This document shows, piece after piece, positions 1 to 61,152 of a stretch of 61,152 bases of DNA. The translations under genes and the position numbers were made by a program. A model generated the notes under the pieces. The model saw only the letters and a program-made list of their open reading frames with translations, did no database searches and was not told where the DNA came from. Within the stretch, counting starts at the first letter, position 1. The number at the start of each line of letters is the position of its first letter. This DNA comes from Cochliopodium minus (taxonomy: Eukaryota; Discosea; Himatismenida; Cochliopodiidae), in assembly GCA_024220525.1 (NCBI GenBank), contig JAMYWO010000085.1:1-61152 (forward strand), in the 5' to 3' direction.

Positions 1-34
1 TTTATTTTTATTTTTATTTTTATTTTTATTTTTA

Positions 35-65
<31 letters not shown>

Positions 66-90
66 TTTATTTTTATTGTGAATTAATTTT
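1..90. repeat. T5A low-complexity tract at left window edge
   Basis: The first ~90 bases are an almost pure array of a TTTTTA-like unit. It lies in the intron just upstream of the first visible RAB3GAP1 exon. Similar tracts occur in many introns here and at the right edge, so it is a genome-wide intron feature and not evidence of a telomere. Confidence 0.8.
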
Positions 91-142
91 ATTTTTATTT
101 TTTTCTCTGAAATTTTTCAAAATTTTATTATTATTTTCATAG

Positions 143-1818
143 AAGACAAAGAAGAGAAGAGAGAGGGAGTTTTAAAGGAAACAGAGCTTCTTCTGATCAA
201 AACGGGCAAAGTGTTGTGCATCCCCGAGACCCAGGACCCCTACCGCTTCCTCACCGAGGACATGATCGAAGAAAGACAACTGATCATCCAAAACTTGGCC
301 ACCTCCGAAAGCAAACACGAAGAAAAACAAAAAATCGAAAATAAAAATAATAAAGAAAATAATAAAGAAAATAATGATGAAAATAATAATGAAAATATTG
401 AAATTAATAATATTATAAATATTGACAAAAATCTTCAAAGTGAAAAACGAAGCGGCTCCAAAACTGTTTCTCTTTCTCAGTTTCAGACCGAGACTTTGAT
501 TAGTGACATGTCTGCCTTTAAGGCTTCCAATCCTGGTTGTATTTTTGAAGATTTTGTACGTTGGCATTCTCCTAAAGGTAAAACAAAAATTTTTTCTTTT
601 TTCAATATTATTTTTCATTTTAATTAATTTTTGATTTTATTTTTTTCTTTTTTTTATTTAAATTAATTGATTTTTTTATTTTATTACTTTTTATTTTTTG
701 ATTTTTTATATTATTTTTCATTGATTGGTTTTATTTTTTATTTTTTATTTTTATTTCCTTTTTTATTTTTTATTTTTAGTTTCATTTTTTTTATTATTTT
801 TATTTTTGTTATTTTTTATTGATCAATTTTATTTTTTTTATTTTTTATTTTTATTTTTAAAAAAAGATTGGATATCTGATGAAAACAGTAAAAGTGGGGT
901 GGTGGGACATTTGAGTGGGAGAATGAACGAAGACAACAACTTGTGGAAGAATTGCTGGGCTCAATCTCAACCCATTCCTGTCCGCAAACAAAAACCGATC
1001 TTCCAGTAAAAAACAAAAAATTATGAAAAAGAATATCGTACAAAAAACTTTTAAAAAATTTTTATTAGGTTTGTACTTGAAGCAGAAAAAGTATTGCATT
1101 ATTTAGAAACAATCTCTCCATCTGTTTTAATTCAAGAGTAAAAAAAAAAATTATTTTCTTATTTTCAAAATCAATTTATTTGGATTATTTTTTTTTTTCA
1201 AAAATTATTTTTTTAATAATTATTTTTTCATTTAATTTTTTTTAATTATTTTTTAATTTATTTTTTAGGATTCACAAAATTTGTCTGACATCTGTCCATT
1301 ATCACTTTGGCCAACTTAGCTGCTCCGATATCGAGTGTGTTTCCCAAAAAAGAGTGGCGTTCGGAAAGACCTTTGAGTCCATTTTCAATAAAATGTCCAG
1401 CGAGCCAATCTCCTACGACGAAATCGACAAAATAAACGAATCACTCACCAAACTAGAAATCATCTCCTCCCGTGCCACCTCCCTACTAACAAAGATCCCC
1501 AACAAATCGATCGTAGAAAAAATCCTTTCCGATAATTTCTCTGAAACGAATCTCACTGATAGAAAAGAGAGGATCATGGCTTCTCATCTCTTTGTTGGTA
1601 AAGGGAATCGTGATACTGAGATTGGTTCTGTTGATGAGAAGAATTCTGACTTTTTGATGGACACGAAGGAGCCTGATGTGAAGGAATACATTTTGCGAAA
1701 CAATCTTTCCTTGCCTTTCGATGGTGATTTGAGAGAGATTCCTCACAGGATGTATGCTTATATTGGGGAGAACGAATTTAGGGCTTCTTTTGCTATTTCT
1801 TATGATGATTCAAATTAA
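143..1818 (+). CDS. RAB3GAP1: Rab3 GTPase-activating protein catalytic subunit, C-terminal part (5' partial)
   Basis: About the last 396 residues of the catalytic subunit of the Rab3GAP complex, which regulates Rab3/Rab18-type GTPases at membranes. Four exons join with consistent phases: 143-577, 867-1005, 1069-1137 and 1269-1818. Family hallmarks are TQDPYRFLTEDMIEE, the block FKASNPGCIFEDFVRW, the SGRM...LWKNCW...PIPVRKQ stretch, AEKVLHYL, and a tail PHRMYAYI...EFR..FA that matches the usual C-terminus of the family. The catalytic arginine of the mammalian protein lies in this half; the Arg of EDFVRW is a candidate, though I cannot align it exactly. A Glu/Asn-rich insertion (~330-430) interrupts the domain. 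The N-terminal half lies upstream of the window. The first visible exon opens after an acceptor at 141-142. Confidence 0.93.
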
Positions 1819-2274
1819 AAAAAAATTTTATTCATTTTTGAAAATTGTTTCAAATACAAGTTCCTGAAAAGGAATTCGTCTTTCTACTGAAAATCTGAAA
1901 TATAAAAAAAAAAAAATTTTATATTCTTTTGATAAAAAAGAAAGGAATTCTTTATATGATATTCTATGTTTTCTTTGTATAATCAGAAGAATAATAAATA
2001 AAGGATTTATATTCATGTTGGTGTTGTTTTATATGATGATTTTCAAAAAAGTTGAAATTAGTGAAAATCTATTTGAAAAGTTTCAAAAATATTCACTAAT
2101 TCAACAATTTTTAACATTATTTTTTACATTTTCAAAGAATTAATCTAAGAGTCTTTTTGAGCAACAAAAATTATTTAAATTAAAGAATTGAAACACTTTT
2201 TTCTTGGAATTTTTTTGATCTAGGTGAATAGAAGAAAAAAAATTTGTTTGAAATAAAAAAAAAAAATAAAAAAA
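1819..2274. other. intergenic, AT-rich
   Basis: Spacer between RAB3GAP1 and the first oxygenase gene. Only short, compositionally biased reading frames are present on either strand. I see no conserved motif, RNA gene or repeat beyond A/T runs. Confidence 0.6.
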
Positions 2275-4105
2275 ATGAAAGAAGAAACCATAATTTCAAA
2301 AAGAAAAAGATTATTGACTGATGAAGAAGAAAAGAATGATGAAGATCAATTTGCAAAGAGTAAATTTTTATAAAAATAACTAAAATTATTCTGGAATAAA
2401 AAATAACTCATTAATTTTTCAATTATTTTTATAATTGAAAATAAATAATGGAGCTAATTGCAATTAATTTGATTATATTTTAATTTGATTATATTTTTAA
2501 TTTATGTTCATAATTCAATTTCCATTTATATTATCTTAATATTTTTCAAAATTAGAAAATTTTTTTGAGAACGCAATAAAGTCACAAACAACTTACCAAA
2601 GAATAGTTGAAAACACACTCAATACTGATCCGGTTGGGTATTCCATTTCTTTTACTGAGAGCTACGACCATAAAGAAGAAAAAGGAGAAGAAGACGAAGA
2701 TGAAGAAAAAGTAAAACTGTTTGAAAACATCAACAAAAATAAGTTTCTAAAGAAAGAAGATGGTTTCGAAAAAAATGAAGAGTTGACACCAATTGTCAAA
2801 TATATGGAACAAAGAAGAGAATCGATCAAAGAAAACATGGGAATGAATTACTTTGATTTGGGTCGTATTGGATACAATAAAAAAATTAAAATCAAGTGTA
2901 ATGAATTTGAATACAATGGAAAGATTGAAATGGATCAAAAAACAATCGAGATGATGGCAAAAAACGCTTCCATTTCTCCATTTGGAAATCTCAACTTAAA
3001 TCAAACTGTCATTGATGAACATGTGAGGAAAGGAAAGGAAATTAAGAGTGATTGTTTTGAAGTTGAAAAGTCTTTGATCAAAGAGATTGAGGAGAGGTGT
3101 TCACAATTTTTTGAAAGAAAAGTCAAAGTTGAACCTTACAAAATCAATATTTATGAGAAAGGAGGATATTTTAAAAAACATGTTGATACACCTTCGAATA
3201 AACAAATGATAGGTAAAAACTTTGATTTTTTTGATTTTTTTTTGATTTTTTTTGATCTTTTTTATTATTTTTTTGATTTTTTTATTGTTTTTAATTTTTA
3301 TTTTCATTATTTAGGAACATTTCTGATGAAAATTGGAGGAGAAACGAATTGTTTGAGGGTTGGAGATCATTACTGGGGAAAAGGCAATTATTGTGTCTTT
3401 TACAGTGATGTGGAGCATGAAGTTCTCGACAATAGATCAGAAGATATCAGAAGCACCCTCTCATTCAAAGTTTATTCAACTGACGAAAATTTTGTCTTGA
3501 GCCAAGATTTGAAAGAAAGAAGTGAAAAACTTGTTAATGTACTCAAAAACATTCCAAAACCTTTTGGGTTGTTGCTTTGTTTGATTTATTTTTTTTATTT
3601 TTGTTATATTTACAAGAAAATTTTTTGATCAATATCCATTTTTATTTTTATTAATCAAAATCTTTGTTTTTATTTTCGATTAACATTTATTTTTATTTTT
3701 ATTTTTATTTTCTTTAAAACTTAAGCACACAGATACCAATATGGTTCTCAGACAACAAAAGGTAGAGATCAAATTCTTTCAAATGCAATAGAATTGTGTG
3801 GGTACAAACAAAAAATGATTCCTGTTGTTTGTCAAGAGTACGGTATGCATTACGAAGGTTATGTTGAACAAACCAAAAAATTTGTTTATGAACTCACAAA
3901 TGAAGTGATTGACTATTCATTGGGAAAGTTGAACAGTTTGGAGAAGAAAAAGAACGATTCTTTCATCCCCTTTTTTTGTATCAACGAAGGTCATTTATAC
4001 AAAGCTAAAAATCAAGATTATATCGAGTACACTGGAAATGAGTCACAACCAAATATTATTGACAACATTTACTTTCAAAATGCTTTGATAATTGAAAAAA
4101 ATTGA
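2275..4105 (+). CDS. 2OG-Fe(II) oxygenase (prolyl-4-hydroxylase-like), copy A
   Basis: Predicted 461-aa protein from four exons: 2275-2359, 2556-3212, 3315-3578 and 3726-4105. The central domain has the jelly-roll iron site: H237 and D239 (KKHVDTP), a distal H282 (VEHEVL) and R293 (RSTLSFKVY), the last likely binding the 2-oxoglutarate carboxylate. The N-terminus is acidic, and the C-terminal ~125 residues (HRYQYGS... onward) are conserved only with the next gene. The ATG follows an A-rich leader and opens a 28-codon exon. The third intron has a GTTTGA donor instead of GTAA. The substrate is unknown; P4H-type enzymes hydroxylate proline or similar residues, but nothing here fixes that. It is a tandem duplicate of the gene at 4232-5710. 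Confidence 0.85.
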
Positions 4106-4231
4106 AAACTTAAACTCTTATTTTTATTAAATAATCCTTCACCATTTTTTAATTTTTGAAATGAGGTTAAGAAACATTCTTATTAAAAAAATTGAAATAT
4201 TTTTTTTTTTTCTAAAATAATAAAATAAAAA

Positions 4232-5710
4232 ATGAAAAATGAAGTCAATTTAAAGGACTCTAATAAAGGTTAGTATTCAATCTTCTATTAAATTTTAATT
4301 AAAGTTGTTTTTTAAATAGAAAATTTTTTTGAACTGGTCGAAAATACTCAAACAACTTTTGATAATATTGTTAACAAAATCATGAAAAAGAATGCAATTG
4401 GGTATTCAATGAATTTTAGAAATTCTCATTGCCTTGATTATTTTGAGCAACCAAAACAATTAAATGAAAGAAAATTTTTAAAAGATAAAGATTTTGAAAA
4501 TGTTGGAATTTTTGTTGAAAAAATAGAATCTGTGGTCAAAGCCAACACTAAATTTGTGTATTTCAAAGATACTTTGTATAATCTAAATGGAAAAATTAAA
4601 ATCAAGTGTAATGAATTTGAATACAAGGGACCAATTGGAATGAATCAACATACTATTAAATTTATGACCAAAAATGCTTTAATTTCTCCATTTGGAAATC
4701 TTAACTTAAATCAAACTGTCATTGATGAAAATGTGAGGAAAGGAAAGGAGATTAAGAGTGATTGTTTTGAAGTTGAAAAGTCTTTGATCAAAGAGATTGA
4801 GGAGAGGTGTTCAAAATTTTTTGAAAGAAAAGTCAAAGTTGAACCTTACAAAATCAATATTTATGAGAAAGGAGGATATTTTAAAAAACATGTTGATACA
4901 CCTTCGAATAAACAAATGATAGGTAAGAACTTTGATTTTTTCATCTTTTTTTGATTTTTTTTTTGATCTTTTGATTTTTTTATTATTTTTTATTTTTTTA
5001 TTTTCAATATTTAGGAACATTTTTGATGAAAATTGGAGGAGAAACGAATTGTTTGAGGGTTGGAGATCATTACTGGAAAAATGGGAATTATTGTGTCTTT
5101 TACAGTGATATTGAGCATGAAGTTCTCGTAAATAAATCAGATGAAATCAGAAGCACCCTCTCATTCAAAGTTTATTCAACTGACGAAAATTTTGTTATGA
5201 GCTATATTGCGATAGAAAAAAGCGAAAAACTTGCAAAAGTTTTCAAAAAGCTTCCAAAACCTTTTGGGTTGTTGCTATGTTAATTACTTTTAATCAAATA
5301 CCTTTTTTTTTTAAAATATTTTGTTTTTTTTTAAAGCACACAGATACCAATATGGTTCAACGATTACAAAAGGATTTGATCAAGTTCTTTCAAGGGCTAT
5401 GGAAATTTGTGATATTAAACATAAAATGGTTCCAATTATTTGTAAAGAATTTGGTAAAAATTTTGATGATTCTCTTACTTTTACAAAAATGTTGGTGTAT
5501 GAACTCTCAAATGAATTGATTGATTATTCATTAGGAAAGAGAAAAGAGAAGGTCGAAAGTGAAACAGATTCTTTCATGCCTTTCTTTGTTATAGACTATG
5601 GATATCCTTTCAAAACTTTTGAACAAGATTATAATTATCATGTAGGGAATGAATCACAACCAAACATTGTTGACAACATTTACTTTCAAAATGCTTTGAT
5701 AATTGAATAA
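4232..5710 (+). CDS. 2OG-Fe(II) oxygenase (prolyl-4-hydroxylase-like), copy B
   Basis: Predicted 425-aa paralog of the upstream gene, with the same four-exon layout and phases: 4232-4268, 4320-4922, 5015-5278 and 5337-5710. The catalytic part is near-identical to copy A (KKHVDTP iron motif, GGETNCLRVGDHYW, IEHEVL distal His, RSTLSFKVY). The N-terminal ~130 residues have diverged and copy A's acidic insert is absent. The first exon is only 37 nt. The last intron starts with GTTAAT at the position of copy A's GTTTGA intron. Intergenic distance to copy A is only ~125 bp, typical of a recent tandem duplication. No signal peptide is evident, so a cytosolic or nuclear enzyme is inferred. Substrate unknown. 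Confidence 0.85.
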
Positions 5711-5777
5711 TTATAAATTAAATTTATTTTATCAAAAAAAAAAAAAAATAAAAAAATGTAAAAAATAAAAAAATAAT

Positions 5778-8700
5778 TTATTTCTTCTGATTGTTGAGTT
5801 GTTGCAATAAATTGCTAAGTTGGTTTTGCAAATCAATTTGAGAAGTAGGTTGAACGTTCTGGCCCAAATTGAGATTGATCAAGGGGTTAGGGTTGGAGAG
5901 AGGAGTGGACAAACTTTCGTTGAGCTGCTTCAAAGAGTTGGGGTCAAAAGAAGGGATAGGAACAACATTGGGGGTGATGGGGACAATATTAGGAGGAAAG
6001 AGAGCCAAAGGGTTCAAAAGATTGGGAGCCAAATTAAAGTTGGGGAGGTTCAAGTTGGTGTTGAGGGTGTTCAAGGAGTTGAAGGTGTTCAAACTGGTGT
6101 TCAACTGACCCAAGTTGCTCATGTTGTTGAGATTTTGTTGGAGTTGGAGAATGTTGGAAGAAATGTCAGAGAAGTTTGGTTGTTGTAGTTGATGTTGTTG
6201 TGGGTGTTGTTGTTGGTGTTGTTGAGAAGAAAAGTTGTCTCTGTGATCCACAACTCCTGTTTTCTTGTTTGAAGAAGAATCATTGTCTTCATTGTATCTT
6301 TTCCCTCTGTTGTTGTTGTTGTCTCTGTTGTTGTCATATCTGTTATTGTACCGGTTGTTGTTGTTATTCTCTCTGTTGTTGTAGTTGTTTCTGTTGTTAT
6401 AATTGTTATCCCTGTTGTCTCTGTTGTTGTTGTCTCTGTTATTGTTATCCCTGTTGTTGTTGTAATTGTTGTTTCGGTTATTATTATTATTATTGTAATG
6501 GTTACTTCTGTTGTCCCTGTTATTATAGCTGTTATTGTGGTTATCACCATCCTGTCTACTTTCATTTCTGTTGTCACTTCGGTTGTAATTATTTCTGTTA
6601 TTATTATTATCATATCTATTATTATTATTATTATTATTATTATTGTTATTATCATATCTATTATTGTTGTTGTCATATCTATTATTATTGTTATTGTTAT
6701 TGTCATATCTGTTGTTATTGTTATTGTTATTGTTGTTTCTGTTGTAGTTTTCGTTTCTGTTGGAATACCTGTTGTTGGAACGAGAAGGATCTGAGAAAGG
6801 ATGGTTTCTTTCTGAATGATGTGAGGTGCGCTGAACAGAGGAGGTTCTTCCGTCATCTAATTTTGAAGAAAAAATAAAATAAAACAAAAAAAATACCAAA
6901 AAATAAAAATAAAATGAAACAAAATTTGTTTTAAAAAAATTATAAAAATCAAAATAAAAAAAAAATTAAAATATGTTTTAAAATAAAAAGATAAAAATGT
7001 TTTAACATGAAAAAATTATTCAAAAATAAAAAAATTTTAATATTAAAAATATATTTTAAAATGAAAAATGAAAAAATAAAAAGAAAAAGAAAAATTGTAC
7101 AATTAGAAGGCATGAAAGGGTTGTTTCTGCTGTTGGAACGAGCTCTGTTTTTGTAATAATACTGAACCACTTTGGCGGCAGCACCATGATTCTTTCTCGC
7201 TTCGTAGTCGATGTGGACATTGCTGGATGGAGGGAGCACTGCGTTGAGAAGGAATGATGGTTGGAAGAAGATTGGTCTCTCGAAGATTATTTCCACTATT
7301 ATCGACACATTGTTTATTTCATCTATCAAATGAAAAAAAAAAAAAATAAAAAAAAATGTCTAAAACAAAAAAAATTGATAACAATGTAAATAAATTAAAC
7401 TAAAATTAAAAAAATAAATATTAAAATAAAATATTAAAATTATATAAAAATATAAAATAAATAATAAAATAAAAAAATGTCATAAAAACAAAATAAAAAT
7501 AAAAAATAAAAATGTAATTTAAATAAAAAAATATTAAATGTAAAATTAAATGAAAAATAAAAGAAAATAAAATAATAAAATAATAAAATTAAAGAAATTA
7601 AAAATCTTAAAAAAATAAATGGAAAAAATAAAAAAAAATAAATAAAAAAAATTAAAAAATAAGAAAAAAGTTACCCATCAAAATAGAAGAGTCAGGAATG
7701 GGAGATGCTACTTTGACAGAGATTTTAGTGGATTTTTTGCAAAGTCTAATTTCACCAGTGAGTCCATTCTTTTTGGTTTCAATTTTGGTGGACCATTTTT
7801 TATTGGAGAAATCAGGCATTGGCAACAAACTTCCATCACAATGTCCAGTAACAAGTGCCTCTCTAAAAAAAAATTTAAATATTTAAAAAATTTTTGATTT
7901 TTATTTGAAACAATTTTTAATTTTCTTATTTATTTTTATTTAGTTTTCTTTATTTTTGTAATTAATTTTCTATAATCATTAATTTCAATTTTTAATAAAT
8001 ATTTTTTTTTTATAATTTTATTTTAAGTTAAATATTTTTAATTGTTTTCATTTAAAGTTTAATACTTTTTTAATTATTAATTATTAATTATTATTTTTTT
8101 ATGTTGAATATTTATAATTCTTTCATTTAAAGTTTAATACTTTTTTAATTATTAATTAATTATTATTTTTTTAAGTTGAATATTTATAACTGTTTTCATT
8201 TAAATTGAACATTTTTTAATAATTAATTTTTAATCATTAATTTTTAAGTTGAATATTTATAATTCTTTTCATTTACTTATTTTTAATTTTTTTTTTTACC
8301 CTAAAGCATTTCTTCTTTTTTCATCTTTGTTTAACTGATCATCGAAAGGAGCGAGAGCATTGATCAAAACATCAGATTCGATGAAAGGGAGTTTAGCGAT
8401 GGATTGCCACTCGAATGCTTTTCCCTCCATGTCCACCTCAAAGTTTTCGGGGTAATAATGGAGTATTTCACTGTTTGGGTCTGTCATTAGTGCTGCGTAG
8501 CATTTTGGAAGACACCATGATGATGCTTTTTTTAAATAAACATGAATTAAAAAAATATTTAATTTTGAGAAAATGAAAAAATTTTAAAAAAAATAAATAA
8601 AAATAATAAAAATCAAAAAAAATCAAAAAATAAAAATAATATTAAAAATAATATTAAAAATAAAATAAAAAAATAAAATAAAAAATCAAAATAATTAAAA

Positions 8701-11700
8701 AAATCAAAAAAAATCAAAAAAAAAAATTAAAAAATAAAAAAAGTAAGAAATAAAAAAATATAAATTTAAAAATTTTTTAAAAAGAGAATTACCAGGAGGC
8801 AAAACGCTCATTAATTGTTGGAGAGGAGTGAAAGGGACGCCCAAGTTGAATTGAGGGGACTTGTATGTTTTGTACTTGATCAGATTGACCAAATCCATGG
8901 TGAATGGCGAGTAATAGTATGGATAAAACCTATTTGTTTTAAAATGAGGAAGAAATAATTAAAAATTTTTAAATTAAGAATAATAAAAAATTATAAAAAA
9001 AAATAGTGAAAAAAAACATTGAAAAAATATTTAACAAACTTTAAAAAATTACAAAAATAAAAAAAATATTTTATAAATTAAAAAAAAAAAAAATGAAGAT
9101 TTTCAATAAAAATTAATTTAAATAAAAAAAGAAATTTAAGATGAAGGAAAAATAAAAAATCAATTAAAAATAAAAAAAAATAATTGAAAAAAAAAAAATA
9201 AAAAAATAAAAAAAAAATAATTACCATTCCCAACTAGCACAACCAGTGTAATAATACTTGAAAACCCACTCCAAACCATCCAAATAAGAAGAAGCAACTT
9301 TGTAAACAAGATCGACATTCTCGTTTTGGAGATCACTGAAATCGATGTCCTGCAAATCCAACTTGAACTTTGACTTGTAGTAACGAGTGTGCCACCCGAA
9401 CTCGCCGAACTTGACGGTGTCTTCTTTTTTTTGCACGTGCAAGTTTCTCTCGTCGATTCTCGCCGCCACTAAGAGTTGGTCTATGTCTTGCTCTGTCACC
9501 GTGTTTGATTTGTTCAGTTTTTTATCTTTTAAAAATAATTTAATAAATTTAAAAATTTTGGAAAATTTAAAAATTGATCATAAAAATGATTAAATAATTC
9601 GTTTTAGAAAAAATGATAATTATTTAAAATTAAATTTTTTAAAGGATTTTTATTTCCTTTGTAAAGAAGAAATAAGTGGATGATTAAAAAATTTCTTTCA
9701 AAAAAATATAAAATTAATATTAAAAAATAAAAAAAAAAATTAAGAAAAAAAGAATAATAAAAAATAAAAAATAAAAAAAAAATAAATTTGGAAATATTCT
9801 TTTGTCTTTTTACCCAAAACTTCATCAAGAACGCTCTCACCCAGAAACTCATTCAAATCGATGTTCCCACTGTCAACATCATCAAACTTGGTGACATTGC
9901 TATTGTTAGAACCAGAAATGTTCTCTTGCTTTGGGGCATTACTACTACCGATAGTGATATTATCATTGTTGTTAGTGATATTGACCAAATCTGATTTATT
10001 TTCATTATTATTATAAGTATTACTATTATTGTTATTGTTGTTGTTGAAGTTACTGTCTCTATTGTCCCTGTTGTAATTATTGTTGTTGTAGTTATTTCTG
10101 TTGTTGTTGTTGTTATTATTATTATTTCCGCTTCTTTTATTCATGAGATTAGTCTCTCTTCTCTTTTCGTCGAAGGATCTTCCAAAAAAAAAAAATTAAA
10201 AAATTAAAAATAATACTTTAAATTATTTAAAGTGATGATATAAAAATAACAATAATAAAAATTTTAAAAAATTTATAAAAATACAATTTTAAACAAAATA
10301 AAACAAAAAAAAAATTTTGACAGTTTTTTTAATGGTTTGTTACCTATTGCAAAGGATGTCAGGTTCCACTTCGGAGATTTTGGTGAGGAACTTAGAGGTG
10401 TTGATCCAGTTGATGCTTCCGTTTTCGGTGAGGTATCCTTCTATTTCGTTGATGGTGAGCGTGTAAAGAAACATGAGGAGATCAATCGCTCCCTCCCTGA
10501 TTTCCAGTGTTGGCGAATGAGGAAGGAAATCGTTACCAACCAAAAAGCAAATGAAAACCTTTTTAAAATAATTTTAATGTGTTAAAAGGATTTTATGTTA
10601 AAAGGATTTTTTATTTTTGTTTTTTTATTTTTAATTATTTTTTAATAATTATTTAAATCTTTAACTAATTTGTTTCAATTTATATTTATTAAATTTAAAA
10701 AGATTTTTTGATTTTTTTTTTTTAAAAAAAAAAAAGTATGTACCCAATCATCCACTAATCTTTCATTCAAAAGACTTTTGTGAAAAGGATTTTCATTGTC
10801 AATGAACTTTGGCTTCAAATCCTCAACCAAATACTCCCTCAAAATGAAAAGGTTCAAAAAGTAGTAAGTTTTTCTCGCGTAAGGAACTTTCTCGGCATTT
10901 TCTTTGGAAGTGTCGCTCATCACTTCTTTACGAAGAAACCCGGAACATTCGTTGGGTGCATGACCTGGCTTTCCGCACATAGAACAGAACTTGTTGGTGT
11001 TGTTGGTCAAAACTTCTTCTCTCAAAACAAAAAAGTGGGGTTCGTGTGTAGCAAGGCCTTTAATAAGTTTGTTAAAAAATATTTATTTATTTATTTTATT
11101 CATTTTATTTATTTTATTCATTTTATTTATTTTATTTATTTTATTTATTTTATTTATTTTATTTATTTTATTTATTTTATTTATTTTATTTATTTTTTTT
11201 GATTCATTTTTTTATTATTTTTTTTATCATTTACCCAACATGATAAGATCTGCGTCTAACCCACAAATGACATGCTTAGTATTAGGGTCATAGTCTTGTT
11301 GTTCTCTCTGGATTCTTATGAACTCCATGATCTTATGCTCTTTAAAAAAATAAAAAATAAAATATTAATAAAAAACAAATTTGATAAAATAAAAAATAAA
11401 AAAATTGAAAAAAAAAAAAATTACCTCCTTCACCAGGAACATTAGAATCAGAAATGATCACTTTCAAGTTCCTCCAAGCCTTTTGACTGTAATAACGCTC
11501 CTTGATGTAAAACTCGAGACACTTGGCAACCTTATCCATAAAAGTGGTGCCAGGGGTGATACAATTGTAATCGAATCTCTCCTTCTTCTTTCTTTTTAAG
11601 AAAGGAAGGTTATCGACTCCTTTGTTTTTATACTTGTCTTTGATTTTGTCGAGCATGTCTTGTTCTTTCTTTTCTCTAATGTTTGCTTCTCTGATAGTTT

Positions 11701-12606
11701 TGAACCTTCTGGATCTTTGCTGGTTCATTTTAGCTCTTGGTGCAACTCCGTCAATAGCCTTTTAACAAAAGAATTAATCGAAATGAATCAAACAAAATTT
11801 GAATTAAATTGAATAAAATAAATAAAAATGTAGATATAAAATGTAAACAAAGAAGAAAAAAATAAACAATTAATGTGAATAAAAACAAATATAATGAAAT
11901 CATTAAATAAAGATCTTTAATAAAGTTGAAGAAAATTATAAAAAAAATGAAAGAAAATTTAAAATAAAAATAAAAAAATATAGATGAAATTATTTTTTTA
12001 AAATAAATTATTTACCATGAATAAAACCTTCCTTGGTCTGACCATGGCTAGCAGTCTGTCCACTTGTCTCATCAACTCTTCCATCATCTCTTCTTCTGTC
12101 TCAGGTGCAGGCTTTTTTAATAAATAGGTAAGATGGCTTTTAAAAAAAAAGAAAGAAAAGTGATTACTCTATCTTCAGGATGGACGCAAGGATGGATGAT
12201 ACCGTTCATATCTTTTTTTTTTCATCAAAATTATTTACAATTTAATTCTTTAATTTTAATTTGTTTCTTTTACCTAAATAAAGATTATCAAATTCTATGT
12301 TATTTGGATTTGGTTGGGAAAAATCTATTGGCACTTCTAATCCATTGTCCAACATTTGTGGATATTCTTCAATTACTTTCGAAAGTATTTTGGGATATTT
12401 TTCAGCTAAATATTCTGTTCGTTTTTTGGGATTTGAATAGAAAAAAAATTATGGTTAATTAATTATGTTAATGAGATGTTGAAATATTTAAAAAAACTCA
12501 CTGAATCTGGAATGTTTTTTTTTTTTTTGAATAGGGGAATTATTATTAGTTTTTGCTCAATAAAGTTCATAAAAAAAAAATAATTTTACAATGATGGTAC
12601 TCCCAT
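5778..12606 (-). CDS. XRN2: 5'-3' exoribonuclease XRN2/RAT1
   Basis: Complete 1262-aa nuclear-type 5'-3' exoribonuclease, 16 exons, all phases consistent. In transcript order: 12606-12590, 12506-12502, 12414-12274, 12211-12168, 12111-12016, 11758-11425, 11339-11235, 11057-10744, 10558-10344, 10178-9814, 9525-9225, 8929-8793, 8525-8300, 7862-7675, 7322-7101 and 6856-5778. Hallmarks: N-terminal [25 protein letters not shown] near residue 55, [16 protein letters not shown] from 102, PGEGEHKIM near 213, GLDADLIML, a CCHC knuckle C272-C275-H280-C285 typical of XRN2 (absent from XRN1), and VGNDFLPH near 360. Downstream are GCASWEW and the conserved EGKAFEWQ...RRNALG region. An Asn-rich insertion (~440-500) and an Asn/Arg-rich tail (~930-1090) are species-specific. 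Role in the family: transcription termination and rRNA/snoRNA trimming in the nucleus. Confidence 0.95.
12502..12506 (-). other. 5-nt coding microexon of XRN2
   Basis: Exon 2 of XRN2 is five bases, bounded by an AG acceptor (12508-12507) and a GTGAGT donor starting at 12501. It joins the 17-nt first exon to the exon starting at 12414 and restores MGVPSLFKYLAEKYP, which fits the invariant XRN N-terminus residue for residue. Without it the first exon runs into a stop. Confidence 0.8.
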
Positions 12607-13526
12607 GTTAATTAATTCTGTTTTATATTGTTATTGAATTGTGATTTGATTTGATATTTTTAGTTATTTATGAGAAATATTAATATTTTGAGAAAAATAA
12701 ACAATCTTTTCTGGTTAAAAAAGGTAAAATTTATTTAGTTAAAAATATCTGTTTTTTTTATAAATAAGGTAAAAATGGTTAGTGTATTGAAACAAAATCA
12801 ATTTTATTTTAATTTGTAAGAAAATTAAAAATTTTATAAAAAACAAATAAAAAATAAAGAAAAATAAAAAAAAAAAAAATTAGTTCTTTTTTCTAAATCC
12901 TCATTTTTTTTGAATGAATGTGCCTTTCACCAAAATAATCCAAACAATTATTCTTTAAAATTGCCTGGGATGAACTTCCTATCCATTCTCCGATTTGATT
13001 CTTGTAATGAATTTTTTGAATCTTTTTCTTATACTGTTATAAATTTGGCAAGTATTGCTATTTATCATTTTCTTTTATTCTTCTTCATGTAAAAGTGAGG
13101 GGCCATCATTTATTAGGTTCTCTAATAAATGATGGTGTGGGTTGTATATTTTTCTCAAATAAGTTCTTTGTTTGGGAGGAATCCACAGGATCTAATTAAA
13201 TGGCTCAATAAATAGTTTACGCTTGTTGGATTTGGTATTCGAAATCTATTCTTTCTTTTTGTTACATTAGTCAATGCTGATAATTAGGCTCTGATGGCTT
13301 TTTAAAGAATAAATAAAGAAAATAATAAGAAAAATATTTAATATATTTTCTCAAATTTTTATAAATTGAATAAATACACTCCCTATTTTCAAGATAAAAT
13401 TTAAACCATTGTTTCTATTTTCAAGATAAAATTTAAATCTTTTAAAAGTTAATATTAATACATGCTTGCTGTTCATTTTAAAAAAATTTCGAAGTCCTCC
13501 ATATATATAATTTTCAAAAAAAAAAA
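12607..13526. other. 920-bp intergenic region, no supported gene
   Basis: Divergent region between XRN2 (minus) and POP4 (plus), so it should hold both promoters. No reading frame on either strand shows domain-like content. The part 12950-13300 is less AT-biased than normal spacer and contains a perfect inverted repeat, so a decayed gene or mobile-element remnant is possible but not shown. Confidence 0.5.
13103..13135. repeat. perfect 14-bp inverted repeat, 5-nt loop
   Basis: The arms CCATCATTTATTAG (13103-13116) and CTAATAAATGATGG (13122-13135) are exact reverse complements around the loop GTTCT. It lies upstream of POP4 in otherwise featureless DNA. It could be a hairpin RNA, a protein-binding palindrome or a remnant of a mobile-element end. 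Confidence 0.7.
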
Positions 13527-14300
13527 ATGCAGAATAATAAAGATAAAGTAGATTTGTATACGAAATTACCTCAATTCATTTCTGAGGGACAATCTGTTCA
13601 ATTCATTGATCAAGATATTAAAGCAGGAACTTTTGTATCAAATTATTTTGATGAGAATATTAATAAGACAGGTGATACTGCATCTGATCTCAAAAATATC
13701 TATTTATCATTGAGGAAAATGAAGAATCCATCACATATAAAAGAAAAGAAAGAGAAGAAACAAAAAAGAAAAATTTTGAAGAAAAAAAGAAAGTTATTGA
13801 GTAAAAGGGATGAAAAGAAAATGGGATTGATACCATTGAAATCGACAAAAGCATTGAAAAAAAGAAAAATAGAGGAGAATGATCAACCACAAGAACAAAA
13901 TAATTATAAATATCAAAATTTTGAAGCATTAAATAAATTATGGGAAAAATATATCGAAGAGATCATGGGAAATTTAAACAATCTAAACAACCACTCAAAA
14001 TTATTAAACATCTCTCTCAATTTAACTAAATGTGATTACAACGGAGCTCTAATAACAGTAACACGTTCAAAATGTCCTACTTTGATAGACAAACAAGGAA
14101 TAGTGATAATGGAGACGATGAACGTTTTCAAAATGATATCAAAAGATGACAAAGTTTACTTTGTCCCAAAAAACAGTTGTGTATTCACCGTGCACATCAA
14201 TGATCTTTCTTTTACTCTTCACGGACCTCATTTTATATGTAGACCACAAGACAGAATAACAAAAACATTCAAAACAAAACCCTCAATGGAGTTGAAATAA
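13527..14300 (+). CDS. POP4: RNase P/MRP subunit p29 (POP4/RPP29)
   Basis: Intronless 257-aa protein. The C-terminal ~120 residues match the RNase P subunit p29 fold, which binds the RNA of RNase P and RNase MRP in nucleus/nucleolus for pre-tRNA and pre-rRNA processing. Visible family features are LNKLWEKYIEEIMG, the strand pattern CDYNGALITVTRSKCPTLID, KQGIVIMETMNVFKMIS, the VPKNSCVFT block, and a final FTLHGPHFICRPQDR strand. The central stretch (~70-110) is Lys-rich and looks like a nuclear/nucleolar localisation region. The ATG at 13527 follows an A-rich leader. The gene is convergent with the YVH1-like gene 108 bp downstream. Length is slightly above the usual ~220 aa. Confidence 0.9.
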   Translation: MQNNKDKVDLYTKLPQFISEGQSVQFIDQDIKAGTFVSNYFDENINKTGDTASDLKNIYLSLRKMKNPSHIKEKKEKKQKRKILKKKRKLLSKRDEKKMGLIPLKSTKALKKRKIEENDQPQEQNNYKYQNFEALNKLWEKYIEEIMGNLNNLNNHSKLLNISLNLTKCDYNGALITVTRSKCPTLIDKQGIVIMETMNVFKMISKDDKVYFVPKNSCVFTVHINDLSFTLHGPHFICRPQDRITKTFKTKPSMELK

Positions 14301-14408
14301 AAAAAATTTAAAATAATTTTTTTATTTTTTATTTTTTTTTTTAAATAAATGATTTATTCAACAAAATATAACATTTAAATAAGTTTTTTCTTCTTAAAAC
14401 TGTCAAAG

Positions 14409-15230
14409 TTATTTTTTCTTGTATTTTGCAAACTTGTTTCTTGCTTTTTCATGAGATTCCAGCTCATCTTCCGAAAACAACATTTTTCTGCAACTTGAAC
14501 AAGAGTACCAATTTTTTCCTTCTCTGTCAAATTTGTCAACGCTACTTTTAGGAACTTGGATGCATGGTCTTTACATTTTCGAATTTTTTTTTTTTTTAAT
14601 AATTAAAATTTGAATTTCCGAAATGAATTACACTATCCAAGCAGAACAAGAACATTGTGATCCTTAAATTTTATGATATTTTAAAGATAAATGTTTGATT
14701 TTCGAATTTTTATTTGTTACCCATCCTACAAATTAATTTATAATTCAATTCTTTTATTAATCTACAATGATTTGTTGGAAATATGATGATACCATTTGAA
14801 TGATCCTGTTTGATGGAAATAATTAAAATTTTTTTTTTTGAGATATATGCAAGAAAGAATCAAGAAATGAAATATATATTCTTTTTTTTCTTTCATTTGA
14901 TTGATAATCACCTAATTTCTTCTTGCATGATGGGCAATTTATCTTCCCTTCAAAAGTTTTTTGTTCATCTATTTCATTTTGTGGAATACTCATCCATTCA
15001 TAAGCTGATTTGAAGAAGAAAGATGAACATTCTTCTTTTGGTCTTCTATTTGGATCCATTCAAAAAAATTTCTTTCCAAAAGCAAAAAACCCTTTTTTTT
15101 TTAATTTATAATGATGTTCGAAAATAAAAAAAAATTGTAAAAAAAATTTACCAGATAAATTTTCATAAAAGGAAAAAACAACATCAATTTGAAGAAGAGA
15201 AATAATATTTGTAATTTCTTTTGTATTCAT
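14409..15230 (-). CDS. YVH1/DUSP12-type zinc-binding domain protein, phosphatase-less and apparently permuted
   Basis: Predicted 136-aa protein, six exons: 15230-15152, 15034-14912, 14805-14793, 14725-14721, 14662-14632 and 14568-14409, all phases consistent. It carries the zinc-binding half of YVH1/DUSP12: C29SSFFF...YEWM, C60PSC63KKKLGSFKWMG, QC77SC79SAW, then IVPCIQVPKSSVD. The other zinc half, WYSC107SSC110RKMLF....H123, which in canonical YVH1 precedes the CSSYF-like motif, comes last here. The domain is therefore circularly permuted. There is no dual-specificity phosphatase domain and no HCx5R motif, and the first 26 residues match nothing known to me. In yeast the zinc domain, not the phosphatase, supports Mrt4 release from pre-60S ribosomes, so a ribosome-assembly role is inferred. 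Confidence 0.75.
14721..14725 (-). other. 5-nt coding microexon of the YVH1-like gene
   Basis: Five-base exon between an AG acceptor (14727-14726) and a GTAAC donor (14720-14719). It follows a 13-nt exon (14805-14793). Together they rebuild KLGSFKWMGSQCSC, the W-x-G-x-Q-C-S-C core of the zinc domain. Skipping it breaks the frame. Confidence 0.7.
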
Positions 15231-15291
15231 TTAAACTATTATCTTTATAAATTTTTTTTGAAACTAAATGAAAAATTATTGAAAGAAAAAA

Positions 15292-18200
15292 ATGAACGAT
15301 TGGCAAAAAGTATCTATATATGCATCAGGTAATTTGAATCAAATAAAAATATAAAATTTTTTTATTTTTTTTTTAATTTTCAATTTTTATATTTTGCTAA
15401 ATTTAGCATTGTATAAATATCAGTCTAAATCGGCTCATCAATTGAGTTTTGAGATAGGAGATGAATTCGAAATATTTGCAGCAAATTCCAAAGGATGGTA
15501 TAGAGGATTCCTCTTGCCAGAAAGAGATCAACAAGGATTGATCCCACAAACCTATGTGAAGATCATCTATGCAGGAGAGGGTAAACAATGTTCCAAATGT
15601 GGGTTTTTTGGAACAGAAGCATTTTGTGCGAAATGTGGTAATAAAATGGAAGAAGCAGAAATTGAAGAATTAGAAGAATTACAAGAAGAGGGTAAAAATA
15701 ACTTTTATTAATACGCAAAAAAATAAAAATATTATTTTCTCAATTACCCGATCAAATATTATGCTTTATACAGCATTTTATTGAAGATACACTTTTCATT
15801 TTTCAAAATCTAATTTGATGTTACCAATATAATTTATCTAATTTTCAAATTTACAAATTATTATTATCATTCAGATTAGTCATAAATCTTGAAAGAAAAT
15901 ATCCTCGAATTTATAAAGTTTATAAAGATTATAAGAATAAAATAAAGGCAAAGATTTATCTTAACAACGAATGATTAAAAGATTTATCATAATGATAATG
16001 AAAATTTTTTGTCATAATTTAATCTGTGCCATATAATTTGGATCAAATTATAATTTGTAAATGTTGATCCCCTTAACAATCATTTTTACTCACAAATTTT
16101 CAATCACCATCAAATAATTTTTTTAAGAATGAGGATATATTTTTAAAACATTTAAATTTTAAATGAGCAGAAGAGGATGCTTTGAAAGAGTGTGAAGAAT
16201 GCAAAACAGAAGGACAGGGAGTGTTCTGCTCTGAATGCGGAGGCAAAATGGTGGAGAAGATCTTGGATCTAGAGAATCTGATAGAAGAGGTGATAGACAA
16301 AGACCAAATGACCATCCTCGCCAAGATGCTCTCCAAAATAAAAAGAGGGCAAATCGACATCAGCCACGTCAACTTTAAAATCTGTTCCCAAGGTGCTTCG
16401 GGAGTCCAGTTGGAAGACGATGAGTTGATAGAGTTGATCGACACGGACAAACTCACCAATACTACTTCTTTGGTTTTGGCTGGTTGCAGACGTCTTTCCA
16501 TCAAGTCTATTAAGGAGTTGGGCAAGCTCAAGCAGTTGTCTTCTTTGGATGTCAGCACCATCAAGGATCCCAATAATTTTTCCAGGTATTTTTTTTTAAT
16601 AAGTGTTTTTGTGGCTTTTTATTTTTTTAATCTTTTTCATTTTTTGTTTCTTTTATTTTGAGGATTTTTTTTAATTTAGTTATAATTTTCCAGTTAAATT
16701 TAAAATTATTTTTCAATCATTTTATTTTTATTTTTAATCATTTTTATTTTTAATCATTTTTTCTTATTTGTTTCATTTTCATTATATATGTTAATATTTT
16801 TTTCCTCCCACAGTTTTTCTGGGTCACTTAAATCTATTATCCTCAAAAAATCAGGTATAACTGACGAGGGTATGGCCTCTCTTGCTAAGTATTGCCCCAA
16901 CCTTACTGAAATAGATCTTTCTTTCGCTCCAAAAATAACACGTAATTCAATAAATTTTTTTAATCTTTTTTTATCAATTATTCCTTATTTTTAAGCATTT
17001 TCTTTTTTTATGTTGAAAATTTTTTTGTATGAATTTAATATGCGCAATATAATTTGGATCAATTTTATATTTCAACATATGATAGTATATAAATTGATCA
17101 TTGATTGAATATAATCATATTATCATATGTATATGTTGATTGATATTGATCCATTCTTTGATATATTTACTAACAAATTTTCGTTCCAACATTTTTAGTT
17201 TTACTTTTTATTTTTTATTTTTTATGTATTCATTTAAAAATATCTTTTGAATGTTTTTAATCTGTTTATTTTTTTTGGTTTTTTTATGTTTATTTAAAAA
17301 TATTTTTTGAATATTGTTTTTTTATATTTACATTTTTAATTTTTAAATGTTAATTTATTTTTTTTTGTAACAGAAAAAGCATTGTCAGAAGTGGGAAACC
17401 TCAAAAAATTGGAGAAACTCAACCTTTTAAAATGTTCTATTGACGACGAATCATTGAAAAATCTCTCCTCCCTCCCCCTCTCTTCTCTCCACATCAACGA
17501 GTGTTTGTCTCTTACCAATGAGGGAATTAAACACTTGGCCAACATATCTTCCCTCACCTATCTCAACTTGTCCAACAATCCCAAACTCACTGGTGAAAGT
17601 CTTGCAAGGTAACAAAAAAATAAAAAATAAAAAATAAAAAAATAAAATGAAACTTAAAATAAAATAGAGTAAAATGAACAAAATAAAATAAAAGAGTAAA
17701 AATAAAATAAAATAAAATAAAAATAAAATAAAAATAAAAATGAAAATGAAATAAATAAAATTTCAAAAGAAATAAAAAAATGAAAATGAAAATTAAATTT
17801 AAAATATTAAAGTAAAATAAAATAAAAAATAAAAAGTTAGTTCAGATTTATAAAATTAAACATTATTAACTTCATTAAACATTTTTAAAAGTTTTTTTTA
17901 ATATCATGATTATCTTATCATTCATTTTTTCTTCATTATTATTTTTTGTAGCATTTCAAATCTCAAAAGGTTGAGCCATTTCGAATTTGCGAATATCAAT
18001 GACGTGAAAGACGTTGCGTTGAAACACATCTCTGAATTGAGCATCTCCACCCTCAACATGAACAGCTCCAATTTCGGCACCATCGGTCTCGCTTTGATTT
18101 GTAAAATGGCCAAATTTCTCGTCAATTTGGATTTGGGTGTAATTATTTAAATTATTGATTTTTATTTATTTATTTTTTTATTTATTTTTTCTTCTTTTTT

Positions 18201-20067
18201 TTTTTTTATGAATTAATTTATTTTTTTTGATATTTTTTATTTTTTTGATTAATTTCATTTATTTTATTTTTTATTTTTTATTTTTTTTCTTCTTTATTTT
18301 TGATCTTTTTTTCAAAAAAAATATTTTTTTTTGATTCATTTTTCTTTTTTATTTATTTTGTGACATTTTTTTTTTATCATTTTATTATTTTTATTATGTT
18401 CATGATTTTTTTGAATTTTTTGTCATTTGTTATTATTGTACAGTTTTAATTTTTCAAAAAATAAAAAACTTCAAAATTTTTTTTTAATTTTTTTTTTTTT
18501 TAATAAAATATTAATTTAATATTTTATTTGTTTTTTAAATTTTATTTGTTTTATTTGGATCCAAATTTATTTTTCATGTCTCATTTTAGTCTTCAGGAGA
18601 CACACCACGTAAATTGGACATCAAAGACTTACAGTTGATTGGTTTGCTCCAAAAATTGGAAGTTTTGAATTTGTCAGGCTGTCAAATCACTCCCAAAGCT
18701 GATGAAGAGGGTTTTGCCTTTTTTGAAAACCTCAAATCTCTCAAAGAACTCAACATTTTAAATTGTTTGGGGTAACTTTTTTTTTTTTTAATTTTTAATT
18801 TTATTTTTTATTTTTGTTTTTTTTTTATTTTTTATTTCTTGGTCTTTATTTTAAAATTTGTTTAATTATTTTTTTTTATTTTTTGAAAAAATTTATTTTA
18901 TTATTTCTTTTTATTTTATTTATTTTATTTCAATTTTATTATAATGAAACTCTTTTATTTTTATTTTTTTGAATTATTGTTTTTATAATTTTTTTTTTAA
19001 AACCAAAAAAGGTGCAATGTTCGTGGAAAAGCTCTCATAGAAATCACCAAAATGAAAACAATAACAAAGCTGAGCATGAATTGCAAAGTGGGTAAAAATA
19101 ATTTTTCCTTTTTTATTATTTTTTATTTTTTATTTTTTATTTTTTATTTTTTATTTTTTATTTTTATTTTATATTTTCTTTATTTTTATTTTTAGATGGA
19201 GATTATGGTTTGAATTATTTAACTTTGTTGAACAATTTGGAGTATTTGGAGTTCAAACCTCCTTCGGAAGAAGTCACCAAAGACGGTTGGAAGTTTGGAG
19301 ACGGAATGAAAATTTCCACCTTCATTCTCAAAAACCCTCATACCATTGGTAAAAAAAAAAAAAAAAATATTTTTGTTTTAAATAATTTTTTTAAAAATAA
19401 AAACTATTATGAAATATTTTATTACCAATAAAATTTTCTTGATTTTATTTTAATTTACGTCCGATTTTTTACATTTTTTTAATTTTTCTTTTCACTAATA
19501 TTTATTTCTATTTTTAAATTAAATTTTTATTTTATTTTATTTTATTTTCATTTTTATTTTTATTTTTGTTTTATTTTTGTTTTATTTTTATTTTTATAAT
19601 TTTTTTATTTTTATTTTATTTTTATTTTTATTTTATTTTTATTTTATTTTTATTATTTTATTTTGATTTTTATTCATTTTTATTTTTTTTTAATTCCTAT
19701 AGATGACTACGCTTGGGATTACCTCACATTTTACAGCTTCGAATACGTGAACGTACTTTGGTTGGAATCAAAGTTGATCAAGCCAGAAACGTGGAAGTAT
19801 TTCGAGAGGCTGGAGTGCCTCCAAAACCTTCACTTCGGGAGCTCCTACTTTGACGATGACGATAACTTTTCTTTGTTCATTGATCATCTTTTGAAATGCC
19901 CTCATTTGTCTCAACTTTCTTTGAAATACGAAGGCGAGAGTGTCTCTAAGGTCACCAGTGCTTCTTGGAACAAGATCAAGCTTATCCCCAAAATCACTGT
20001 TGTCAAACTTTTTAATTTTCCCAGGGAATCCATGAAAGATTTTGATCAATATCAAGAGATTGATTAA
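15292..20067 (+). CDS. SH3 domain / tandem zinc ribbon / leucine-rich repeat protein
   Basis: Predicted 688-aa protein, ten exons with consistent phases: 15292-15328, 15407-15691, 16171-16585, 16814-16941, 17374-17608, 17952-18138, 18590-18771, 19012-19091, 19196-19348 and 19703-20067. Residues 13-66 are an SH3 domain (ALYKYQSKSAHQLSFEIGDE, WYRG, GLIPQTYVKII). Two four-cysteine zinc ribbons follow: C74/C77/C86/C89 and C115/C118/C127/C130. From ~165 to the end are RNI/AMN1-like leucine-rich repeats (ILKKSGITDEGMASLAKYCP, LNLSNNPKLT, LNLSGCQIT). No catalytic domain is seen. An adaptor is inferred: SH3 for proline-rich partners, LRR for a second partner. The name of a known family does not come to mind. 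Introns 2 and 4 carry related MITE-like repeats. Confidence 0.82.
15999..16102. repeat. MITE-like element, copy 1 (intron 2 of SH3-LRR gene)
   Basis: About 104 bp starting TGAAAATTTTTTGT and ending ACAAATTTTCA, imperfect terminal inverted repeats. An inner block TATAATTTGGATCAA is mirrored by TTGATCC near the other end. It aligns over both ends with the copy at 17014-17183. No clear target-site duplication is visible. Confidence 0.5.
17014..17183. repeat. MITE-like element, copy 2 (intron 4 of SH3-LRR gene)
   Basis: About 170 bp, same ends as copy 1 (TGAAAATTTTTTTGT ... ACAAATTTTCG), the same ATAATTTGGATCAA block and a mirrored ATTGATCC. The middle is longer and contains a further palindromic stretch around ATCATATTATCATATGTATATG. 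It is non-coding. Confidence 0.5.
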
Positions 20068-20362
20068 AAAATCAAAAATTTGTTTTGAACATACAAAAAA
20101 AAAAAAAGAAAAGAAATTTCTGCTTTTAATTTTAAATAAAATCATTTGTATCGTAAAAAAGTCTTCAAAAACCAAAGTATTTTTCCTTTAAACTTTAATT
20201 TTGTGTTCAAAAAATCTTTATTTTAGAATATATTTTAATGAAAATTAAATAATAAAACAAATTTGTTAAATATCTCGTTTTATGTTTCTAACAAATTGAA
20301 TATTTATCCTTTTGCATATAAATTTTTTTTTATTTTTGTACAAATTTTTTCTCTTCCTATCT

Positions 20363-20697
20363 TCAATTTTCTTCATCCCATACCTCTATCAAACATTCTA
20401 TCACAAGACCCAAAGGGACACCTTGTTTGATAGTGGTCCCTTCAATCAATTTCAATGCATCTTTTCTGTTGGCTTTGGATCTTGGTTTTTGTTGATTTTT
20501 GGAGATGGGTGTTCTCCACTATTAAAAATAATGTAAATACTCTTTTATAGATTTGTATTATTGATAGATATGCGTCTGAGAAGGAAAATTTTTTTAATTC
20601 TTATTACAGATGCTCTTATTGATTCCCAATGATTTGCACCTGTCAATATTGGTTTCATATTTGGAATTTGTTTTATCTGATTCATTCCTTGATCCAT
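20363..20697 (-). CDS. small conserved-looking protein, 81 aa
   Basis: Two exons on the minus strand, 20697-20608 and 20518-20363, phase 0 join, giving 81 residues. The N-terminus is MDQGMNQIKQIP and contains HWESIRAS|WRTP across the junction. The middle is basic (KPRSKANRKDALKLIEG). The end is GVPLGLVIECLIEVWDEEN. The Trp-containing segment followed by a PL..(V/M)I..L...W terminus faintly resembles the Gag1-like clamp (DUF4050) family, but this is weak. It would be missed by long-ORF searches because both exons are short. It is convergent with the SH3-LRR gene, 295 bp away. Confidence 0.55.
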
Positions 20698-21123
20698 AAA
20701 ATCTCGATTTTTTTTTTTTTGAAAATAAATTTAACAATTTTATAAACCAAAAAACTTTTCTTTCAAAAAAACATTTGTGAATTGAAATTTAAAAGAAAGA
20801 ATGCAAACCCTTTATGAAAACATTATTTCAATGTTCACTATTCAGTTTGTATATTTTTTTGTAAGTTTTAAAATAATAGTTTGGAATTTTAAATAGTTAA
20901 CTTAAAATTCTTTACTATGGTATTTAAATGTATTGTTATTGAGATGCTATTAAAAATCTTTTAACATTTTTCTTTTATATTGTTAAATGATTTTAAAGAA
21001 ATAAACAAAAAGTTAAAAATTTGGAGAAAAAATGAAAGTTTGCTTTTATTTAATTTGAAAATTGATATTTTTACATTTTGAAATAAAAAAATAAAAATAA
21101 AAATTGAAAAAAGGAAAAATCCA

Positions 21124-21953
21124 ATGAAATTTAAAGGAATAGTGATTATATTTTTAGCTGTGGCTGTTTTAGTGGGCTCAATAATAATAATGAGTGTTGC
21201 AATAAAATATTATTCTGACAACGAATCCAAATCAAAAGCATTCGAATCTTCCAATTGTATGATATTATCAAGAAATATCAATGAAGTATATTGCAAAAGG
21301 GTTGGTAATTGTTATCAAGCATCTTGGCATGTATTATACAGCATAGGGTTTGATAACAAACAAATATAAAAAAATAAAAAAAAATATTTTGGAATTCTAT
21401 TGACATATGGATAGATGTAATATTATAATGTTCATAATGAAAGATATTACTCATTTATATCATATTAAAATCTTTTTTTTTTTTGATTTGAAATTATATC
21501 CAATATATAAAAAACATATCGACCACAATACTCCATAAGGGATGATATATTTCATATAATCTCCTAATTCTTTGAAAATAAAAGGATCAATTTTGGAAAT
21601 GAAAATAGGGCAATGATTTCAACCAATGTCTCGACAATAATTGAAGGTACAACTTATATAGACAAAGTATCTGCCACCAATGAAGAAAATAAATACACTA
21701 TCGGAAGCACTTATGATTGCTTTTACAATAAAAATAGTGTGAGAGTATGTCAATGGAATAAACCAAGTTCAGGAAAAGGATTTTTGGCAATGTTATTGAT
21801 AGGGTATGAAAAGAAATTCCACAAACGATTTAAAAATATAAAGGTTTTTTTTTTCTTTCAATCAGGATTGGAGCAATTGCATTTTCTTTGATTATTATCG
21901 GCATAAGTTGTGTTATCTTCAGAGGAAAAGATGGATATGATCAATTGAATTGA
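21124..21953 (+). CDS. two-TM membrane protein with small cysteine-containing extracytoplasmic domain
   Basis: Predicted 168-aa protein, three exons: 21124-21347, 21609-21803 and 21866-21953. Residues 6-29 are a hydrophobic signal-anchor (IVIIFLAVAVLVGSIIIMSV). The middle ~100 residues contain cysteines (SSNCMIL, YCKRVGNCYQASW, STYDCFY, RVCQW) likely to form disulfides outside the cytosol. A second hydrophobic helix, made from FLAMLLIG joined to IGAIAFSLIIIGISCVIF, precedes a short tail RGKDGYDQLN. The topology is N-in, loop-out, C-in. The first intron uses a GTTTGA donor, as in the oxygenase copy A gene. The family is not recognised by name; the layout resembles small two-TM protist proteins of unknown role. 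Confidence 0.7.
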
Positions 21954-22368
21954 TTATACATCAATTGAAATTACAATTTTCGATTGCAAGAAATATATAT
22001 GCCAATGATTTTTTTTTTATTAATTTTTATTTGTTTGTACAATAAAGTTTTTCTTCCTTCAAATTTAGATTAATTGAATATTTTCCACTCCTCATTTGAA
22101 CCTATTCAAATTTCTTTAATGATACTGGAAGATCTTCAAAAAAATAAATTTTTTATTTATATTATTTTTCAAATTTCTTTTGTTAATTTTAAAAGAGATC
22201 CAAGATGTGAAACACTTCAAACTGAATTCATAAATTTGATATGTTTCTTCTCTCTTCAAAGATATTTTAACAAAGAAATTTTATATTTAAAAACTTTAAA
22301 ATAAATAAAATAAATAAAAAAAAAATTATTCAAATTTTTTAACCCATAAACAAAATTTTAAAACAAAA
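21954..22368. other. intergenic, AT-rich
   Basis: Spacer between the two-TM gene and the LIM gene. Reading frames here are short and lack any motif I can support. Confidence 0.5.
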
Positions 22369-23365
22369 ATGAGTAAAAATCTCTTTATTTCTTATTATTT
22401 AGCTCATAAATTTTATTCTTTTTTTTTCTTTTAATAAGGTTGCCATAAATGTGGAAATGAACTTAGTGGAACTGTTATTTCAAATGATAAAAAGGAAAAA
22501 TTCCATGAACATTGTTATACTTATGCGAAATGCAGTAGTTGTAATCTTAAAATCACAGGAACTGTAACAATTGCATTAGATAGAAATTGGTAAATATAAA
22601 AATATTAATTTATAAACAGCCAAATTAAAAATATAAATAAATTTTTTACCAAATATATATATATTTTAACATTTGTAAAATTTTAAAGGCACAAGGATTG
22701 CTTCAAATGCAAAAGATGCCAAAAACATCTTGATACCACTTTTGTTGTTGAAGGAGGTGATGCTTTTTGCACACCTGAATGTATCAGACAGTAAAAAAAA
22801 TTTTTTTTCAAATTGAAAATTTTAATATACTGAAATAATATAATCATAAAAGACATACTGGAAATACAAGTATCTCATTAAAAGTGGGAGATTTCAGTGA
22901 TTCACATTGTCATGGATGCCACGAAAAATTGAAAGATACAAAAGTAGTTGGTAAATAAATAGCTGAAATATTCTTTAAAAACATTTATTTGCTTTTTAAA
23001 CAATTATTAACTTATATAATCCTCAATTAAACTTAAATCTTCTTCATATTTTCAATTCATACTTTTATTTGATAGCTATGGGACATGATTGGCATGAACA
23101 TTGCTTCAAATGTAAAGAATGTCACTCCCATTTTAAAAGCAAGTTCAATGAAAAGGATGGCTACCCATATTGCGAAAAATGCTATCTTCACAATTTCCAC
23201 GATAGATGCCAAGGTTGTGGTGATCATCTTGTTGGAAAATATTTCAAGGTTGGAGATTATCATTACCACGAAAACTGTTTCAAATGCAACAAATGCCATA
23301 CCATTTTGGGAAGCTCCTATTATGAAAAAGATGGTGATTATCTTTGCAACAAATGCTCCAATTAA
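22369..23365 (+). CDS. LIM-domain protein (three LIM domains plus an N-terminal zinc half-module)
   Basis: Predicted 214-aa protein, five exons: 22369-22372, 22439-22589, 22689-22790, 22853-22950 and 23076-23365. The first coding exon is only ATGA. Order: an incomplete zinc pair CHKC...HEHC; LIM 1 CSSC...HKDC-FKCKRC...CTPEC; LIM 2 CHGC...HEHC-FKCKEC...CEKC; LIM 3 CQGC...HENC-FKCNKC...CNKC. The spacing is canonical for LIM 1-3 (about 17 residues between zinc pairs). The N-terminal module lacks its second zinc half, or LIM 1 has overwritten it. LIM-only proteins act as adaptors, commonly at the actin cytoskeleton; no actin-binding or catalytic domain is present, so the partner is unknown. Confidence 0.85.
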
Positions 23366-23514
23366 AAATTAAAATACCTTTTTACTTCTTTTTGAAAGAT
23401 TATCCATCTTATTCTTGTATTGTTTCATATTTAATCTCAATTCAATAGAAATATGATCTTATCATTATTTGTACAAAAGCCAGTTAAAAAATTAAAAAAA
23501 AAAAAAAAATTAAA

Positions 23515-24504
23515 ATGAGCAAAGTAGATTTTCTGAAATCAATCGATATTCTAAAGAAACTCAACAATGATGATCTCCAAATTATTGACAAAAATCTGAA
23601 TGAGAAGAAATTCAAAAAAGGAGAGATAATTTATGAGAAGAATGTCAAGGGTAATCAATTTTTTGGTCTTATGCACAACTAAAACAGAATTTGATCTTAT
23701 TTAGTGAATGAAATTTTCTTTATTTTCGATGGATTGGTTGATTTTTATGCTTCATCTGGAAATGTAATTGATACTGAAGGGAAAGGATCATTCATCTTTG
23801 AAATGTCACTCATTTATGACGTATCATCACCAATCACGGTAAATAAATTTAAGCCTAACATAATAAAGAATTTCCATTAACTAAAATTCTTTAATAGTTG
23901 AAAGCACAAAGTGATACGTAATACTTATTCATCTAATATCAAATTTATTTTTTATTTTTTATTTTATTATAATAATAATTGTAAATTTCATCCTAAAATT
24001 TTTTATTTTTATTTTTTTTTTAATATTTTAAAAATAAAGGACAATATACACTTTCAAGAGAGAAGCTTTCGAAAAACATTTGAACACAGAAGATGTTGTC
24101 ACAGAATTATGGTACATAGCAACAAAGAAGTTTGAGGAATTCAAGAAAAGAATCAAAGAAGCTAACTTTAGCGGAAATGTGAAGGATATAAACGAGGAAA
24201 GTAAAATTTATTACAGGAGAGTTTTTAATGATATCGACACAGAAAAGCAAGAGAAGATTGATTATTCCAAATTCAAAGATTTCATCAAAAAGTTGGACTC
24301 CAAAGAGATTTACAATGAGAAGAAAATTGAAGAATTGTTCAATAGCATTGACATCAACAAGAGGTAAATATTTTTTTTTTCATTAAATTTTTTTTTTGAA
24401 TAATTTTTATTTTTTTGAAAACTATTCGTTGGTGACTTAGCAAATTTCTTGAATTTGATGAGTTCTTGGAATCTTTGCATCACTTCAAAGATATTTGCAA
24501 TTAA
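23515..24504 (+). CDS. cyclic-nucleotide-binding-like domain plus EF-hand pair
   Basis: Predicted 225-aa protein, five exons: 23515-23650, 23705-23838, 23898-23917 (20 nt), 24040-24363 and 24441-24504. The N-terminal ~115 residues follow the cNMP-binding beta-roll pattern: LKKLNNDDLQ.I...L....FKKGEIIYEKN, IFFIFDGLVDFY, GSFIFEMSLIYDVSSPITLKA. The phosphate-binding cassette lacks the classic GE..L...R..A signature, so nucleotide binding is doubtful. The C-terminal part has two EF-hand-like loops: DIDTEKQEKIDYSKF, and DINKRSKFLEFDEF across the last intron. The second is non-ideal. A calcium-responsive regulatory subunit is inferred. It is followed 146 bp later by the multicopper oxidase gene. 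Confidence 0.7.
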
Positions 24505-24649
24505 AGCTTTTAAAAGAGAATTAAACATTTTAAAAGACATTATCCAGAAAGAACTTTTTTTTTTCTTTGATTTTTTTTAACTTTTTTTTTTTTTTATTTT
24601 TTATAAATTTATAAAGAATAAAAATATAAAAATATAAAAAAATATAATA

Positions 24650-27600
24650 ATGAGATTTCTATTATCTCTTTTGTTGGTGATGATGGTTTTCATTTTGATT
24701 GTAAATAGTGGGTAATAACAAATAAATAAGGAATAAAAACATGATTTTCGTAAAATTAATAATCCTTGTTCAATAATTACAAAAGGGTGATCAAAGATAG
24801 AAGAGATGGATCAATAGAAAGATTGGATGTGAGAGATAAATTGAAAATAGACAAATCATTCAAATGGGTGTTGAAATACCATCTCATTACACCAGATGGA
24901 CCAAATAAAGAGCCATTCATAGCTCTGGGTATTGATTCAAATGATGGCAGAGGTCCACAAACACCAGGACCAATGATAACAATCGAAGAGGATGATGTAG
25001 TAGAAATCAATTTGAGCAATGAGAGCGGATTTTCTACTTCTTTACATTTCCATGCATTTGATCAATATGATACTTTATATTCAGATGGGGGTACTCTTAT
25101 ATTAATTTTTTATTCAAATTCTAATCTATTCGTCAATTTTTTCATTCAGAGAAAATTTCATTTTTAAAATTTTTTTTTTTTTATTTAATTAAAAGTGACT
25201 TGGGTTACCCAATGGCCAATCCCTGATAAATCTTCTTACAGATACGTTTTCAAAGCAAATAATCCTGGGAGCTTTTGGTATCATGGTCATTTTGGTAAAG
25301 AGAGAATTTAAAATTGAAATAATGAATAAAAATAATAAAAATGATTAAATTAAAAAATTAAATCAAAAAAAAAAATTAAAACTTTAAAAAACTTTCAAAA
25401 AAAATTTCAAAAAATAATAGACATTGACATGATAGACCAATTTGTTGGTATCATTAATGTGATTGAAAAAAAATCTGTCAACCCTTATAAGTCTGAATAC
25501 ACAGCTGACAAATCCATCATTGTTTCTGGTAAATAATTTCAATCTTTAAATAGAATGAAACCAACAATTTATTTATTCTTCTAAAACAAGGATTACCATC
25601 AATACCAGCAACAGCAGGTTTAATTTTTTGTTAATTAATAATTTTACTCATTTTATTATTGACCTTTTTATAATTTTATTATTCATTTTTCTACTTATTA
25701 ATTATTTTTATTTTATTTTTATTTTATTTATTTACCAATTTATTATTTTTTTTAATTTTTTTATTACTTTTTAAAATTTATTCGAAATTAAATTCCATTA
25801 CTTATCATTTTTTTTTAAATTTTTTTTTCAATTAAAGGATTTCTTTAAAATTTCTTCATTTTATTTCATTTTTTCTTCATTTTTTTTATTTCTGAATTTT
25901 TTTATTTTTTTTTTTCACAAAGGATTTTTGTACAACCAATTTTATTTGAGACAAAAAAACAAAGAGAAGCCAGATTTCCAATATACTAAAAAATACCTCA
26001 TCAATGGGAAATCTAGTCTTGATCCTCACATAGTCCCTATTCAAATTGGTCAAATCATCAGACTCCGAATTACTAATGCCAACTTTGAAGATGAAAGTAA
26101 AAAAATATAATAAAGAAAAAATATAATAAAAATAAAAAGCGAAAAAATTTAAAAGAAAGTATAAAACAAAAATATAATAAATTCAAAAATTGAAAAAATA
26201 AATTATTAAAAAAAAAAATTAATATCAAAAATTTATTAACAGGAAAAATATTATAAAATAAAAATTAAACAAAAATTTGAATCAACTAGAGATAACAGAA
26301 TAAAAATAAAATAATAATTTTTTTATACAAAAAAATACGAATAAGTTTAAGAAAAAATAAAGTTATTGAAAAAATAAATAAAAATTAATTAAAATTAAAT
26401 TTAAAATTAAAATTAAAATAAAATTATTATAGTTAATGTTGAATAAAAATTTAATTTTTTTTATTTGAAAAAAGTTGGCATAACAGTTGAAGGACATGAA
26501 TACGAGATAATAGCATATGATACACAATACACAGAAAGAGTAAAGGTAGAAGAAGGAGGATACATAGAAATATTCAATTCCCAAAGGTGCGACATTTTGA
26601 TAAAAGGGAAGTCTACTCCTCAATCCGATAATTTCAGAATAAATGTCATCGCTTTAAATTCTGAAGAAGATCCTTCTCAAAGTGTTTTTGCAGTTTTGAA
26701 TTATGAAGGAGTGCACCCGAAAAAAGATCCTATAACTTTTCCTTTGCCAGAAGGTTCTTTTTTTTTTTTTTGTTAACCATACATTTTTTTTTTATTTTCA
26801 TTTTTTTAATATTATTATTTTATTTTTTTATTTTATTTTATTTTTTTTTTTATTTTCATAAGTAATTTTCATTTCTATAGATTTTTTTAAAAATTTTTTA
26901 TTTTAATTATTTTCTTCATTTTTCTTGTTTAATATTATACATTTTTTATTTTTTATTATTTTTTATTTTTTATTAACTTTTTTTTGAAATTTCTCTTTTT
27001 TTTTTCAGAATTTTTTCTTATTTGATTTCTTTTTATTTTTTTTTTTCTTATTTTTTTTCTTTTAGAATTTCCTGACGTGGTTGAAGCATTTCCTCATCCA
27101 AAGGCTTACCAAGCTCCTCCCAACAAAGCAGATAAAATGGTGGAAATAAAGATTCATTCATTTGAAGAAAACAAAGTGGTTTATCAAAACTCATCATCAT
27201 CTGATTTCTCTTTTAAATTGAGTATTCTTTTTTAAATACTTTTTACTTTTTTTAAAATTTCTATTTTTATTTTATTATTTTTTGTTTTTTGTTTTTTGAT
27301 AATTTATTTTTTATTTTTTTATTTTTTTATATTTTTTAATATTTTTTTTGATTTTTTAGATTTTTTCAATTTTTTAGATTTTTTTATATTTTTTTATTTT
27401 CATTTTTTATTTTTTTGATTTTTTTGATTTTTTTGATTTTATTTTTTATTTTTCGATTTTTTTATAATTTATTTATTTATTTTTTTAATTTTTAATTTGA
27501 TTTTAATATATTTTGTATTTTTGTATTTTTGTATTTTGTATTTTTATATTTTATATTTTTTTATTTTTTATATTTTTTTATTTTTTATTTTTTTAAAAAA

Positions 27601-28852
27601 TAGGTATTGATGGATCTGATTACACTAGATTTGAATTTCCGAGAATACCCACCATTTACGATTACAAACAAACAACAGTGAACAGGATTGATATCAAACT
27701 GGGAAGCACTTATGATTTTATTGTGTACAACTACGATCTTGATCCTCATCCTTATCATGTCCATGGGTATAATAAAATAATAAAAAAAAAATATAAAAAA
27801 ATTTAATTTAATTATGAAAAAAATTAAATAAAATTAATCAACAAAAAATTTTATAAAAAAAATAAAAAATTTTTCTCGATTAAAAAATTTAAATAAAAAA
27901 AAAGTTTATTTCAAAAAAAAAAATTAAAAATTAAAGTTTAATTTAATCAAATTTTAAAAATAAAAAGTTTAAATTAACATAATTTTTAAAAATGTTAATT
28001 TAATAGAAAATTTAATTTATTTTTTATTAAGATATCGCTTTTATACTCTTGGAAGGGGATTTGGAAAATTCGATATTTCTAACGATGGCCATTCTTTGAA
28101 TACAGAAAATCCTCTCAGAAGAGACACTGTGCATTTAGAAGGAGCCATACCTTGTATTCCTCAAGACAACGGACAAGTATTCTGAATTAAAAAAAAAAAT
28201 ATTTACATTTACTTTAAAAAAAATATTTCTTTTATATAAAAATATTTCTCATTTTATTTAAATATTTCTTATTTAAAAAAATTTTTGAATTTTTTTTTTT
28301 ATAACAAAGGACAATTGTGTTACTAATTCCACCATTTGTGGAGAATCTAAAGCCTGTAATTATCTTTCACCAGTTATGGGAGGGAAAACACCTTCGTGGA
28401 CTGTTTTCAGGATTTTTTTTGGTATAACTGTTTGATCAAATTTTTTTATTATTTTTGTTTATTTCAAAAAGAATTTTTGTTTAATTTTTAATTTTTTTTT
28501 TATAATAATTTTTTTTATTAATTTTTAATTTTTTTTAGATCATGAAGGACCATTTGTTAGTCATTGTCATATCTCTTCACATATGCAATTAGGTCTCATG
28601 ATGATTTTTATTGTGGATGATGGACAAAAAGGGTATAATAGTCTCCCTGACCCTTCCAACTTACCTCTTTATGGTTATGACTTGAACTTTTTGTTAGAGA
28701 GACTCTCAGACAAAAATATTGTTTGTAAAAATAGAACTGGCTTGATTGCTTTTCTTGTAGTCGTTGTTTGTTTGCTTGTTGCTTCATTGGTTTTTATTTT
28801 TTTGTTTCAGTACATCAGATACACAAAAAGAAAAAACATACAAAAGATTTAA
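24650..28852 (+). CDS. membrane-anchored multicopper oxidase (laccase/ferroxidase type)
   Basis: Predicted 647-aa protein, twelve exons: 24650-24711, 24786-25090, 25196-25294, 25421-25528, 25591-25617, 25923-26096, 26475-26753, 27066-27221, 27604-27766, 28032-28176, 28310-28421 and 28539-28852. The N-terminus is a signal peptide (LLSLLLVMMVFILIV). All four copper motifs are present: LHFHAF (H108, H110), WYHGH (H152, H154), HPYHVHG (H452, H455, H457), and HCHISSH (H552, C553, H554, H558) with Leu563 at the axial type-1 position. A single TM helix near 611-633 and a basic tail RYTKRKNIQKI anchor it with the catalytic part outside the cytosol. It oxidises a substrate with reduction of O2 to water. 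Substrate class (phenol, Fe2+, other) cannot be read. HFH replaces the usual HWH. Confidence 0.92.
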
Positions 28853-28875
28853 AAATTAAAAAGGGATTTTTATTT

Positions 28876-29976
28876 TCAAAAATTATTTAAATCTTCTTCA
28901 AATTCTAAAAATACTTGCCTACTTTTGCTATAATTAGAAGGATTGTAACAATAGTTTAAAATCTTTAAGATCAAAGGTTTGGGGAAATTGAAAGAAGTGT
29001 TCTTAAAATAAGTTTTGAAACAAAGAAAAAGGTTGGGAATGAAAACTTGGGAATGAGGAAAATATTTGTTTCTTTTCAAATTCCATAACTTTGATTTCAA
29101 ATAATCAGAATAAACTTCTTTCAAACGATTTTTCAAATCATTATCTCTAATTCTGAAAAAGATATCAATTGAAAATAAAACAATCATACAATAAAGGTGT
29201 TCGAGATCACAGGACAATTTCCTCGTATTGGCGAATGAACGAGGGAGTATAATTTTGTTGGTGGCATTAGATGTAAAGGGAGGAATTCCAGCTTTGTTTT
29301 CTATCATGAACTTGAGTATTTCCGGACGACAATCCACTTTGAAAAGATAAGATGTTAATACTGTTTTATTGGGGTTGAGATGATTTACATCAACTTTGTT
29401 ATCAATCAAAAGCTTTATCATTTCAATGTCAAGATTAGGGTGTTTGATGAGTTTATGAAAAACATTATCTGAAAAACTTGTGAGATTTAAATCTGCTTTC
29501 TTATCAATCATATACTCAATCATTTCAACACTCAGATTTTTATGTTCAAACAAATAGAGAATGGGAAAATCTCTATTTGTTGGTTTATTTATTTCTGCTT
29601 TATTTTCCACTAAGTATTGAATTGTTTGTAAGGATAATTCATTTTTGATTGCATGTAGAAGCATGTTTCCTTTTGAATGGAGGGGATCACTTTTTGAATC
29701 AACAAGTAATTTGATGGTTTCAAATGAGGTATTTTTATTATCACAAGCCAAATCAAGAGGCAAATATCCATTTGTACATAATTGTTGGACATTCGCTTTT
29801 TGATCCACCAAATATTCAATCAGATCAAAGGAAATAATAGGATTCTTGCAAGCTGTATGTAAAACATTATATCTGTATTTTCCATAACTATTGATATCTG
29901 CTTTTTTTTCAATCATTTCTTTTATTTCACTCAAAGAAACATAGGGAGATCCAAGTTTCAATATCAAATTTCCCAT
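28876..29976 (-). CDS. ankyrin-repeat protein with conserved C-terminal module (ANK1)
   Basis: Intronless 366-aa protein. About six ankyrin repeats cover residues 10-230 in the lineage-specific style LHTACKNP..S.D.IEYLVDQKA and LLIDNKVDVNHLNPN. A linker follows. The C-terminal ~60 residues (QVFIPNLFLCFKTYF...FNFPKPLILKILNY) form a module that recurs in the ankyrin gene at 37495-38630, the broken copy at 40678 and the cytosolic tail of the GLUG protein at 41920. The hydrophobic-helix plus F-P-K-P-L pattern recalls the short C-terminal adaptor boxes of ankyrin proteins that dock on cullin ligases, but this is inference. It is convergent with the multicopper oxidase gene, 23 bp apart. Confidence 0.8.
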   Translation of the reverse strand: MGNLILKLGSPYVSLSEIKEMIEKKADINSYGKYRYNVLHTACKNPIISFDLIEYLVDQKANVQQLCTNGYLPLDLACDNKNTSFETIKLLVDSKSDPLHSKGNMLLHAIKNELSLQTIQYLVENKAEINKPTNRDFPILYLFEHKNLSVEMIEYMIDKKADLNLTSFSDNVFHKLIKHPNLDIEMIKLLIDNKVDVNHLNPNKTVLTSYLFKVDCRPEILKFMIENKAGIPPFTSNATNKIILPRSFANTRKLSCDLEHLYCMIVLFSIDIFFRIRDNDLKNRLKEVYSDYLKSKLWNLKRNKYFPHSQVFIPNLFLCFKTYFKNTSFNFPKPLILKILNYCYNPSNYSKSRQVFLEFEEDLNNF

Positions 29977-30279
29977 TTTTTTTTTTTTATTTATAATATT
30001 TTTTCAGAGAAAAAAAAATTAATAAAAAAAATAAAAATAGAAAAAGTTCAAGGATTTGAACAATTTGACTAATGATTAATCTTTGATTTTCAGATCAAAC
30101 TAAAAAATAATTAAAAAAAAAAATTTAATTATATAAAATTAAAAACACCGAAATTTGAAAAAAAAAAAGAGAAAAAAACAAGATTGTTAGAATTTATTTT
30201 TATTTTTTAAATCAAAAAATTAAAATTAAAAGAAAAAAAAAAAACTAAACCTCAAACCTCAAAAAAAAATCAAACAAAA

Positions 30280-30792
30280 ATGCAAAAAGAAGGAGAAAAA
30301 TCAGAATTAGTTTCTACCATCAAACAAGTTGGGGAAATCACTGGACATAAAATAAAAGAAGTTGGACATGACATCAATGCAGGTCTCAAAGAAAACATCG
30401 GGGTTGGAGTTGGAAACTATTCTTCTGAAGTGGATCACTATGCATCTGAAAAACATAAAGAGAAATATGAAGAGAAAAAACAAGAATTTAAAGAGGAGAG
30501 AGAAGAAAGAAAGAAACAAAAAGAAATAGAAAAAAAAGAAGAAGAACAAAGAAAACTCAAGGAAATTGAAAAAGAAGAACAAAGAAAAAAAGAAGAAGAA
30601 CAAAGAAAAATAGATTTTGAGAACACTGGAATGGTTGGACATAAGATTTATGAAATGGGGAATAATGTGAATGCAAGTCTCAAGGAAAACATTGGAATTG
30701 GATTTGGGGACCACTCTTCTGAAGTTGATAGAGACAGAGCTGAAGAACACAAAGACAAATATGAAGAACTTAAAGAAAAAGAAAATAAATAA
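30280..30792 (+). CDS. GHK-EVGH repeat protein A (unrecognised family, two repeats)
   Basis: Intronless 170-aa, highly charged protein. Two copies of a ~45-residue unit are present: GHKIKEVGHDINAGLKENIG + GVGNYSSEVD + HKEKYEEK, then a second starting GHKIYEMGNNVNAS. They are separated by a Lys/Glu-rich, probably helical or coiled-coil linker. The N-terminus MQKEGEKSE(L/F)VSTIKQVGEITG is shared with the two paralogs downstream. There is no signal peptide or TM. The composition (Gly in the repeat core, Lys/Glu elsewhere) is like stress-related hydrophilins, but I recognise no named family. The leader just before the ATG (AAAAACTAAAC... CAAACAAAA) is shared by the three paralogs, suggesting duplicated promoters. 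Confidence 0.7.
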   Translation: MQKEGEKSELVSTIKQVGEITGHKIKEVGHDINAGLKENIGVGVGNYSSEVDHYASEKHKEKYEEKKQEFKEEREERKKQKEIEKKEEEQRKLKEIEKEEQRKKEEEQRKIDFENTGMVGHKIYEMGNNVNASLKENIGIGFGDHSSEVDRDRAEEHKDKYEELKEKENK

Positions 30793-31405
30793 AGATTTGA
30801 ATCTTTGAAAAATTTCTCTGTTTTAAAAAAAAATAAATAAAAGATTTAAAAAAAAACAAAATTTTATATTTTTTTTTCAAAACATTGTCCCAACAAATTT
30901 TTCTGTTTGATTCAACAAATATTATTTTAAAAAAATTTAATTGTGAAGTTAAGAATGTATTTTTTATTATTTTTTTATATTAATTTTTTTTCAAAATTGA
31001 TTCAAAATGTAAACTGGAGATTGTTGATAATTTTCAAAATTATTAAGAGTTTTACCACAAAACACATTTTCTGATTCTTTAATATATATACTTTTCTGTG
31101 AAAAATAGATCAAAGAAAATTTTGATTTTAAATTTAAATTTGAAAAAAGGTTTGAGAAGAATTAATTTGATTGCTAATCTTTTGATTGCTTATCCAAATT
31201 GTCATAATTTCAGGGTTTATATTTTTAATTTGGGAAATTGATCAAAAAAAATTAATTAATTGTGACGAAATTTGAAATTTTCAAAAAAAAAAAAAATTAT
31301 AAATAAAAATAAATAAATTCGGTGATTTTTCTTTTGATCAAATACAAAAAATTAATATTGAAAGAAAAATAAAAAAAAAAAAACTAAAACAAAACAAAAA
31401 CAATA
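30793..31405. other. intergenic between repeat proteins A and B
   Basis: AT-rich spacer, no supported gene. The last ~40 bases (A-run then ACTAAAACAAAACAAAAACAAT) resemble the leaders of the two other paralogs and are presumably the duplicated proximal promoter/5' UTR. Confidence 0.5.
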
Positions 31406-31669
31406 ATGCAAAAAGAAGGAGAAAAATCAGAATTCGTTTCTACCATCAAACAAGTTGGGGAAATAACTGGGAGTAAATTGAAAGAAGTTGGACATAATGT
31501 GAATGCAGGTCTCAAAGAAAAGATCGGGGTTGGAGTTGGAAACTATTCTTCTGAAGTGGATCACTATGAATCTGAAAAGAATAAAGAGAAATATGAAGAG
31601 AAAAAACAAGAATTTAAAGAGGAGAGGGAAGAAAAGAAGAAACAAAAAGAAATTGAAAAACAAAATTAA
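31406..31669 (+). CDS. GHK-EVGH repeat protein B (short paralog, one repeat)
   Basis: Intronless 87-aa paralog. It has the family N-terminus MQKEGEKSEFVSTIKQVGEI, one repeat unit (GSKLKEVGHNVNAGLKEKIG, GVGNYSSEVD, NKEKYEEK) and a short Lys/Glu tail ending KEIEKQN. It equals protein A truncated after its first repeat and linker start, so it is either a genuine one-unit member or a 3'-truncated duplicate. Function unknown. Confidence 0.65.
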   Translation: MQKEGEKSEFVSTIKQVGEITGSKLKEVGHNVNAGLKEKIGVGVGNYSSEVDHYESEKNKEKYEEKKQEFKEEREEKKKQKEIEKQN

Positions 31670-32628
31670 AATTGAATGTTTGTTGATTAATTTATTCTTA
31701 ATAAAATAAAATCTAAAAAATTTGTTTTTTTTGTTTCTACTATTTCTTAAATAATTTGAATATTCACTCGAGTATTAAAATAATTTTGTATACTATTTCA
31801 GAATGGAAAGAAAAATGGATGTTGTTTTCCAAATAAATTTAAAAAATTCACAAATTTAAATTAAAAAATCAAAATTAGATCCTTTACAGATCAAAATTTT
31901 TCTTTGCTAGTAAAGGATCTAAATTATTTTTAAATTCAGAAAATAATTTGGAATTAGTTAAAGGATTTTAAATTTTAAAATTTAGCTTCATTTATTGATT
32001 TATTGAACAAACTTTAACATGAATATAAATTATTTGAAAATTAAATCGTTCTTTTTAGTGAATATTTTATTGAAGAATTGAAAAAAATTAAAATTTCTTT
32101 TCCTATTTTTTGGAGATGTCAAAATTTTACAACAGTTTAAAATTTGTTAGCAACAAATTTAATTCCGCTAACAAAGTTGTAATTTGGTTGGACATGTCTT
32201 CAAATTTTTCAATACAAAATCACTCAAAAAAATGTTCAATCTTAAAAAAGAGTTTTCTAGAAAACAGAAGAAGAACAAAAGGTAAAATTCAATTTTTTGG
32301 TAATAAAATTGTAAACGTTCCAAAACAAACTATTATGAGAATCCAAAGAAAGAATTTAAATAAAATAAATTTTTTTTATTCAGTGAAAAATATTTTAATT
32401 TATTATTCTCTAAAGATATATTCCAAAAATGTTGATTTCTAGATCCATTTAATTCAATTTAAATTTTAAAATCCAAAAATTAAAATATTGGTGAAAAAAT
32501 AATTATTGGTGAAAATTAATTTGAAAAAAGTAGATTCGCTGATATTTAATCGATTTTTTATAAAAATGATTGTTTTGAAAGACAGAAAAAAAAAAAAAAA
32601 CTAAAAACAAAAACAAAAACAAACAAAA
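31670..32628. other. 959-bp intergenic, no supported gene
   Basis: AT-rich spacer between paralogs B and C. One open stretch (32110-32442) lacks domain-like content or codon regularity and is not called. A hairpin lies at 31875-31922. The end carries the family leader (A-run, ACTAAAAACAAAAACAAAAACAAACAAAA) before the next ATG. Confidence 0.5.
31875..31922. repeat. 13-bp perfect inverted repeat, 22-nt loop
   Basis: TTAGATCCTTTAC (31875-31887) and GTAAAGGATCTAA (31910-31922) are exact reverse complements. It lies in the spacer between repeat-protein genes B and C. A hairpin RNA, a terminator-like structure or a mobile-element trace are all possible. Confidence 0.65.
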
Positions 32629-33872
32629 ATGCAAAAAGATCAAAGTAACAAAGGACAGGAAAAATCAGAATTTGTTTCTACCATCAAACAAGTTGGGGAA
32701 ATCACTGGACATAAAATAAAAGAAGTTGGACATGACATCAATGCAGGTCTCAAAGAAAAAGTAGGGGTTGGAGTTGGGAACTATTCTTCTGAAGTGGATC
32801 GCTCACAATCTGAAAAACACAAAGAGAAGTATGAAGAGAAAAAACAAGATTTTAAAGAAGAGAGAGAAGAAAAAAAGAAAAGAAAAGAAGAAGAAAAAAA
32901 AGAAAAGAAGAAACAAAAGGAAAATGATAAAGAAGAAAAAAGAAAACAAGAATTCGAAGAAACAGGAAAAGTGGGCCACAAAGTACAGGAAGTAGGACAC
33001 AATGTGAATGCGACTCTCAAGGAAAACGTGGGATTAGGAGTAGGTAATTACACATCAGAAGTTGATAGGGAGAGGGCTCAAGAACACAAGGAGAAATATG
33101 AGGAGATAATAGAGAAAGATGAAAGAAAAGATGGAGAAAATAAAGAGGAGTCGAAAGATATCTTTGGAGATAAAAGAGATGAAGAAAAAATTGAAACCAA
33201 AAAAGAAGAAGATAAGACAGAAAAAGGTGAAACAAGTATCTATGGACACAAAGCCCAAGAATTGGGACACAATGTAAATGCCAAGATGAAAGAGAATCTT
33301 GGTAAAAAAAAGTTCTTTCAAGAAAATATTTAAAACATTACTTCAATTTATAATTTTTAATAAAATTTCGCCTTTGAATTTATAATTTAATTTTTTTTGG
33401 AATAGGGTTTGGATTTGGGGACTACCCTTCCGAAGTTGACAAGGAAAAAGAAGAGGAGCACAAAGAAAAATACTCAGAAAAAGTGAAAGAAGAATCCAGC
33501 AACACTGAAGTGAAAGACTCTGTACCTATTGTTCACAAAATCAAAGAAGTTGCTCACAGTTTCAATGCAAGTATGAAAGAATTGATTGGTAAATAAAATT
33601 TATTAAAAAATTGATATTCTTAAAATTAAATTCTTTTTAACTCACTTTATTTCTTTTTTTATAAAAAAGGTATTGGAGTTGGAAATTACTCTTCTGAAGT
33701 TGACAGAGAACTTATTGGGATCCATCACCAAAAGTATGAAGAGAAAACCCTTGAAATAAAAAGAGAGAAGGAGCTCAAGGAAAAAGAGAAAGAGAAAGAG
33801 AGGGAGAGAGAACAAAAAGAAAAAGAAAAATTACAAGAAGTTAAAGAGCCTTCTAACGATGAGTTACTTTAA
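32629..33872 (+). CDS. GHK-EVGH repeat protein C (four repeats)
   Basis: Predicted 352-aa protein, three exons: 32629-33301, 33406-33588 and 33670-33872. Four units, each GHKxxEVGHxxNAxxKExxG, G(V/F)GxYxSEVD, HKxKYxEK, are separated by Lys/Glu-rich linkers. Units 3 and 4 are each cut by a phase-1 intron at exactly the same place, after KEN(L)G / KEL(I)G, before G.GVGNY/GFGDY. Units 1 and 2, and paralogs A and B, have none. This shows internal duplication of an intron-bearing unit, or intron loss elsewhere. There are no signals for secretion or membranes. Family and function unknown. Linkers of this composition usually form single helices or coiled coils. Confidence 0.7.
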
Positions 33873-34002
33873 AAAAAAAATTAATGTTAATTTGTAAAAA
33901 ATTATTAATTAAAAATTGATGTTCAAAAATTATTTTTATTTAAAAAGTTTCAAAATCATTTGTTTTAAGATCTTTTATTTTTTAGTTATGTTTTTTACTT
34001 AA

Positions 34003-35450
34003 CTACCACCATTTGAGAGAAATGTTTTTTGTATCTAAATAAAAAGAAAGAAAAGAAATGGAAAACATATAAGTGAAAAGAATGATTAAAGCAACAATGT
34101 TGGAGGTGTAGAGAGTTTTGATTGAAAGGTTGACGAGACCAGTGCAAATATTAGCAAACAAAAACATGAAAAGTTGATTTTTGTTAAAACAAATGAGAGA
34201 ATTTTCAAAAGTAGGAGAGAAAAGCTCCAAAAATAAATAAGAAGATATGATAAAAAGATTGTATCCAACAACAGAAAATAAATAAGTTATATTGACCATT
34301 CTTCTTGAAGATAATTGTAAGTATGAAAGTAAAAAAGAAGAAAAAAGAGTGGAAAGAGACAATAAAAACAAGAAAAAACAAAACTTCTTCCAATCTTTGA
34401 CAGAGCGGAATTTTGAAAACAAATTTCCGAAATGATTTCCAAAAAAGTAAAGAGCCAAGTACCCGAAACAAGAAAGAATTCCCTCCTTGTTCATAGAAAA
34501 CAAGTTAGATCTGTCACCATTAAGAAGAAACTCAGTCCCACCAAACAAAGAAAGATAAATCTGATAAAACAAAGCAATAAAAAGTCCAGTTAAAAAAGAA
34601 AACTGAGAAGGAACTCTCACAACAGAAAGAAGCACGTTCAAAACAGCCAGTGTAAAAAAAAAATTCCAGTGTACGCCATATTCCGACACATGGTGCTGGT
34701 AATCTACAGAAGACAAAGTAACAAAGCGACCCATGCCCAAGATGATTAAGGGACTTGAACTTTTCAAAGATTTTAAAATCCCCGCTAAGAATTTTTCATT
34801 GCTGTTTTTGGATACTAATGAATTGACGAACAAAAATGCTCCTACTCCTACGTCCATTAGTGATACTCCGAAATTCTCTGTTTTTGCTAATCTTCTTGGA
34901 TATATTTTGAAATCTACTGCCAGAATAGAGACGAAGGTGAGCACCAACACTGTTATTCTGAAGTTTGTTATGAACGTTTTTATTTTTGTGTTTATTCTCT
35001 TTTCTATTTCTTTTTCATCTTCTTTTTTAACTTTGTTTCTTTAATTTTTTCATTTTAATTTAATTTTTCAGTGAAATTTTTTTTTTTACTTTGTGATGTG
35101 ATGGATTGCAGCGCATATTATCAATAATGTGAATATGAATTCTAATAAATGATCTGAGAACAATGTGCATGCCAATATCAAAGGCGAGATATTGCATATG
35201 AAGTCTCTGATGAAATTATTCCATTTATTATGTTTGAATATATTCAGATCTTTGGTTAATTGATACATCATATTTTGGAATAAACTGCTTATCTAAAGTA
35301 TGGAGGTGATAATGCGAGAAGATTTATATTTATGGTTTATATTTTTACAGGAACAATGAACATATGCAAAAATACTTCAAACATGGTCGTTCCATTCAAT
35401 CCAGATACAAATAATTCTTTCTCCAGTTTATAATTATCACCATCATTCAT
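34003..35450 (-). CDS. PIGW: GPI-anchor inositol acyltransferase (GWT1/PIG-W)
   Basis: Complete 446-aa multi-pass ER membrane protein, three exons: 35450-35349, 35292-35090 and 35038-34003. It acylates the inositol of GlcN-PI during GPI-anchor synthesis. Family motifs: N-terminal YKLEKELFVSGLNGTT, FGVSLMDVGVGAF, ILGMGRFVTLSSVDYQ, HVSEYGVHWNFFFTLA, MNKEGILSCFGYLALY. At least ten hydrophobic helices are visible. A short charged cytosolic loop (KKEDEKEIEKRINTKIK) starts exon 3. Length is near the family norm (~450-500 aa). The start is fixed by the conserved N-terminal motif. It is divergent from the pseudouridine synthase gene with only 52 bp between the start codons. Confidence 0.93.
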
Positions 35451-35502
35451 ATTTTTTTTTATTTTGATCAAAATATCTTTTAAACAGAAAAAAAATTGAA
35501 AG
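35451..35502. promoter_or_regulatory. 52-bp divergent intergenic region (GWT1 / PUS)
   Basis: Start codons of the minus-strand GWT1 gene (35450) and the plus-strand pseudouridine synthase (35503) are separated by 52 AT-rich bases. If both starts are right, 5' UTRs and core promoters must overlap, or transcription of each starts within the other gene. No TATA-like or other box is distinguishable from the background. Confidence 0.5.
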
Positions 35503-37306
35503 ATGAAGAAAATATATTTGAACAAGAAATACATTTGGATAAATAAATTTCATTATTCAACTGAAAGAGCCACATTGAAAACAAAATTATTATTAATAGG
35601 CATGTAAATAATTAGATAATTTCTTTTGGATCAATAAATTCAATATATAAACTTCATAAATCTAAAATGAAGACTGATTTTATAAATATAATATAGTTGG
35701 ATATAACGGGAAAAGTAAGATTTTTTTTTTCTTCAAAAATAATTCACAAATTAATTCAATTTTCTGAAAAGAATACAGTGGATGGCAAAAAATAGTGAAT
35801 GAAAAACCACTTCCTACGATAGAAGAAGACTTAGAAAAGGCTATTCACAAAGCAGGAGGGATAATTGGTTAAAAAAAAAAATAAAGTTTTCAAAAAAAAA
35901 ATTTTGACAGTTTCTTATTGAAGTTTAATATATTTATTTAGACTCAAATTTAAATAATTTCAACAAAATAAGTTGGAGTGCAGCAAGTAGAACAGATAAA
36001 GGCGTTTCAGCATTATGTCAAGGTAGACAAAGAAAACAAAAAAAAATTGATAAAAACTCATTTTTAATTATAAATTTTCATTAATTTTTATTTTATTTTT
36101 TAAAAAAAAATTTTACTTTTTATTTGATATTTTTTTTCTTTTTTAATTTTTTAATTTTTATTTTTTATTTTTTTTAATTTTTTTAATTTGATATTTTTTT
36201 ATTTTTTTAATTTTGATCTTTTCAATTATTTTATTTTTTTATTTTTTTATTTTTTAGCTGTGAGTTTAAAGATGGAGTATTACCCAAACATAGAAGAAGA
36301 AATAAATAAAAATCTGCCAGAAGAAATCCGTCTTTTCGACATCCAAAACGTGGTGAGATCGTTCAACTTCACAAGGGACATAACAAAGAGGAGGTACAGG
36401 TACTTGGCGCCGTACTACATCTTCACGAAAAACAAAGAAGACGCAAAGGAAAGCAACTTGCAAAATCTCATCAAAAAAATAAATTTGATGACGGAACACT
36501 ATGTCGGACTTAAAAATTTTCATAATTACACCAGACTTAAAAAACCTGATGATCCTTCTTGTAGGAGACACATTTTGAGGTTCGAAGCTAGTTTTGGTGG
36601 CGTTTTGGGAGGCGGAAATGGTGGTTCTCCTGTTCCTTTCGTTGGTTTTGATGTTGAGGGCCAGAGTTTCATGTTGCATCAGATACGTAAGATGGTCTCT
36701 TTTGTTTCAGAGTTGTGTAGGAACGACATTGGTGATTATAAACATCATATTCTTTCTTCTTTTTCTCCTGAATTAAAGTATAAAATACAAAAAGTAAATT
36801 TTTTTTTTTTTCTTACATTGAAAATTTCTTTTTTATTTTTTATATATTTAATTTTATTTAATTTTTATTAATACTTTTTAATATTTTTTAATAGATTATT
36901 ATTTTATTTATTTTTTATCTATTTAATTTAATTTTTATTATAATACTTTAATTTGTTTTTTGTCTAACATAAAAATTTCTTAAAAAATTTGTTTTTATTA
37001 ATTTCTATTTTTATATTATTTTAATATATTTAATATTTTTTATTTAATTCAAAGGTACCTGGTTCTGGTTTGTTTCTTGATGAATTATTTTTTGACAATT
37101 ATAACAAGATGTGGGGTTCAGAAAGGGACACGATTGGCATTCGTTCTAAGGAACTGAGAGACACCATGTCCGTGTTCAGAGACAAACACGTCATCAAAAA
37201 TATAGAAGAGGCTGAAAACGAGAAAGAATGGACTAATTGGTTGGAAGAGTGTGAATATTATCCTCGTTCTTATGAAAGAGAAAAGCAATTTCTTAACGAT
37301 AAATAA
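35503..37306 (+). CDS. tRNA pseudouridine synthase, TruA/PUS1 family
   Basis: Predicted 359-aa protein, six exons: 35503-35599, 35697-35714 (18 nt), 35772-35867, 35942-36022, 36258-36793 and 37055-37306. It isomerises uridine to pseudouridine in tRNA (PUS1 members also in snRNA/mRNA). Motifs: VGYNGKKYSGWQ near residue 33, the catalytic loop WSAASRTDKGVSAL with Asp89, SFNFTRDITKRRYRYLAPYYIF, HNYTRL, a Gly-rich insert (GGVLGGGNGG), QSFMLHQIRKMVSFV, and the C-terminal PGSGLFLDELFFDNYN. Most like eukaryotic PUS1. The first intron appears to be GC-AG (donor AG|GCATGT): this is the only join I found that brings an in-frame ATG to the conserved VGY motif. N-terminal ~30 residues are basic and could target mitochondria. 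Confidence 0.85.
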
Positions 37307-37494
37307 CTTTAAATAAATTATTTAATTCGAATTTCCATTTAATTCTTTATTTTGATTGGATTTTATTTTTTCTTATTTCTTTAAATTATTTTTAATGTCA
37401 AATTTTAAATTATTAATTTTAAATTTTAATTTTTTAATTTTCGCATGTTTCTTTCATTATCTTTCATTATCCGACTTTTTTTTTTGTTTCCTTC

Positions 37495-38630
37495 TCATTT
37501 CTTAAATTCAATTTTTCTTTTTTTATTTTTTATGTTTGATTCAATGTTAAATATCTCCTCTTCACTTTGTTCAAAAAGTTTAAGATGCAAATCAACAGAC
37601 AATCTTATGATCTCCAATCTCAAAGGTTTGGGAAAAATTTGTTTGTACCACTTTGAATTTATTTTGATACAAATCAAAAAACAAAAAATAGAAGATTTGA
37701 AGAGATTTGGGAAATATTGGTGAAGATCAACACTCCACAACATCCCTTTATTAAGAATCTCATCCAAACAAACAAAATTTCTTTCAGCTTGGGTTTTACA
37801 AAAATGTTTCTTTTTCTTCCAAATTTTATCGGATTTGGAAAAACAGTTGATCTCAACAAATTTAAATTAAATCCGTTTAACAAAAAAGGAATAGAAAGAA
37901 TAACCATTTTAGATTTATCGTGATATGACCTCTCCAACATCTTTTGGAGAGGGTAAGGTTTAGAATAAATATCTGCTTTGTTTTCAATTAAATAGTTTAT
38001 CATTTCATAATTCAGATTTGTATAATCACACAAACTTGTAAGACAGTTTCCCTCATCATTATTTCCTAAGTTCAAATCACTTTTATTTTCAACAAACAAT
38101 TCGAGAATAGAAAGACTTATTTTAGTATTTTGACAGGCTCTCATTATTGGAGGAACGTATCTGTCATCTTCTAAATTGATATTCGCTTTTTTATTGATCA
38201 TCAATTCCACAAATTTGAATGATAAAGATTGGCTTTGGCACAAAACATGTAAAGGAGTATTGTTGTTTGTAAATCTATTCAGATTTACATCTGCTTTATT
38301 ATCCAACAAATACTCTACTATTTCTTTCTTTATATTTTTATTCTCGAATAATAGATGAAGAGATCCTTTTCCAGTAAATAAATTTCTCATATTCAAATCT
38401 GATTTTGCTTCAACAAGCAATTTGATTATTTCAAGAGTGATATTTTTATTTTTTACCGCCACATGCAAGGGATATTCAACAATATCTTCAACTAAATCTT
38501 CATTCAATTGCTCCATCTTTTTAATTTTTTCATTTAAGGAGGGAATGAGTAAAGAATTTTCACTTTGAATTTGTTTTATAACTTCAAATGATGGAAATTC
38601 TTTCTTTAATTCAAAACAAATAGCTTCCAT
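37495..38630 (-). CDS. ankyrin-repeat protein with C-terminal module, one frameshift (ANK2)
   Basis: Starts at the ATG of MEAICFELKKEFPSFE (38630). About five ankyrin repeats of the same style as ANK1 follow (LHVAVKNKNITLEIIKLLVE, LHVLCQSQSLSFKFVELMIN). Near 37770-37800 the frame must shift to continue into CLDEILNKGMLWSVDLHQYF and the C-terminal module SSIFCFLICIK...FPKPLRLEII. That second part is clearly homologous to ANK1's tail and to the broken copy at 40678, so it belongs to this gene. No plausible intron bridges the two frames. Either a sequencing indel or a recent disabling mutation explains it; unshifted, translation ends at 37674. Function unknown; protein-protein interaction is inferred. 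Confidence 0.65.
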
Positions 38631-38920
38631 ATTTTTTTTATTTTTTTTTTTTTTTTTTAAATAATAAATCAAAGATTCAAAGGCATTTCCAAAACACCAA
38701 ATGAAAATACAAGAGGTTATTTCACGAATATATCGATCTAAGTTTGATTTTTTTTTATAGTGTCAAAAAATATTCATTTTTTTTTTATACTTTATTTTTA
38801 TTAAATTTTTTTTGTTATTAATTCTAAATAGTTTGAAACACAAATCAACAGAAACCATAAGATCTCAAAAGAAAAACTTTTCAATTCATTATTTATTTAG
38901 AACAATCAAAAAAAAAAATT

Positions 38921-40519
38921 TCAAAAAGGAAGATCATAAACAAGAGATTCTCCCTCAGACGGAAGATCAAAGTTAAAAACAGGGTTTTCCAATCTAATCA
39001 TGGAACCAATCTTATAAGTGCAAACATAACCATAAAACTTCTCCCCTCTTTTCAAATGGATGTTTCCAATAGAGAAATGATACTTGGGAACGCTAGAATC
39101 GTTTTCTTTATGATAAAAACTCAGAGTGGCGATTGATTTGTGACCATTACTGTAGCTGCCTTTGTGCACCAATAAAAGAATGGTGGATCCTTCTTCGAAT
39201 CTTTTTCTTTCTAGTATTTTTCCCTTTTGGTTTGTTGCCAAAGCCACTCTGTTGTGTGAATAATGGTAATATCCATATCTAAATCTTTTTTTTTTACAAA
39301 TTAAATATTTCATAAAATACTAAAAAAAAATGAATGAAACCATAAAAATAAATCATAAAAAATAAAATAAAAATAAAATGAAAAATAATAATAACAAAAA
39401 TAACAAAAAATAATAAAAATAATATCCAAAGTAAAAATAAAATAAATAAAAATAATAAAAAATAAATATTATAAAAATAAAAAATAATAAAAATAAAAAC
39501 TAAATCTAATCAGAATTTTTGTAACAAGTGTTCACGTGGTATTTTTATTTTAAATTTTGAATTAAAACTTACTCGTCCACCCCAAATTGATGTGAAGTGA
39601 CTGCCATTATATTTGTTTCTTTCCTTGCAAACCCCAAAGAAAAATAATCTGCTTCAGAGCTTCAAATTAAACGAAAGAAATGAAATTAAAAAGTTCAATT
39701 GAAATGAAAAATTGATAAAAAATAAAATAAATAAATAAATTTATTGATTAGACAATTAAGATATGTTCATATCATATGTTTATGGTTTTATGAAATGTTT
39801 TTTTTATTTTTATTAAACGAGTGAATAGCAAAACTAAGAATCTCATCGAAATTAAAACAAAAATAAAATATTTCTCTTTCTTAAAGATATGTTATTGAGG
39901 GCAAAATGAGCATCCCCCAAGAAAAAATATCACATATAAACAATATATTTATATTCAAAGATGAATTTTTTGATTCTTACGAATTTGATATCTTCATTAG
40001 TTTAAAGGGATACAAGATATTCTCTTCGAAATGATTTTCCGTCATCGCAATCTTCCAACGTATGGTATTGTTGTTATCCACCAAGATTTTGGGATCCATC
40101 TCATCCAACTTGAAGATCTCCTTGCACTGAGAGATATCCCATCTGATGAAATGGCTATATACAAAGAATTTCTTCCAATTATCGAAATTGATGGGCAGCT
40201 TCGTCACATTAAATTTCCTTTCTGAAAGCAGTTTCCAAAAGATCATCTGCTCTTTTAAAATGAAGAAGAAATTCTTGCATATGCGAGAGATGATCTCCAA
40301 ATCCTTGAATTCTAAGTAGGAGAAGACGATGATCCAGATCTGCTTGATGTTGGGATCGAATTTGGTCATTCCATCCTTATTTATCTTTTCTCTGCATATC
40401 TTTTTTGTATTCTTTGTCCTCTCTTCATTATTATTCTCCATATTTATATCTATCTTCATTCCATCTTTACTTACCTCCTTATTTTCTTTTTTTTTCATAA
40501 ATTCCTTTAATTTTTTCAT
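38921..40519 (-). CDS. F-box/SPRY-like protein interrupted by in-frame TAA codons
   Basis: The open frame 40519-39977 encodes 180 aa with a basic N-terminus and an F-box (IKQIWIIVFSYLEFKDLEII..ICKNF). The same frame continues past TAA (39979-39977) as ESKNSSL...FSWGMLILPSITYL, past a second TAA (39883-39881) as EREIFYFCFNFDEIL, and reaches a phase-1 donor at 39835. That donor joins an exon at 39651-39573 (DYFSLGFARKETN, SHQFGVDE) and the last exon 39284-38921 (FRYGYYHYSHN, EGSTILLLVH, NPVFNF). Together these look like a SPRY/B30.2 fold. A shorter gene starting at the ATG at 39607 (132 aa) is the alternative. F-box proteins recruit substrates to SCF ligases. Whether the locus is a pseudogene, two genes or one with readthrough is open. 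Confidence 0.45.
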
Positions 40520-40677
40520 TTTTTTTTTTTTTAATTTTTTATATAATTTTGAAAATTAAAAAATAAGATTAAATTTGTTTATGAAATTTTTCATTTAAAA
40601 AAAATTTAATTACAAACTCTTTGTTTTACCAATTAATTACCCAAAGCCCTTTTTATTGTTTTAGTTATTGTTAGAGT

Positions 40678-41530
40678 TTATTCATTTCTATGTTTAACAA
40701 GATCTTTTAGTTGTAATTTAAAATACAAGGTAATGATTTCCAATCTCAAAGGTTTGGAAAATTCGTTTGTGATGGAGAGAATATTTTTAACACAAATTAA
40801 TAAAGTAAAAATAGAAGATTTGATAAGCTTTGGAAAGTGCTTGTGTGTATCAACTTTCCACAACATCCCTTCGTTAAGAATATCACCCAAATAAACCAAA
40901 TTTTCTTCAAAAAAGTTCAAATTCTTTTCTTTTGGCTCAAATAGTAAAGGAAAGGAAGGTTTTGGTTGTTCCTTTCTTCTTGTGAGTTCAAATTAAAATA
41001 AAACCCTTCCCCAAAAAAAGGTATGGAAAGACTATTCATTTTAGTTTTGTAATGTGTTGGTTATCTAACAGATTCACGATTGGATAAGGTCTTTCAAAAA
41101 CTCCTACTTTTTTCTCGATTAAAAAGTATATTATTTCGTGGGATATACAACTATTCATGCACAAAAGATTTAGAACACTCCAATTTAAACTTTTTTTAAA
41201 ACATTTCAAATCATTTTTTTTTCAACAAATTTTACCAAAGAAAGATTTATTTTTTCATTTCGACAGGAAATCATTATTGGAGAATTCAAGGCTGATCCAT
41301 TTGCATTGGTATCGACTTTTTTTTAGCATCAATTCAATCAATTCAACAAAGATTTTTTTGTTGCAGCATAAATCATGAAAAAGATTTCTCAAAATCCTTC
41401 CTTGATCTATCTATTCAAGTATATCAAATTTTATTTTTTCATTTTGGCAATAATAATGGATTGGCTAAATATCCGAATGGTCTTTTACATTTAGATTTGA
41501 TTATCGCAGTATCGCAAATGTAGTATTTGG
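40678..41530 (-). pseudogene. decayed ankyrin-repeat gene, third copy
   Basis: The last open piece (40920-40678) encodes FFEENLVYLGDILNEGMLWKVDTHK followed by the C-terminal module SSIFTLLICVK...FSKPLRLEIITL, paralogous to ANK2. Upstream, on the same strand, fragments of ankyrin-type sequence appear in changing frames with many stops up to about 41530. No continuous model can be built, so this is a degenerate copy. It lies between the F-box/SPRY locus and the GLUG gene in a stretch rich in broken genes. Confidence 0.65.
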
Positions 41531-41919
41531 AAGTGGGTATCGGGAATAAAAAAATTTTTAACATTGATTCTTTTTAGTATATTTTATCAATTTTTTTGTT
41601 TATTGAATATTTTATTTATAAATTAAAAAAATAAAAAAAAAAAAAGAATAATTAAAGTGAATAAAAAAATGAAAAAATAATGTTTGTTTTTTTAGAAAAG
41701 ATTTTACAAACAGAATATTTAAAATTGAGGAGAAGATCTTAAAAAAGTACCAACTTTTACAGTTTGCTTTTAAATTATTTAATGTTATTTGTAATTTTAT
41801 TCAGCAATCTTTCCAAATTTTCTTAAATTAATTCTTATCATCTTAATTCCTAATCTTAAATAAAATATATTTTTATCTTGTTTCAATATAATAAAATAAT
41901 TTTCAAAAAAAAAAAAAAA

Positions 41920-44284
41920 ATGTTATTTTTAAACAAGTTATTTGTGCTTTTATCATTCTTCTTTATCTTTGTAACCTCTGTAACCATTATCTTGAAGGAT
42001 TGTGAATCTCTAAAAAATATGCTTTTAAATAATCCCTCCATCGTTTACGAATTGAATCAAAATCTAACTTGCAATTCAAAAATTATTTTGCAGAACAAAT
42101 GTGATTGTAAGAATCAAACTTTAAACTGTGATTCTTTTGAAGGAAAATTAGGTAATAAAAAATATTTTTTTGAATGTTTGCAATAAAATACATATATGGG
42201 ATATTTTTTTTTGGCAATTGTAATTCTCAAATTTGAAAAAGATGGAAAGGGATATTCAATCAAAAATCTTACTGTTCAATCAAATGAATTTTACACAGGT
42301 AAATATATAAAAAATAGAAAAGAAGAAAAAGGAATTTGAGTTATCTTTATCAATAAATGATTTTTATAATTTATCTCATCTTTTTCAACAAATTAGGCCT
42401 TTTTCCATGTGGAAGAAATGCAACGATATCAAATTTGAATTTAATTGATGTGAATATAGCCTCGATTAATGATTCAGTGGGTGTATTATTTGGATATTGT
42501 TCAAATTGTAAGATTAGAAAAGTTTCAATCTTCACTGAAAAGGAAGAATACAATAAAATATCAGGAAATGATTATGTTGGAGGATTTATAGGAGATATAT
42601 ACAGGGGAGAAATTATAAATTGCAACATCAATTCAAGTATTATCACAAATGTGGGTATAAAAATAATCAAAATAAATTTTTTTTTTTATTATTTTTTTAT
42701 TAAAGGATATTTGGGAGGAATATTTGGGAAAGCAAAAAATGTATTAATGAGAAATTTGATATCTTCATTCAACCATATTTCATCAAATTCATTCAAATAC
42801 GCATTCTCGGGAGGGATGGTGGGATTGGCTGAAAGTGTGAGCATTTACAACTCAACATCTCATAAAAACGAAATAATTTCAAATTCACTTTCTGTTCAAT
42901 ATTTTAAAGGAAGTGCAGGCTTTGTTGGATATAATTTTAAAAGTTTGTAATTGTTTTAAATTTTTTAAAATGTTGAGTTTTTAAATAATATTTTAATTTC
43001 TATCAATGCAACAATTTAACTTGTTTTTAAATTTATTTTTATTTTTTTAATTTTTTATTATTTTTTTTTGATCAGAAATCTAGCTTTTTGTATTTCTTAC
43101 AGAAACAACATTACATCCATTGGTAAATATGGACTAAGTGGGGGATTAGTGGGAAGAAGTTACAACCCAAAACTATTGATAAAATATTGCACTTCACAAG
43201 AAAACCACATTTCATCTTCTCATAATGAAAGGTACGTGAAATTTTCGAACATAAGATAAATAATTATAAATTAAAGTTCTTGTTCTGGAGGTATTGTCGG
43301 GTATTCTGATTCTTTTTCTGAAGGCGGTAAAATTTATTTTAATTTTCACAATAAATAATTTGAATTACAATAAATCTTTTTGAAGGTATTATAAGAATGG
43401 ATTTATCAAATTCGAATTATAATACCATTAATGGAATGGATACAGGCTATTATTGGGGTTTACTCAAAATTAAAACTGTTTCTTTCCTTAATAATTCATT
43501 TGTGGGAAATATATGCAATGATTTAAATTGCGTTCTTGGAGAACACTATTATTACTCACATAGTCTAGTTCCTTTCATTTTAGGAATGTCACGTAAAAAA
43601 TTTAAAATTTCTTAAATTTATTTGACCAATTTAAATATTTTTTAATATTTTGAAAATTCATTTTTAATTTAAAATTTCTTAATTTTATTAAACTAAAAAA
43701 GATTTACTTTTATAAATATTTTAAATTCTATGATAACTTTAACAGTAGGTTTTGGTCTTTTGTTTTTGTTAAGCATTTTAATTACACTTTCAATACAAGT
43801 CTTCATTCCCAAATGCAAAATGAGAATAAAGGATAGAAATGAGAGATTGCAGCAAAGAAGATACCAAATAAGATTACAAGAAGCGATTGAAGAAGAAATT
43901 AGGCAAAAAGAAATAAAAAAGAGAGTTTTGAGGGAAGGTTGGACAGTGGAGAACAATCCTTACTTTCCTACAAAGCAAGAAATCATTTTTTGTTTTTTGC
44001 TTTGTCTCAAATCTTCTGAGAGGAACTTTCTTTTTAAAATTCCGAAATATTTGCGCTTTTCCATCATCAAAAAGTTTGTGGACAATAACAATTTTTCACA
44101 AGTTGGTGAAGAAGATGGAAAAGTTAAAGCCAAACCTCTAAAAGTTGAAGTCAAACCTCCTTACATTGTGATTGAAGTTAAAAAAAATAAAAATAAGAAT
44201 TATTTACCCTATGTTAACCACAAAGACAAATTACTAGAAAATGATGAAATGATTGATCTTGATCTTTTATCTTCTGATGAGTGA
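41920..44284 (+). CDS. GLUG-repeat membrane protein with cytosolic ankyrin-type C-module
   Basis: Predicted 579-aa type I membrane protein, eight exons: 41920-42151, 42242-42298, 42397-42654, 42706-42946, 43076-43231, 43277-43326, 43386-43592 and 43746-44284. A signal peptide (LFVLLSFFFIFVTSV) is followed by KDCESLKNML and a beta-solenoid-like ectodomain with GLUG-type repeats (YTGLFPCGRNATISNLNLID, YVGGFIGDI, YLGGIFGK, LSGGLVGRSY, CSGGIVGYSD). A TM helix (GLLFLLSILITLSIQVFI) precedes a basic tail with KRVLREGWTVENNP and EIIFCFLLCLKS...IPKYLRFSIIKKF, the module otherwise seen at the C-terminus of the local ankyrin proteins. GLUG motifs are known from surface adhesins and proteases, so a cell-surface binding role is inferred. 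Confidence 0.75.
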
Positions 44285-44344
44285 ATTTTTATTTTAAATT
44301 GAAAATTAAAAATTAAAAATAAATAATAAAAAATTGCTTTAATA

Positions 44345-45890
44345 ATGAAATATTATTCTTCTCAATCTAATTTCACTTCAATTCTTATTGGTAATAATTA
44401 ATTCAAATCAACAAGCTTCAAGAATTATTTAAATTAATATGTGATATTCAGGCAATTAAGTTTATTTTATATGGCTACCAATTGAATGATGATCCAAATG
44501 AACCATTTATTGCTATGGAAGATGAAAATATAATTTCAATTGCGAGTGGCAGTGAACATGGATTGATATTAAAAAATAATGGAGAATTATATTCTTAAGG
44601 ATCAAACAATAAAGGTAAAAAAAAAAACACAAATAACTTTATTTGAAATTTTGAATCAAAATAAATTATTTAAACATTCAAATTTGAATATTTTCATATA
44701 ATAGTTAGCGGATAATTAATTAATAAACAAATAAATGAATAGGATGTCCAAAAATATTAAAACAGTTTAAAATTTGTTTGTAAAAATATCCATTTTTGGT
44801 GATGAAAGATTCAACTATCAAAGAAATTAGTTGTGGATCCGAAAGTTCATTCGTCTTGAAAGATAACGGAGAATTACAGTTTTGGATCAAATTAGTAAAA
44901 TAAAATTTTGAAAAAAAATTAAAATAAACAATAAACAATAAATAATAAATAATAAATAAAAAATAAAAAAACAATGAATAATAAAAATAATAAATAATAA
45001 ATAATAAGTTAAAAAAAAATAAAATTATAAATTTAGTTTTGGTGTTTTGGGTTTGCCTAGAAAAAATAAGTTAAAACAACAACCCTTTCTGTTGATGAAA
45101 GACAAAACCATAAAGAAAGTTTACTCCGGAAACTATTTTAGTATGATGTACAAGAGTAATGATGTAAAAAAGAAAAAAAAAAGTTTTTTTTTAGTAAAAT
45201 AATATTAGGATATATTCGTGACAGGAAACAATGAAAGTGTAATTAAAAATAAAAAAAATATAAAAAAAAATTTATTATTTGATTAAAGGGTCAACTAGGG
45301 ATTGGACAAAAATTTGACAATTAAAATTCTCACTTATGAAAAATTTCCCTGATCTCAAAATGATGGCACTCGGAGGAAGTCATACCATTTTGTTGAATCA
45401 CAATGGAGAATTGTATGTGATGGGATTGGGTTGTTATTTAAAAAAAAAAAAAAATTTTAAAAAATCAAAATAAAAATTTTAAAGAAAATTAAAAACAAGA
45501 GAAGTTTTAAAATTTCAATTAATGATATTTCTTTCAGTAATTTTTGATTCAATAAATTTCTATTTTAAGGGACAACTTGGTATTGGAAACAATAAAATCA
45601 AAACTTTCCTTATTTATTGATAAAAGATAAACAAATAAAGAGCATTTCTTGTGGTTATTTTTTTTTTCATTTTTTTTTCCAAACGATTTTGTTGAATTCA
45701 TATTAATAAGGAAACCAACACTCTTTCATCTTAAAGAAAATGGAGACCTTTTTTCTTTTGAATCCAATCTTTTTGCTAATTTTTTAAAAAAATGAAAAAA
45801 AAAACAAAAAATAAAATAAAAATAAAACAAAAAAATAAAAAATTTTTTTGATTAGGCGAATTAGGATTTAAAGGAGTACAAACTCAATTT
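44345..45890 (+). pseudogene. decayed RCC1-repeat (regulator-of-chromosome-condensation-like) gene
   Basis: RCC1-type blades are recognisable: ISIASGSEHGLILKNNGELYS, where the expected WG is a TAA, then GSNNKG, IKEISCGSESSFVLKDNGELQ, IKKVYSGNYFS, MALGGSHTILLNHNGELYV and GQLGIGNNKIKT. They are interrupted by stops, frame changes and overgrown A-rich spacers. A first exon MKYYSSQSNFTSILI (44345-44391) with a GTAATA donor is intact. No complete frame can be assembled. The last blade (GELGFKGVQTQFE) runs directly into the GLUG pseudogene that follows. Confidence 0.7.
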
Positions 45891-45893
45891 GAA

Positions 45894-47330
45894 ATGAAAC
45901 TTGAGATAAGCGACCCTCAAATAGAAAGCATCACTTTGTTGATTACTTTTCTTTCCTTTTTTTTTGTTCTTAGCTATTCTCGAGCTATTATTTTGAATGA
46001 TTGTGAATCCTTCAACAATATCATTTTAAATTCATCCATCAATCCAATCAATTTAAATTGTAGGGTGGCATTCAAAGGAAAATTTGGTGAAATTATTTGT
46101 CAAACAAAAAAAAAATTTTAATAATTCTGATAAATTTCGATTAAAATGATAAGATGGAAAGGATATTCAATTAAAAATCTGACAATCCAATCAAGTTTAT
46201 ATTATACAGGTAAAATATAAATATTTGCTCAGAAATTTCAAAAATTTTTATAAATATGAATATACCCAAATAATTATGCAACAAATAGGATTAATAACAA
46301 TCCAATATTTAAATTAGGTCTTTTTCCATGTGGAAGAGATACAATGATATCAAATTTGAACTTGATTGATGAATATAAACTCAAGTTATGATTATGTGGG
46401 CGTATTATTTGTCTATTGTTCGAATTGTACAATCAGAAATGTTTAAATCTTCACCGAAAAGAAAGAATCCAACAGCTTATTTGGAAATAATTTTGTTGGA
46501 GGATTAATAGGGAGAGTTGAATTTGGGGAAGATATTTGATTGCATTGTTAATTCTACAATTTTGAACTCGAGAGCATTTAGAATTTTTTTTTATAATTAT
46601 AAATAAAGATAAAATAAATAAATAAAAAACCCAAATTTAATTAAATTAAATATAAATTATCGAAAGTTTCAAAAACCAAGACATGTTTTACGGATTTGTT
46701 TCTCTTATGATCTGATTTGAAAAAAAAACAATTATTTTTTGATCTTAATTCCTGTGAAATTCTTGGTTTTTTCTGTTTGACCAATATAGTTTACAAAAAA
46801 AATTCAATTATTATATATTATCTAATTTATTTAATCAACGGAAATTTAGGAGGAATAATTGGTACTGCATTGGATTCGACGATGAGAAATACTACATCAT
46901 CATTCAACAAATTGAACTCATCTTTGTCGAGAAGAGAATCTTATTCAGGAGGAATAGTAGGGAATGATTTTGATGAGAGTATTTACAATTCAACTTCTCA
47001 TCATAACAAAGTAGTCACTAAATCTAATTTTGATGATTTTATATCAAGCGGTGGATTTGCTGCTTTTTCATCTTATCTGTAACGATACCTTTTTTGAAAA
47101 AATAAATTATTGAAGAAATATTCTCATCAAATTTAGTTTTATTTTTCTTTATTTTTTTTTTTCTTTATTTATTTTTATTTTAATAGCTTTTATCAACGTT
47201 GAACACTCAAGTTCAAATTTTAATGTTATCAAAGGAAATACAACAGGATATTATGGGGAGTTTTAGAGAGTAAGCGCAATGTATCTTACCTACAATCTTA
47301 CTCTTTCCCACCTTGTTCAAGCTAATTATT
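45894..47330 (+). pseudogene. decayed GLUG-repeat membrane protein, second copy
   Basis: Paralog of the gene at 41920 in the same exon order: LSYSRAIILNDCESFNN, FKGKFG, an exon KGYSIKNLTIQSS, then GLFPCGRDTMISNLNLID that breaks frame, a frame-shifted stretch, GNLGGIIGTALDSTMRNTTS, ESYSGGIVGN and a last fragment around TGYYG. Several stops and frame changes are present, and the signal-peptide exon is replaced by sequence continuing from the RCC1 pseudogene. It lacks the TM and cytosolic tail. Confidence 0.7.
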
Positions 47331-47631
47331 ATCTAGGACAGAAGTGATCCATTTAATTTCTAAATCAACCATAAAACAAAGATATTAAAATCTTGAAAAG
47401 ACAAATCCCAAATTTTGAATTTTCACTTTAAAATCTTAGTTAAAATGAGAATTTTATTCATCAAATGATAACAGTACTTTTGAAACACTTTAAAATCTGA
47501 AGACTTTGATTGTTTCTTCGAATGATTTAAAGATTTAGAGGTAGAGAAGTATTATTTCAAAAATAACTTTGAAGTGAATAAAACAAAAAAATTTTTTTTT
47601 TAATTAAATAATAAAAAAAGTCATAAATTTA
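47331..47631. other. intergenic, no gene seen
   Basis: Spacer between the GLUG pseudogene and the 3' end of the minus-strand DOA10 gene. It is low in complexity with no conserved frame. Confidence 0.5.
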
Positions 47632-50600
47632 TCAATTTGTGTCGAGAATATCATTGCTGATATCCCCAGTAGTATGAACAGAGTCAACAACACGCTGAGT
47701 GCCATCAACAAGGGAAGGAGGGGAAGAGGAATTTTCGGAAGTGGATGAGGAATTTTCGGAAATAAAATTATTCAACTCAACTCCAATACGATACTTTTCG
47801 TCTCTCAGTTGAGTATGGAAGCTATTGACCATAGAATGCAATAATACGAAAAGTTTGACNNNNNNNNNNNNNNNNNNNNNNNNNNNNNNNNNNNNNNNNN
47901 NNNNNNNNNNNNNNNNNNNNNNNNNNNNNNNNNNNNNNNNNNNNNNNNNNNNNNNNNNNCCAATACGATACTTTTCGTCTCTCAGTTGAGTATGGAAGCT
48001 ATTGACCATAGAATGCAATAATACGAAAAGTTTGACGAGAGAAAAGAGGAAGAAGAGGAAGAGGTAGAAGAAGTTCCAAAGATGCTCGATCAAAAAGATG
48101 ATTCATCGTCGGAAATAAAAAGGCAAACTCCTCTGAAGAAAATGAAGGGGATGAGGATGATGAGGAGGATGTTGAAGATGCACGGCGAGCTTGAAGATGA
48201 TGACGCAGGTGTTCTCCCAGGTGAGGACTTGAAGAATCCTTGGCGCTCGATTTCTTCGAGGCGTTTGGCGGTTGGGTTGAGAACACCGGCAAATCGATCA
48301 CCTTGATACTTGGAACCACAATTTCAAAATCAACAAACTAATAAAAAAATTAATTAAAAATTATTTGAAAATTAATTAAAAATAAATAAAAATAAAAATT
48401 AATTAAAATAAATTAAAAACAAAAAAATTAAAATAACAAAACAAATTAAAAATAACAAAAAAACAAATTAAAAACTTAAATTGAAATAAATAAAAAAAAT
48501 TTAAAATAACAAAAACTGATTAAAATGAAAAAAAAATTTTTACCCAATTGCCCAATCTTAAAAAGAAATAGGCAGGACTTTCGTAGGAGAAGAAGATTCT
48601 GATGGGAATCAAACAGCTCTTCTGTACAAAATTCCGACTACCATTGGAACGAAACCCCCAAAAGACAGTGATCAAGAACAATTGAAGCATCTTAGGGATG
48701 AATGTGAAGAATTTTGAAACTTTTAAAAAAATTAATAAAATAAAAATAAAAAAATAAAAATTAATAAAAATAAAAATAAAAAATATTAAATAAAAATAAA
48801 AATAAAAATAAAAATAAAAATAAAATAAAATAAAAAAATATTAAAAATAAAATAAAATAAAAATATTAAAAATAAAAAAAATTATTAAAAATAAATAAAT
48901 AATTAATTAATTAAAAATAAAAATAAAAATAGAAAAAATAAAAATAAAAATTTTTTACTGCTTGAAAGTAGATTTTAGTTTCGTTTAACATTTGACTTAA
49001 GTCCATCTTCTTGTCAAGGAAGTGCAACAACCATACAATCGAAAACAACTCTGAAATTCCGATTTGAAAAGTGTAGATCTCTGCGACAGTGTATTCGCCT
49101 CCAGACAAAAGATAAATGGTATTTCTCTGAATAAAAAAAAAATTAATTCAAAAAAAAAAAATGAAAAAATAAAAAAAAAAAAAAATAAAAAATTAAAAAA
49201 TTAAAAAATTTTTTACACCCAAACAAATTGGTAGAGAAAAGGAAAGCAAAAATCCGAACAAAAAGGTGAAGGAGACAAGACATATCAGAGCGAAAATTCT
49301 CAAGCCGAAGAAACGAGGCTTGGGGAAGAAGGAAGAGTCAGCTTTGTTTTTTCCGTTGTCCTCAATGATGAGCTCAGCATCCTTGTTATTATTCTCGTTG
49401 TTGTTGTTGTTGTTGGTATTATTAATGTTTGTGTTGTTATTTTGTGTGTTGTTTGTATGAATTGTATTTACATGATTATGATTATTTTCATTATTATTAT
49501 TTATGTTGATATTGTTGTTATTATTAAAATTATTATTATTGTTGTTATTGTTATTTTTATTGTCATAGTTATTATTATTGTTTGCGTCTGTTTGTTGTTG
49601 TTCTTCCTGGGTGAGCAATTTCTCAAAGGTGTAAGGGACGTTCTCGGAAGAGAAAGAGAGGAAAGAAGAAGTGGTGAAGTCCTTGGATTCCTCCAACTCG
49701 TTCACATCTTGCTTCTCATCATCTTGTTCAACACTTCTCTGTCCAACATCTTCTTTTTTATCTGTGCTCAAAACCAAGCTATCAAGAGAAGAGTCCGTAG
49801 ATTTTCTTTCGATGACAGGCAAATGATTCTCAATAACCAAGTTTGGTTCTTGAACATTTTCTTCGATTGGAACAGGTGCGTTGTCGTTGTTTTCATTTGG
49901 AAGATTTTCGTGGTTGTTATTGTTGTTTAGATTGGCGTTGGTTTGGGGTTCCACAAGGGTTTTCATTTTGTCTTTTGAAATGAGATACTCTGACAATCCC
50001 AAAAGATTCCCGACTAGATGTACCCAATTAATCAGCAAAGCTTTGTAAGCCTTTTAAAAAATCAAAAAAAAAAAAAAATTGATTGAAAATATTAACTAAA
50101 ATAAGAATAATTTTACGTTGTAAGGTCTAAATATTGGAGAAATGTTTGGAATGAGTAAATGAACCAAAAAAATGTCGATGGGGACTTGATAAACGATCTC
50201 AAAGTTTGAAAAGACATTCAAAGGAACCAACTTTGGGTAAAAGATCGAGGTGAAGCGAGAGGACATGTAAAAGATGATGAAGCAGATGTAAAAGTAGAGG
50301 GAGAGGCTGAGTGAAACTCTCTTGATGTGATGGAACACTGACTTCTTCATGATTTCTTTGATAGGGCTGAAGTTTGGATCTTCGGTGTCTCTAATAAACC
50401 ATAAAACGTGTTTGTTGAGCATTGCTTTTGTCCATCTATAATGAAAAAATTATCAAATAAAAAATAAAAAATAAAATGAAAATAAAAATGTTTTTTTTTA
50501 CCTGAAAAAAGTTCCAACAACAAAGTTGAAAATGATTCCGACGAACCAATGGAAGAATCCCATTATCAAAAACTGTTTGATGCATAACTGAAGTCGGTCA

Positions 50601-52511
50601 TCGAAACTGGAGTTGAAAAAGGACAAGGTGAAGAAGTCCATGAGAATTCCCGAGAAAAAAGGAGCCAAAAACAACTCGATGGAGAGGAAAGCGATCACTT
50701 TGATGGAAACCCAACTCAAGTAAATGAATCTGAGCAAAGTGATTCTCATTCCAGATTGAACGTGAACCTTTCTTTCACTAAAAAAAAATAAATTGTTAAT
50801 AAATCAACAGAAAAATAAGAAACAAGAAATTTTACTTTGAGAAATAGCAGAAATAAAAAATGTACAAAACTGCGAGTGAAAAAAGGATTGTCATTCCCAA
50901 GAAGATGTGAAACAAGTCATGAAACTCTTTGAGGGAGATGGCAACGCGAAAGTTGGAAAGAAGTTGTTTTCCATAATGAAAGTCCAAGCTATCGATGAGT
51001 CCCATGTAGTAGTAGTTGAGAGAGGATCTCACCATGCGGTAGAAAAAAACTCCGAGGACGTAAGGAACAAAAACAAACAAAGCGTAGAAGAATGTGTTGA
51101 ACCACAAGATGTGAGAAGCTCTCCATACAGCCTCTATTATTCCTGATTTAACTCCCGCTATTATTTTTTTTTTTTTTTGAAGAAATGTGATAAGAAAAAA
51201 TTTTTAAAAAACATTTATTTTGATTGGATTTTTTACAAAAATGCAAGAAATCACAGTCAACTGCTTCTTCAATATCATCCTCATTGAGATTTTCTCTTTC
51301 TACTTGTTGGTTGGTGTCACTTTTGAAAACAGAGAAGAAAAATTCCTTCACATTTCTTACGAAATCGATCCCTACAAAAGAAAATGAGTTAAATTTTACA
51401 AAAATGATGTTTTTTTTAGAAAATTTTCTTACCATTGTCACGTATCACAATCCCAAAGATCACTTCATTTTTTTGAATGACGTTACCGTTGATGTCTTGC
51501 ACCTTAAAGTCTCCCTCTTGAGAATACTTTTTTATTTTCTTGAAGAAAAAACTAAAGGAGAAAAAGATCAATAAAGAGCTCAAAATCAAGATGATCCCGA
51601 CGAATACATCGATCACTATGCTCAATTCGTTGTCTTTATCAAAGAAGATGTATTGGCTGATTTTGGAATTTTCTTGTATGAAATTTCCATGGAACATGAA
51701 GTACCATATTCTAGATGTTGAAAGAGGCAATAAATAGATCCACAAAGCAAATATGATGTAGTTGTTCAAAAAACTTTTTATTGCTTGAGATACTTTGGAG
51801 AATAATGCTTCCATCAGCTCTTTTGGTGTCAAAGATTCTGGTGTATTCTCGGCGTAAACTATTTTTTTGGGTAATAATGTTAAATATAATGTTTGTATTT
51901 TTGAGTTTCAGCTCAAGCTTTAAATCTATTTTCTATTAGGAGAAAATTCATTGAAATATTGTCTTATTATTCTAATAAATTTGTTGATTTATTTGGCTAA
52001 TAGGGCAAATTTAAGTAAAAATAATAATAAAAAGAATCATCCTCTAGTATATTAATTTCAGCAAAATAATATAAAGGAAATTAAATTTTTATATTTTTTT
52101 TTTTTTCTTAAGAAATATTAATTCTTTTATAGAGGTTGTGATATGCACATTATAATAATGAGTAGGAATTCTTTTTTGAACTATCCAAAAATATTTATAT
52201 AATTTATATTGAGGATAGAATTAGGAAGCTATAAAATCTTTAAAAATTCATGTATAATATAGGAATTAATTCATTAATTATATATTACTTGGCGTGAAAG
52301 AAAATGAGTGTTTGCATAAATCGCATTTATCTTTTCCAGTTGCTTTAATCCATCTAGTTAAACAATCTAAATGAATATTTTTAATTGATCCAGAGCATTT
52401 GCAGGGCTGATACAGTTTATTTTCTTTTCCATCATAATGACAAAATCTACATATCTCATCTTCTGATTCTGATTCATGTGTTATGTTAATATGTTCTTTA
52501 ATGTCGTTCAT
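47632..52511 (-). CDS. MARCHF6: ER RING-CH E3 ubiquitin ligase, DOA10/MARCHF6
   Basis: Multi-exon ER-associated degradation ligase. Well-supported exons: 52511-52289, 51858-51433, 51371-51237, 51157-50836, 50777-50502, 50435-50117, 50050-49217 and 49126-48959 (901 codons, phases consistent). Two more lie at ~48717-48545 and ~48333-47632, for roughly 1130 aa. RING-CH at residues 21-66: C21/C24/C37/C39/H46/C49/C62/C65 (CRFCHYDG, PCKCSGSIKNIH, CDLCKHSF), then IYAENTPESLTP as in the family. Many TM helices follow. The conserved TD-like region contains HVLWFIRDTEDPNFSPIKEI. The C-terminal element FHTQLRDEKYRIGVELNNF matches the family end. An Asn-rich loop (~49400-49600) is specific to this organism. 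The last two exons need several single-base frame changes and contain the 100-N gap. Confidence 0.9.
47783..47859. repeat. 77-bp sequence duplicated on both sides of the assembly gap, left copy
   Basis: Identical over 77 bases to 47960-48036. The two copies abut the N run directly. In frame they encode the same piece of the DOA10 C-terminus, so one copy is redundant: the gap is probably a false gap between overlapping contigs. Confidence 0.85.
47860..47959. other. assembly gap (100 N)
   Basis: A run of exactly 100 N, a conventional placeholder for unknown gap size. It is flanked by a perfect 77-bp direct repeat (47783-47859 and 47960-48036). Confidence 1.
47960..48036. repeat. 77-bp sequence duplicated on both sides of the assembly gap, right copy
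   Basis: Exact copy of 47783-47859. The sequence beyond it (48037-48330) is the DOA10 exon that shows several frame changes. Confidence 0.85.
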
Positions 52512-53184
52512 TTAAAAATATATATCGAACTTTTTTTTAATATTAAATAAATTTTAATATATCTTTCTTTTATTTTTTTCAATATATTCAGTTTGCTTTA
52601 AATTTACTTTGGGAATTTGAGGAAGTCTTTATCTTTGAGTTGATTTTTTCTTTTTAGTGGGAGATCTTTGAATTAAATAAAAATTTATATTATCTTTTTG
52701 AAAGGAAGATTAAATAAAATTTGGCGAATTGTTTTTGGGCGGTTCTTTTGATGAAAACAATCTTTCAAATCAGATCAATTTTCAAACTAATTCAATTACA
52801 CTAAGATAATTTCTATTTAAGAATGAGTTTGTAAAATAAACAAATTTGAAAAGTAAGTACTTACAGGAAGTTCCTTCCAAAAACAAGTTAATCCTCCTCA
52901 TTTACTACTTGTACTGAGGTATAAATATAAAAAATACTATATTTTGTTGAAAAATTGAATATATAACTATTTGCTTATTTTTTCACTTGAGAATTATAAA
53001 AGTAAAAAGTAAATCAATCTCATATAAATACAATCCTAATACAAATATTTTTTTGTGATCTTTATTTCATATATTTGATCCAAACAAAGAATATATTATA
53101 TAGATGAAATATTCAAAGTATGATAAAATAAGACAATATGTTGTTGAATTTATTTGTTAAGAGTTTTATTTATAATATAAGTTT
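52512..53184. other. intergenic, no gene seen
   Basis: AT-rich upstream region of DOA10 and downstream region of the small two-TM gene. I find no frame with supportable content, no RNA gene and no clear repeat. Confidence 0.5.
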
Positions 53185-53659
53185 TTATTTATCTTCTTTA
53201 ATATGAATAGGAACAGATCTTGGATGCAAAGTATCTAATCTATAACGATATTTTTTAACTTCTTTATCATTTTCAAGGAATCCTGTTAATCTTGAAGCAA
53301 CAGTATTGTAAGTAATTAATAAAGATGCAGTAAATCCCATAAATACACCTGCTCCAGTTCCAAATGATCTATATACAGGAGCTTTTTTATGAAAAAATAT
53401 ATAAAAATATTTTATATATTCTTACATAAATATCTTTTTTTTTTGTTTAATTACCACCCATATATCCTGCAATAGCACCTATAAATGTGAGTCCAAACAT
53501 TTCAGCAAGATCTCCAAATCTTATATTTCTGGTCATTAAATGAATTGAAGGATTATGATGAATTATTGGATATTTGGGTTTAGTTTTAATAACTGGTGTA
53601 TAACCAATTGCTGAGTTTCTTTCAACAAGGTCTATATGTTTTTGATTTGTGGAACTCAT
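53185..53659 (-). CDS. small two-TM protein, possibly a mitochondrial complex I membrane subunit
   Basis: Predicted 133-aa protein, two exons: 53659-53455 and 53381-53185. The N-terminal ~50 residues are soluble and basic without a clear presequence (MSSTNQKHIDLVERN, TKPKYPIIHHNPSIH). Two Gly-rich helices follow: AEMFGLTFIGAIAGYMGGAP and FGTGAGVFMGFTASLLITY. Next come TVASRLTGFLENDKEVKKY and a basic tail ending HIKEDK. The helix pair plus the GF..N..EV..Y signature resembles the small NUXM-type / B14.7-like accessory subunits of NADH dehydrogenase, but I hold this loosely. It is divergent from the peroxidase-like gene, with 121 bp between start codons. Confidence 0.6.
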
Positions 53660-53780
53660 TTTTTTTTAAATATTTTGTCTATTTTGTTGAAATCTTGATC
53701 AAGCAATACTGGAGGTTGTTGTTTGAATGAAATGGGATATGATTTTGATAATTAATGAAAAGATTAAATTAAAAAAAAAT

Positions 53781-54586
53781 ATGAACAAATTTTTCAAAAA
53801 AACAATTAAATTGCCCTTCAATACTTTGAAATGCAACATCAAATCTTCAAAATTACTTCATACATGCAAATCATCCAAAATTTTTAAATATTCACCTTTA
53901 TGTTTTTCTGCGATTTCTTTTGGATTGATTTATTCTTTGAATTACAGCAAAGAGGAATTCAAATGTGTTGAAAATAAGAACAGGAGAGATGGAATGATGA
54001 TAAAGATGGGATTTTTTGATAATTATTTCAATGATATAAACAATGATGCAAGTATTTTCAAACACATAAGCTTGATTTACTTTATATTAATTCAAAATTA
54101 TTGTTTTAGAAAGTATTATTGGAACAATATAAAGGAAAAATAATTATATTTGTAAATATAGTTACACAAGCACCTGAATCGAGGGATAATCTTATCAAAT
54201 TACAAAACCTATACGAACAATATAAAGATTATATCGTGATCTTTGCTTTCCCATCACAAGATATCACTCCCCTTTATGAATTAAAAACAAATGAACAAAT
54301 AAGCAATGAATTGAAGATGTTAGGCATCACATTTCCTGTATTTCCATTGACAACTTTATCTGGAGAGAAAATCCATCCAATTATTGACTGGCTATGCAAA
54401 GTATTGTTCTTGGAGAAACAAGAGCGTGTTCCTATTGTTTTCTTCAAGAAGATAAAATCACAGGAGATCTCCAATAATTTTGAGAAATTTTTGATCGATC
54501 AATATGGAAATCCAATTAGAAGATTCGATCAAACATTCGATATAGACAATTTCAAAGACTATATTCATCAACTTTTGATCAATTAA
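53781..54586 (+). CDS. glutathione-peroxidase-fold protein lacking the catalytic cysteine
   Basis: Predicted 247-aa protein, two exons: 53781-54051 and 54114-54586. The N-terminus (MNKFFKKTIKLPFNTLKCNI) is Arg-poor but Lys-rich and amphipathic, followed by a hydrophobic helix (SPLCFSAISFGLIYSL), suggesting a mitochondrial or membrane-anchored protein. The thioredoxin-like fold of glutathione peroxidases is recognisable: YKGKIIIFVNIVTQ, LYEQYKDYIVIFAFPSQDI, GITFPVFP, FEKFLIDQYGNPIRRFDQT. The active-site (Sec/Cys)-G-x-T after VN(V/I)(A/V) is replaced by QAPES, and the Trp before FEKFL is Asn. The catalytic tetrad is thus largely lost; a pseudoenzyme or divergent function is inferred. The acceptor AAAG|TA at 54112-54113 gives the only in-phase join. 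Confidence 0.7.
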
Positions 54587-54713
54587 ATTATTAAGAGATG
54601 CTATTATGTGAAATTTCTTTCAATGATTATATGATCTCAAATATAAAGCTATCGAGAAGAGAATATCACATCACAATCAAAAAAAAATATAAAAAATTGG
54701 ATAAAATAAAGGA

Positions 54714-55273
54714 ATGGATATGTAATTTGTTTTCTTTTACCTCTTTGAGGTAATTTTTGATCATTTTCAATTCAGATTTGCAGTAGATATAAACAAAAAT
54801 TGTCCTCATATGTTGTTGGATAAACATTTCATTCAAATTAGTAAAGAGGAGAACCTCATCGATCTTAAATGTGAGAAATGCAATGATAAAAGCGAAAATT
54901 GGGTATGTTTAAAATGTCATAAGGTATTCTGTTCAAGGTAAATAAAATTGTGAAAGAAAAATATTTAACTGAAAAATTATATCCTCTCAATAAAAATCCA
55001 TAATTTGAAAAAAGATATGTGAATGGAGATTTCAAAGACCATTATGAAAATGATAAATCACATTGTCTTGGAATATCATTTTCAGATTTATCAGTATGGT
55101 GCAATGAATGTGAATCAGTAAAAAGAAATTTTAAAGATAAAAATTTAAGTGACTTGTTTTTTTTTATTAAGTATATTGACGGACCCAAATTGGGAAACTC
55201 TCTCCAAAATATTTCTAACAAATTAGAAGAAAGAAAGAAAGTTCAAAAAGGAAAAATAACCTCAAAATACTGA
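54714..55273 (+). CDS. stand-alone UBP-type zinc finger protein
   Basis: Predicted 124-aa protein, exons 54714-54721 (8 nt, MD + split codon), 54776-54937, 55015-55117 and 55172-55273. It carries the zf-UBP fold of HDAC6/USP5, which binds the free C-terminal Gly-Gly of ubiquitin: [57 protein letters not shown]. The Arg-Tyr of CSRY and Trp of SVWC, key pocket residues, are kept. The Tyr of the usual WCY is Asn. The tail SYIDGPKLGNSLQNIS is shared with the PARG fusion next door, of which this is a tandem paralog without the glycohydrolase. The 54-bp third intron is stop-free and a multiple of three, so its retention would add 18 residues. Function: ubiquitin-tail binding, inferred. Confidence 0.8.
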
Positions 55274-55686
55274 CAATTAATATTTTTTTTTGTAAATTAA
55301 ATTTAGTAAGGAGTATATTTTCTTTAATGTCTTTTTAATCTTGTTTATTTGGGTGGTTTTTTAATTAATAATTAGAAATGTGAAACAAAGTTTTTGTGAC
55401 ATAAACTAAATTTTTAATTGATAACAAGTTTTATTTTTAAACTGTAAAGTGAGAGATCAACCTTCCAATGGAAATAATCAAACTATAAAGTTAAAAAATA
55501 AAATTGGTAAAGACAAAATATTCTTTCTAGTGCTAAAGAATTTTTGTTCAGTTTTTTTTGAATGAAAATTGAACAACTAATTTTTATTCTTTTCAGAAAC
55601 TCTTTTTTAATGAGGTTATAATCAAAATTTTATGAATAAAATAAAAAAATAAAAAAAAATTTGAATTGCTGAAATTATTATCAAAA
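55274..55686. other. intergenic, no gene seen
   Basis: Spacer between the two zf-UBP genes. It is AT-rich with no supported frame. Confidence 0.5.
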
Positions 55687-58600
55687 ATGGATTTGTATCC
55701 TTTCATATCCTTATTTATCCTTTCATTTAATTTGCATTAAAAATAGTTTTGCAGTAGAACCAATTGGAAATTGTCCTCATATGTTGTTGGATGACCATTT
55801 CATCGAATTAGGACCAGAGATAGACCTTATAGATCTTCCATGTGAGAAATGCAATGATAAAAGCGAAAATTGGGTATGCTTAAAATGTCATAAGGTATTC
55901 TGTTCAAGGTAAATAAAATTATGAAAGAAAAATATTTAACTGAAAAATTATATCCTCTCAATAAAAATCCATAATTTGAAAAAAGATATGTGAATGGAGA
56001 TTTCAAAGACCATTATCAAAATGATAAATCACATTGTCTTGGAATATCATTTTCAGATTTATCAGTATGGTGTAATGAATGTGAATCGGTAAAAAAAATT
56101 TTAAAAAAATTAAATAATCAAAATTAAAAAAAAATTAAAAAAATTGAAAATTTTTTTATTTTAAAAAAGTACATCAAAGGACCAAAACTTGCCAATTCTC
56201 TCAAAAATATTTCCAAAAATAAATTCAATGAGAAAAAGGAAGTGAAAGAGGGAAAAAAGGAGACACTGGATAAAAAAGTCATACTTCCTACTCAAACCGA
56301 GAATTGGCCAAGAGTCAAGGAGCTATTAAAACAAAAATACGAAAATATGAATCAACTATCGGTAAAATTTTTTTTTATTTTTAAAAATTTATTTTTTATT
56401 AAATTTTTAAAAAATTTTATTTTTATTTTTTAGTTTTTAAAATTTTTATCATTATTTATTATTTTATTTTCATTTTATTTTTATTTTTAGTTTTTAAAAT
56501 TTTTTATTTACTTTTTATTTTATTTTTATTCTTTAGATGGCCATTGAAGAAATTGAAAATTTTGGAAACAGACAAAAGTTAACGGTTTCGGGGAGCAGGT
56601 ACTGCAAGTTTGTTGAGCAATCCGAGCAGCCTTTGTTTTTTTCGGAAACTCTTCCATTTATTCAACAACTTAGTTTGGAAATAGAAGATGCATTTCCTAA
56701 TGGTAATTCACATTTTTTGGTTTTTTTATTTTTTTATTTTGTTATAAAAATCTTTTATTTTATTTTATTTTTTGGTTTTTGTTTTTTGTTTTTTGTTTTT
56801 TGTTTTTTGTTTTTTGTTTTGCTATTAAGATCTTTTATCTTATTTTATTTTTAGTTTACATTTTTATTTTTATTTTAATTATTATTTTTCCGATCAAAAG
56901 TATTTTTAATCCCCATTTTTATTGATATTTTTTTTTATCATTTTAAATTTTTTGATTTTGATTTATTTTTTATTTTAAATTTGAAATATATTCTAATTTA
57001 ATTTGCTTTATTTTTTATTTTTTATCAAAAATTTTTTTTTTCATCTTATTTATTTTTCATTTTTTTTTTAGTTATTATTTTCTTGAAATTTTTTAAATTA
57101 TAATTTTATTATTTAAAATTATAATTATTAATTTAATTAAATTTTTTTTAATTTTTTAGGAATCCCTTTGTTTTTGAGTGACAAAGAATATGAAATTTCG
57201 TTCACAAAAAGACAAGTTGCAATTCTTTTAGCCAACGCATTTTTCGGGACCTTCAACTTGGTGAATCCTCATACCCTCTCTGACTTACAATTTCCTGATT
57301 TTGATTTCAGAGGTGTCAGATATTCCCCTTCTTCTCCCATCAAATGTATTTTGCATTATTTTTCGAGAATTCAAAAACAAAGTAAAAATTTTTTTTTATT
57401 TTATATTATTTGCTTACATTTTTGTTATATTAAACTTCTTAATTTTTTTTTCTCTTTTTAAAGAAAATTATGATTTATTATGTTTGAACAAGTTTAAATA
57501 TTGGAGATAATAATTAATTATTTTATTTTTTTTAAATTTATTTTTAATTTTTTATTTATTTTATTATTTTTTATTTTTTATTTTTTATTTTTTATTTTTT
57601 ATTTTTTATTTTATTTTTATTTTTTATTTTTTTCTCATTATTTTATTGTCATTTTCTATGATAAAAAATTATGATATTCATTTAATTATTTTTTACCTAT
57701 TATTAAAAAAAAATTATGATTTATTTGTTTTAATAAAATTTTCTATACTAATTATTATTTATTTATTTAATTTTTCTATTATTATCATTATTTTTTTTTT
57801 ATAATATTTTTTTTTAAATTAATTTCTTTTTTTTTTTTCTTAAAAAGTGCCCACGGGATTTTTGAAAGTGGAAAGAAAAATGGTGACTCAGAAAGAGCTA
57901 CCAAACTGGAAAAAAAGCAAAACCCCACTTTCAAAAGTGGTCCTTCATCCAACCCAACTCATTGAAGATTTAGAAGAAGGACTTCACGCTGATTTCGCCA
58001 ACGAAGTATTTTATTTTTATTTTATTTTTTTTATTTTTTAATTTTTTACGTAGAATTATTTCATTAATTTTTTAATTTTATTTCTTTGAATAAAATTTAG
58101 TATATTGGTAAGTTTTAGAATTTTTTTTTTTATTCTATGTCAAATTTAAACTATATTGAAAGGTGGAGGTAAAATTTTTTAAACTTCAATTTATTCTTTA
58201 TTTTTAAAATTGTTTTATTATTTTAATTATATTTTTATTTTTTATAATTATTTTTATTTTTTATTTTTGTTTTTGTTTTTGTTTTTATTTTTATTTTTAT
58301 CATGTTATTTTTTCTTTTTTTTTTATTTTTAAAAAATTATTTGATTATTTTTTTTTTAAAAAGGTGTACTTACAGGAGGAAACGTTCAGGAAGAAATTTT
58401 GTTCGTGGTGAAACCAGAGTGTTTGGTTACTCTTCTTTTTTGTGCCAAAATGGAATTGAACGAATCCATCATCATTAGTGGTGCCGAAAGATTTTCCAAG
58501 TATACTGGATATGGGGGTGGTTGGAAATTTAATGGTGATTTTGTTGGTAAAAATTTTTTTTTAAATTAATAAATTATAATAAAAAAAAAGTTTAATTTAA

Positions 58601-59658
58601 AAAATGTTATTGAAAAAATTTTAAAAATTTAATTTTAAAAATTTTTTTAAATAATAAAAATTTGATTAAAAATAAAAGTTTAATTTTAAAAATTAAATTT
58701 AAATAATTTAAAAAATTTGATTAAAAATAAAAGTTTAATAAAAAATAAAAATTTAATAAAAAGAAAAGTTCAATTTTAAAAATTATTAAATAATAATTTT
58801 AAAATTTAAAAATTAAAAATTTAAAATTTCATCATATGTGAAAAAATTAAATTTATATAAAATCATAAATTTTTAAATTAAAATGTAGAATTATTTTCTT
58901 TCATTTTTTTTTTTTGGGTAGATAAATCAAAGAGGGATTCAACAGATTCAATCATCACGAAGATCATCGCAATAGATGCCACTGTTTGCTTTGGGAACAA
59001 CGAGCAATACACCACTACTTTCGAAAGGGATTTGATAAAATGTTTTGTTGGTTTCAGAAATTATTCAAAACAGAACGACAAAGGAGGTAAAATAATTATT
59101 TTTTAATTATTTTTTCTAATTTTTTTAATTATTTTATTTTTATTTTTATTTTATTTTCATTTTATTTTTAATAATTATTTTTATTTTTATTTTTATTTTT
59201 ATTTTTATTTTTATTTTTATTTATAATTTTTAATTTTTTAATAATTATTTTTATATTTTTTTTATTTTTTTTTTAATTAATATAAAAAAAAAAAAAAGAG
59301 TTTGAAGAAAATCTACCTGCAATAACCGGAAATTGGGGTTGTGGTGCTTTTGGGGGAAACAAAGAATTGAAGTTTTTTCAACAACTTCTTGTTATTTCCG
59401 AAACAGGAAGAGACTTGCACTATTGTCCATTGTCCGAGCCTTTTAGTGGTAATATTTTACTCATTTTTTTTTTTTTTAAATTTTTTAATCATTTTTGTTT
59501 TAAAATTAGAAACATTCACAAAGTTTATTGAAGAAGTAAAAGGTGCTTCTGTTTCAGATTTGTACAACATTTACAAAAAGGGAATCAAAGAAGGAAAGAT
59601 TCCTTGCCAAAAATTATTGGAATACATTTCAAACCAATACACAAACAATAAAAAATAA
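55687..59658 (+). CDS. PARG: UBP zinc finger fused to poly(ADP-ribose) glycohydrolase
   Basis: Predicted 556-aa protein, thirteen exons, phases consistent: 55687-55694, 55747-55908, 55986-56088, 56170-56361, 56537-56702, 57160-57381, 57848-58005, 58101-58107, 58163-58168, 58364-58546, 58922-59086, 59299-59448 and 59510-59658. Residues 10-91 are a zf-UBP: C12/H14, C35/C38, WVCLKC, C55SRY58, SVWC86NEC89. Residues ~150-556 are a macrodomain-type PARG that cuts ribose-ribose bonds of poly(ADP-ribose). Visible: an N-terminal accessory region ([30 protein letters not shown]), [20 protein letters not shown] with catalytic E351/E352, [37 protein letters not shown] and a C-terminal EYISNQY. A charged linker (~105-155) joins the halves. 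The zinc finger suggests recruitment to free or ADP-ribosylated ubiquitin; this is inference. Confidence 0.9.
58101..58107 (+). other. 7-nt coding microexon of PARG
   Basis: TATATTG between acceptor AG (58099-58100) and donor GTAAGT (58108). It encodes Tyr-Ile and the first base of the first Gly of the catalytic loop. Skipping it removes conserved residues and shifts the frame. Confidence 0.8.
58163..58168 (+). other. 6-nt coding microexon of PARG
   Basis: GTGGAG between acceptor AG (58161-58162) and donor GTAAAA (58169). It supplies the middle of the catalytic GGG. The introns on either side are 55 and 195 nt. Being 6 nt, it could be skipped in frame, which would delete two glycines and presumably kill catalysis. 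Confidence 0.8.
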
Positions 59659-59726
59659 ACTAAATAATAAAATAATTATTAAAAATAATTAAATAATTAA
59701 AAATATTTGAAATTTTTTTTTCTTTT

Positions 59727-61041
59727 TCAATTTAAATTTGGTTTTAATTTTCCCAGTTGACTCAACGTTTTTATTATCCATAATGAGACGTCCACAGATT
59801 TGTTTCGGTTAGTTTTTACCCACTCTTCCTCACAAAGCTCGACACTAGTTAACCTTTCCTCTGGATTTTTTTGGAGACTAAGAAAAAAATAAAAAAATTA
59901 AAAAAATTAAAAAATAAAATTAAAAAAATTATAAAAAATAAATTAAAAATTAACAAAATTTTTTTTACCATTTATTGATAAAATTAGAGAAAGAAGGAGA
60001 ATAAGATGAGGATTCTTCCAAGGAGGGAGGCGACTCGTTGCAAATTTTCTGCCACAATGCCCAATACCCCGAAGGAATTTTCTCACCCTCTTTGATATAA
60101 GGATATCTCCCAATAGCACACTCTAATAATGTTAATCCATAACTCCTAAAAATTTTTTTATTTTTATTTTTTATTTTTTATTTATTATTTTTTATTTTTT
60201 ATTTTATTTTATTTTATTTTTTATTTGGTTTTATTATTTTTTATTTGGTTTTATTATTTTTTATTTCTTTTTTTTATTTTAGTAAAAATTTATTTTTTAT
60301 ATTTTTTATATTTATTCTTTATTTTATATTTTTTTTACCAAATATCACTATTAGATGAATGACCCTTTCCCATGATGCGTTCAGGGCTCATATAAAAAGA
60401 CGTTCCAATAAATGATTTCACTTGTCCTAAATATTTTTTTATTTATTCAGTTTTTATTTTTTTTATTTTTTTTATTTTTTTTTAGTTTATTTAGTTTTTT
60501 AGTTTTTATTTTTTTTAGTTTTTTAGTTTTTTTAGTTTTATTTTTTTATTTTTTTTTTTACCAATGGTGTCTATTAGTTTTCCACTCACCCCAAAATCAG
60601 ATATTTTAATTTCTCCTTGCGAATTTATCAACAAATTTGATGCTGATAAATCAAAATTAAATAAATTTTTTTAAAAAATATTAATAAAAAAATTAATTTT
60701 AAAAAAATAAAAAATTAAAAATTTAAAATAAAAATTAAAAAATTAAAAGATTTAAAATAAAAAATATAAAAAATTAAAAAAATTAATTTTAAAAAGTTTT
60801 TTTTTGAAATTTTCACGTTTTATGTCTCTATGAACAATATGTAGTATTTTATGAATATATACAAGACCATCCAAAATCTATTTGTTTTTACAAATAAAAA
60901 AATTGATAGAACCAAAAATAAAAAAAAATTTTTTTTTTATTTTTTTGATTTTTACTTGAATGGACATTGAAGTCAGAATGTCTTCAGGAATGGTTTTCAC
61001 TTCTTTCAAAATATCCGCCAGTGTCCCCATATCCATTAATT
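59727..61041 (-). CDS. MAP kinase kinase-type protein kinase, C-terminal part (5' partial at window edge)
   Basis: About 214 residues of a STE-group kinase in six exons: 61041-60956, 60877-60817, 60642-60562, 60426-60339, 60145-59969 and 59877-59727. Motifs in order: [15 protein letters not shown] (hinge and helix D), [31 protein letters not shown] (catalytic loop, split after Lys), [18 protein letters not shown] (DFG), [14 protein letters not shown] (activation segment and APE-equivalent SPE), [41 protein letters not shown] and [11 protein letters not shown] are typical of MAP2Ks. Activation-loop phospho-site candidates are the Ser/Thr in KSFIGTS. A short extension after the kinase core ends at 59727. 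The N-lobe with the ATP-binding loop lies beyond the window. Confidence 0.92.
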
Positions 61042-61075
61042 CTGTTAAAAAAAAATTTTTTATTTTTATTTTTTG

Positions 61076-61152
61076 TTTTTATTTTATTTTTATTTTTATT
61101 TTTATTTTTATTTTTATTTTTATTTTTATTTTTATTTTTATTTTTATTTTTA
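61076..61152. repeat. T5A low-complexity tract at right window edge
   Basis: Almost pure TTTTTA-like repeat inside the intron upstream of the last visible MAP2K exon; the same composition as the left edge. Confidence 0.8.

Follow-up and report, generated by a model that had tools for sequence, protein, structure and literature searches.

Links between ubiquitin and ADP-ribose have been described mostly for writers and readers, among them Deltex and RING-UIM ligases, WWE domains and PARPs carrying UIM or UBA domains, as far as the accessible portions of three papers go (PMC4245714, PMC11668277, PMC13061329). Poly(ADP-ribose) glycohydrolases (PARGs) with additional domains are also on record. 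The available part of a survey of PARG architectures lists a PBZ domain in Adineta vaga, a Nab2-type finger in Entamoeba dispar, and G8, transmembrane and Ribosomal_L32e additions (PMC4245714). The main text of a review on (ADP-ribosyl)hydrolases contains neither ‘zinc finger’ nor ‘ZnF’ (PMC7050489). The finger considered here is related to that of HDAC6, which binds a free C-terminal diglycine. One HDAC6–ligand structure shows the carboxylate in contact with Gly1154, Tyr1184 and Arg1155, and the accessible part of that report also mentions the making of an R1155A-Y1184A double mutant (PMC10424181). In another partly available report, an R1155A-Y1156A mutant lost binding to RLRGG (PMC12000391).

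The locus described here lies in a window of 61,152 nt (24% G+C) on contig C85 of the 44.65-Mb, 598-contig genome of Cochliopodium minus; the window is the whole stretch of DNA that was analysed. Positions 55687-59658 of the + strand can be rebuilt into a gene of 13 exons and 12 introns, all GT..AG, whose 1671 nt end in a TAA at 59658 and encode 556 residues in one open frame. G+C content is 28-42% in the ten exons longer than 100 nt, compared with 2-23% in the 12 introns. Three Pfam domains are recognized in the spliced product: zf-UBP at residues 35-97 (E 1.6e-16, 60.8 bits against a cut-off of 22.7, profile positions 1-62 of 63), PARG_cat_N at residues 182-294 (E 4.4e-24, 85.4 bits, cut-off 25.6) and PARG_cat_C at residues 303-503 (E 3.3e-63, 213.5 bits, cut-off 26.3). 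An original prediction of a 13-exon frame uniting zf-UBP with a full PARG core is thus borne out by the rebuilt model, its GT..AG introns and the three Pfam domains, and all the finger and PARG motifs that it quoted are present in the spliced product. The fusion follows the plan of the surveyed PARGs, a PARG with an added domain, but none of the additions listed in the available part of that survey is a zf-UBP (PMC4245714). This agrees with the same prediction's statement that no such fusion had been described. The zf-UBP–PARG join may therefore be new, as judged from the literature rather than from eukaryotic protein databases. We assign a probability of roughly 0.5 to the reading that a single gene joins an HDAC6-type zf-UBP finger to a complete PARG and addresses the enzyme to the free tails of proteins, above all ubiquitin ends.

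The finger occupies exon 2 (first half; 55747..55908), assigned from Pfam and HDAC6 alignments, and exon 3 (second half, ..VWCNECES; 55986..56088), for which pairwise alignments were used as well. The inferred start codon is in exon 1 (55687..55694), an 8-nt exon in frame with exon 2 across a 52-nt GT..AG intron. Exon 4 (56170..56361) bridges the two modules, with the tail helix of the finger module followed by the first PARG helix. Exon 5 (56537..56702) opens with an ATG and aligns with the N-terminal helical region of PDB PARGs. Exon 6 (57160..57381) matches the PARG_cat_N profile, and exon 7 (57848..58005) holds the end of PARG_cat_N and the start of the macrodomain (HADFANE), by Pfam and PDB PARG alignments. 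Two inferred micro-exons, exon 8 (7 nt; 58101..58107) and exon 9 (6 nt; 58163..58168), fall inside the PARG catalytic loop, which runs on into exon 10 (58364..58546) together with the YTGY hairpin. Exon 11 (58922..59086) matches the PARG_cat_C profile, and exon 12 (59299..59448) carries the diphosphate loop NWGCGAFGG; exons 10 and 12 were both assigned by Pfam and PDB PARG alignments. Exon 13 (59510..59658) supplies the PARG C-terminus and the TAA in the gene model. Exons 1, 8 and 9 are placed by frame and splice signals only, and the position of exon 8 is ambiguous because its 7-mer occurs twice nearby. A second, stand-alone zf-UBP gene sits just upstream at 54714-55273 (+), with four exons, 124 amino acids, a TGA end and a Pfam zf-UBP match of E 1e-17. 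Its introns lie in the same three places as those of the fusion's finger, and it shares the 8-nt exon 1.

The enzymatic half resembles canonical PARGs (for example PDB 8adj, 6oak and 4epp; species Drosophila, human and Tetrahymena) in its PARG_cat_N and PARG_cat_C domains and in its GGG-X7-QEE and GCGAFGG loops. The PARG signature GGG-X6-8-QEE, with both catalytic Glu, is present in the spliced fusion, its first glycines depending on the inferred micro-exons 8 and 9. The definition of this loop and the catalytic and ligand positions were taken from the accessible part of a published analysis (PMC3897571). Nine of the 11 catalytic and ligand positions named there are kept, measured against a PDB chain taken to be human and given in mouse numbering. 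Among the ligand residues (mouse Thr718, Ile719, Glu720, Asn733, Tyr785, Tyr788, Asn862, Phe868 and Phe895), seven of nine are retained. Thr718 and Phe895, the latter being the adenine-stacking Phe, are both Leu; these two residues and the N-terminal finger set the fusion apart from canonical PARGs. Two paralogs in the same genome keep the Phe, as read by eye. From the kept catalytic residues we infer that the fusion is able to cleave poly(ADP-ribose). PARG matches were found at five loci in the genome: the window, C11, C31 and two on C50. Profile searches of C11, C31 and C50 returned no zf-UBP match, although such searches could overlook a finger divided among small exons. By eye, no finger was seen in the frames listed ahead of the PARG parts at three of these four loci; the fourth has an unreadable N-terminus, given as N. 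A scan of viral contigs with the fusion as query gave no relative.

The best PDB match of the fusion finger is the HDAC6 finger 5g0f (E 3.8e-21), and other HDAC6 chains score 2.1e-19 or better. With residue equivalents numbered by script on pairwise alignments, four of the five HDAC6 pocket residues are kept (Arg1155, Tyr1156, Trp1182 and Tyr1189). The fifth, Tyr1184, is Asn, so that the pocket is not retained in full. Eleven of the 12 zinc ligands of HDAC6 are likewise kept. The exception is His1160, presumably a zinc ligand although a literature search turned up no support for this, which is Asp in the fusion. The fusion further differs from HDAC6 in that its enzyme is a PARG and its finger is N-terminal. 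Both substitutions recur in the tandem copy, whereas the finger of a sirtuin encoded on contig C26 of this genome has Tyr and His at these positions; the equivalent of Gly1154 is Ser in the fusion and sirtuin fingers alike. The finger had been called intact, which holds for its CSRY, SVWC and CxxC motifs and fails at the equivalents of Tyr1184 and His1160. As a family member the finger would be expected to read free tails, an expectation weakened by these two changes.

A possible alternative, which we rate below even odds, is that the fusion is real and its finger no longer reads ubiquitin tails, acting instead as a structural or docking module or as a reader of some other tail. The presence of both substitutions in the two window copies, set against the retained Tyr and His of the sirtuin finger, points this way. 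So do zf-UBP matches in two of 14 prokaryotic control genomes, which show that this fold need not go together with ubiquitin. The four retained pocket residues, however, speak for continued tail reading, and Asp can in principle bind zinc. In addition, dN/dS between the two finger copies is ∼0.34 over 124 codons, a value that suggests constraint but mixes a near-identical tract with diverged ends.

If tail reading is retained, the finger would dock the PARG onto free C-terminal tails, foremost those of unanchored or freshly trimmed ubiquitin chains, as its family suggests. Poly(ADP-ribose) would then be cleared where ubiquitin ends are exposed, such as aggregates and stress or damage foci, in parallel with HDAC6, which brings a deacetylase to such sites. 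The genome offers both partners for this scheme. It contains polyubiquitin genes, of which the one examined (L070, C96:122500-124200) has units ending in RLRGG, and it yields 23 PARP-domain matches, a tally of exon matches rather than of genes. An eraser with a built-in ubiquitin-type reader would be a testable case of ubiquitin-directed poly(ADP-ribose) removal. As a separate observation, the L070 polyubiquitin contains the stretch VEGSDSIQNVKQKI, which looks unusual. The Deltex DTC domain has no match in the genome, but it has none in the controls either, so that this negative carries no weight.

Action on ADP-ribosylated ubiquitin had also been proposed for this protein, an idea that is weakly supported at best. 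In current descriptions of the C-terminal mark, ubiquitin is attached to the O3′ of ADP-ribose, and the HDAC6 type of finger binds a free diglycine, whose carboxylate is esterified in the mark; action on C-terminally ADP-ribosylated ubiquitin is thus unlikely, going by the available parts of both sources (PMC11668277, PMC10424181). Ubiquitin with ADP-ribose on its C-terminus was accordingly set low as a substrate, mainly since its tail is blocked. PARG is reported, in two 2024 titles, to reverse Glu/Asp-linked and Tyr-linked ADP-ribose, and these titles weaken a further, older argument, namely that the protein-proximal bond is beyond the reach of PARG. That limit on PARG is given in the accessible text of the 2014 survey (PMC4245714). 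In the available portion of another study, PARG was among the enzymes made and was active on PAR; by the wording, it apparently did not reverse ADPr-Ub and is mentioned as a control for this lack of reversal (PMC13061329). Recruitment of the fusion to ubiquitin-rich sites is plausible, with one carboxylate-contacting residue of the predicted reader changed.

The finger has kin elsewhere in the genome, where zf-UBP gave at least 11 matches at at least nine loci on eight contigs, two of these loci being in the window. In a tblastn comparison with 11 loci, the closest finger found was that on C26 (E ∼5e-24 when queried with the fusion). Next among the finger loci came that on C17, at E 0.001 with the fusion and 2.3e-5 when the tandem copy was used instead. 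The C26 locus (L035; C26:88000-93000, - strand) encodes a SIRT6/7-like sirtuin whose N-terminal part carries an HDAC6-type finger; Pfam SIR2 and zf-UBP both match the locus. Among the best 60 of 109 matches it hits sirtuin-6 (E 4e-54) and sirtuin-7 (E 2e-53). The fusion finger is identical to the sirtuin finger at 54 of 104 aligned positions, while two HDAC6 fingers match it at 43 of 95 and at 41 of 100. The fusion and sirtuin fingers share a tail helix and a phase-0 intron placed one codon apart. The sirtuin differs from the fusion in its enzyme, which belongs to the NAD+-dependent deacylase family, in the kept Tyr1184 and His1160 equivalents, and in a possible A20 finger between zf-UBP and SIR2 (19.9 bits, below the cut-off of 21.6). 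SIR2 matches occur on eight contigs, C26 being the one that also holds a finger. Histone deacetylase matches (four contigs) and ARH-family matches (six contigs) were absent from the eight zf-UBP contigs. Beyond this genome, Dictyostelium Sir2A carries a zf-UBP finger. A cloning primer printed in one paper translates to MYAVNPI, which resembles AVEPI of the fusion; the main text of that paper lacks ‘zinc’, ‘UBP’ and ‘ubiquitin’ (PMC6475656). A review of parasite sirtuins does not mention a zinc finger, UBP or ubiquitin (PMC3484402).

Because a sirtuin encoded in this genome bears a kin finger, the fusion's finger looks like a swapped module, one that may have spread by duplication and exon fusion. 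A zf-UBP finger joined to an ARH3-like protein in Capsaspora owczarzaki likewise places this finger family on a family of ADP-ribose-removing enzymes. The Capsaspora protein has an ARH fold and no PARG macrodomain; known from the text and a figure legend of the survey, in the part available, it suggests that the pairing also arose with an unrelated hydrolase fold (PMC4245714). A broader and more tentative idea, which we would not yet favour, is that a single HDAC6-type ubiquitin-tail finger serves in this lineage as an address label that can be swapped between NAD+-signalling enzymes (the SIRT6/7-like sirtuin and the PARG), with the free-standing finger gene competing with or tuning the PARG. 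Were this so, the genome would encode a connection by which exposed ubiquitin ends direct the removal of both poly(ADP-ribose) and acyl groups.

All of these readings take finger and PARG to be one gene, a point on which exon 4 bears. The boundary between the finger module and PARG falls inside this exon. The first part of the exon recurs in the tandem finger copy and is similar to the tail of the sirtuin's finger; the final 20 residues are similar, with modest significance, to the helix that opens PARG. Compared singly, the helix is not significant: the score was reached by 898 of 2000 shuffles against human PARG and by 278, 1497 and 295 of 2000 against the paralogs on C11, C50 and C31, respectively. 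When the register was fixed and human PARG and the C11 and C50 paralogs were taken jointly, the score was reached by 22 of 200000 shuffles. This figure flatters, because both the register and the choice of these three targets followed from the single-comparison results and the C31 paralog, which aligned elsewhere, was left out. Of 45 registers tried, the chosen one scores 66 and the runner-up 15. In the PDB search, 14 of 15 PARG alignments start within exon 4, many of them to identical or almost identical proteins. Because the finger module ends in exon 4 and a PARG-like first helix follows there, the exon argues for one gene. At the level of sequence, the single-gene fusion that had been predicted is supported by this bridging exon together with the splice sites and the open frame.

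A split into two neighbouring genes, namely a further stand-alone finger and a PARG that starts at the exon 5 ATG (56537) or within exon 4, is in our estimate quite unlikely. Such an arrangement would find a precedent in the stand-alone finger gene with its own stop just upstream and a possible start in the ATG that opens exon 5, and it would sit well with the lack of significance of the exon-4 helix in single comparisons. Against it, exon 4 ends in that PARG-like helix and has no stop after the finger in the finger's frame. Of 20000 mononucleotide shuffles of the exon, 110 are equally open, yet a 192-nt open frame is not rare at this G+C once coding sequence is counted: 228 of 1331 window stretches of like G+C, coding stretches included, are open in one frame. 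The introns flanking exon 4 measure 81 and 175 nt, at 5% G+C, compared with the 413 nt that by coordinates separate the two finger genes.

An assembly artefact joining a finger copy to a PARG gene is very improbable: a near-identical tract in the tandem copies (54870-55117; five of 248 nt differ) is a repeat able to mislead assembly, but the copies diverge outside it (64 of 82 nt agree at 54800-54881, the last 12 of the 82 belonging to the tract, and in exon 4 the initial 51 nt agree at 37 positions), and both parts are in frame within exon 4 itself. Since the five differences span a tract that includes intron 2 (76 of 77 nt identical), gene conversion between the tandem finger and the fusion copy is suggested. 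Upstream of the finger pair, an open frame at 54110-54586 (+) appears by eye to encode a glutathione peroxidase or another thioredoxin-fold protein. Downstream of the fusion, open frames at about 59727-61151 (-) look by eye like protein kinase exons (KISDFGVSG).
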